Shown here: piece by piece, positions 1-35,828 of the stretch
How positions within the stretch are numbered: position 1 is the stretch's first letter
Layout of the letters: every line of letters starts with the position of its first letter
Origin: Burkholderiales bacterium
GTDB taxonomy: Bacteria > Pseudomonadota > Gammaproteobacteria > Burkholderiales > JAEUOS01
DNA length: 35,828 nt
Direction of reading: 5' to 3'
Assembly: GCA_947473125.1 (NCBI GenBank)
Contig: CANJDH010000045.1
Coordinates: forward strand, 1-35,828
Translations under genes and position numbers: made by a program
The notes under the pieces: generated by a model
Database searches by the model: none
What the model saw: the letters and a program-made list of their open reading frames with translations, nothing else
What the model was told of the DNA's origin: nothing

Positions 1-988
1 ACAGTGCCGCCAGCAGGCGCCTGGCGCTGGCCTTGACGGCATCCGCAGGCTCGCGCGAATACAGGTGGGCCACCGCGATCAAGGACAGGAAGCGCGCCTC
101 CTGGCGCAGGCCGTCGGCGCTCTGGATCAGATCCGCCAGGGCCGCCGCATCAAGCGCAGCGGCAGTCGCAAGCACCGGCGCGTGCCGCAGGTACAACTGC
201 GCCAGGTCGCGGCAATCGTTGGGAACGCGCACCCGCTCGACCAGGCGCGCCAGCCGCGCCTGGGCAAATGTGCCGGTCAGCGCCGCAAAACGCGCCGGCA
301 GGGACAGCCCGAGCGTTGCTGCCTGTTGCAGCGCCGCCAGGTTGGGCGCGTCGTGATCGAATGGTGCAAGCTCCGGCATTGCCTTGGCAAGCGCACCGCA
401 GTCGTCGAGCACGCGCAGCATCTCGACCGGCCGGGACTCCATCAGGCCGCGCGCGAGCTCCTGCCAGACGCGCTCCGGGACCAGCGCGTCGACTTCGCCG
501 CTGCGCGCCATGTGACGCATCAGTTCGAGGGTCTCGGGGGCAATCGCGAAGCCGAAGCGCGCCGCAAATCGTGCACCGCGCAGGATCCGCACCGGATCTT
601 CGGCAAACGACGGGCCGACATGGCGCAGCACGCGTGCCTTGAGATCGTCGGCGCCGTGAAACGGATCGATCAGCGTGCCGGCATCATCGACCGCCATCGC
701 GTTGATGGTGAAGTCACGCCGCGCCAGGTCCTGCTCGAGCGTCACATCGGGCGCAGCATGGAAGGTGAAGCCACGGTAGCCGGGCGCGGTCTTGCGTTCG
801 GTGCGAGCCAGGGCATATTCCTCCTGCGTCACCGGGTGCAGGAACACCGGGAAATCCTTGCCGACCGGCCGGAAACCCTTGTCTACCAACGCTTCCGGCG
901 TGGCACCGACGACCACGAAGTCGCGGTCGGCGCCCGGCAGGCCGAGCAGTTCATCACGCACCGACCCGCCGACGCGGTAGATGTTCAT
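1..988 (-). CDS. cca: CCA-adding enzyme (tRNA nucleotidyltransferase), 3' end outside window
   Basis: Adds or repairs the 3' CCA end of tRNAs in the cytoplasm. About 329 residues are visible. The nucleotidyltransferase head has GGSVRDELLG near the N-terminus followed by the metal-binding DRD, then RRDFTINAM and the VRILRGARFAARF signature typical of class II (bacterial) CCA enzymes. The start ATG at 988 overlaps the stop of the upstream glutathione transferase gene by four bases (ATGA), so the two are translationally coupled. The region where multifunctional CCA enzymes carry an HD phosphohydrolase motif (HDLGK) reads ALTGTFAQARLARLV, so the HD residues are missing and this looks like a CCA enzyme without the HD activity. 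The C-terminal part lies beyond base 1. Identity is secure from the motifs; loss of HD is read directly from the translation. Confidence 0.93.
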   Translation of the reverse strand, partial: MNIYRVGGSVRDELLGLPGADRDFVVVGATPEALVDKGFRPVGKDFPVFLHPVTQEEYALARTERKTAPGYRGFTFHAAPDVTLEQDLARRDFTINAMAVDDAGTLIDPFHGADDLKARVLRHVGPSFAEDPVRILRGARFAARFGFAIAPETLELMRHMARSGEVDALVPERVWQELARGLMESRPVEMLRVLDDCGALAKAMPELAPFDHDAPNLAALQQAATLGLSLPARFAALTGTFAQARLARLVERVRVPNDCRDLAQLYLRHAPVLATAAALDAAALADLIQSADGLRQEARFLSLIAVAHLYSREPADAVKASARRLLAAL

Positions 989-1635
989 GCGTACTTGGCG
1001 TCGTAGCGTGCCTGTGCGTGGCCTTCCACCGCAGCCAACTGCGTCAGCCTGGTGAGCGCTGGCGTCGCCAGCATGTGGCGCACGTACTCGGCCGCCTTGT
1101 CATTCGTTGCCACGGCATAGGTCTGGAGGCGAAACACCACCGGTGCGTACATCGCGTCGGCAATGCAAAACTCGCCAAACAGGTACGGCCCGCCCGAAAC
1201 CTCCAGACAAGCGACCCACAGGGTTTCGAGCCGCGCCACATCGGCGGCCACCTCGGGGGTCATGCCTTTGCCGGGATAGCGGTTGCGGATGTTCATCGGC
1301 ATGTTGGTGCGCAATGCGCCGAAGCTCGAATGCATTTCCGCCGATACCGCGCGCGCACGCGCGCGCTGCACCGGATCCCTCGGCCAGAGCTGCTTGTCGG
1401 GAAATTTTTCGGCCAGGGCTTCGCAAATCGCCAGCGAATCCCAGACCGACAGGTCGCCGTCAATCAGTACCGGTACCGTGCCGGAGGGCGAGTAGCGCGC
1501 GATGTTGGCGACGGTATCGGGCTCGGACAGCCAGATCTGGATTTCCTCGAACGGGATCCCCGCCTGCGTCATGAGCAGCCAAGGCCGCATCGACCACGAG
1601 GAGTAATTCTTGTTGCCGATGACCAGCTTGAGCAT
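985..1635 (-). CDS. Glutathione S-transferase family protein
   Basis: A 216-residue protein with the thioredoxin-like N-terminal domain of glutathione transferases (KLVIGNKNYSSWSMRPW at the start, with the Ser/Tyr cluster where the GSH-activating residue sits) and the cis-Pro region GTVPVLIDGD, followed by an all-helical C-terminal domain. It probably conjugates or isomerises an electrophile with glutathione in the cytoplasm; the substrate cannot be read from sequence. An ATG at 1650 is possible, but the internal ATG at 1635 is preceded by GGAGG at a good distance and starts exactly at the conserved MLKLVIGNK, so I prefer it. It lies between the NDUFA9-like gene and cca on the same strand with very short spacing, consistent with one housekeeping operon. 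Confidence 0.88.
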   Translation of the reverse strand: MLKLVIGNKNYSSWSMRPWLLMTQAGIPFEEIQIWLSEPDTVANIARYSPSGTVPVLIDGDLSVWDSLAICEALAEKFPDKQLWPRDPVQRARARAVSAEMHSSFGALRTNMPMNIRNRYPGKGMTPEVAADVARLETLWVACLEVSGGPYLFGEFCIADAMYAPVVFRLQTYAVATNDKAAEYVRHMLATPALTRLTQLAAVEGHAQARYDAKYA

Positions 1636-1655
1636 GCCCGCCTCCGCCATCCCGC

Positions 1656-2615
1656 TCAGCGCCGCGCGTGGTCGCGCAGGTGGGTGTAACGCTCCTTGGG
1701 GGATTGACCCGACAGGTAGGCCGGCACAATCGCCTCCATGGCTGCGGGCGTGATGCCGAGTTCAGCCGGGATCGGCGCCGTGATCACGTTGTCGACCTTG
1801 GTCGAATCGAGGTTGTCGCGCGACAGCATCTCGATCGGGGCAAACTCAAGCGCCCAGGCCTGCAGGTAGGCGAGCCGGTCGGGCAGGCCGAATACCCGGC
1901 GCGGATGGCCGCTGACGCTGCCCGCATACTCGACCAGTTGCTTGAGCGTGTAGACCCTGGGGCCGGCGATGTCGTAGGCGTGGCCGAAGGTGCGCGGCTC
2001 GTCGAGCGCATTCACGAACGCCTGGGCCACGTCTTCCACCCAGATCGGCTGCAGCTTGGCGTCCGGCTTGCCCAGCGCCACGAACGGCGCATAGCGCTGC
2101 ATCCAGGCGAACAGGTTGATGAACTTGTCATCGCGCCCGAACACTACCGAGCTGCGCAAAATCGTCAGCGCCACGCCGCTTGCCGCTTCGCGCACGGCAG
2201 CCTCGCCGGCGGCCTTGGAGCGCAGGTACATCGACGGCGCGTTCGCCTCCGCGCACAGCGAGCTCATGTGCAACAGGCGCGGCACGCCGGCAGCGACGCA
2301 GGCTTCGCCGATCTTGCGCGGCAGGTCGACGTGAGCCGCCTTGAAGCGCCGGCCGTAAGGGCTGCCGGTATCGCTGTGCAGAACGCCGACCAGGTTGATC
2401 ACCGCATCCATGCCGGCCATCAGCCCGGCCAGCGCCTGCGGATCATTCACATCGGCTTCCACGACGTCTGCCGTGGGCAGCAGAATCAGATGCTTGGCGC
2501 GATCGCGGCGCCGCGTCGGCACGACCACCCGACGGCCCTGGGCACACAGTTTGGCGACGATTGCGGAGCCGATGAATCCGCTGCCGCCGATCACGAGAAT
2601 ATTGCGCGAGATCAT
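1656..2615 (-). CDS. NDUFA9-like NAD(P)-binding epimerase/dehydratase family protein
   Basis: A 319-residue extended short-chain-dehydrogenase-like protein. The N-terminus has the Rossmann glycine motif ILVIGGSGFIGSAIV. Further motifs are MDAVINLVGVLH and LHMSSLCAEANAPSMYLRSKAAGE, the last being the place of the catalytic Y-x3-K, here Y-LRS-K. The subfamily is annotated as complex I NDUFA9-like in betaproteobacteria, where it commonly sits beside slt and cca. Related proteins bind NADPH; the bacterial role is not settled (quinone or respiratory-complex related is only a family guess). A frame extension to a TTG at 2633 exists, but the ATG at 2615 sits directly in front of the Rossmann motif and is the likelier start. 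It is separated from the GST start by about 20 bases. Confidence 0.85.
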   Translation of the reverse strand: MISRNILVIGGSGFIGSAIVAKLCAQGRRVVVPTRRRDRAKHLILLPTADVVEADVNDPQALAGLMAGMDAVINLVGVLHSDTGSPYGRRFKAAHVDLPRKIGEACVAAGVPRLLHMSSLCAEANAPSMYLRSKAAGEAAVREAASGVALTILRSSVVFGRDDKFINLFAWMQRYAPFVALGKPDAKLQPIWVEDVAQAFVNALDEPRTFGHAYDIAGPRVYTLKQLVEYAGSVSGHPRRVFGLPDRLAYLQAWALEFAPIEMLSRDNLDSTKVDNVITAPIPAELGITPAAMEAIVPAYLSGQSPKERYTHLRDHARR

Positions 2616-2679
2616 GTCATTTGCCCGGGACAAACTTGGAAGGCGCTATTTTAGCCGCGCCGCCATCGACCGGGCAGGA

Positions 2680-4638
2680 TTACGGCGTGTCGCTCGCCTT
2701 GTCGTCACCGCGCCGCGGCGGGATCGGCGCGAGCCGGTCCTTGAGGGACTGCGGCTTGCCGCTGAACAGCGCTGCATAGAACGTGGCGTTGCTCATCACC
2801 TTCTTGACGTAATCACGGGTTTCGTTGAACGGTATCGACTCGGCAAAGATGGCGGCCTCCATCGGCTTGATGTCGCGCCAGCGGCGCGGGCGGCCAGGGC
2901 CGGCGTTGTAGGCGGCGGAGGCCAGCACCGGGTGGTTGTAGAGCTCGTCGTGCACGATTTTCAGGTAGCTCGTACCCAGCGTGATGTTGGTATCGAGGTC
3001 GTTCACCTGCCCGTGGTGGTAATCCTTGAGCCCCACTTTTTTGGCGACCCAGCGTGCGGTTGCCGGCATCAGCTGCATCAGGCCGGAGGCACCCACGACC
3101 GATTTGGCGCTGGTGATGAAGCGGCTCTCCTGGCGCATCAGGCCGTAAACCCATGCGTCGTCGAGACCGAGCTCCTTTGCCTTCGGGCGCACCTGCTCGG
3201 CATGCGGACTGAGGAAGCGCAGTGAAAAATCGTGCAGTAGCGCGGTCTTGTCGGCGGTGTTGATGGCGCGGTCGGGCAGGTCATTCTGGCGCGCCAGGGT
3301 CGCCGCCGCGATCAACTGCTTGTCGTCCATGCCGCGGATGGTCCAGACCCATTCGCGCGTCGCCTCGGTACGCATGCCGAGCCGATACAGCGTCAGGGCG
3401 CGCTGGAAACCGGGTGTCGCGGCGATCAGCTCCATGTCGTCTTTTGACGGCTTGAACCCGATCGGCGGAATTACCGTCGGGCGATCGAGTTCGCCCGCCG
3501 CCAGCTGGCCGTAAAAACTGAAGTCCGCGGCGATCGACTCGAACAGCACGCGTGCATCTTCCGCCTTGCCCTGCTCGCGCAACGCGCGCGCCAGCCAATA
3601 GGTCCAGGCCGGGTCGCGGCGCACCGCCGGCGACATGTCCTTGACCGCGCGCAACACCAGCTTCCAGTCGCGCGCGCGCAGGGCGGCGCGCACCATCCAC
3701 TGCAGGTATTCGTCGGAAAGCTGGATCTCGGAGGCCTCGTTGAACCACGCATCGGCCTCGCTCATCAGCTTGCGCGACGCCTGGTAGCCAATCTGCGCCC
3801 AGCCCCATTGATGCTCGGTTTCGTTAAACGGCTTCTTGCCGTGGCGGCTCCAGAATGCGGCCGCCTCGGCAGGATCATTCTTCGCCCAGCGTCCGAGCGC
3901 AATCAGTATCAACTCGCGCTGCGCGCGGGTACGCCCGTCAATGCCGCGCTTGAGGAATTTCTCCGGCTGCCCGTACGCGGTCTCGAACTGGCGCTGGTCC
4001 AGCGCCTGATTGTCGGGCAGGTAGTCGGCGGTACGCCGCGCCGCATTCGGCAGCCCGGCATCAACCAGCACGCGAATGCGCTCCCAGACGTGGCGGTCAA
4101 TCAGGCGGCTGTCGGCCAGGAGTGCTTCGGAAAGGGTGACACACCCTTCGGGCAGCTCCTTCGGTGTGAGCCACAGCGGCAAGGCCTCGCGCACTGCGCT
4201 GTCGTCTTTTTTCTGGTGGCGCCGCAGCAACGTGAAGCACGAGATCTCGAGGTCGTCAGCGGTGATTTTGGCGCGCTCCGCATCAAACGCATCCCAGGCC
4301 TCGCGCTTGGCCAGCGTCTTGGCCAGGTCCATGCGCACCCGCTCAGCCAGATAGCTCTTGTCGTAATTGCGCAGGAATTCGGACTGTGCCGCTTCGGCCG
4401 CTTCGCCCTTGAGCGGAAGTGTCTGCCAGTAGGGCCCGTACATTTCTAGGGCGTGCCCCTTGAAGCGCTCGGACATGAGGGCAAGTTTTTCACGTTGCCC
4501 GACCTTGACGGCATCACGAGCGGCGAGAAACGCGTCTTCCGGTGTAGGCTCGGCGCGCCGTTGCGCCAGCGCCGGTGACAACGCCGCCGCGGCGGCAATC
4601 AGTAGCGCGCATACAGAAACGATTGGGCAGGTGCGCAT
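2680..4638 (-). CDS. slt: Soluble lytic murein transglycosylase
   Basis: A periplasmic peptidoglycan lytic transglycosylase that cleaves the MurNAc-GlcNAc bond with formation of 1,6-anhydro-MurNAc. About 652 residues, the usual length for Slt70-type enzymes. It has a cleavable signal peptide (hydrophobic VSVCALLIAAAAALSPALA), a long alpha-superhelical region, and a C-terminal SLT domain with the catalytic glutamate in LMRQESRF (codon 3127-3129, about residue 504), followed by GASGLMQLMPATA and AYNAGPGRPRRW. The ATG at 4638 gives the best signal peptide; ATGs at 4647 and 4665 in the same frame are also possible and none has a strong ribosome-binding site. It is divergent from the 5-formyl-THF cyclo-ligase gene with only about 70 bases between starts. 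Confidence 0.93.
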   Translation of the reverse strand: MRTCPIVSVCALLIAAAAALSPALAQRRAEPTPEDAFLAARDAVKVGQREKLALMSERFKGHALEMYGPYWQTLPLKGEAAEAAQSEFLRNYDKSYLAERVRMDLAKTLAKREAWDAFDAERAKITADDLEISCFTLLRRHQKKDDSAVREALPLWLTPKELPEGCVTLSEALLADSRLIDRHVWERIRVLVDAGLPNAARRTADYLPDNQALDQRQFETAYGQPEKFLKRGIDGRTRAQRELILIALGRWAKNDPAEAAAFWSRHGKKPFNETEHQWGWAQIGYQASRKLMSEADAWFNEASEIQLSDEYLQWMVRAALRARDWKLVLRAVKDMSPAVRRDPAWTYWLARALREQGKAEDARVLFESIAADFSFYGQLAAGELDRPTVIPPIGFKPSKDDMELIAATPGFQRALTLYRLGMRTEATREWVWTIRGMDDKQLIAAATLARQNDLPDRAINTADKTALLHDFSLRFLSPHAEQVRPKAKELGLDDAWVYGLMRQESRFITSAKSVVGASGLMQLMPATARWVAKKVGLKDYHHGQVNDLDTNITLGTSYLKIVHDELYNHPVLASAAYNAGPGRPRRWRDIKPMEAAIFAESIPFNETRDYVKKVMSNATFYAALFSGKPQSLKDRLAPIPPRRGDDKASDTP

Positions 4639-4708
4639 TGCTATCATTCGGTTTGAGAATAGCATAACGCCCCAACTCCACTGTGCGCTGACGCTGCTGG
4701 AAAACGAA

Positions 4709-5284
4709 ATGACCCCGGAATCCCTGCTCGCACAACGTCAGGCCTGGCGCAAAGCATGTATCGAGGCACGCAAGGCGATGCCGCCTGCCGCCCGCGCCGC
4801 TGCCGATGCGCTTGTCGACGCCAGACTTCGCGCCGCGCTCGCCACCATCAGCGAGGGCATCCTTGCATTTTACTGGCCGATCCAGGCGGAATTCGACGCA
4901 CGCCCCGCAGTCTCCGATTGGCTGCTCAACGCCAAGGTCGGAAAGCACGGCGTGCGCCGCGCCGCGCTGCCGGTGGTGGTGGCGCGCCACCAGGCCCTCA
5001 AGTTTCGCGAGTGGACTCCCGACACCATTCTGCAGTCAGCAGGCTTCGGCACCTGCGTACCATCTAGCGGGGAATGGCTCGTACCAACGATCTTGGTGAT
5101 ACCTTTAGTGGGCTTTGACCCCGCCGGATATCGCCTCGGCTACGGCGGCGGCTACTACGACCGCACCCTGGCGGCCATCACCCCGACGCCTCGCACCATC
5201 GGCGTTGGCTATGCTGGGGGGCGCCTCGACACGATTTATCCGCAGTCCCATGACTTGAGGCTCGGATCAGTCATTTCCGGCTGA
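4709..5284 (+). CDS. fau: 5-formyltetrahydrofolate cyclo-ligase
   Basis: Converts 5-formyl-THF to 5,10-methenyl-THF using ATP, salvaging folate one-carbon units in the cytoplasm. The 191 residues match the family length. The diagnostic C-terminal signature GFDPAGYRLGYGGGYYDRTL (Mg-ATP and folate site) is complete, and the N-terminal RKAMPPAAR helix is typical. The frame is open further upstream to about 4460, but that stretch is antisense to slt and lacks family similarity; the ATG at 4709 starts at the expected N-terminus (MTPESLLAQRQAWRK). It is divergently arranged with slt. Confidence 0.93.
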   Translation: MTPESLLAQRQAWRKACIEARKAMPPAARAAADALVDARLRAALATISEGILAFYWPIQAEFDARPAVSDWLLNAKVGKHGVRRAALPVVVARHQALKFREWTPDTILQSAGFGTCVPSSGEWLVPTILVIPLVGFDPAGYRLGYGGGYYDRTLAAITPTPRTIGVGYAGGRLDTIYPQSHDLRLGSVISG

Positions 5285-5472
5285 ACTGCGCGCTCCATGG
5301 CAGCCATGCCGGGCTGTAGGTCCTGCTTGGTGGAAATTCGTGCTGCCAAGTCAGGAACGGCGCAAGCCAAGTCCGCCCCTATGATAAAATTATTTCTTAA
5401 ACGCTTGTTTCTAAAACAAAAAGTCAAGGGCGCTCGACAAGCATCCTTCTTTGCAAACGACCAGGTGACACC
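5285..5472 (+). promoter_or_regulatory. AT-rich leader with palindromes upstream of the aminotransferase gene
   Basis: This 188-base gap holds no gene that I can support. Its second half is markedly AT-rich for this window. It contains a TATGATAAAAT stretch (5380-5390) that could be a -10 element, though no good -35 is in place. There are also two overlapping dyads: AAAC-GCTT-GTTT (5399-5410) and TTGTTT-CTA-AAACAA (5405-5419). The AAAC-N4-GTTT form resembles operators of some TetR-family regulators; which protein binds here is unknown. The ribosome-binding site AGGTGA lies five bases before the ATG at 5473. Confidence 0.35.
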
Positions 5473-6732
5473 ATGACCTCTTCCGCATTCGCTCCCAGCA
5501 AAAAAATTAGCTCGTTCCACCCCCCGCAGCGCACGCTGCTCGGCCCCGGCCCATCCGAGATCAATCCGCGCGTGCTGGCCGCTTCGTCACTGCCGGCGAT
5601 CGGCTATCTCGACCCGATATTTGTCGACATGATGGACGAGTTGAAGCAATTGCTGCGCTACGCCTTCCAAACCAACAACCAGCTCACGTTCCCGCTGTCG
5701 GGCCCGGGTTCGGTCGGCATGGAATCGTGCTTTGTGAACATGGTCAGCCCGGGTGACAAGGTGATCGTGATGCGTAACGGCGTATTCGGCGGCCGCATGA
5801 TCGAAAACGTGCAGCGCGTCGGCGGCGTGGCTGTCGTGGTGGAAGACACATGGGGCGAGCCCTGCGACCCGCAAAAACTCGAGGAGGCCCTCAAGAAGAA
5901 CCCTGACACCAAGATCGTCGCGTTCATCCATGCCGAAACCTCGACCGGCGCGCAGTCCGACGCCAAGACGCTCACGGCGATTGCCCACAAGTATGGCGCC
6001 CTCGCCATCGTAGACGCCGTGACCTCGCTCGCCGGCACGCCGATCAAGGTCGACGAATGGGGCATTGATGCAATTTATTCGGGCTCGCAAAAATGCCTAT
6101 CGTGCGTCCCGGGTCTGTCGCCGGTGTCGTACAACGACGCGGTGATCGAACGCGTCAAGCTGCGCAAGGACACAAACCGCGTGCAAAGCTGGTTCATGGA
6201 CTTGAACCTAGTGCTCGGGTATTGGGGTGAAACCACCCGCACCTACCATCACACTGCGCCCATCAACAGCCTGTTCGCCCTGCACGAAGCGCTGCTGTTG
6301 CTCAAGGAAGAAGGCCTGGAAAATTCCTGGGCGCGCCACATGCGCCATCACCTGGCGTTCAAGGCCGGGATGGAAGCCATGGGTCTCGAATTCCTCGTTA
6401 AGGAAGCGTATCGCCTGCCACAAATGAACGCGATCAAGATTCCCGAAAGCCTGCAAAAGAGCGAAGCCGAAGTACGCAAGCGCCTGCTCAACGAATTCAA
6501 CATGGAGATCGGCGCAGGCCTGGGCCCGCTCGCCGGCAAGATCTGGCGCTTCGGCCTGATGGGCTACTCGTCCAAGCCGGAGAACGTCATGCTCTGCCTG
6601 TCGGCCCTGGGCTCGGTGTTGATGGACCTCGGCCACCCGGTCAAGGTCGGCGAGGCCGAGGCGGCAGCCCACTCGGCCTACGCCTCGATGCACGCTTCGG
6701 CCGCGCAAGCCAAGTTGCGCGCCGCGGCGTAA
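5473..6732 (+). CDS. Class V aminotransferase (alanine/serine--glyoxylate type)
   Basis: A 419-residue PLP-dependent aminotransferase of fold type I. The N-terminus has LLGPGPSEINPRVL, the entry signature of alanine--glyoxylate, serine--glyoxylate and ureidoglycine--glyoxylate aminotransferases. The cofactor lysine is K207 in YSGSQKCLS. The aspartate that contacts the PLP pyridine nitrogen lies in AIVDAVTSLAG, and the middle motif THHTAP is present as TYHHTAP. Likely reaction: transfer of an amino group to glyoxylate (giving glycine) from alanine, serine or a related donor; sequence alone does not separate these. It stands as a single gene with its own AT-rich leader and no purine or serine-cycle genes beside it, so context does not help to choose the donor. 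Confidence 0.85.
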   Translation: MTSSAFAPSKKISSFHPPQRTLLGPGPSEINPRVLAASSLPAIGYLDPIFVDMMDELKQLLRYAFQTNNQLTFPLSGPGSVGMESCFVNMVSPGDKVIVMRNGVFGGRMIENVQRVGGVAVVVEDTWGEPCDPQKLEEALKKNPDTKIVAFIHAETSTGAQSDAKTLTAIAHKYGALAIVDAVTSLAGTPIKVDEWGIDAIYSGSQKCLSCVPGLSPVSYNDAVIERVKLRKDTNRVQSWFMDLNLVLGYWGETTRTYHHTAPINSLFALHEALLLLKEEGLENSWARHMRHHLAFKAGMEAMGLEFLVKEAYRLPQMNAIKIPESLQKSEAEVRKRLLNEFNMEIGAGLGPLAGKIWRFGLMGYSSKPENVMLCLSALGSVLMDLGHPVKVGEAEAAAHSAYASMHASAAQAKLRAAA

Positions 6733-6812
6733 TGGTGGCGGGGCGGAGCCTGGAGCGCACACCGATACCGTCGATGTGCATGAAAGCGCTGCCCGGAACC
6801 GAATAAGCGCAC

Positions 6813-7763
6813 ATGGCGAACAGCGGGGACAGCACCCAGGAACCGCCAGCGCGCGACGTGCCCGACTGGGGCGATTCACCTCGCGCCGTACTGTTCGCAG
6901 ACATTGCCGGCAGCACCAAGCTTTACGAAGCGCTCGGCGACGCCGTTGCCAAACGCCTGATCGACGAATCGCTGGCGGCGCTGGCGATCCTCACGCGCCG
7001 CCATGGCGGCCGCGTCATCAAGACCATCGGTGACGAAATCATGTGCGTGTTCCAGGGAGCTGAACGCGGGTTTCATGCGGCCTCGGACATGCAGCAAAAA
7101 ATCGATTCGATGCCGATCGTCAGCGGCACCAAACGACGCATCCGCATCGGCTTCCATGCGGGCCCGGTGATCGAGGAAGGCGGCGATGTGTTCGGCGACA
7201 CCGTGAACATTGCGGCGCGCATGGCGGGCCTGGCGCGCGGCATGCAGATCATGACCTCGCGCAGCACCGTCGATGCCTTGCCACTGGCGCTGCGCGGACG
7301 CACCCGCACCATCGCTGCGGTATCGGTCAAGGGCAAGGCCGACGACATGTCGGTATGCGAAGTACTGTGGCAGGATGAGGACGATCTGACCATGACGGTG
7401 GCCGCCTTGTCGGTCAGCTCGATCAACGCCGAACTGTCACACCAACTGGTGTTGCGCCACGGCGCGGATGAAATCACGCTCGACATCGGGCGCACCGGTG
7501 TCGGCATGGGGCGCGACCCGGGCAGCGACCTGGTCATCACCGACCCGAAAGCGTCGCGCCACCATGCGCACATCGAAAAGCGCCGCGACAAGTTTTTTCT
7601 CGCAGACCAAAGCACCAACGGCACGTTCGTCACGTTCAATGGGGAGCGCGAGGTGGCACTGCGGCGTGAAGAGATCATGTTGCGCGGATCGGGCCAGATC
7701 CGGTTCGGCCACAGCACCACGGAAGGCTCGGGCGAAACCGTCGATTTCTCGGTCCGCGGCTAA
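6813..7763 (+). CDS. Class III adenylate/guanylate cyclase with C-terminal FHA domain
   Basis: A 316-residue cytoplasmic protein with no membrane segment. Residues about 22-185 form a class III nucleotide cyclase domain: metal-binding aspartates D30 (LFADIAGST) and D74 (KTIGDEIM), and transition-state residues N132 and R136 in VNIAARM, so it looks catalytically competent. It should make cAMP or cGMP; K70 before TIGDE and the VKGK segment do not settle which. Residues about 222-312 form a forkhead-associated domain (GMGRDPGSD, then SRHHAHI and STNGTF), which in this family binds phosphothreonine peptides and would tie activity or location to a phosphorylated partner. The next gene starts only 14 bases downstream, so the two are very likely one transcriptional unit. 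No Ser/Thr kinase gene is visible in the window. Confidence 0.9.
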   Translation: MANSGDSTQEPPARDVPDWGDSPRAVLFADIAGSTKLYEALGDAVAKRLIDESLAALAILTRRHGGRVIKTIGDEIMCVFQGAERGFHAASDMQQKIDSMPIVSGTKRRIRIGFHAGPVIEEGGDVFGDTVNIAARMAGLARGMQIMTSRSTVDALPLALRGRTRTIAAVSVKGKADDMSVCEVLWQDEDDLTMTVAALSVSSINAELSHQLVLRHGADEITLDIGRTGVGMGRDPGSDLVITDPKASRHHAHIEKRRDKFFLADQSTNGTFVTFNGEREVALRREEIMLRGSGQIRFGHSTTEGSGETVDFSVRG

Positions 7764-7777
7764 GGGTTACGCGCTCC

Positions 7778-10700
7778 ATGCCCGCGCCGCCGCCCGCATC
7801 GACCCAGACCCTTTCTCGCGAGGATCTTTCGGTCGAGCTCAAACGGCAGACCATCGAGTTTGCGGAGCGGGCGCTGATCAAGCGCACCGAATCGATCCAG
7901 CTGCAAAAAGCCTACGCCGACGAGCTCAAGGTGGCCATCATGGCCGAATTGCAGACGCGGCGGTCGCGTGACCTCGCACTCGAGCGCGTAGAAAAGACTC
8001 GTGCCGAGCAGGCCGCTGCGGAAGAGGCAGTGAAAGCGGCCGATGCGCAACTGGCGCAGATGCGCGCGCGGCTCGCCGAGACCGAACTGCGCATCAAGAC
8101 CGCCGGCTCGGCCCCGATGGTCGGCACGGGCGGCACGCCCCCGGCAGCCGCGGGCAACCTCGACCGGCAGATCCAGGCAGCCGAGTTGCGTCGCAGCACC
8201 GCCGAAAATGCGGAACTCGCTGCGCGCTTGCGCCAACTTGAAACGCACAGCGCCCAATTGGCGAGCGAACGGGACCAACTAGCTGCAGCGGTACGGTCGG
8301 TCGAGCAGGAACGCGATGCCGCGCGTGCCGCGCAGGTTACAGCGGCCAAGGCAACCGCCAACGCGCCGCCAGCCGTCCCCGCTCTCTCGCCTGCGACGCC
8401 GGGGGTGACGCAGATTCTGCGTGTACTGGCCGACAGCCATCGCCCCCAACCTGCGGATGCGGATACCGGGATAGCTCTCGCCTCCCGCCCGAAAGGGCCT
8501 GGGAGCGAATTGCAACTCACCGAAGCGGCCACCAGCGAGGAGCGCGCCAAGGTTGCGGCGGCGGCCAAAAAACTGGAGGAAGCAGTACGAGCGCGCCTTG
8601 CGACCGAGCAGCGCGTGCGCAGCGAAGAACAAAAGCAGGCCGCGGCGCAGGGCGACATCGACAAGGCCGCAAGCACCCAAAAACTGCTCGCCCAAGACCT
8701 GGAACGGGAAAAGGCGCGTCGTACCGAACTCGAACAGCAAATAGCGGCCGCGCGCGCCGCGCGCAGCGAGTTGGACCAACGCTTGATCGAGACCGCGGCG
8801 GAGCACAACCGCCTAAAGCTCGACTTGCAGGCGGCGCAGAGTGAAGCGGAGGCGGCAAAAATTGAGACCGCCCGCGCATTCGAGGATCTCAAACAGGCCA
8901 ATGCGCGGCTGCAGCAGATGCGCGGGGAGCTTGCCGCAGGCCAAAGCGCCGCCCAAGCGCAGCAACGCGAGCTTGCCGAAACCCTGGCCTTGGGCGCGGC
9001 CCGCACCGACGAACTGGCGCGGGAGCGCGCTGCAGTTGCAACCGCGCAGTCTACTCTGGCCGGCATCAGCAGCGAGCGCTCTCTTGCGGAGCGTGCGCTG
9101 CAAGAAACATCAGGGGAATTGGCCAAGGCGAAAGCGGCTGCGGAGACTGCGCGCAACGAGGCCGATCTGGTGGCACGGGGTGTGGCTGCGGTCGCGGCGG
9201 CCCTCGATGCGAGCGGCGCGGAGCTCACCGCACGGCAGTCACAAGCAGCAACCCTTAAGGCAGCGCTGGCGGACACGCTCGCCCAAGTCGCGGCGTTCGA
9301 GGCCGATCTGCGCACCGAGCGCGAAGCCTTGCTCTCCGCCACGACGGAACACGACACGGTCAAGGCGCGGCGCCTGGCAAGCGAGGCCAGCGCTGAAGCG
9401 GAGCGCGTCGCGCTCGACGATGCATCGCGCGCCATGTCCGCCTTGATTGCACGCAAGAACGAGCAGTCCTCGGTTCTCGAAGCCGGTGAACGTGCACGTA
9501 AAGAGATTGAACAGCGTGCCGCCGGCGTCGAGGCCACGCGCCGCCAGCGTGAAGCGCAGCTCGCGGCAGCCGCCGAGCAGAATGCCGCGTTGGCACGCGA
9601 CGTCAGCACGGCTCTGGCAGAACGTGATGCCGCGAACCGCCAGACCGAAACCCTGCGCAACGAGCGCCGCGAGTTCGAATTGCAGGCTTCGCAAGAACGC
9701 GCCGCTATGGCGCGCGAGCGCTCTACCAGCTCTGGCGAACGAGCGGAACGCCAACGTGCCGAAGCCGAATTTGCAGATCTGCGTCTCGAGGCGGCAAGCT
9801 TCGCCGGGCGGCTCGCCGCCGCGCGTGCGGCCCAAGCTGCGCAGCAAGACGAGGTCGAAGCTCTGGAACAACAGCAACGCCAGCACGCGGCCCATTCCCG
9901 GGGACAAGTCGAGGCGTTGCGCGTGGTACGGGCGGCGCGCATCGAGGCGGAGCAGGCGGCGGGTGCGGAACGACTCGCCCAGGCCCGGGCGCGAGCCGCG
10001 CATGCCGAAACACGCGCCGGCCTGCAGGCGATGCTCCAGGGGCGTGCCGCCGCGAACGAAGAATTGCACCAGGCGCAGACCCAGCGCGACGACCTGCGCG
10101 CCCAAGGCGTCAGCGCGCAGGAAGCGGCCGAGAAAGCGCTGGCATCATGGCAGGCAAGGCGTGACGAGGTCGCCAAGCTTGAGCGCAGCGCGAAACTGGA
10201 AGACGAGGCGCGCGCGCACCTCGACACCCTGATGGGAATGATGCTCGGCGAGCGCCGCGCCCTCGAAGCGGACTTCGCAGCCGCGCGCGTTGCCGAAGCG
10301 GTGCTGCGGGCTCAGCTGGCCGAAACCGGGGCCGGTGCGCGCCATGCTGCCGCGATGCATGCCGCCATTGAATTGCCCGACACCAGTGCACTCGATGCGC
10401 AACACGCGCAGGGCGCGGCCCGGTTGCAAGCCATTGAGGCGGCTATTGCTGCCCAGACTGTGCGCACCGAGGCCGCTGAGGCAAGCCTCGCATCCCTGCA
10501 GCAAGATGAAAGCAACCTCTCCGCCGAATACGATGCGCTTGAAACGCGTCTCGCCCAATCAGCGGCGACCCAGCATCAGGCCCGCGCTGCCCTTGAGGAA
10601 AAACGCCTGCGCGATGCAGAGCAGCTACGCGTGACCGAACAGCAGTCTGCGGCTGTCGAGTTGCGCCTCAGCGACGCCGCGGCGCAACTCGTCGCGCAAC

Positions 10701-11524
10701 AGAGTGCGCTCACGGCGGCGCTGGACGCGCTTACGCTCGCGGCCGGACAACGCCAGGTCGAAGAGGCGCGTGCACAAAATGAACGAATTGCCCTTGCGCG
10801 GGCCCACGCCGAGGCGGAAGCGGCACGCAGCGCGGCAGGGGCCGAGGCGTCCCTTTCCCTGGAAGCGCTACGTCGCCAGGGTGCAGAAGAGATCGAGACG
10901 CAACGTTATCTTGAACAGGAACTGGAACGTATTCAGACTCGAGCTGCTGCCACGCTCGATTCCCTTAATCGGGAACAGGCAGCCCATGTCGCAGCCGAGA
11001 AGCAACTCGCCGAGGCACAGGCGCGCAGGGAGTCGATGCAGGCGTCCTTGCTGCACCTGCAGGAAGAAAGCGGGCATGGCGAACGTGAAGCCCAACGCAC
11101 GGCCGGCGAAGTCGACAACGCGCGCGAACGGCTGCAGTTTGCCAATGACGATCTCACGCGCCTGCTCGACGACATTGCGCGCGCCGAATCCGACGCGGCG
11201 TCTGCGCGCATTACCCTCGACACGGTTGGCGCACGCGATGTCCCGGTCGCGGCCCATATCGTGCCAAAACGTCAAGGCGCGCGCTGGATGTGGCTGGGGG
11301 TACCCGTGGCGTTCAGCGCATTGGTCGCAGCGGTTTATCTGGTGCCGCGCTACTGGCCGACACAATCCGAGGACCAGTCACCTGGTGCCGTCGTTGCGCC
11401 CGCGGCGTCCGGCACCCGCCCGGGCGCGGGATCGCCGGAAGCTCCGCTGTTCCCCGCCGACCCGAATGCGACGCGCGACCTGAGTCTGAGCTACGAGCTC
11501 AAAGCGCTGCCAAAGCGCCCCTGA
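7778..11524 (+). CDS. Giant Ala/Glu/Arg/Gln-rich coiled-coil protein with C-terminal membrane anchor
   Basis: A 1248-residue protein of unknown function. Nearly the whole chain is low in Pro and Gly and rich in Ala, Glu, Arg, Gln and Leu with heptad-like spacing, as in long coiled-coil rods. The rod is broken by Pro/Gly-rich linkers near residues 109-125 and 195-250. From about residue 260 to 1150 it is almost continuous. A single hydrophobic segment (WLGVPVAFSALVAAVYLVP, about residues 1170-1190) follows a basic stretch (PKRQGAR), which predicts the rod in the cytoplasm and a tail of about 57 Pro-rich residues in the periplasm. There is no Walker A or B motif, so it is not an SMC or RecN ATPase. 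It follows the cyclase-FHA gene after 14 bases and has no strong ribosome-binding site, suggesting coupled expression. It could be a scaffold, tether or cell-pole organiser; none of these is demonstrated. Annotators may call it SMC-like by composition alone. Confidence 0.85.
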   Translation: MPAPPPASTQTLSREDLSVELKRQTIEFAERALIKRTESIQLQKAYADELKVAIMAELQTRRSRDLALERVEKTRAEQAAAEEAVKAADAQLAQMRARLAETELRIKTAGSAPMVGTGGTPPAAAGNLDRQIQAAELRRSTAENAELAARLRQLETHSAQLASERDQLAAAVRSVEQERDAARAAQVTAAKATANAPPAVPALSPATPGVTQILRVLADSHRPQPADADTGIALASRPKGPGSELQLTEAATSEERAKVAAAAKKLEEAVRARLATEQRVRSEEQKQAAAQGDIDKAASTQKLLAQDLEREKARRTELEQQIAAARAARSELDQRLIETAAEHNRLKLDLQAAQSEAEAAKIETARAFEDLKQANARLQQMRGELAAGQSAAQAQQRELAETLALGAARTDELARERAAVATAQSTLAGISSERSLAERALQETSGELAKAKAAAETARNEADLVARGVAAVAAALDASGAELTARQSQAATLKAALADTLAQVAAFEADLRTEREALLSATTEHDTVKARRLASEASAEAERVALDDASRAMSALIARKNEQSSVLEAGERARKEIEQRAAGVEATRRQREAQLAAAAEQNAALARDVSTALAERDAANRQTETLRNERREFELQASQERAAMARERSTSSGERAERQRAEAEFADLRLEAASFAGRLAAARAAQAAQQDEVEALEQQQRQHAAHSRGQVEALRVVRAARIEAEQAAGAERLAQARARAAHAETRAGLQAMLQGRAAANEELHQAQTQRDDLRAQGVSAQEAAEKALASWQARRDEVAKLERSAKLEDEARAHLDTLMGMMLGERRALEADFAAARVAEAVLRAQLAETGAGARHAAAMHAAIELPDTSALDAQHAQGAARLQAIEAAIAAQTVRTEAAEASLASLQQDESNLSAEYDALETRLAQSAATQHQARAALEEKRLRDAEQLRVTEQQSAAVELRLSDAAAQLVAQQSALTAALDALTLAAGQRQVEEARAQNERIALARAHAEAEAARSAAGAEASLSLEALRRQGAEEIETQRYLEQELERIQTRAAATLDSLNREQAAHVAAEKQLAEAQARRESMQASLLHLQEESGHGEREAQRTAGEVDNARERLQFANDDLTRLLDDIARAESDAASARITLDTVGARDVPVAAHIVPKRQGARWMWLGVPVAFSALVAAVYLVPRYWPTQSEDQSPGAVVAPAASGTRPGAGSPEAPLFPADPNATRDLSLSYELKALPKRP

Positions 11525-11530
11525 AACCCG

Positions 11531-11559
11531 CCGAGAACCGCTCCAGGAGCAGCTCTCGG
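11531..11559. terminator. Hairpin between convergent genes (possible bidirectional terminator)
   Basis: An interrupted hairpin sits in the 51-base gap between the convergent coiled-coil and oxidoreductase genes. The outer stem CCGAGA / TCTCGG encloses an inner stem GCTC / GAGC with a three-base loop. No T tract follows on either strand, so intrinsic termination is uncertain; the position between two convergent stop codons is the main support. Confidence 0.4.
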
Positions 11560-11575
11560 GTCGATGCCCTTGCAT

Positions 11576-14500
11576 TCAGGCGGCCTGCGCCGAGACCGGA
11601 TGCCCGTCACGATAGCGCGCCAGCAGCTTTTCCTGGTGCGCGCTGGCAGCGGCCAGGTGGCGCTCCTTGACATGCCCGTAGCCGCGGATTTCCTCGGGAA
11701 TTGATGCGATCGCTTCCGCCATATCGAGATTGTCTTTGGAAAGTGTCGACAGCAGGCCCGACACGGTATCGCGATACCGGTCGATCAAGGCACGCTCGGT
11801 GCGGCGCTCTGCGGTGTAGCCAAACACATCGAAGGCCGTGCCGCGCAGCCCCTTGAGCTTCGCGAGCACGCCGAACACCCGCATCATCCACTGCCCGTAC
11901 TGGCGCTTGACCAGTTCGCCCTTGTCGTTGCGTTTCGCCAGGAGCGGCGGGGCAAGGTAGAACTTCAACTGGTAATCCCCTTCGAACTGGGCGCGGATTT
12001 TTTCCATGAAGGCCGGGTCGCTATGGAGGCGCGCCACTTCGTATTCGTCCTTGTAGGCCATCAGCTTGTACAAATAGCGCGCCACGGATTCGGTCAGCCT
12101 GGATCCGCCCACTTTTGCGGCTTCGGCCTGACGCACCTGCTCGACAAACTCGCTGTAGCGGCGCGCGTACGCCGCATCCTGATAGGCGGTGAGCAACTCG
12201 ACGCGCTTGGCCACGAGTTCCTCCAGGTTGCGCGAGAAGCCGCCGGCGGCCTGGTTGCGCGGCGTGAGCGTCACCACCTGCGCCGGCGTCGCGATGCGCT
12301 CGACGGCGCCGCCATCAACCACGGCGTAGCGGCCCCAGCCGAATGCCTTCTTGTTGAAATCGACCGACACGCCATTCAACTCGACGGCGCGCATCAATGC
12401 CGCTTCGCCGACCGGCACCAGCCCCTGCTGGAACGCGTAACCGAGCAGGAACATGTTGGTGGCAATCGCATCACCCATGAGTGCCGTGGCAAGACGGTTT
12501 GCGGCGACCAGGGTCAGCGCGTCCTTGCCCGCCGCCTGCGCCAACGCCTGTTCGAGGGCATCGGCCGGCAATGTCCAATTCGGATCCTTCACAAACGCCG
12601 ACGTCGGGGCCAGCGTGCTGTTGACCAGAATACGGGTGCGCCCTTCACCGACGCGGGAAAGCACGTCTTTGCCGGCCGTCACCACCAGATCCGCCCCCAC
12701 CACCAGGTCGGCGGCTGCGGTGCCGACACGCGTGGCATGCAGGTCCTCGCTGCGCGCGGCAATCTGCACATGGCTGGTCACCTGGCCGCCTTTCTGGGCC
12801 AGACCCGACATGTCGAGCACCTGCGCGCTCTTGCCTTCAAGATGCGCCGCCACCGCGACAATCTGCCCGATGGTGATCACGCCGGTGCCGCCGATGCCGG
12901 TGACCAGGATATTGAACGGCTGGGTGATCGCCGGAATCGTCGGTGCCGGGAAGTCGGGGAAAGCGGTGGCGTCCGCGCCGGCCTTGGCGTTGGCGGTCGG
13001 CGTCGCCTTGCCGGGCTTCCTGAGGGCGCCCCCTTCAACGGTCACGAAGCTCGGGCAAAAGCCGTTGACGCACGAATAGTCCTTGTTGCACGCCGACTGG
13101 TTGATCTTGCGCTTGCGGCCCAGCTCGGTCTCGAGCGGTTCGACCGAAATGCAGTTCGATTTCACCGAACAGTCGCCACAGCCTTCGCATACCGCGTCAT
13201 TGACGAAAGCGCGTTTGGCCGGGTCCGGAAACTGGCCGATCTTGCGGCGCCGGCGTTTTTCGGAAGCACAGGTCTGGTCGTAGATGACCGCAGAGATGCC
13301 GGGCATTTCGCGCAACTGCTTTTGTACTGCGTCGAGCTGATCCCGATGATGCACCGTCACGCCGGGCGCCCATGCTGTGCCGCCTGCGTATTTCTCAGGT
13401 TCGTCGGTCACCACCATGATGGGCGTGACGCCTTCGGCATGGAGTTGCTGCGAGATCAACCACGGATTGAGCGGCCCATCATGCCGCTGGCCACCGGTCA
13501 TGGCCACTGCATCGTTGAACAAGATCTTGTAGGTGGCATTGACCCGCGAGGCCACAGCCGCACGAATCGCCAGCAGGCCGGAATGAAAGTAGGTGCCGTC
13601 GCCGAGATTGACGAACACATGTTTCTCGTCTGTGAAGTGCGCCGCGCCGGCCCAGGTGACGCCTTCTGCACCCATGTGCGTGAAGGTCGAGGTTTCGCGG
13701 TCCATCCATTGCGCCATGTAGTGGCAACCGATGCCTGCCAGCGCGCGCGAGCCTTCGGGCACCCGGGTCGAGGTGTTGTGCGGGCAACCCGAACAGAAGT
13801 AGGGCGTGCGCACCGCCATCGGCGCGGCCTTCGCGAGCGCGCCTTCCTTGGCGTCAAGAAACGCAATGCGTGCATCGAGCCTTGCCTGGAGATCCGCTCC
13901 CACCAACGGTTTTAGCCGTGACACCAGGGCGCGTGCAATGATCGAGGGGGTCAGCTCGCCGTGCAGGGGCAGCAGCGGCTGGCCGGCATCGGCAAATTTT
14001 CCGGTCACGCGCGGCGCCTGGCCGGTGCCGAACAGGATTTCCTTGGTTTGCGCTTCGATCAGGGAGCGCTTCTCTTCGACCACGAAGATTTCATCGAGTC
14101 CTTGCGCAAACTCGCGCACGCCGGTTTCTTCGAGGGGCCACGTCACGCCAATCTTGTAGAGGCGAATGCCGAGGCCGGCCGCCATTTTCTGGTCGATGCC
14201 CAGGTCGGCCAGCGCCTGGCGCAGATCCGCATAAGCCTTGCCGGCCGAGGCCAGCCCGAGCTTCGGCTTGACGCCCGCAGCCTCGCGCCACAACACCTGG
14301 TTAAGCCGGTTGGCGCGCACATAGGCCTTGACGGCCGGCAGCTTGTAGTTGAGCAGGCGCGCCTCTTCGCCGATGAAATCGATGTAATTGAACCGGATCG
14401 ACAACCCGCCGGGCGGCAATTCGAAGTCTTGCGGAATCACCGGCGCGACCCGGCCCGGCGCCAGCTCGACCGTGGCGCCGGATTCGACGATGTCGGTCAC

Positions 14501-15124
14501 GCACTTGATGCCGCTCCAGAGCGAGGCATAGCGCGACAGCGCGAAGCCGTGCAGTCCATAGTGGAGGATGTCCTGCACGCTCGCCGGGTAGAACACCGGC
14601 GTCGAGCACGCAATCAGTATCTGTTCCGACTGGTGTGCGGTAGTGGAAGACTTGGCGCCATGATCGTCCCCCGCCAGGGCCAGCACGCCGCCCCACGGCG
14701 AGGTCCCCGCCATGTTGGCGTGCTTGAACACGTCGCCGCTGCGGTCTACGCCCGGGCCCTTGCCGTACCAGATGCCGAACACGCCGTCGTAGCGTGCGCC
14801 CTGAAACATGTTGACCTGCTGCGTTCCCCAGATGGACGTCGCCGCCAGGTCTTCGTTGACGCCCGGCTGAAACACGATGTGGTGTTCCTTGAGGTGCTTC
14901 TTCGCCTTGGCCAGCGACTGGTCATAGCTGCCCAGCGGCGAGCCCCGGTAGCCGGAAATGAAACCCGCCGTGTTCTTGCCGCGGCGCAAATCGACCTCCC
15001 GCTGCAGCATCGGCAATCGCACCAGCGCCTGCGTGCCGGTCATGAAGGCGGTACCGGTATCGAGCGTGTATTTATCGTCGAGGGAGATTTTGTCCAGCAG
15101 CGCGGGATCGACCGGAGCATTCAT
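11576..15124 (-). CDS. Fused indolepyruvate:ferredoxin oxidoreductase
   Basis: A 1182-residue single-chain 2-oxoacid:ferredoxin oxidoreductase that oxidatively decarboxylates aryl-pyruvates (indole-, phenyl- or 4-hydroxyphenylpyruvate) to acyl-CoA with reduction of ferredoxin. In order: pyrimidine-binding and TPP domains (GFISGYRGSPLG near the N-terminus, CSGCPHN at 444-450, GDGTYFHSG near 508), a ferredoxin-like [4Fe-4S] segment (CEGCGDC from residue 646, further cysteines in CNKDYSCVNGFC), and a C-terminal gamma domain (ILVTGIGGTGVITIGQ near 736). The alpha and gamma parts, separate genes in archaea, are fused here, as in several proteobacteria. The frame is open upstream to 15280, but the ATG at 15124 matches the family N-terminus and leaves a 133-base divergent regulatory region shared with an Lrp-type gene. 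With the hppD locus 9 kb away it points to aromatic amino-acid breakdown. Confidence 0.92.
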   Translation of the reverse strand: MNAPVDPALLDKISLDDKYTLDTGTAFMTGTQALVRLPMLQREVDLRRGKNTAGFISGYRGSPLGSYDQSLAKAKKHLKEHHIVFQPGVNEDLAATSIWGTQQVNMFQGARYDGVFGIWYGKGPGVDRSGDVFKHANMAGTSPWGGVLALAGDDHGAKSSTTAHQSEQILIACSTPVFYPASVQDILHYGLHGFALSRYASLWSGIKCVTDIVESGATVELAPGRVAPVIPQDFELPPGGLSIRFNYIDFIGEEARLLNYKLPAVKAYVRANRLNQVLWREAAGVKPKLGLASAGKAYADLRQALADLGIDQKMAAGLGIRLYKIGVTWPLEETGVREFAQGLDEIFVVEEKRSLIEAQTKEILFGTGQAPRVTGKFADAGQPLLPLHGELTPSIIARALVSRLKPLVGADLQARLDARIAFLDAKEGALAKAAPMAVRTPYFCSGCPHNTSTRVPEGSRALAGIGCHYMAQWMDRETSTFTHMGAEGVTWAGAAHFTDEKHVFVNLGDGTYFHSGLLAIRAAVASRVNATYKILFNDAVAMTGGQRHDGPLNPWLISQQLHAEGVTPIMVVTDEPEKYAGGTAWAPGVTVHHRDQLDAVQKQLREMPGISAVIYDQTCASEKRRRRKIGQFPDPAKRAFVNDAVCEGCGDCSVKSNCISVEPLETELGRKRKINQSACNKDYSCVNGFCPSFVTVEGGALRKPGKATPTANAKAGADATAFPDFPAPTIPAITQPFNILVTGIGGTGVITIGQIVAVAAHLEGKSAQVLDMSGLAQKGGQVTSHVQIAARSEDLHATRVGTAAADLVVGADLVVTAGKDVLSRVGEGRTRILVNSTLAPTSAFVKDPNWTLPADALEQALAQAAGKDALTLVAANRLATALMGDAIATNMFLLGYAFQQGLVPVGEAALMRAVELNGVSVDFNKKAFGWGRYAVVDGGAVERIATPAQVVTLTPRNQAAGGFSRNLEELVAKRVELLTAYQDAAYARRYSEFVEQVRQAEAAKVGGSRLTESVARYLYKLMAYKDEYEVARLHSDPAFMEKIRAQFEGDYQLKFYLAPPLLAKRNDKGELVKRQYGQWMMRVFGVLAKLKGLRGTAFDVFGYTAERRTERALIDRYRDTVSGLLSTLSKDNLDMAEAIASIPEEIRGYGHVKERHLAAASAHQEKLLARYRDGHPVSAQAA

Positions 15125-15257
15125 GGGGGTGCCTGGAAAGAAAAAAGAATACAGCGAGTATAGACAAGCCTCGGCGGAAAATTTTTCCCGAATTTGCGCA
15201 AAACCGGGCTTTTGCGATACATTTTGCGTTGCAGCAACGCCAATTTTGGGGAAAAAC
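15125..15257. promoter_or_regulatory. Divergent control region with three palindromes
   Basis: The region between the indolepyruvate oxidoreductase and Lrp-type genes holds three perfect dyads in a row. They are GGAAAA-T-TTTTCC (15176-15188), CGCAAAA-N6-TTTTGCG (15197-15216) and GCGTTGC-A-GCAACGC (15226-15240). Centre-to-centre distances are about 25 and 27 bases. Lrp/AsnC proteins form octamers and bind arrays of such sites, so these are the likely operators for auto-regulation and control of the oxidoreductase. Binding by the adjacent regulator is an inference; the dyads are seen directly. Confidence 0.55.
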
Positions 15258-15746
15258 ATGTCGCGCAGCACATCCGCCATCGAACTCGATCACACCGATC
15301 TGAAAATTCTCGACGCCTTGCAGCGCAATGGGCGCCTCACCAACGCCGAACTTGCCGACAAGGCAGGCTTGTCGTTGTCACCCTGCTGGCGGCGCTTGAA
15401 GCGCCTCGAAGAGTCCGGGGTGATCGAGGGCTATCAAGCAGTGCTGGATCGCCGCGCACTCGGACTTGGCGTGACCGCCTTCGTGCGTGTCGATATCGAA
15501 CGCCATACGCCCGTGATGGAGCGCCGCTTCGAAGATGCAATTGCCGACTTGCCCGAGATCGTGTCGTGCCACGTGATCTCGGGCGAGGGAGCCTTTATGC
15601 TGATCGTGATGACCGAGTCGCTCGAAAGTTTTTCAGCCTTCGCCCTCAACACGCTGATGGCGCTACCGGGCGTGAAAGACACGCAAACGAGTTTCTCGCT
15701 AAAGGAAGTGAAGAAATCTTCGCGGCTGCCTCTAAAGCTGCGTTGA
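15258..15746 (+). CDS. Lrp/AsnC family transcriptional regulator (divergent from indolepyruvate oxidoreductase)
   Basis: A 162-residue regulator. An N-terminal winged helix-turn-helix covers about residues 8-70 (LDHTDLKILDALQRNGRLTN, then LSLSPCWRRLKRLEESGVI), and a C-terminal RAM ligand-binding domain follows (ISGEGAFMLIVMTESLESF, ALNTLMALPGVKDTQTSFSL). Such proteins sense amino acids or their derivatives. Divergent placement, 133 bases from the oxidoreductase, makes that gene and itself the likely targets; an aromatic amino acid or its 2-oxo acid is a reasonable ligand guess. The start at 15258 was chosen because the reading frame upstream is antisense to the oxidoreductase and the HTH begins at the usual distance. 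Confidence 0.9.
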   Translation: MSRSTSAIELDHTDLKILDALQRNGRLTNAELADKAGLSLSPCWRRLKRLEESGVIEGYQAVLDRRALGLGVTAFVRVDIERHTPVMERRFEDAIADLPEIVSCHVISGEGAFMLIVMTESLESFSAFALNTLMALPGVKDTQTSFSLKEVKKSSRLPLKLR

Positions 15747-15785
15747 TTGGCCGGTCTGACGATCCCTGAGTTGCGGGGGCGATTG

Positions 15786-15801
15786 GCGCGTGCCGGCGCG
15801 C
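15786..15801. terminator. GC-rich hairpin between convergent genes
   Basis: GCGCG / CGCGC stem with a six-base loop in the 57-base gap between the convergent Lrp-type gene and the molybdopterin oxidoreductase gene. No T tract. Possible terminator, weakly supported. Confidence 0.25.
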
Positions 15802-15803
15802 AT

Positions 15804-18056
15804 CTAGGCTGACCATTTCTCCACCTGCACCAGCACCGACAGTGCGCTCGGCCCCTGGGCAAGTTGCGAGGTGCCGATATCGACCGACAGTACGTTGGGG
15901 TTGCCATTCCGCTCAAGCCCATCCGCCGCGATGTCAAGCCAGGCGCCGGTTGCCATTGCGGCCACGCCCTCGATCAGCGCAGTGTCGATCACCACGCCGG
16001 CGAGGCAGGCGCCGCGATTATTGTAGAGTCGGACAGTATCGCCATCGACCAACTGGCGGGCCGCGGCATCAACCGGGTTCAGACCTAATCGTTCACGCCC
16101 AGCTACTTTGTTGGCCTGTGCCAGCGGCCCGGGATCCATCTGGCTGTGCAGGCGATCCGGCGGCTGAATCGTGATCAGGTGTAGCGGATGCTTCCGCGCC
16201 GCTTCAGCACCTAGCCATTCTGCAGGCGGCAACCACGCAGGATGCGGCGGGCAGTCGGCATAGTCGAACGCGGCGATGGTGTCGGAGAACAACTCGATTT
16301 TTCCTGACGGCGTGTGTAGCGGATGCGCGTCCGGAGCAATACGGAATGCGTCGAACAGCACGTAGTCGTCCCTGCCGGGAGCGGGTGGCGGCAGTTCGAC
16401 CCAGCCTTGCGCAAAGAACGCATCGAACGCCGGCAGCGTCGCGCCCTTCGTCGCAGCCCCGTCGCGCACGTGCTTCCAGATCTCCTGCAGCCACTCCCTG
16501 GTATTGCGGCCTTCGGTGTAGGCATGTTCGTGCCCCGCACGCGCGGCCAGTTCGCGAAAAATGTCGAAGTCGTCGCGACTCTGACCCACCGGCGCTATCG
16601 CGCGCTGCATCGCAAACATGAAGTTGTCGCGCGACGAGCCGCCGATATCGTCGCGCTCGAGCGGCGTCGTGGCCGGCAGCACGATGTCGGCACGCTTTGC
16701 GGTAGCGGTCCACCAGCTATCGTGCACCACCACCGTGGCCGGTTTCGCCCAGGCCCGTGCGAGGCGGTTCAGGTCTTGATGGTGATGAAACGGATTGCCA
16801 CCGGCCCAGTAGATCAGGTCGATGTCGGGATAGGTGTGGCGCCCACCATTGAACTGGTACTGGGCGCCCGGTTGCTCGAGCATGTCGGTCAGGCGCGCGA
16901 CCGGGATCGCCTGCGATGCCGGATTCAACCCCGCACCGAACTCCGGCGACGGAAAATCTGCGCGTGGCTCGCCCACCGCATTCATCGAGCCGTGGCCAAA
17001 CGCGAAACCGCCGCCGGGCAAGCCGATCTGACCGAGCATCGCGGCCAGCGCAATCGCCATCCAGTAGGGTTGCTCACCATGGTGCGCGCGTTGCAGCGAC
17101 CAGGTCAACGTCATCATGGTGCGCATCGAGGCAGCACGACGCGCCAGGGTGCTGATTGTTTCAGCTTCCACGCCACAGATTGCGGCAGCCCATGCAGCGG
17201 TTTTGGGCACGCCATCGGCCGCACCCGACACGTAATTTTCCAGCGCTGCGAAACCAATGCAATGGCTCTGCAAAAACGCGCGGTCATGGCGGTTCTCGCT
17301 GATGAGGGTATGCGCCATGCCTAGCATCAGCGCGGTGTCGGTGTTGGGACGCACGCCAATCCACTGCGCATCAAGCAAGGCAGGCGCATCGTTGCGATTC
17401 GGACTGATCACCACAAACTCGATCCCGGCTGCGCGTGCACGCGCGAGCCATTGCTCCATGGTGTGCGCTCCCGCACCGCCCGAGGTGACCTGGCCGTTCT
17501 TCAACGCCAGGCCGCCGAAACAGATCATCAATCGCGTATGCGCCACAACGCTGGCCCAGTCCGTGACACGACCCGATACTGGTGCGTGGGTGCCGATCAC
17601 ATGCGGCAACAGGAATTGCGCCGCACCCCAGCTGTAGTTGCCGGCCTGGTCGACGCAACCGCCAGCGGAAAACAGGAAGCGCCGCACCTGGGTGCGCGCA
17701 TGGTGAAAACGCCCGGCGGACGACCAGCCGTAAGAGCCGCCAAAAATACCCGATGCACCGCGCTCGGCGCGCACACGCCCGAGTTCATCGGCCACCAGCT
17801 TGAGTGCTTCGTCCCACGATACTTCGATATAGTCATCCGCACCGCGCAGCGTGCGGTCGCGCGCCGCCAGCCACGAACGCCGGATGGCCGGCTTGAGAAT
17901 GCGCGTGGGCGAATAGGCCATCGCCGGCATTGAATCGAGCATCTTCGACGGCGCCGGGTCACGCGCGAACGGCTCGCAACGCACCAGCCGGCCATCCTCG
18001 ACCACAGCGGTAAATGCGCCCCAGTGGGCCAGTTGCTGGAAGCGCCGAATGGTCAT
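15804..18056 (-). CDS. Molybdopterin oxidoreductase of the DMSO reductase family (biotin sulfoxide/TMAO reductase-like)
   Basis: A 750-residue bis-MGD molybdoenzyme. It starts with AHWGAF (the HWG.F opening typical of BisC/TorZ/DMSO reductases) and has no N-terminal [4Fe-4S] cysteine motif. GGSYGWSSAGRFHHA carries the serine that ligates molybdenum in DMSO reductases. HDSWWTATAKRADIVLPATT and the C-terminal molydopterin-dinucleotide-binding domain (ITIQPPDRLHSQ) follow. There is no twin-arginine signal peptide, so it should be cytoplasmic like BisC rather than periplasmic like TorA. Likely substrates are S- or N-oxides (biotin or methionine sulfoxide), but the real one is not readable. It lies 66 bases downstream of an SDR gene on the same strand, with no dedicated chaperone or cytochrome subunit nearby. 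Confidence 0.88.
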   Translation of the reverse strand: MTIRRFQQLAHWGAFTAVVEDGRLVRCEPFARDPAPSKMLDSMPAMAYSPTRILKPAIRRSWLAARDRTLRGADDYIEVSWDEALKLVADELGRVRAERGASGIFGGSYGWSSAGRFHHARTQVRRFLFSAGGCVDQAGNYSWGAAQFLLPHVIGTHAPVSGRVTDWASVVAHTRLMICFGGLALKNGQVTSGGAGAHTMEQWLARARAAGIEFVVISPNRNDAPALLDAQWIGVRPNTDTALMLGMAHTLISENRHDRAFLQSHCIGFAALENYVSGAADGVPKTAAWAAAICGVEAETISTLARRAASMRTMMTLTWSLQRAHHGEQPYWMAIALAAMLGQIGLPGGGFAFGHGSMNAVGEPRADFPSPEFGAGLNPASQAIPVARLTDMLEQPGAQYQFNGGRHTYPDIDLIYWAGGNPFHHHQDLNRLARAWAKPATVVVHDSWWTATAKRADIVLPATTPLERDDIGGSSRDNFMFAMQRAIAPVGQSRDDFDIFRELAARAGHEHAYTEGRNTREWLQEIWKHVRDGAATKGATLPAFDAFFAQGWVELPPPAPGRDDYVLFDAFRIAPDAHPLHTPSGKIELFSDTIAAFDYADCPPHPAWLPPAEWLGAEAARKHPLHLITIQPPDRLHSQMDPGPLAQANKVAGRERLGLNPVDAAARQLVDGDTVRLYNNRGACLAGVVIDTALIEGVAAMATGAWLDIAADGLERNGNPNVLSVDIGTSQLAQGPSALSVLVQVEKWSA

Positions 18057-18122
18057 CGGCGCGCTTTGGGCACGGAAAGCGGCAGGAACATCTGCGCCGG
18101 CAGCGGAAGCAACATCAAATCC

Positions 18123-18917
18123 CTAGAGCGTGCCGGGATAGCCGCCGCCATCGATCAGCAGGCTTTGCCCGGTGATGTACCCGGCATGCGCAGAACAAAG
18201 GAAGGCGCAGAAGGCACCGGCTTCTGCGGCACGGCCGAAGCGCCCGGCGGGATTGCCGCTTCCGCGCTCGTGCCACAACTGATCGTAGCTTTTGCCGTCG
18301 GCGCTCTTGCCATCCGTGCCCAGCATGCCGCGGATGTGGTTCTTTTGCGCATCGGTATCGAACACCCCAGGCAGCACATTGTTGATGGTGACGTTGTGGC
18401 GCGCAATTTGGCGCGACAGCCCGGCCACAAAACCAAGCAGGCCGAGGCGTGAACCGTTCGAGAGCGGCATTTCTCCCTGCGGCGTTTTCACCGAACGCGA
18501 GCTGATATTGATGATGCGTCCGAAGCGCCGCTCGATCATGCCGTCAACCACGGCGCGCATCATGAAAATCGGGCCGAGCATCATCGAATCGAGCGCGCCG
18601 AGCCAGTCGTCGCGCGACAGGTCACGAAAGTCGCCTGGCGCCGGGCCGTCGGCATTGTTGATCAGGATGTCCGGCGCCGGGCACGCCTGCAGCGCGGCGG
18701 CACGCCCGGCGGCCTGCGTCAGATCAGCCACCACGGGTGTCACTACGGTGCCGCTGTTCGCACTGATCTGCGCCGCTGCCGCTGCCAGCGTGGCCGGATT
18801 GCGTGCGGCAATCGTGACCAGCACGCCCTCGTCCGCCAGGCATTGCGCGGCAGCACGCCCCATGCCTCGGCTGCCGCCGAACACCAGTGCACGCCTGCCG
18901 CGAATACCCAAATCCAT
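18123..18917 (-). CDS. SDR family oxidoreductase with altered catalytic motif
   Basis: A 264-residue classical-length short-chain dehydrogenase/reductase fold. It has the cofactor motif GGSRGMGRAAAQ near residue 14, the NNA-type motif as INNADGPAPG, ISSRS where the catalytic serine sits, and the C-terminal SLLIDGGGYPG. The usual active-site Y-x3-K is absent: at the aligned position the chain reads SNGSR (inside PLSNGSRLGLLGF), so Tyr becomes Ser and Lys becomes Arg. I recall similar SNGAR-type variants among FabG-like SDRs, so this may be a subfamily rather than a dead enzyme. It is upstream of, and probably co-transcribed with, the molybdopterin oxidoreductase. Annotators may call it 3-oxoacyl-ACP reductase, which I do not think the motif supports. 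Confidence 0.88.
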   Translation of the reverse strand: MDLGIRGRRALVFGGSRGMGRAAAQCLADEGVLVTIAARNPATLAAAAAQISANSGTVVTPVVADLTQAAGRAAALQACPAPDILINNADGPAPGDFRDLSRDDWLGALDSMMLGPIFMMRAVVDGMIERRFGRIINISSRSVKTPQGEMPLSNGSRLGLLGFVAGLSRQIARHNVTINNVLPGVFDTDAQKNHIRGMLGTDGKSADGKSYDQLWHERGSGNPAGRFGRAAEAGAFCAFLCSAHAGYITGQSLLIDGGGYPGTL

Positions 18918-19056
18918 GATCGATACGTTTTTGGTTGGTAGGCGCCCAGTTTAGCGTGCCGTCTGGATGATTACGGGGATACAATTACTTGCCATCCGAC
19001 ACTTGCCATCCGACGCCTGCCGCGTTGCAGATCGTCTCATTCCGGGAGCACCCGTC
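18918..19056. promoter_or_regulatory. Divergent promoter region with 14-bp tandem duplication
   Basis: This gap separates the SDR gene (minus) and the DapA-like gene (plus). A -10-like TACAAT lies at 18980-18985 on the plus strand. Just after it the 14-base unit ACTTGCCATCCGAC occurs twice head to tail (18987-19000 and 19001-19014), so the repeat would fall around the transcript start and leader of the DapA-like gene. GGGAG at about 19044 is the ribosome-binding site for the ATG at 19057. Confidence 0.45.
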
Positions 19057-19998
19057 ATGTCCAAATTGCGCATTGAAGGCTCTTTCGTAGCCTCCGTCAC
19101 ACCGTTCAACCAAAGCGGCGCCATCGATTTTGGCGCCTTCCGTACGCTGATCGATTTCCAGGCGCAGCACGGCACCTCGGCGATGCTGTTCATGGGCTCG
19201 ACCGGCGAGCCTTCGCTGCTTACTCCGGACGAAAAAAAGCAACTGGTGGTGGAAACCGCGAAGATGAAGCCGCGCGGCATGACGTTTTTCTACGGCTGCA
19301 CCGGCAACACCGCCGATCAGGTGATCGACAACATCAAATGGGTCAAGGCCAACGGGGGTGACGGCGCCGTGATCGCCGCGCCACCCTATATCTGCGGCGC
19401 CGAAGACGACATTGAAGCCTTTTATCTCGAAGTGGCGGATGCGACCGACCTGCCGCTGGGCATCTACAACAACCCGCCGCGCATCAAGACCGACCTGCAC
19501 TGGGACCATCTTCTGCGCCTGTTCAGGCACCCGAATATCGTGATTCACAAGGAGTCGACCACGCGTGTCGGCCAGGTGGCGCAAATTCTGGCCGCCAAAC
19601 CTGACGTCACCGTGATGTGCTGCGACTCGCCCAACCTCGGGCTGGTGGTACCGACCATGTCGCTTGGCGGGCATGGCACGGCCAACATGGGCGGCAACAT
19701 CATCCCGGCCGAGATGGCCGTCATTTCCACGCCCTGGAAAAACTACGCGGACGCCGAGGCCTTCAAGGAAACCTACCTGCGCGTGCTGCCGGTGTTGCAT
19801 TACAACTATTCGGCCATCAACCCGGTGGCGATCAAGAGCCTGATGCGCGCTGTCGGCCTGCCGGTGGGCGCCTTGCGCAAGCCGCTCAAGAACTACGAGG
19901 GCGAGGCATTGGCCAAAGGCATCCGCATCGTGCGCGATTTGGGGCTGGACAAAAAATACGGCTATCCCCTTGAACCCAAACTGGCGCGCGCCGCTTGA
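19057..19998 (+). CDS. DapA-like (dihydrodipicolinate synthase/N-acetylneuraminate lyase superfamily) protein
   Basis: A 313-residue class I aldolase-type TIM barrel. The Schiff-base lysine is K165 (IVIHKEST), the catalytic tyrosine is Y137 (LGIYNNPPR), and the substrate carboxylate loop is GSTGEPS near residue 48. The family condenses or cleaves pyruvate-containing substrates. The body differs from true DapA (for instance NMGGNIIPAEMA), and no lysine-biosynthesis neighbours occur, so a catabolic lyase or hydratase for a sugar acid or keto acid is more likely. It is followed by a Bug solute receptor on the same strand after a probable terminator; this pairing is common around organic-acid catabolism in Burkholderiales. 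The start at 19057 is preceded by GGGAG. Confidence 0.88.
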   Translation: MSKLRIEGSFVASVTPFNQSGAIDFGAFRTLIDFQAQHGTSAMLFMGSTGEPSLLTPDEKKQLVVETAKMKPRGMTFFYGCTGNTADQVIDNIKWVKANGGDGAVIAAPPYICGAEDDIEAFYLEVADATDLPLGIYNNPPRIKTDLHWDHLLRLFRHPNIVIHKESTTRVGQVAQILAAKPDVTVMCCDSPNLGLVVPTMSLGGHGTANMGGNIIPAEMAVISTPWKNYADAEAFKETYLRVLPVLHYNYSAINPVAIKSLMRAVGLPVGALRKPLKNYEGEALAKGIRIVRDLGLDKKYGYPLEPKLARAA

Positions 19999-20031
19999 CG
20001 GCGTCGCTCTTTTCTCCCTCCATCCGATCTG

Positions 20032-20060
20032 AGGCTGCCTCCACCCGAGTAGCCTTTTTT
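20032..20060 (+). terminator. Rho-independent terminator-like hairpin with T tract
   Basis: AGGCT (20032-20036) pairs with AGCCT (20051-20055), with an inner CTC / GAG pairing, and is followed by a run of six T (20055-20060). It lies between the DapA-like gene and the Bug receptor gene, so it may end or attenuate transcription from the first. Confidence 0.55.
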
Positions 20061-20074
20061 GACTCTGGCATCTC

Positions 20075-21043
20075 ATGAAACGACTTGCGACACTTCTCCT
20101 TGCCTTGGCGTCGTTGTGCGCTGCTACCCATGCAGGTGCGCAAAGCTACCCTTCCAGACCGGTGCGCATCGTCGTGCCCTATCCTCCGGGTGGCACGGTA
20201 GACGTGGTGGCGCGCTTCGTCGCGCAGCGTTTGTCGGAACAAATGGGCCAGCAGTTCGTGGTCGACAACCGCGCCGGCGCCAACGGCGTGGTGGGCAGTG
20301 ATCTGGTGTCCAAGGCCGCGCCGGATGGCTACACCCTGCTGGTACAGGCATCGATTTTTGTGGCCAACCCGCTGTTTTTGCCCAATGTGCCCTACGATGT
20401 GCAAAAGGATTTCATGCCTGTCTCGAACCTCGGTGCCGTGCCCTTGCTGGTGACCGGGCATCCGAGCGTACCGGCCAACAACCTGCGCGAGTTCATCGCC
20501 CTGGTCAAGGCCGACAGCAAGAAATACAGCTTCGCAACCTCCGGCCTGGGCTCTGCGGGCCATTTGTCCGAAGAGACCATCAAGCGCCAGGCCGGCATTC
20601 CCGATTTGCTGATCGTCCCCTACAAGGGAGCCGGCCCGGCGCTCGCCGATCTGGTAGGCGGCCAGGTGAGTTCCATGATCGACCCGCTGCCCTCGTCTTA
20701 CCCGCTGGTCAAGGGTGGCAAGCTCAAGCCCTTTGCGGTCACCAGCAGCAAGCGCGTGGCCTTCCTGCCGAACGTGCCGACGGTGGCCGAATCCGGGCTG
20801 CCAGGATTCGAAATGGTGTCGTGGTACGGCCTGTGGGCGCCGCCCGGCCTGCCGCGCGACATTGCCGCAAAACTGACCGCAGAAGCTGCCAAGGCGGTGC
20901 GTTCACCGCTGGCTGTCGAGCGTCTTGGCGAACAGGGCTTTATCGCCTCGGGGGCCGGGCCCGAGGAGTTCGCGCCGTACATTCGCGACGAGATCGCGCG
21001 CTACGCCAAGATCATCAAGGAAGCCAACATCAAGGTCGAATAG
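20075..21043 (+). CDS. Bug/TctC family tripartite tricarboxylate transporter solute-binding protein
   Basis: A 322-residue periplasmic receptor. It has a signal peptide (hydrophobic TLLLALASLCAATHAGAQ) followed at once by the family entry motif YPSRPVRIVVPYPPGGTVD. Other family motifs are VDNRAGANGVVGSD, FVANPLF, VPYKGAGPALADLVGGQV and GLWAPPGLPRDI. Bug proteins bind carboxylates or related small solutes and deliver them to TctAB permeases or to signalling proteins. No tctA or tctB is adjacent, which is usual since Bug genes are greatly expanded in Burkholderiales. It probably supplies the substrate of the neighbouring DapA-like or SDR/molybdenum enzymes, but that is inferred from position only. 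Confidence 0.92.
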   Translation: MKRLATLLLALASLCAATHAGAQSYPSRPVRIVVPYPPGGTVDVVARFVAQRLSEQMGQQFVVDNRAGANGVVGSDLVSKAAPDGYTLLVQASIFVANPLFLPNVPYDVQKDFMPVSNLGAVPLLVTGHPSVPANNLREFIALVKADSKKYSFATSGLGSAGHLSEETIKRQAGIPDLLIVPYKGAGPALADLVGGQVSSMIDPLPSSYPLVKGGKLKPFAVTSSKRVAFLPNVPTVAESGLPGFEMVSWYGLWAPPGLPRDIAAKLTAEAAKAVRSPLAVERLGEQGFIASGAGPEEFAPYIRDEIARYAKIIKEANIKVE

Positions 21044-21081
21044 TCCGCGTCACGCAGCAAAACGGTCCAGCGCGCCCTTTC

Positions 21082-21096
21082 TGGCACGACAGTTGC
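21082..21096 (+). promoter_or_regulatory. Sigma-54 promoter of the former nitrate-assimilation operon
   Basis: TGGCACG-N4-TTGC, with GG at 21083-21084 and GC at 21095-21096 separated by the required 10 bases, is a complete match to the -24/-12 consensus. Transcription would begin near 21108, about 23 bases before the nasT start. Sigma-54 with NtrC is the established control of nas operons in proteobacteria. The site is intact although the genes behind it are broken. Confidence 0.85.
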
Positions 21097-21130
21097 GACA
21101 TTCAACGTCTGATCATGCAGGAGACAGGCG

Positions 21131-21590
21131 TTGCGGATTCTGGTTGTAGACGATAGCGCCGAGCGAGCCGAGGTCGTCATACAGGGCCTCGCCGGCGGCG
21201 GCCACGACGTCGTGGTGCAGTGCGAATCTGCGCTCGAGTTGTTGCGCGCGGTCGAACACCACGCCCCCGACGTGATCATCATCGGTGCCGACTCGCCCTC
21301 GCGCGACACGCTCGAACACGTGACCCTGGCGTCGCGCGACACACCGCGCGCCATTGTCATGTTTGTCGACGACAGCGACGAAGCCGGCATCCAGGCCGCA
21401 ATCCGCTCCGGCGTGTCGGCGTATATCGTCGACGGAGTTGAAGCGCCGCGCATCAAGTCGATCGTCGACGTTGCCGTGGCGCGCTTTGAGGTGCATCGCC
21501 AGCTGGTTGAGGAACTCGACGAAACCCGCGTCAAACTGGCAGAGCGCCCGGTGATCGAGCGCGCCAAGGGACTATTGATGCAGCGGCGCA
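21131..21590 (+). pseudogene. nasT: nasT remnant (nitrate-responsive antiterminator), cut inside ANTAR domain
   Basis: About 153 residues of a NasT/NasR-like response regulator: a receiver-like domain (RILVVDDSAERAEVV, IIIGADSPSRDTLEHV) and the linker helix, then the beginning of the ANTAR RNA-binding domain (ERPVIERAKGLLMQRR). The ANTAR domain normally continues for some 40 more residues. Here the sequence changes at about 21585-21594 into the 3' part of nasA in another frame. The start is TTG at 21131 with AGGAGA six bases upstream. The open frame runs on to 21874 as an out-of-frame tail, so the product, if made, could not bind its RNA target. Confidence 0.87.
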
Positions 21591-23261
21591 CCGGGCCGAG
21601 ATTGCAGCCCTGTGGCAGGTCGATGATGTCCCTGCCACGCCGGGTTACACCGTCGTCGAATTGTTTGAAGCGGCCGCCGCAGGCAGGATCAAGGCGCTGT
21701 GGATTGCCTGTACCAATCCGGCGCAAAGCATGCCCGACCAGACTCTGGTCAAGGCCGCGCTGGAACGCTGCGAGCTGGTGGTGCTGCAGGAAGCGTGGGC
21801 CGATACCGCCACCGCACCCTATGCCGACGTGCTCCTGCCGTCAACCACCTGGGGCGAAAAGGAAGGCACGGTAACCAATTCGGAGCGGCGCATTTCCAGG
21901 GTGCGCGCGGCGACAGCCCCCCATGGCGCGGCCCGCGATGACTGGCGCATCGGCGTCGCCTTTGCACGAAAACTGGCGGCGCGCATCCGGCCGGAGCGTG
22001 CCGCCGCGTTCGCCTACGACAGCGCCGAACAAGTCTGGAACGAACACCGCGAATCCACCCGCGGGCGCGATCTCGACATCACCGGCCTCTCCTACGCCCT
22101 GCTCGATCGCGAAGGGCCGCAGCAATGGCCCTATGCCGAGCGCGCGCTCACCGGCAGGCAGCGGCTGTATGAAGACGGCGTGTTTGCGACCGCAAACGGC
22201 CGCGCCCGCTCGCGGCGGTGCCGTACGTGGCCGTGGCGGACCCCCAGGATGCACGCTATCCGCTATCGCTCAACACCGGCAGGCTGCGCGACCACTGGCA
22301 CGGCATGAGCCGCACCGCGCGCGCGCCGCGCCTGTTCGGCCACGTGCCGGAACCGGCGGTCGGTTTGCACCCGCGCGATGCCGAGCGACGCGGCATCGCA
22401 GCGCGCGACCTGGTCGAGTTGTCCACACGGCGCGGCCGCATGATCCTGCCCTGGCAACCCGACCACACCCTGCGTAGCGGGCAAGCCTTCATCGCCATGC
22501 ATTGGGGAGCCGAATTCGTCAGCGGCGGCGTGACCTGCTTACCAACAAGGCCTGCGATCCGGTATCGCGCCAGCCCGAGCTCAAGCACAGCGCACTGGCC
22601 GTCAAGCGTGCCGAACTGCCCTGGCAGGCGGTTCTGGTCGGCTGGTTCGATGCCGGCGCGGCCCAGACCTTGCGCAGTTCCTTGCTGGCCTCGGCACAGT
22701 CGTTTGCATTTGCCTCCTGCGTGCCGTTTGGCCGCGAGCGTCACAGCCTGATGCTGCGGCTCGCGGACAAGGCTGCGCCCGATCCGCAGCGCAGCGCCGC
22801 ACTGCTCGCTGCGTTCGGGCTCGATGCGGGCAACGTGCTGCGCTACGACGACCCGGTACGCCATCACACACGGCGCCTGCGCCTCTCGGAAAATCGCCTT
22901 GAATCGATGGGACTCCTGGGCAGCACGATGGGCCAGGACTGGCTGACAGCGTGGCTCAAGGACGAAGCGGCGCTCGAGCTGCCGCCCATGATCCTGTTGC
23001 GCCCGAGTGACAAGGCGCCGGCGGCAATGGCGCCGGCCGGACGCACCATTTGCAATTGTCTTGGCGTCAGTGAACGCGCGCTCGAACTTAGCGCCGCCGG
23101 TTGCAGCCGCCGGCGACCCGCTTCTGCCGCACTGGCAGCGCGCGCTCCAGTGCGGCACCAGCTGCGGTTCGTGCCTGCCGGAACTCAAGCAAATGGCGGC
23201 ACGTCGCGGCGCGCTTCCGGCGGCCGTCGGCGGGACGAACGCCGCTGCCGCGGTCTTGTAA
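21589..23261 (+). pseudogene. nasA: nasA remnant (assimilatory nitrate reductase large subunit), 5' truncated and frameshifted
   Basis: The distal part (about 557 codons) of an assimilatory nitrate reductase. The N-terminal Fe-S domain and much of the first molybdopterin domain are missing. Recognisable pieces lie in different frames. The first runs from 21589 to about 22210 (KALWIACTNPAQSMPDQTLV, TTWGEKEGTVTNSERRISR, WNEHRESTRGRDLDITGL). The second runs to about 22531 (GRLRDHWHGMSRTARAPRLF, AFIAMHWGAEF). The third runs to about 23100 (TNKACDPVSRQPELKHSA, FASCVPFG, ICNCLGVSERAL). The fourth runs to the stop at 23261 (QCGTSCGSCLPELKQMAARR). The last two pieces carry the BFD-type [2Fe-2S] cysteines. 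Two shifts fit single-base losses; the third fits one base gained or two lost. It cannot give an active enzyme. Confidence 0.88.
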
Positions 23262-23272
23262 AGGAAGCACCA

Positions 23273-24079
23273 GTGAAAGCCATCTCAAACAGCAGCGCGC
23301 GGCCAGGCAAGATCTGGCTGGTCGGCGCCGGGCCGGGCGACCCGGAGTTGTTGACGCTCAAGGCAGCACGGGTGATTGGCACCGCCGACGTGGTGTTGCT
23401 CGATGCGCTGGTCAACCGTGCCGTGCTGGTGCACGCACGGCCGGGAGTGCGCGTCATCGATACCGGCAAGCGCGGCGGATGCAAATCCACCCCGCAGGCG
23501 TTTATCGAACGATTGATGGTGCGCGAAGCGCTGGCCGGACACACCGTAGTGCGCCTCAAGGGCGGCGACCCGTTCCTGTTCGGGCGGGGCGGCGAGGAAT
23601 GGCAGGCAGCCTGTGCACATGGCAGCGAGGTCGAAGCGATTCCCGGCATCACCAGCGCGCTGGCGGCCGGAGCGGCGCTGGGCATACCCTTGACCCATCG
23701 CGACGCATGTCATGGCGTAGCCCTGGTCACCGGGCACCGACGCGCAGATGCACCGCAACCCGATTGGCATGCCCTGGCCCGCAGCGGCCTCACCATCGTG
23801 GTGTACATGGGCGTCGCGAACGTCGCCTCGATCGCGAGCAGCCTGATCGCCGGTGGCCTGTCGGCAACCACCCCGGCGCTGGCGGTCACGTCGGCCACCC
23901 TGCCGGAGCAGCGCAGTTGCCACGCCACGCTCGACCGTCTGGCGGGCGCCGTGGTGGACGCCGGGCTCACCAGCCCGGCCTTGCTGCTCATTGGCGAGGT
24001 AGCGCGGGTGGCGCGCAGCCTCTCCATCACCATCACCGGCACCGGCACCGGCACCGGCGACACTGCTGCTGCGGCCTGA
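23273..24079 (+). CDS. cobA: Uroporphyrinogen-III C-methyltransferase
   Basis: Makes precorrin-2 from uroporphyrinogen III with two SAM, the first step to siroheme and cobalamin. 268 residues, intact. It has both SUMT signatures: VGAGPGDPELLTLKAARVI near the N-terminus and VRLKGGDPFLFGRGGEEW, followed by IPGITSALAAGAALGIPLTHR. The GTG start at 23273 has AAGGAAG a few bases upstream and lies 11 bases after the nasA stop. As the last gene of nas operons it normally provides siroheme for nitrite reductase (NirB), which is gone here; it may now serve sulfite reductase or cobalamin synthesis. The C-terminus ends in a Thr-Gly run encoded by a short tandem repeat. Confidence 0.92.
   Translation: MKAISNSSARPGKIWLVGAGPGDPELLTLKAARVIGTADVVLLDALVNRAVLVHARPGVRVIDTGKRGGCKSTPQAFIERLMVREALAGHTVVRLKGGDPFLFGRGGEEWQAACAHGSEVEAIPGITSALAAGAALGIPLTHRDACHGVALVTGHRRADAPQPDWHALARSGLTIVVYMGVANVASIASSLIAGGLSATTPALAVTSATLPEQRSCHATLDRLAGAVVDAGLTSPALLLIGEVARVARSLSITITGTGTGTGDTAAAA
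24035..24058 (+). repeat. Hexanucleotide tandem repeat (ACCGGC x4) in the end of cobA
   Basis: Four perfect head-to-tail copies of ACCGGC, in frame, encode four Thr-Gly pairs near the C-terminus of CobA. Copy-number change would keep the frame, so any variation would only lengthen or shorten the tail. Confidence 0.85.
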
Positions 24080-24094
24080 AACCGCGCGCGTATT

Positions 24095-25189
24095 TCAGGC
24101 ACTGGCGAGCACCCCGCGACGTATCTGGTCCAGCTCCATCGATTCAAACAGGGCCTTGAAATTGCCTTCACCGAAGCCCTGGTCGCCCTTGCGCTCGATG
24201 AACTCAAAAAAGATCGGCCCGAGCTGGTTTTCGCTGAAGATCTGCAACAAGAGGGCGCCGGCCTTGCCGTCCACCAGTACCTTGCGCTTCCGCAACTCCG
24301 CAAGGGGTTCGCCATGGCCGGGAATGCGCTTGTCGACCAGTTCGTAATAGGTATCGACGGTGTCAAGCAGCTTGATGCCGCTGGCGCGCATCGCGTCGAC
24401 CGTGTTGTAGATGTTCGATGAGCCAAGCGCGACGTGCTGGATGCCTTCACCATGGTAGGCGGTCAGGTATTCCTGGATCTGGCCCTGCTTGTCGTTGCCT
24501 TCTTCGTTGATCGGAATCCGGATCATGCCGCAGGGGCTGGTCATGGCTTTCGATTTGACGCCGGTGACCTGGCCTTCGATGTCGAAATAGCGCACTTCGC
24601 GAAAGTTGAACAGGCGCTCGTAGAAGCCGCTCCACTCGTCCATGCGGCCACGATATACGTTGTGCGTCAGGTGGTCGATATAGGTCAGGCCGTTGCCCTT
24701 TGGGTTGAGGCTGGCACCGGCCAAGGGTTCGAAATCGACATCGAAGAAGCCGATGTTGCCGATGTCGCCTTCCTGCGCCCCGTTTTTTCCGCGCCAGCGA
24801 TCGATCAGATAAATCACAGAATCGCCGATGCCCTTGATCGCCGGGATATTGAGCTCACCCGGTCCGCTTTGGCCGTCCAGCCCCCAGGCGCCCAGGTCCA
24901 GCGCGCGGCGGTAGGCCCGGGCAGCGTCCTGGACACGGAACGCGATGGCGCAGATCGATGGCCCGTGCAGGCGCGCAAAGCGCTGCGCGAATGAATCGGG
25001 CTCGGCATTGATGATGAAATTGATCTCGCCTTGCCGATACAGGGTGACCTGTTTGTGACGATGGCGCGCGATCGGCTTGAAGCCCATGCGCTCGAAAAGC
25101 TGGCCCATCGCCACCGGATCGGGCGCGGCGTATTCGATGAATTCAAATCCTGCCGTGCCCATCGGGTTGTCCCACAGGTCGTTCGTCAT
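24095..25189 (-). CDS. hppD: 4-hydroxyphenylpyruvate dioxygenase
   Basis: Converts 4-hydroxyphenylpyruvate to homogentisate in tyrosine catabolism, using Fe(II) and O2. 364 residues, the normal length for bacterial HPPD. The iron ligands of the second vicinal-oxygen-chelate domain are all present: H173 (IDHLTHNV), H252 (IQHVALGS) and E329 (PIFFEFIERKGDQGFG). The C-terminal helix region (GEGNFKALFESMELDQIRRG) is typical. The ATG at 25189 follows GAGGA at nine bases. It is divergent from an Lrp/AsnC gene and convergent with cobA. Homogentisate dioxygenase and fumarylacetoacetase are not in the window. Confidence 0.96.
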   Translation of the reverse strand: MTNDLWDNPMGTAGFEFIEYAAPDPVAMGQLFERMGFKPIARHRHKQVTLYRQGEINFIINAEPDSFAQRFARLHGPSICAIAFRVQDAARAYRRALDLGAWGLDGQSGPGELNIPAIKGIGDSVIYLIDRWRGKNGAQEGDIGNIGFFDVDFEPLAGASLNPKGNGLTYIDHLTHNVYRGRMDEWSGFYERLFNFREVRYFDIEGQVTGVKSKAMTSPCGMIRIPINEEGNDKQGQIQEYLTAYHGEGIQHVALGSSNIYNTVDAMRASGIKLLDTVDTYYELVDKRIPGHGEPLAELRKRKVLVDGKAGALLLQIFSENQLGPIFFEFIERKGDQGFGEGNFKALFESMELDQIRRGVLASA

Positions 25190-25317
25190 GGCGTGATGTC
25201 CTCGATTCAGATTGCGTCATTGTAGGCAAGGTCGCGCGCACAGTGATTGCAATATGGGTGAGGTTTGGCAATTTTTGAGCAATAATTGGTCTTTAAAATC
25301 AATTTTTGAAAAATTAA
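25190..25317. promoter_or_regulatory. Divergent control region with CAATTTTTGA repeats 31 bp apart
   Basis: This AT-rich gap separates hppD and the Lrp-type gene. CAATTTTTGA occurs twice in direct orientation, at 25269-25278 and 25300-25309, exactly 31 bases (three helical turns) apart. The second copy forms part of a perfect 15-base palindrome AATTTTT-G-AAAAATT (25301-25315) that ends two bases before the Lrp-type start codon. CAAT-A-ATTG (25280-25288) and ATTGCAAT (25246-25253) are further small dyads. A TACAAT on the minus strand (25219-25224) may be the hppD -10. Helically phased sites are what Lrp/AsnC octamers bind; that this regulator binds here is inferred. Confidence 0.6.
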
Positions 25318-25797
25318 ATGCCAACACTCTCGCTGGATCGCACGGATCGCAAAATTCTCGAACTGCTGCAGAAAGACGGCCGCCTGACCAACCTGGAGCT
25401 GGCCCAGAAGGTCAACCTGTCACCCTCGCCGGTGCTGCGGCGCGTGCGCGCGCTCGAGGAGGCCGGCTTGATCAAGCAGTATGTCGCACTGCTCGATGCC
25501 GAAAAAATCGGCCTCGGGCTGCTCGCTTATGTCACCGTCAAACTCGAAAAAAAAGGCAAGATGCCGATCGACTCGTTCAGCCGCGCGGTGCAGAGCTGGC
25601 CCGAAGTGGTAGCGTGTTATTCAATGACCGGCGACATGGACTACCTGCTGCGCGTGCACGTGGCCGACCTGCAGCACTTCTCGCGCTTCATGATGGATTC
25701 ACTGCTCAAACACCCCGGCGTGCTCGACTCCACCTCCAGCTTTGCGCTGGAACGCCTCAAGGACACCACCGCCCTGCCGCTCGCCCACCTCGCGTGA
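25318..25797 (+). CDS. Lrp/AsnC family transcriptional regulator (divergent from hppD)
   Basis: A 159-residue regulator with an N-terminal HTH (LDRTDRKILELLQKDGRLTN, then LSPSPVLRRVRALEEAGLI) and a C-terminal RAM domain (YSMTGDMDYLLRVHVADLQH, DSLLKHPGVLDSTSSFAL). It very likely controls hppD and itself in response to tyrosine or its 2-oxo acid; ligand and sign are inferred. The ATG at 25318 has no Shine-Dalgarno sequence, only the AT-rich palindrome, so translation may be weak or linked to occupancy of that site. It is a paralogue of the Lrp-type gene at 15258. The convergent downstream gene ends 13 bases away. Confidence 0.92.
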   Translation: MPTLSLDRTDRKILELLQKDGRLTNLELAQKVNLSPSPVLRRVRALEEAGLIKQYVALLDAEKIGLGLLAYVTVKLEKKGKMPIDSFSRAVQSWPEVVACYSMTGDMDYLLRVHVADLQHFSRFMMDSLLKHPGVLDSTSSFALERLKDTTALPLAHLA

Positions 25798-25810
25798 ACG
25801 GGGGCTGCTG

Positions 25811-26899
25811 TCAGCGGCCTTGGGGCGGCAATGCGCTGCTTTCGTAGTAGTTGTTCATGGCGCGCGAAAACGACTCATACACCGGCGGCACCTTGAAGTC
25901 GTTCTGGCGCAAGCGCTCGGCGCGCATATACGAGATGAACTGCTGGGTCGACTGCACCGGAATCGAGTTTGGCGATACCTTCCGATCCAGAATCTGGATC
26001 GTCATTTCCGCCGCAACGCGACCCTGCTCGAACGGCGAGGTGGCGAGTGCCATCATGCCGCCGTCCTCGACATAAAACCCATTGGTGCCGATTATCGGAA
26101 TCTTGGGGGTATTGTCTTCGGTCCATTTGACCAGCTCGTCCGGCGCAACCATCTTCTTGTCGTCGGCTTCCGAGGCCTGGATGCGCCGGTAGTTGGTGGT
26201 AAGCAGCACATCGGCCTCCAGGTTGGCGCGCTTGACCTCGGCCTTCCATTCGTCGAAGGTCTTGACCAGCTTGGAACGGTGCAAGATGAACGGCTTCCAG
26301 TCAAATTCATTGAGGAACCGGGTATCTTCCTTGACCGAACCCGACGTGTCGCCCACGTAGGCAATCCGCACCGGCCGGTCCGCCGGCACGCGCGGGCGCA
26401 CGGTTTCTTCAATCAGATTCTTGACGCCGAGCCACTGCTTGCGCTCGAGAATCCCGGTGACGTTGCGGGCCTTGTCATAGCCGTAAGGCGCGATCTCGCC
26501 GTTGATGCCGGCAAACACGATCTTGATTTTCGGGTGGTTGGCATACAGCTTGACGGCATAGCGCTGCGCGTCGTCATCGACCGCGATGATCAGGTCCGGA
26601 TCCCAATCCTCGATGATGCGCCGCGCCAGCACGCCGGCGCGCTGCTTGAACGCCTCATCCGGATTGCGCTTGGTATCCATGTAGTGCCAACGCAGCGTGT
26701 AGGGCTTTCCCAAAAGGGTGCGGTTCAATCCGACGTTGATGTCGCGCACCCAGATGTATTCGGTGTCGTAGCTGTGCAGCACCAGCACGCGCGGCTTGGC
26801 GGTGTTGACGACGATAAACGCGGCCATCGCACCGATGATGAACAGCGCCATCAGGATGCGAACCAGCATGGTCCTGCCGGAGCCGGGCGCTTTGGTCAC
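25811..26899 (-). CDS. Membrane-anchored ABC-type solute-binding protein
   Basis: A 362-residue protein with an uncleaved-looking N-terminal transmembrane segment (about residues 12-32, MLVRILMALFIIGAMAAFIV) and a periplasmic type I binding-protein fold of the ABC_sub_bind kind (PRVLVLHSYDTEYIWVRDIN, then DPDLIIAVDDDAQRYA, KIKIVFAGINGEI, IPIIGTNGFYVEDGG). Such domains bind amino acids or small organic anions and also occur as sensor heads of signalling proteins. There is no lipobox and no ABC permease or ATPase nearby. The GTG start at 26899 overlaps the stop of the upstream permease gene by four bases (GTGA), so the two are translationally coupled and presumably work together. The ligand is unknown. 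Confidence 0.82.
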   Translation of the reverse strand: MTKAPGSGRTMLVRILMALFIIGAMAAFIVVNTAKPRVLVLHSYDTEYIWVRDINVGLNRTLLGKPYTLRWHYMDTKRNPDEAFKQRAGVLARRIIEDWDPDLIIAVDDDAQRYAVKLYANHPKIKIVFAGINGEIAPYGYDKARNVTGILERKQWLGVKNLIEETVRPRVPADRPVRIAYVGDTSGSVKEDTRFLNEFDWKPFILHRSKLVKTFDEWKAEVKRANLEADVLLTTNYRRIQASEADDKKMVAPDELVKWTEDNTPKIPIIGTNGFYVEDGGMMALATSPFEQGRVAAEMTIQILDRKVSPNSIPVQSTQQFISYMRAERLRQNDFKVPPVYESFSRAMNNYYESSALPPQGR

Positions 26900-28794
26900 A
26901 GTAAACCCATTGATTTCCAGAACGGGATCGACGCGTAGATGCCCGCCAGGCGGAACAGCGTCGAGACCGTGTTGAACAGCAAAAAACTACCCTGATCGTA
27001 AATCTGCTTGCGTTTGGTCAGGCTTTCAAACTGCACGAAATACGAGCACTGGTAGGGGAAAAACCAGTGTTCGCACATCACCAGGATGACGAATCCGACC
27101 AGCCACGGATTGACGCCGTTCAAATCGGCCAGCGGCATCAGGATCGCCGCCGAGACCGATACGGCCGCGTTGATCGGTGCCACCAGGCGGATCGCAAACA
27201 GGACGCCCGTCAGCACCAGCACAAACAACGGGAAATTGCTGCGCATCAGGTCGCCGAGCCAACCCAGATGCTGCGCCAGGAACTTCGACAAGCCCAGCTG
27301 GTTCATCGCCGCCACCATGCCGATCAGGCCGGCCAGGTACATCAGGAACGCCCAGTCGATCTTGTCGCGAAACTCGCTGCCGCGCAGAAAATTGAATGCC
27401 AGCAGGAAAAACAGCAGGATCAGCGCCATCCAGGGCGGCTGGATCTTGTGCAGCGAGACCGTCATCACCCCGAGCGCGAAAATCAGAACGCCGAACACGC
27501 TGGCCCACTCGCGGGCCCGCATCGGGCCGAGCAGGTCAAGCTGGGCCAGGACGATTTCCTTCGACAGTGCCGGCTTTTCGTCGGTACGGAAAAACAGCGG
27601 CGAGGTCACCATGTACAGCACCAGCATCACCACGCCGCACACCAGACCGCCAACCAGCCAGTGAAACCATGAAAACTCTTCCTGGATGTGCACCGGCAAC
27701 AGGCCATACACGACAAAGTTCACCGACTTGCTGGTAAGGAAGGTGGCCGACATCACGCCGACGCCGGTGAACGCCGACTGCGCCAGTCGGGTCGCCGCCT
27801 TGCCGCCGAACTTGAGCTTGAGCGCCTCGACCATGTCGATCAGCAGCGGCGTCACCAGCGCAACGCGGCCGTTGATCGATGGCACTACCGGCGACAGGAT
27901 CAGGCCGGTGGCCATGATGCCGAAATTGTTCCAGAACGGCGAGTTCGGCAGGCTTCTTAGCACCATCAGCATGGCACGGTACGACAGGCCCGAGGCGGTG
28001 ATCACGGCGGACAAGCCGAGGATCGACATGGCCATGAAGAAGCCGTCCGAGGCAAACCCCGACAACACCACCGATTGCGGCACCAGGTCAAACACCAGCG
28101 TCGCCACCAGCGCAAAAATGCCGGGGATGAAATCAGCCACGAGGCGAAATACCCACATCACCACGGTAGCTGTGAAGATGCCGAGATAGAGGCGTGCGGA
28201 CAGATCGAGTTGCCCTGCAGTGAGATAAAACACCAGCGGCGGCAGCACCAGCGCGCACAGCCAGCCGATGATCTCGCGCGCATCGGCGCCCTTCTCGGCC
28301 TGCGCCGGTTTGGCCGCTTCCGCATGCAGCTTCTCGCGCGAGAAGCGGTTCATGATCGAGACAAAATACTGCGCCTTGATCGCCGGGTTGGCCTCGAGCA
28401 ACTCGTTGAAATGCTCGCGCGGAATCGCTACCAGCAGGGCGTCAGACTCGGCCACGGCATCGGCCATGTAGATTTCGCTGCCGAGAATCGCCTCTTCGCC
28501 GATGTAGCCTTTTTGCACTGCATCGATCACCGCATTCGACGGCGGCTTGTCGACGGCATTGGCGCCGCCGCCCACCAGGCGCATCGTGCCCTCGGCAACG
28601 AAATACAGCATCCCGGCGGCTTCCCCGGCGCGATACAACACGCCTCCCTGGACGATGCGCCGCTGCGTGACATGCGGCAACAGCCGCGACAGCGACTCAT
28701 AGCTTGCGCGCGAGACGATCGGCTCATTTTTCATGAGCGCGATGGTGTTCTCGGTATCGGGCGAAAACTGGCTGTCGTTGACTACCGCGGACAT
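26896..28794 (-). CDS. DASS/SLC13-type anion permease with N-terminal cyclic-nucleotide-binding-like domain
   Basis: A 632-residue fusion. Residues about 25-155 form a cNMP-binding-like beta-roll (LLPHVTQRRIVQGGVLYRAG, LYFVAEGTMRLVGGG, KGYIGEEAILG, then VAIPREHFNELLEANP). Residues about 175-630 form a many-spanning membrane domain resembling divalent anion:Na+ symporters (for example VSATFLTSKSVNF-like VGVMSATFLTSKSVNF, LRGSEFRDKIDWAFLMYLAG, and INAAVSVSAAILMPLADLNG). Family members carry dicarboxylates, citrate or sulfate; the substrate here is not readable. In the phosphate-binding cassette the GE is kept, but the usual Arg (PRAAT) is replaced in YMADA, so ordinary cAMP binding is doubtful. 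A TTG one codon upstream (28797) is possible; the ATG at 28794 is preferred. The coupled downstream gene encodes a periplasmic binding protein, which DASS transporters normally lack. Confidence 0.85.
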   Translation of the reverse strand: MSAVVNDSQFSPDTENTIALMKNEPIVSRASYESLSRLLPHVTQRRIVQGGVLYRAGEAAGMLYFVAEGTMRLVGGGANAVDKPPSNAVIDAVQKGYIGEEAILGSEIYMADAVAESDALLVAIPREHFNELLEANPAIKAQYFVSIMNRFSREKLHAEAAKPAQAEKGADAREIIGWLCALVLPPLVFYLTAGQLDLSARLYLGIFTATVVMWVFRLVADFIPGIFALVATLVFDLVPQSVVLSGFASDGFFMAMSILGLSAVITASGLSYRAMLMVLRSLPNSPFWNNFGIMATGLILSPVVPSINGRVALVTPLLIDMVEALKLKFGGKAATRLAQSAFTGVGVMSATFLTSKSVNFVVYGLLPVHIQEEFSWFHWLVGGLVCGVVMLVLYMVTSPLFFRTDEKPALSKEIVLAQLDLLGPMRAREWASVFGVLIFALGVMTVSLHKIQPPWMALILLFFLLAFNFLRGSEFRDKIDWAFLMYLAGLIGMVAAMNQLGLSKFLAQHLGWLGDLMRSNFPLFVLVLTGVLFAIRLVAPINAAVSVSAAILMPLADLNGVNPWLVGFVILVMCEHWFFPYQCSYFVQFESLTKRKQIYDQGSFLLFNTVSTLFRLAGIYASIPFWKSMGLL

Positions 28795-28848
28795 CAAATA
28801 ATCAAGGGCTTAACACGTAATTCTTAATGTTACCTGAAAGCATCGCGC

Positions 28849-28867
28849 AAAAAGCCCCGCGCGAGGG
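28849..28867 (-). terminator. Possible terminator after the copper chaperone gene
   Basis: On the minus strand a short CCC / GGG-based stem (CCCTCGCGCGGGG) is followed by CTTTTTG, about 15 bases after the chaperone stop codon. The stem is short, so the call is moderate at best. It would separate the chaperone transcript from the permease gene that follows on the same strand. Confidence 0.4.
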
Positions 28868-28881
28868 ATAACGCGACCTGA

Positions 28882-29082
28882 TCAGGGTAGCGCTTGCGGC
28901 GTATACCCGGCTGTCCGAATCGCTTGCTCGAGCGCGTCTCTGGCGCTAGCCGAGTCGATTTGCACGCGATGGGCCGCAATGTCGATGTCGACCCGGGCGC
29001 CCTCATCGAGCGCCTTGACGGCCTTGGTAATGGTGGCGGCGCAGTGGCCACAGGTCATGTCGTTGACTTGAAACTGGATCAT
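28882..29082 (-). CDS. copZ: CopZ-like copper chaperone (HMA domain protein)
   Basis: A 66-residue ferredoxin-like heavy-metal-associated domain protein with the Cu(I)-binding motif MTCGHC near residue 9 and the family C-terminus IRTAGYTPQALP. It should carry Cu(I) in the cytoplasm and hand it to the CopA ATPase and to CueR. The ATG at 29082 is preceded by GGGAG at a good distance; an in-frame ATG at 29100 is less likely. It is divergent from copA and has its own CueR-type promoter. Confidence 0.92.
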   Translation of the reverse strand: MIQFQVNDMTCGHCAATITKAVKALDEGARVDIDIAAHRVQIDSASARDALEQAIRTAGYTPQALP

Positions 29083-29118
29083 GAAAGGCTCCCGAAGCAT
29101 GGTTGAAAAGGAAAAACC

Positions 29119-29149
29119 AGTATGAACCTTCCCATGATGGCAAAGTCAA
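29119..29149 (-). promoter_or_regulatory. CueR-type promoter for the copper chaperone gene
   Basis: On the minus strand TTGACT (-35, 29144-29149) and CATACT (-10, 29119-29124) are separated by 19 bases, the long spacer typical of MerR-family promoters. The spacer holds a near-perfect dyad TTgCCAT-C-ATGGGAA. It mirrors the copA promoter 60 bases away. Confidence 0.75.
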
Positions 29150-29196
29150 CCCTTTGATGCGGATCAAGTCCGCTGCTGCCAATTGGCGCAAACTGC

Positions 29197-29227
29197 TTGA
29201 CGTTCCCATCATGGGAAGCTTCAAGCT
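29197..29227 (+). promoter_or_regulatory. CueR-type promoter for copA
   Basis: TTGACG (-35, 29197-29202), a 19-base spacer and a weak -10 CAAGCT (29222-29227). The spacer contains the perfect 15-base palindrome TTCCCAT-C-ATGGGAA (29203-29217), which matches known CueR operators. Activation by Cu(I)-CueR through DNA untwisting is the established mechanism for this promoter class. Confidence 0.8.
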
Positions 29228-29272
29228 GCGTGCTGTCCAGTCCTGCTGTCCACTCCATAAAGACGTTCTGCC

Positions 29273-31702
29273 ATGAGCAACACCCTGACCCTGTCGATCG
29301 AAGGCATGACCTGCGCCTCCTGTGTGGCGCGCGTCGAGAAGGCCATTGCCAAAGTACCCGGTGTCGGGCAGGTGGCGGTCAACCTGGCCACCGAGGCGGC
29401 GACCATTACGTCCGAGGGCGCACCCCCGACGGCAGCTATCGCCAAGGCCATCGTCGACGCAGGCTACGCTGTAGGCCACGCGGACATCACGCTCGACATT
29501 CACGGCATGACTTGCGCATCGTGCGTCAGCCGGGTGGAAAAGGCCCTCAAGGCGGTGCCCGGCGTGACCGGTGCTGAAGTGAACCTCGCCACTGAGCGTG
29601 CCACCGTGCACCTGCTCAAGTCGGCCGCCGGCAGCGCGGCGCTGGTGGCTGCGGTGGCGCGCGCCGGCTACGAGGCGGCAGTGCATGCGCAGGATCAGGC
29701 CGTGACTGCGAGCCAGGAACAGCGCGACCTGTGGCGCGACCGCATGCCGGTGATTGCGGGTGTGCTGCTCTCGGCGCCGCTGGCGCTACCGATGTTTGGC
29801 GACCTGCTCGGCAAACACTGGATGCTGCCTGCATGGATGCAGTTCGTTCTTGCGACCCCGGTGCAGTTCTGGCTCGGCGCGCGCTTTTACCGTGCCGGCT
29901 GGGGCGCACTCAAGGCCGGCACCGGCAACATGGACTTGCTGGTCGCGCTCGGCACGTCCGCCGCCTATGGCCTGTCGATATATATGTGGCTCGACGGTTT
30001 GAGAAATGCGCCCGAAGCCATGGTGCACCTCTACTTCGAAGGGTCGGCTGTGGTGATCACGCTGGTACTGCTCGGCAAGTATCTGGAGGTGCGCGCCAAA
30101 CGCCAGACCACCGGGGCGATTCGCGCCTTGCAAGCACTGAAGGCGCCGACCGCGCGCGTGCTGCGCGATGGCAACGAATCCGAAGTGCCACTGGACGCCG
30201 TGCTCGTCGGCGATCTGGTCGTGGTGCGCCCGGGCGAGCGCATTCCGGTGGATGGCGATATTGCGGTGGGGGCCACCCATGCCGATGAGTCGCTGATCAC
30301 CGGAGAAAGCCTGCCGGTCGCAAAAAACGTCGGTAGCCGCGTCACTGGCGGCGCGGTCAACGGAGAAGGATTGATCCAGGTGCGCACCACCGCCATTGGC
30401 GCCGAGACGGCGCTAGCGCGCATCATCCGTCTGGTCGAATCGGCGCAGGCCAAGAAGGCGCCGATCCAGCGCCTGGTTGATCAGGTCAGCGCCGTGTTCG
30501 TTCCCGTCGTCATGACGATTGCGGCCGTCACCCTGCTCGCCTGGGGTTTGTCTGATGGCAATTGGGAGCGTGCGGTGATCAACGCCGTGTCGGTGCTGGT
30601 GATCGCCTGCCCGTGCGCCCTCGGGCTCGCCACGCCCACCGCCATCATGGCGGGCACCGGCGTCGCTGCGAAATATGGCATCCTGATCAAGGACGCAGAA
30701 GCGCTCGAAGTGGCGCACGCGATCAACGTGGTGGCCTTCGACAAGACCGGCACGCTCACCGAAGGCCACCCGACCATCACGGCCCTTCAGGCTGCTGACG
30801 GTGATGAAACAACACTTCTCAAATTGGCCGCCAGCCTGCAGGCGGGCAGTGAACATCCGCTGGCACGTGCCGTGGCTGCCGCAGCTCTCGCACGCGACAT
30901 CACGCTCCTTGCCGCGACCGCTTTCAAGGCGCTGCCGGGGCGGGGTGTGGAAGCAAACGTCGAAGGGCGCAGCCTCAAACTGGGCAGCGCGCGCATGCTT
31001 GAAGAAGCCGGCCTGGACCAAGGCGACTTGCGGGGCCGTGCCGCCGAACTCGCAGCGCAAGGCAACACCGTCTCCTGGCTGATTGAATCCGCGCCGGATC
31101 ACGTGCTTGGCCTGCTGGCCTTCGGCGACACCCTCAAACCCACTGCAGCCCGCGCCATCTCGCGTCTGCACGCCCAAGGCATTCACACGGTACTGCTCTC
31201 CGGTGACAACCGGGGCGCAGCCCAGGCCGCCGCCGACAAGCTCGGCATCGAATCGGTGCGCGCCGAAGTGCTGCCCGGCGACAAGGCCGACGTGGTTGCC
31301 GAACTCAAGCTGCCTCAAGGTGCGTCCGCTGAAAACGCCGCACCGCCAAAGGGTGCGATGCGGGTCGCGATGGTAGGCGACGGCATCAACGACGCCCCCG
31401 CACTCGCCGCCGCCGATGTCGGCATCGCCATGGGCACCGGCACCGACGCGGCGATGCACGCGGCCGGCATCACGCTGATGCGCGGCGACCCGGCGCTGGT
31501 GGCTGACGCCATCGCGATCTCGCGGCGCACCTACTCCAAGATCCGCCAGAACCTGTTCTGGGCCTTCATTTACAACCTGATCGGCGTGCCCTTGGCCGCA
31601 TTTGGCTTGTTGAACCCGGTGATTGCCGGCGCAGCCATGGCTTTCTCCAGCGTCAGCGTGGTAAGCAACGCGTTGCTGCTCAAGCGCTGGAAACCGGAAT
31701 GA
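29273..31702 (+). CDS. copA: Copper-translocating P1B-type ATPase
   Basis: Pumps Cu(I) from cytoplasm to periplasm at the cost of ATP. 809 residues, full length. Two N-terminal HMA domains each carry GMTCASC (first near residue 13, second about 70 residues later). Eight-helix core with the transport motif C446-P447-C448 (VIACPCALG), TGES in the actuator domain, phosphorylated D490 in [18 protein letters not shown] in the nucleotide domain and [20 protein letters not shown] in the hinge. All motifs of subgroup P1B-1 (Cu+/Ag+) are present. It is driven by the CueR-type promoter just upstream and is followed after 43 bases by cueR on the same strand, so the regulator may be co-expressed with its target. 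Confidence 0.96.
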
Positions 31703-31745
31703 CGTTGTCGAACAACCTCTGTGAGAATCCTGGAAGGTCTGCCAC

Positions 31746-32228
31746 ATGAAACCCGCCCGCAGCCGCGCTGTCAACACCAGCAGCGTCAACATCAGCACCA
31801 TCAACATGGGCACGGTCAACATCGGCGACGCTGCCAAAGCGTCTGGTGTATCGGCCAAGATGATTCGCCACTACGAATCGATCGGCCTGATCCCCTCGGC
31901 CGGGCGCACCGAATCGGGCTATCGCACCTATGCCGAGTCCGATTTGCACCGGTTGCGCTTCGTCAAGCGCGCGCGCACCCTCGGGTTTTCGATCAAGGAG
32001 ATCGAGGCGCTGCTGGCGCTGTGGGGCGACCGGCGCCGCTCCAGCGCCAAGGTGAAGGCGCTGACACAAAAGCACATTGACGAGCTCGAAGGGAAGATTG
32101 CCGAGATGCAAGCCATGAAGCAGGCCCTGCAGCAGCTGGCGCACCAGTGTCATGGCGATGACCGGCCGGATTGCCCGATTCTGGACGACCTGGCGGCGGA
32201 ACCAAACCGTGCACCGCGCTGTCATTGA
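31746..32228 (+). CDS. cueR: CueR, MerR-family Cu(I)-responsive activator
   Basis: 160 residues. A MerR-type winged HTH (VNIGDAAKASGVSAKMIRHY, SGYRTYAESDLHRL) is followed by a long dimerisation helix and the Cu(I)-binding loop with C135 and C143 spaced seven residues apart (CHGDDRPDC), the CueR spacing. It should activate the copA and copZ promoters through their 19-base spacers. Compared with usual CueR (about 135-140 residues) there is an N-terminal extension of some 20 residues rich in Asn, Ser, Thr and Ile. GGAAGG upstream supports the ATG at 31746, but Met21 (31806) would give the standard length and is a real alternative. Confidence 0.93.
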   Translation: MKPARSRAVNTSSVNISTINMGTVNIGDAAKASGVSAKMIRHYESIGLIPSAGRTESGYRTYAESDLHRLRFVKRARTLGFSIKEIEALLALWGDRRRSSAKVKALTQKHIDELEGKIAEMQAMKQALQQLAHQCHGDDRPDCPILDDLAAEPNRAPRCH

Positions 32229-32242
32229 ACTGGCGAGCCAGT
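32229..32242 (+). terminator. Inverted repeat directly after cueR
   Basis: ACTGGC-GA-GCCAGT, a perfect 14-base inverted repeat starting at the base after the cueR stop codon. No T tract follows, so it may stabilise the mRNA end rather than terminate. Confidence 0.35.
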
Positions 32243-32302
32243 CAGCACGCCGAACCGACCAGCCGAAAGCACTGCGCGAAGCCCTCGCGCTATAGTCATC
32301 AA

Positions 32303-32785
32303 ATGATCCGCAACAAGACATTGCATGCCGCCGCCCGTTTGTTGCTGGGTGCCTTCATCGCCGCTTACGCGATGTCGTCGGTGCATGTCTATGCGGGTGT
32401 GGCCAAGGCCAGTGGCGCCCAACCGGCACCTGCGGTCCACCACGCCACGCCGCCTGCGCAACCGGGCCGTGCAGCTATGCCCCAGGAGCATGGCGCCATG
32501 CTTGATGCGGGCGCGGACATGGAGAGCACGGACAACCATTGCCAACCCAAGGTGGTGGACCCGGCCATCATGCTGTGCAAGTTCCATTGCCAGAATGCCG
32601 TACAGACGCTCGACCACCCCAGCGCAACGCTGCCTGATCTGCAACCCGTGGCGGCCCTCATGGTGCCGCTGGCAGACTCCGCCATTGCCCGGAAACCGTT
32701 GGTAGTCAAGGCTTTCCGGCCGGAGGCCGCGCACCACGGGGGCGCACCCCCGCCCTACGCCAGCACCGCTCGCCTGCGCATTTGA
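32303..32785 (+). CDS. Putative exported Cys/His-containing protein of the copper cluster
   Basis: A 160-residue protein I do not recognise as a named family. The N-terminus (LLLGAFIAAYAMSSVHVYAG) looks like a signal peptide or single anchor. The mature part has many His, Met and Pro residues, then DNHCQPK and LCKFHCQNAV, giving three cysteines with nearby histidines that could bind copper, and a Pro-rich C-terminus (HHGGAPPPYAS). No Shine-Dalgarno sequence precedes the ATG; a TATAGT lies seven bases upstream (32291-32296), so the message may be leaderless. Its place between cueR and the CusF-like gene suggests a periplasmic copper role; that is inference. Confidence 0.7.
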   Translation: MIRNKTLHAAARLLLGAFIAAYAMSSVHVYAGVAKASGAQPAPAVHHATPPAQPGRAAMPQEHGAMLDAGADMESTDNHCQPKVVDPAIMLCKFHCQNAVQTLDHPSATLPDLQPVAALMVPLADSAIARKPLVVKAFRPEAAHHGGAPPPYASTARLRI

Positions 32786-32861
32786 GCCGTTGACCGAAGT
32801 GATGTGCCGCGCCCATTGGGTTTGGGTCGTGGCTGGATTCATTTTTTGTCAAGGAGTCAAC

Positions 32862-33392
32862 ATGCATTCAAACATTGCGGTCCTGGTTGTCGCGAGCAGC
32901 GCAGCCCTTACGGCGTTTAGCGCGGGCGCACAGCCCGCCGCCCCCGCCCTGAAGTACGAATCGGCGTTCGACGGCTACACCCGTTTTGCCGATGAAAAGC
33001 GCGCCAATTGGCGCGATGTCAACGACACCGCCGGCGTGCTTGGCGGTCACGCGGCCCATATTCGCGATGTCGAGAAGGTGGTCAGCGCAGCCGGCACCGT
33101 GATGGAGATTGACCGCAGTGCCAACCGCGTCCGCATCGATGGTGATGCGGTCAAGCCGCTTGGCTGGCCGGCCGGTATCGCCTTCTGGTCCCTGAAATCG
33201 GCCGCCCTGGCCGATCAAATCAAACCCGGTCAGCGCGTTGCGTTTCGTCTGGAAAAAGACGGCGATATCTATCGCATCACGGCGTTCGACGGCAATGCGC
33301 CGGCCGCAGCCGCCAGTCAGAAACCAGTCAATCCGCCGGCCAATCCACACGCCGGCCACATGGGCAGGCCATCGTCGGGAGACAAAAAATGA
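32862..33392 (+). CDS. CusF-like periplasmic protein with degenerate metal site
   Basis: 176 residues: signal peptide (VLVVASSAALTAFSAGAQ), a linker of about 70 residues, then a CusF-like OB-fold (AAGTVMEIDRSANRVRID, GWPAGIAFWSL, IKPGQRVAFRLEKDGDIYRI) and a Pro-rich tail ending in HAGHM. CusF passes Cu(I)/Ag(I) to the CusCBA efflux pump. Of the four CusF metal-site residues only the tryptophan (GWP) is kept; the positions of His36, Met47 and Met49 read Gly, Gly and Ala. The strong AAGGAG before the ATG at 32862 fixes the start. The stop overlaps the TolC-family gene by four bases (ATGA), so the two are coupled. Confidence 0.82.
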   Translation: MHSNIAVLVVASSAALTAFSAGAQPAAPALKYESAFDGYTRFADEKRANWRDVNDTAGVLGGHAAHIRDVEKVVSAAGTVMEIDRSANRVRIDGDAVKPLGWPAGIAFWSLKSAALADQIKPGQRVAFRLEKDGDIYRITAFDGNAPAAAASQKPVNPPANPHAGHMGRPSSGDKK

Positions 33393-34825
33393 ACGCCGTC
33401 AAATATTCGTGTTGCGCGGGTAGAGGCAAGCGCCTGCTGGCCTTGATGCTGGCCGCGACGGTACTCGCCGGCTGCGCGTCCTTTTCGGAAGATCGCGGCC
33501 TCGGCCTGGCCCAACAAACCGCCAAAGAGCGCCTCGGCAAGGACATTACCTGGGTGCGCAGTGAGGCCGATGCCGACAGCGTCAAGACCAAGGTGCAGGC
33601 GCTGCTCGGCAAACCGCTCTCGGCCGACGACGCGGTGCAGATCGCGCTTTACAACAACCCCGGCTTGCAGGCCACTTACGCCGAGCTGGGGATCTCCGAA
33701 AGCGATCTGGTCTCCGCCGGGCGCATCGACAATCCGCGCTTCATCTTCATGCGCGCCATCAACCGGGAGAGCGACGTCAAGATCGAGAGCCTGTTGTCAT
33801 TCGGCGTGATGTCGTTGATTACCCTGCCGATGCGCATGGAGGCAGCCGGTCGGCGCTTCGAAGCCACCCGGCGCGGCGTCACCTCCGAAATGCTGCGTAC
33901 CGCCAGCGAAACCCGCAAGGCCTGGGTTGCGGCGGTGGCAGCTGCGCAAACCGTGCAATACATGGCGCAGGTGAAAGAATCAGCCGAAGCCGGAGCCGAG
34001 CTGGCACGTCGCATGGCACGGGCCGGCAATTTCTCCAAACTTTCGCAAATGCGCGAGCACGCCTTCTATGCCGATGCGACCACCCAACTGGCGCGTGCCC
34101 AGCAGGCCGCCGTATCCGCACGCGAGCAGCTGACGCGTCTGATGGGCCTGCCCGATGCGCAGGCGTTCCGCTTGCCCGAGCGCCTGCCAGACCTGCCGGC
34201 CGCGCCGCGTACCGAAGCCGACATTGCCAAGGAAACCATGAACGAGCGCCTCGATATCACCGCGGCCCGGTATGAAGCCGAAGCACTGGCGGCTACGCTG
34301 GGCCTCACCAAGGTGACCCGCTTTACCAACGTATTCGAGATCGGACGTGCCCGGGTTGACGAGGGGCGAGAACCGCGCAAGTGGGGCTGGGAAGTTGCAT
34401 TCGAGATTCCGATTTTCGATTTCGGCGGCGCCCGCGTGGCCGGTGCCGAGGCACGCTACATGCAGGCAGCTGAACGGATTCGCGAAACCGCCGTCACGGC
34501 CAGCAGCGAAGTGCGCGAAACCTACAGCGCGTATCGCACCCAACATGATCTGGCGCGCCATTACCGTGAAGAGATCGTCCCCTTGAGGAAGAAGATTTCC
34601 GACCAAATGCTGCTCCGCTACAACGGCATGCTCAAGTCGGTGTTTGAACTCCTCGCCGACGCGCGCGAGCAGGTGATGGCGGTGAACGGCGCGATCGAGG
34701 CGCAACGCGATTTCTGGATGGCAGAAGCCGACCTGCAAATGGCCCTGATCGGCAAGCCTTCCGCATTGGGGCTGGGCAAGCCGCTTGCATCCACCCCGGT
34801 CAAGTATGCCGGCGGAGGGCACTGA
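33389..34825 (+). CDS. TolC-family outer-membrane efflux lipoprotein
   Basis: 478 residues with a lipoprotein signal peptide (lipobox LAGC at about residue 29) and two outer-membrane-efflux repeats of long helices (LSADDAVQIALYNNPGLQAT at the start of the first; VAFEIPIFDFGGARVAGAEA at the start of the second). It should form the trimeric outer-membrane channel of a metal efflux system, or a lone copper-related OEP. No RND inner-membrane pump or adaptor gene is seen before the window ends. It is coupled to the CusF-like gene and followed one base later by the multicopper oxidase gene, so all three probably form one operon. Confidence 0.9.
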   Translation: MNAVKYSCCAGRGKRLLALMLAATVLAGCASFSEDRGLGLAQQTAKERLGKDITWVRSEADADSVKTKVQALLGKPLSADDAVQIALYNNPGLQATYAELGISESDLVSAGRIDNPRFIFMRAINRESDVKIESLLSFGVMSLITLPMRMEAAGRRFEATRRGVTSEMLRTASETRKAWVAAVAAAQTVQYMAQVKESAEAGAELARRMARAGNFSKLSQMREHAFYADATTQLARAQQAAVSAREQLTRLMGLPDAQAFRLPERLPDLPAAPRTEADIAKETMNERLDITAARYEAEALAATLGLTKVTRFTNVFEIGRARVDEGREPRKWGWEVAFEIPIFDFGGARVAGAEARYMQAAERIRETAVTASSEVRETYSAYRTQHDLARHYREEIVPLRKKISDQMLLRYNGMLKSVFELLADAREQVMAVNGAIEAQRDFWMAEADLQMALIGKPSALGLGKPLASTPVKYAGGGH

Positions 34826-34826
34826 G

Positions 34827-35828
34827 ATGAACACCAATATGAAAACCACCAAGAAGCCTGATCTGCTCAACCCGCGCACGCTGCCGTCTGCCCGAAACGC
34901 TTTAAGCGCGGCTACACCCGCCACGGCACAGCCCGATGCGGCACGTCGCCGTTTCTTCGCACAAAGCGCGGGGGTGGGCGCGGCGATGCTTGGTGCTACG
35001 GCGGTCTCGCGCACCGCCCAGGCCGCCGTACCCGAGGCGCCGCTGCAAAGCGGCGCCGCCACCATCATTACCAAAGCGCCCGCCACGGGGCGGCCCTATA
35101 ACCCGGTGGTTACGCTGAACGGCTGGACCCTGCCGTATCGCATGAAAAACGGTTACAAGGAGTTCCACCTGATCGCCGAGCCGGTGCAGCGTGAAATCGC
35201 GCCAGGCATGAAGGCCAACCTGTGGGGCTACAACGGCCAGTCGCCCGGACCGACCATTGAAGTGGTCGAGGGCGACAAGGTGCGCATGTTTGTCACCAAC
35301 AAGCTGCCCGAGCACACCACCATCCACTGGCATGGCCAGCGCCTGCCGGCCGGCATGGACGGCGTGGGCGGATTGACACAGCCGCAGATCAAGCCGGGCG
35401 AAACCTATGTCTACGAATTCATTGCGCGCCGCGCCGGTACCTTCATGTACCACCCGCACGCCGACGAGATGACGCAGATGGCGATGGGCATGATGGGCCT
35501 GTGGATCACGCATCCGAAGAATGCGGACTTCATGCGCGTGGACCGCGACTTCTGCTTTCTCCTCAATGCCTATGCCATCGACCCGGGCAGCGCGACACCA
35601 CAGCCCAACACCATGCTCGACTTCAACTTGTGGACCTGGAATTCGCGCGCCTTTCCCGGCATCGACCCGCTGGTGTGCCGCCTCGGAGGCCGGGTGCGCA
35701 TTCGCGTCGGCAACCTCACCATGACCAACCATCCGATTCATCTGCATGGTCACGAGTTTGTGGTGACGGGTACGGATGGTGGCTGGACGCCACCGTCGGC
35801 ACGCTGGCCGGAGGTGACCACCGATATC
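34827..35828 (+). CDS. Two-domain multicopper oxidase, Tat-exported, 3' end outside window
   Basis: 334 residues visible. A twin-arginine signal peptide (RRRFFAQSAGVGAAML) about 40 residues in directs folded export to the periplasm. Domain 1 has copper-site motifs HWHG (167-170) and HPHADEM (from 209), followed by a Met-rich stretch (TQMAMGMMG). The next copper motif, HPIHLHGH, comes already at residues 302-309, which fits a two-domain laccase-like oxidase rather than the three-domain CopA/CueO layout. The last HCH motif should lie beyond the window. It likely oxidises Cu(I) to the less toxic Cu(II). GGAGGG at about 34813 serves as ribosome-binding site; it is the last visible gene of the copper operon. 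Confidence 0.9.
   Translation, partial: MNTNMKTTKKPDLLNPRTLPSARNALSAATPATAQPDAARRRFFAQSAGVGAAMLGATAVSRTAQAAVPEAPLQSGAATIITKAPATGRPYNPVVTLNGWTLPYRMKNGYKEFHLIAEPVQREIAPGMKANLWGYNGQSPGPTIEVVEGDKVRMFVTNKLPEHTTIHWHGQRLPAGMDGVGGLTQPQIKPGETYVYEFIARRAGTFMYHPHADEMTQMAMGMMGLWITHPKNADFMRVDRDFCFLLNAYAIDPGSATPQPNTMLDFNLWTWNSRAFPGIDPLVCRLGGRVRIRVGNLTMTNHPIHLHGHEFVVTGTDGGWTPPSARWPEVTTDI

Follow-up and report, generated by a model that had tools for sequence, protein, structure and literature searches.

Can a carrier of the DASS family depend on a binding protein of its own? The question is raised by two adjoining genes of the window (i.e., the whole stretch of 35,828 nucleotides analyzed here), which encode a DASS-type permease and a periplasmic binding protein (SBP). 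To our knowledge, no DASS protein elsewhere needs an SBP. None is named for DASS carriers in the available part of PMC7553777, and our literature search found no paper on a DASS protein paired with an SBP of the PF04392 family. Before 2025, secondary transporters with a soluble SBP were known only among TRAP and TT carriers, according to the accessible text on the TAXI-GltS system of Bordetella pertussis, a binding-protein-dependent secondary carrier outside TRAP and TTT (PMC12344293). An earlier note on this DNA had named TRAP and TTT systems as the users of binding proteins; both do use them, but the list has been incomplete since that 2025 system (PMC12344293). Its authors raised the question of whether the elevator mechanism permits SBP coupling, which more classes would test (PMC12344293). 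Such a further class would be provided by a DASS elevator that has its own dedicated SBP; numerous elevator structures exist for this family, and SBP-less relatives (L081-L087) offer a natural control. The answer that we favor, with moderate confidence, is that the two genes form a single machine, in which a dedicated membrane-tethered SBP serves a DASS-type elevator carrier that probably operates by exchange; overall, the results suggest a further independent route to a binding-protein-dependent secondary transporter.

The permease gene lies at 26896..28797 on the minus strand (633 aa from a TTG at 28797; an alternative ATG at 28794 is the end coordinate given in the earlier note), and joins an N-terminal cNMP-like domain to a DASS (PF00939) membrane domain. 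The SBP gene (PF04392; 25811..26899, minus strand) encodes 362 aa from a GTG, and this start shares four bases (GTGA) with the permease stop. The overlap described earlier is therefore present in the ORFs, and would be abolished by an alternative start at an in-frame ATG (residue 11; 26869), which would leave a 26-nt gap.

The membrane domain of the permease (residues 173-633; 26899..28281, minus strand; Pfam and AlphaFold2 fold match) is recognized by PF00939 Na_sulph_symp at residues 186-569 (7.3e-29; Pfam), a profile found in 29 of the 31 family members. Against TIGR00785 “dass” the permease reaches 92 bits, under the cut-off of 198.6, a shortfall that, judged by sequence, places it in a divergent DASS branch. 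The best folds matched by its AlphaFold2 model (mean pLDDT 80) are NaS1 (8y5w, Z 37.8) and DiT2.1 (9mcu, Z 36.2), with lower scores for VcINDY (Z 31.9), the TRAP structure 7qha (Z 24.0), LaINDY (Z 23.5) and DiT1 (Z 22.1); these scores do not favor exchangers, as LaINDY and DiT1 fall below the Na+ symporters NaS1 and VcINDY. In the sequence profile, LaINDY and DiT1/DiT2.1 are the closest solved relatives (8e-18 to 1e-14) and VcINDY is reached at 1e-10; at this level the permease resembles the DASS exchangers more than the Na+ symporters. The DctM profile of TRAP matches 9 of 31 family members (E 0.001 or better), and gives no match to the window permease at E up to 1 (Pfam).

Two positions of the permease bear on the transport mode. 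Arg311, at the HPin tip (PSINGR; 27865..27867, minus strand), aligns with Arg159 of LaINDY, described as its Na1 surrogate (PMC7553777), and is Arg throughout two family alignments (31/31 and 39/39). In HPout, Arg537 (RLVAPIN; 27187..27189, minus strand) aligns with the Na2 surrogate His392 of LaINDY; Arg occupies this position in all 29 rows with a letter, and in 36 of 39 members of a larger set, where Gln is found in the three L072-L074 copies. The non-basic Na1 and Na2 residues of the Na+-symporting DASS-C group are absent in the alignment with LaINDY. The DASS-E pattern is followed in part, with Arg at Na1 as in exchangers, Arg instead of the LaINDY His at Na2, and fold scores that do not separate the groups. 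Since both surrogate positions are basic, a Na+-independent exchange mode is likely. The same basic residues are present in 8/8 sampled DASS relatives without an SBP, and so do not explain the SBP. LaINDY and DiT1/DiT2.1 share the fold and the basic Na1/Na2 positions with the unit permease; unlike it, they have neither an SBP nor a cNMP-like domain reported in the sources at hand.

The partner belongs to PF04392 ABC_sub_bind (3.7e-9; 36.7 bits vs. a gathering threshold of 25.9; Pfam), and scores 28.8 bits against NF041285 TrpX, whose cut-off is 390 (NCBIfam). Its AlphaFold2 model (mean pLDDT 91) consists of one N-terminal helix and a two-lobed binding-protein fold, i.e., a predicted membrane anchor (residues 7-33; 26801..26881, minus strand; AlphaFold2 and hydropathy) followed by a periplasmic domain (residues 34-347; 25859..26800, minus strand; AlphaFold2), in agreement with the ABC-type periplasmic protein held by an N-terminal helix that had been proposed for this DNA. 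In a 19-residue scan, anchor hydropathy exceeds 1.6, a cut-off of our choice, in 35 of 40 family members, and lies between 1.30 and 1.58 in the remaining five. A lipobox-like match occurs in two of 40 N-termini (L012 and L013) and is absent from the window SBP. The best PDB fold match is CD0873 (6hnj; Z 26.0, 282 residues, rmsd 2.7); a PDB sequence search with the single SBP sequence gave chance matches only, and the SBP profile reaches 3lkv at 7e-4. Compared with the PF04392 proteins TrpX, CD0873 and VC_1101, which share its fold and Pfam family, the unit SBP differs in carrying a membrane helix instead of a lipoprotein signal (38/40), in having a secondary carrier as partner, and in not keeping a ligand-site Tyr. 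Tyr262 of VC_1101 and Tyr279 of CD0873 are ligand-site residues (PMC6816091), and the corresponding position, as we mapped it on a weak alignment, is Pro in 40 of 43 unit SBPs. The cleft of the unit SBP is conserved: 29 of the 40 invariant positions of the 16-row alignment A1 are situated at cleft-facing strand ends, within 100 of 316 positions, an enrichment matched by 126 of 20000 random circular shifts (316 distinct shifts are possible, and the strand-end windows are our choice). Across 43 SBPs, just 21 columns reach an identity of 95% or more. Among 14 distant stand-alone PF04392 loci (L039-L052), no LSGGQ motif was found in the short flanks.

In the mechanism that we propose, the anchored SBP would use its cleft to capture a solute from the periplasm and would hand it, by physical contact, to the outward-facing DASS carrier. 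There, the fixed positive charges at the Na+ sites of DASS symporters make exchange rather than Na+ symport probable, substrate presumably entering while another anion leaves. An SBP-dependent exchanger would be mechanistically odd beside TRAP systems, which are described in the texts available as driven by Na+, with one TAXI system driven by protons.

A possible but distinctly less probable reading is that the SBP acts as a sensor or regulator opening or closing the exchanger, or as half of a transceptor pair, with no hand-over of substrate. As the nearest sampled kin in the SBP tree include SBP-TM-class III cyclase fusions, which are neighbors of the unit at five spirochaete loci, the SBP could be a sensor and not a carrier; its attachment by a helix, the sensor SBP TorT among the structural matches of the model, and the general knowledge that DASS carriers investigated to date function without an SBP also speak for this role. 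Against it, the SBP has the fold of transport SBPs and a conserved cleft, and is a dedicated protein inherited with its permease, as is usual in delivery systems. Anchored SBPs of secondary TAXI transporters are also reportedly on record, in the title of a 2023 paper by Roden et al.

The N-terminal part of the permease adds a second layer to the question. The cNMP-binding-like domain noticed earlier was recovered at residues 46-137 (28387..28662, minus strand; PF00027, 2.6e-11), and is present in 30 of 31 rows of alignment A4, which omits L011 and L014 (both without the domain) and L012 (cut by a contig end). It has the CNB fold, with the SthK, HCN and M. loti channel CNB domains as matches (Z about 17). 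CNB domains are also judged by the Arg of the phosphate cassette, whose position in the cassette alignment is taken by Tyr110 (GEEAILGSEIY; 28468-28470, minus strand). This Arg is replaced in 40/40 members (Y 34, H 4, C 2) and kept in the outgroup L081, and three family members (L011, L014 and L071) lack the whole domain. Its loss makes classical cAMP control doubtful, and classical cAMP gating was downgraded for this reason; of the cytoplasmic control formerly suggested, the domain itself stands, while the control is weakened by these losses.

In 12 of 46 loci, the unit has a class III cyclase at a distance of at most 1.2 kb, including 6/6 spirochaete loci holding both genes, and none lies within that distance in the other 34, beta- and gammaproteobacterial loci included; among the 46 are DASS-less SBPs, second copies that have diverged, broken units and loci whose flanks are short, and the home-made cyclase profile missed two PF00211 matches 4-5 kb from the unit (G157 and G185). 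In six alphaproteobacterial-type genomes, which represent about two lineages, the unit-linked cyclase is the sole PF00211 match of the genome; the sensor part of alphaproteobacterial cyclases is dCache, not PF04392, in the two scanned. L011 and L014 keep the cyclase and lack the CNB domain. A three-part circuit can be imagined, in which the CNB-like domain of an SBP-dependent DASS exchanger would be set by the nucleotide of a dedicated class III cyclase, the latter responding in the periplasm to the ligand of the exchanger or to a related one (by a PF04392-like domain of its own in spirochaetes). The linked cyclases speak for this circuit, and the L011 and L014 units, the dCache sensor parts and the 34 loci with no cyclase that near speak against it; taken as a whole, we regard it as rather unlikely. 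If true, it would define a new class of SBP-dependent secondary carrier, with a cassette reading its nucleotide without the usual Arg. We know of no earlier SBP-dependent secondary carrier gated by a cytoplasmic second messenger.

Whether carrier and SBP belong together at all is a matter of their distribution. Among 398 genomes of the window's phylum, the DASS subfamily was found in 16 (weakest E 1.4e-146; best four candidates per genome scored) and the SBP subfamily in the same 16 (best five candidates per genome scored), with DASS adjacent in 16/16. The line for the SBP subfamily was drawn after seeing the scores: the best match is of at least 197 bits in 15 genomes, G189 was counted by a contig-end fragment of 160.9 bits, and 27 other genomes with matches of at most 141.4 bits were counted as having other PF04392 proteins; G385 also has a second match, of 160.8 bits, that is unrelated. 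Two further genome surveys scored the best eight and best five candidates per genome, and the names given here to the surveyed phyla and to the order of the window were inferred from related named loci. In this order, the SBP occurs in 5 of 349 genomes, with DASS beside it in all five, and spirochaete and Desulfobulbaceae genomes contain the pair as well. The two genes lie side by side in 18 of 21 related loci; L017 and L018, from reduced genomes, hold a unit-type SBP with no DASS beside it, and L022 a broken SBP with no DASS near. Five of five further diverged DASS copies have their own SBP (including L075, both frames broken), and in the spirochaete locus L079 the DASS frame is broken and the stretch contains no SBP. 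Between the DASS stop and the point where the SBP profile match begins, the distance is -4 to +26 nt in 42/42 loci, with both genes always on the same strand. A plasmid search returned four records, at most 29% identical. A 992-aa ORF of L009, considered as a DASS-SBP fusion, was rejected as an open-frame artefact because its two parts are read in different frames (DASS in 2, SBP in 1); no natural fusion was found among the loci examined. The pairing is not due to chance, and the genome survey that the earlier note had called for thus favors the DASS-fold permease with a dedicated membrane-anchored partner over an SBP living mostly apart from it.

The 39 sampled SBP-linked DASS proteins form one clade (100/99), with the eight lacking an SBP outside; these outgroup proteins all come from one phylum, L086 having fewer than 500 bases downstream of DASS, and the tree omits L013, L021, L056, L075, L079 and L080 (broken or partial), L070 and L002 being one genome. 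Between the SBP and DASS trees, distances over 37 loci correlate at r 0.83 (0 of 2000 permutations as high) and 32 of 34 splits are common to both, L022, L069 and L075 being omitted from the SBP tree; such congruence could also follow from co-inheritance of neighbors alone. It is improbable that the two are independent genes of one operon, the permease working alone and the SBP serving another carrier or adhesion. The lack of a known SBP requirement in DASS proteins elsewhere (general knowledge) and the SBPs of L017 and L018 would fit such independence, but the co-occurrence, the own SBPs of the further copies, the spacing under 30 nt and the congruent trees oppose it, as does the window genome, with no second SBP-profile match at E 1e-15 and no second PF00939 match at E 0.001.

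The preferred machine, an SBP-served DASS carrier, can be set against the known systems. TRAP systems (DctPQM, SiaPQM, TAXI) likewise couple an SBP to an elevator carrier of the same overall fold, the DASS and TRAP membrane subunits having a common elevator fold (PMC9971032). The SBP of TRAP is DctP or TAXI, while that of the unit is PF04392, and the membrane part of the unit falls in the DASS branch by profile and has basic Na+ positions; the TRAP set of DctM-type subunit, DctQ and DctP/TAXI SBP was not found, the two unit genes adjoining directly. Neither protein matches TctA, TctB or TctC of TTT at E up to 1 (Pfam, NCBIfam). TAXI-GltS, proposed from gene linkage and translational coupling, is similar in that an elevator-type secondary carrier recruited an SBP, but differs in its SBP family (TAXI), in its carrier (GltS, a Na+ symporter) and in its reported natural fusions (PMC12344293).

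No substrate-naming gene neighborhood common to the loci was found, and the neighbors that recur besides the two unit genes are confined to related loci. The window genes scanned around the unit (Pfam) comprise Lrp, HPPD and a copper P-type ATPase, and include neither the ATPase nor the permease of an ABC importer. A conventional Na+-symporting DASS carrier that neighbors a TrpX-like protein from a pathway for aromatic amino acids would suit the HPPD directly downstream of the unit, seen both in the window and in the L002 genome, as well as the binding of Tyr, Phe or Trp by the closest SBP structures, but is very improbable given the basic Na+ positions, the Pro at the weakly aligned ligand-site position and the restriction of HPPD, among all fetched loci (tblastn; limited flanks), to the window genome and that of L002/L053/L070. 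A CopZ-like ORF, recognized by its MTCGHC motif only, also lies near the unit.

The two genes both lie on the reverse strand: the permease gene (26896-28797, 633 aa) combines, by Pfam, a cNMP-binding-like domain at residues 46-137 with a DASS membrane domain at residues 186-569, and the GTG start of the binding protein (SBP) gene (25811-26899, 362 aa, PF04392) overlaps the permease stop. In the AF2 model of the SBP (mean pLDDT 91), a single N-terminal helix precedes a binding fold of two lobes. An earlier note had read the overlap, the sensor-like N-terminal domain and the helix-bearing binding protein from the bare sequence; all three were confirmed, and the original observation on the two-gene unit was right. 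In the genome of the window, PF00939 matches once at E 0.001, as does the SBP-family profile at E 1e-15. The unit is flanked on one side by an Lrp-type regulator (+ strand) and, just downstream, a 4-hydroxyphenylpyruvate dioxygenase (24095-25189, - strand), and on the other by a copper P-type ATPase (29273-31702, + strand) and, next to it, a CopZ-like ORF (28882-29100, 72 aa, MTCGHC motif), which lies upstream of the permease and shares its - strand. The dioxygenase gene immediately follows the unit in the window's nearest relative too (L002, 7156-8301, + strand; 87% identical over the matched part), and tblastn of the fetched stretches revealed it in no genomes other than these two.

Comparative genomics strongly supports the pairing as real. 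A protein search gave 21 loci, titled as Beta-, Gamma- and Alphaproteobacteria, Spirochaetes and Desulfobulbaceae, and the DASS gene is directly upstream of the SBP gene in 18 of them. The exceptions are decayed or partial units: L017 and L018 have no DASS gene upstream, and the SBP itself is interrupted in L022; the L018 genome has another complete unit (L073), and no DASS of the unit's subfamily was found in the L017 and L022 genomes. In an even draw of 398 genomes from the phylum of the window, taken as Pseudomonadota from its near relative L002, 43 had an SBP-profile match with E no higher than 1e-15. We assign 16 of these to the unit subfamily, and the DASS search (E 1e-40 or better) returned the same 16. 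The genes adjoin in 16/16, counting G077, where a contig end cuts the DASS gene but its final part sits ahead of the SBP within that contig. Within the window's order the SBP is present in 5/349 genomes, with DASS beside it in 5/5. Five genomes of a reduced alphaproteobacterial group carry a diverged DASS copy elsewhere, each with its own SBP (5/5); the frames of both genes are broken in one copy (L075), and in another (L073) a separate ORF encodes the cNMP part. The SBP is therefore not a protein found mostly apart from its permease, one of two outcomes that the earlier note had named as refuting its proposal. Among 198 genomes from the phylum of L006 (Spirochaetota), DASS was present in seven (two of them seeds), six of which have the SBP adjacent; the remaining one (L079) has a disrupted DASS frame and showed no SBP in its stretch. 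Eight of 297 genomes from the phylum of L013 (Desulfobacterota) matched DASS, namely the seed and seven with more distant proteins (150-270 bits), whose fetched stretches showed no SBP. The gap between the DASS stop and the point where the SBP profile match begins is -4 to +26 nt in 42/42 loci, with both genes on the same strand. In eight related loci (L007, L008, L015, L016, L017, L019, L020 and L021; by Pfam for L015 only), a HAD-type hydrolase gene lies upstream of the unit's place in the opposite orientation, and in L017 the DASS gene is missing between it and the SBP.

Of 47 DASS domains placed on a tree, those linked to an SBP (39) form one clade (support 100/99) and the eight lacking an SBP fall outside it, which fits a single recruitment of the SBP, with the caveat that every outgroup is from one phylum. 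The nearest outgroup, on a long branch, is a CNB-DASS protein (L081, 6087-8042, + strand) with no SBP in its stretch. In the SBP tree, a branch supported at 94/96 separates the unit SBPs from the other sequences, the nearest of which include SBP-cyclase fusions among those sampled. The trees of DASS and SBP, compared over 37 loci, have 32/34 splits in common, with a path-distance correlation of 0.83 (0/2000 permutations as high). L012, from Desulfobulbaceae, falls within the spirochaetes on each tree, suggesting that the two genes moved together.

By analogy, the unit most likely works like TRAP or TAXI-GltS, as an elevator carrier fed by an SBP; it is a member of neither, because its carrier and SBP belong to other families. 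According to the TAXI-GltS study (PMC12344293), soluble-SBP use was previously known in TRAP and TT carriers only, and its authors look to further classes of SBP-using carriers. Searches on DASS/SLC13 with a binding protein, DASS with a cNMP domain, and PF00939 with PF04392 found no description of the pair in the literature covered, which took in few subscription papers and no preprints.

The AF2 model of the permease (mean pLDDT 80) has the DASS fold, matching NaS1 (Z 37.8), DiT2.1 (36.2), VcINDY (6okz, 31.9), TRAP SiaQM (24.0) and LaINDY (23.5); these Z-scores give exchangers no edge over symporters. In the sequence-profile comparison, plastid carriers and LaINDY rank as the nearest relatives of solved structure, with VcINDY behind them. 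In LaINDY, the Na1 site is filled by Arg159 and the Na2 site by His392, and the two have been proposed to stand in permanently for Na+ in exchangers (PMC7553777). A HMMER alignment places permease Arg311 on Arg159 and Arg537 on His392 (our numbering); among the SBP-linked DASS proteins, Arg311 is kept in 39/39 and Arg537 in 36/39, with Gln in the diverged copies L072-L074. Because both Na+ positions carry basic residues, we infer an exchange mode that would be Na+-independent. The eight relatives lacking an SBP all carry Arg or Lys at each of the two positions, so this basic pair seems to predate the SBP.

The best PDB matches of the SBP are CD0873, SP1069 and VC_1101 (Z 26.0 to 23.3), whose ligands are Tyr, Trp and Phe (PMC6816091). 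A ligand-site Tyr named there for CD0873 and VC_1101 aligns, in our mapping, with a Pro kept in 40/43 unit SBPs, so an aromatic amino acid is not a safe guess as ligand. A ligand kept across the unit SBPs is argued for by the clustering of invariant positions in their 16-row alignment, 29/40 of which lie at cleft-facing strand ends covering 100/316 positions (126/20000 random circular shifts as high, in a rough test).

As for cytoplasmic control, the N-terminal domain of the permease matches CNB domains at Z ~17. At the Arg position of the phosphate-binding cassette, 40 aligned family members have Tyr (34), His (4) or Cys (2) and none Arg, which the outgroup L081 has; no CNB-like domain was found in L011, L014 and L071. 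Class III cyclase genes were found at most 1.2 kb from the unit in 12/46 loci. These are 6/6 of the spirochaete loci with both genes, among them L080, whose frames are broken, and six alphaproteobacterial-type loci, in which the cyclase is the genome's only PF00211 match. In two further loci (G157 and G185) a cyclase lies 4-5 kb away. This linkage is suggestive and falls short of showing gating; a simple version is spoken against by L011 and L014, where a cyclase is present and the CNB domain absent. In the window, the nearest class III cyclase, which has a C-terminal FHA domain, is encoded at 6813-7763 (+ strand), 18 kb from the unit; the window's genome has 12 PF00211 matches. Five spirochaete cyclases carry a PF04392-like sensor part (two by Pfam, three by our own profiles and PF00211). 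Proteins joining such a sensor, a TM segment and a class III cyclase are encoded downstream of the unit at L006 6986-9067, L009 7032-9077, L077 4377-6383 and L078 4524-6530; the same gene is interrupted in L080. Adjoining the unit and cyclase of L009 is a gene (9092-12400, + strand) for a 1102-aa protein, the C-terminal CNB domain of which keeps the cassette Arg; by eye, its first part is membrane-like and its middle repeat-like.
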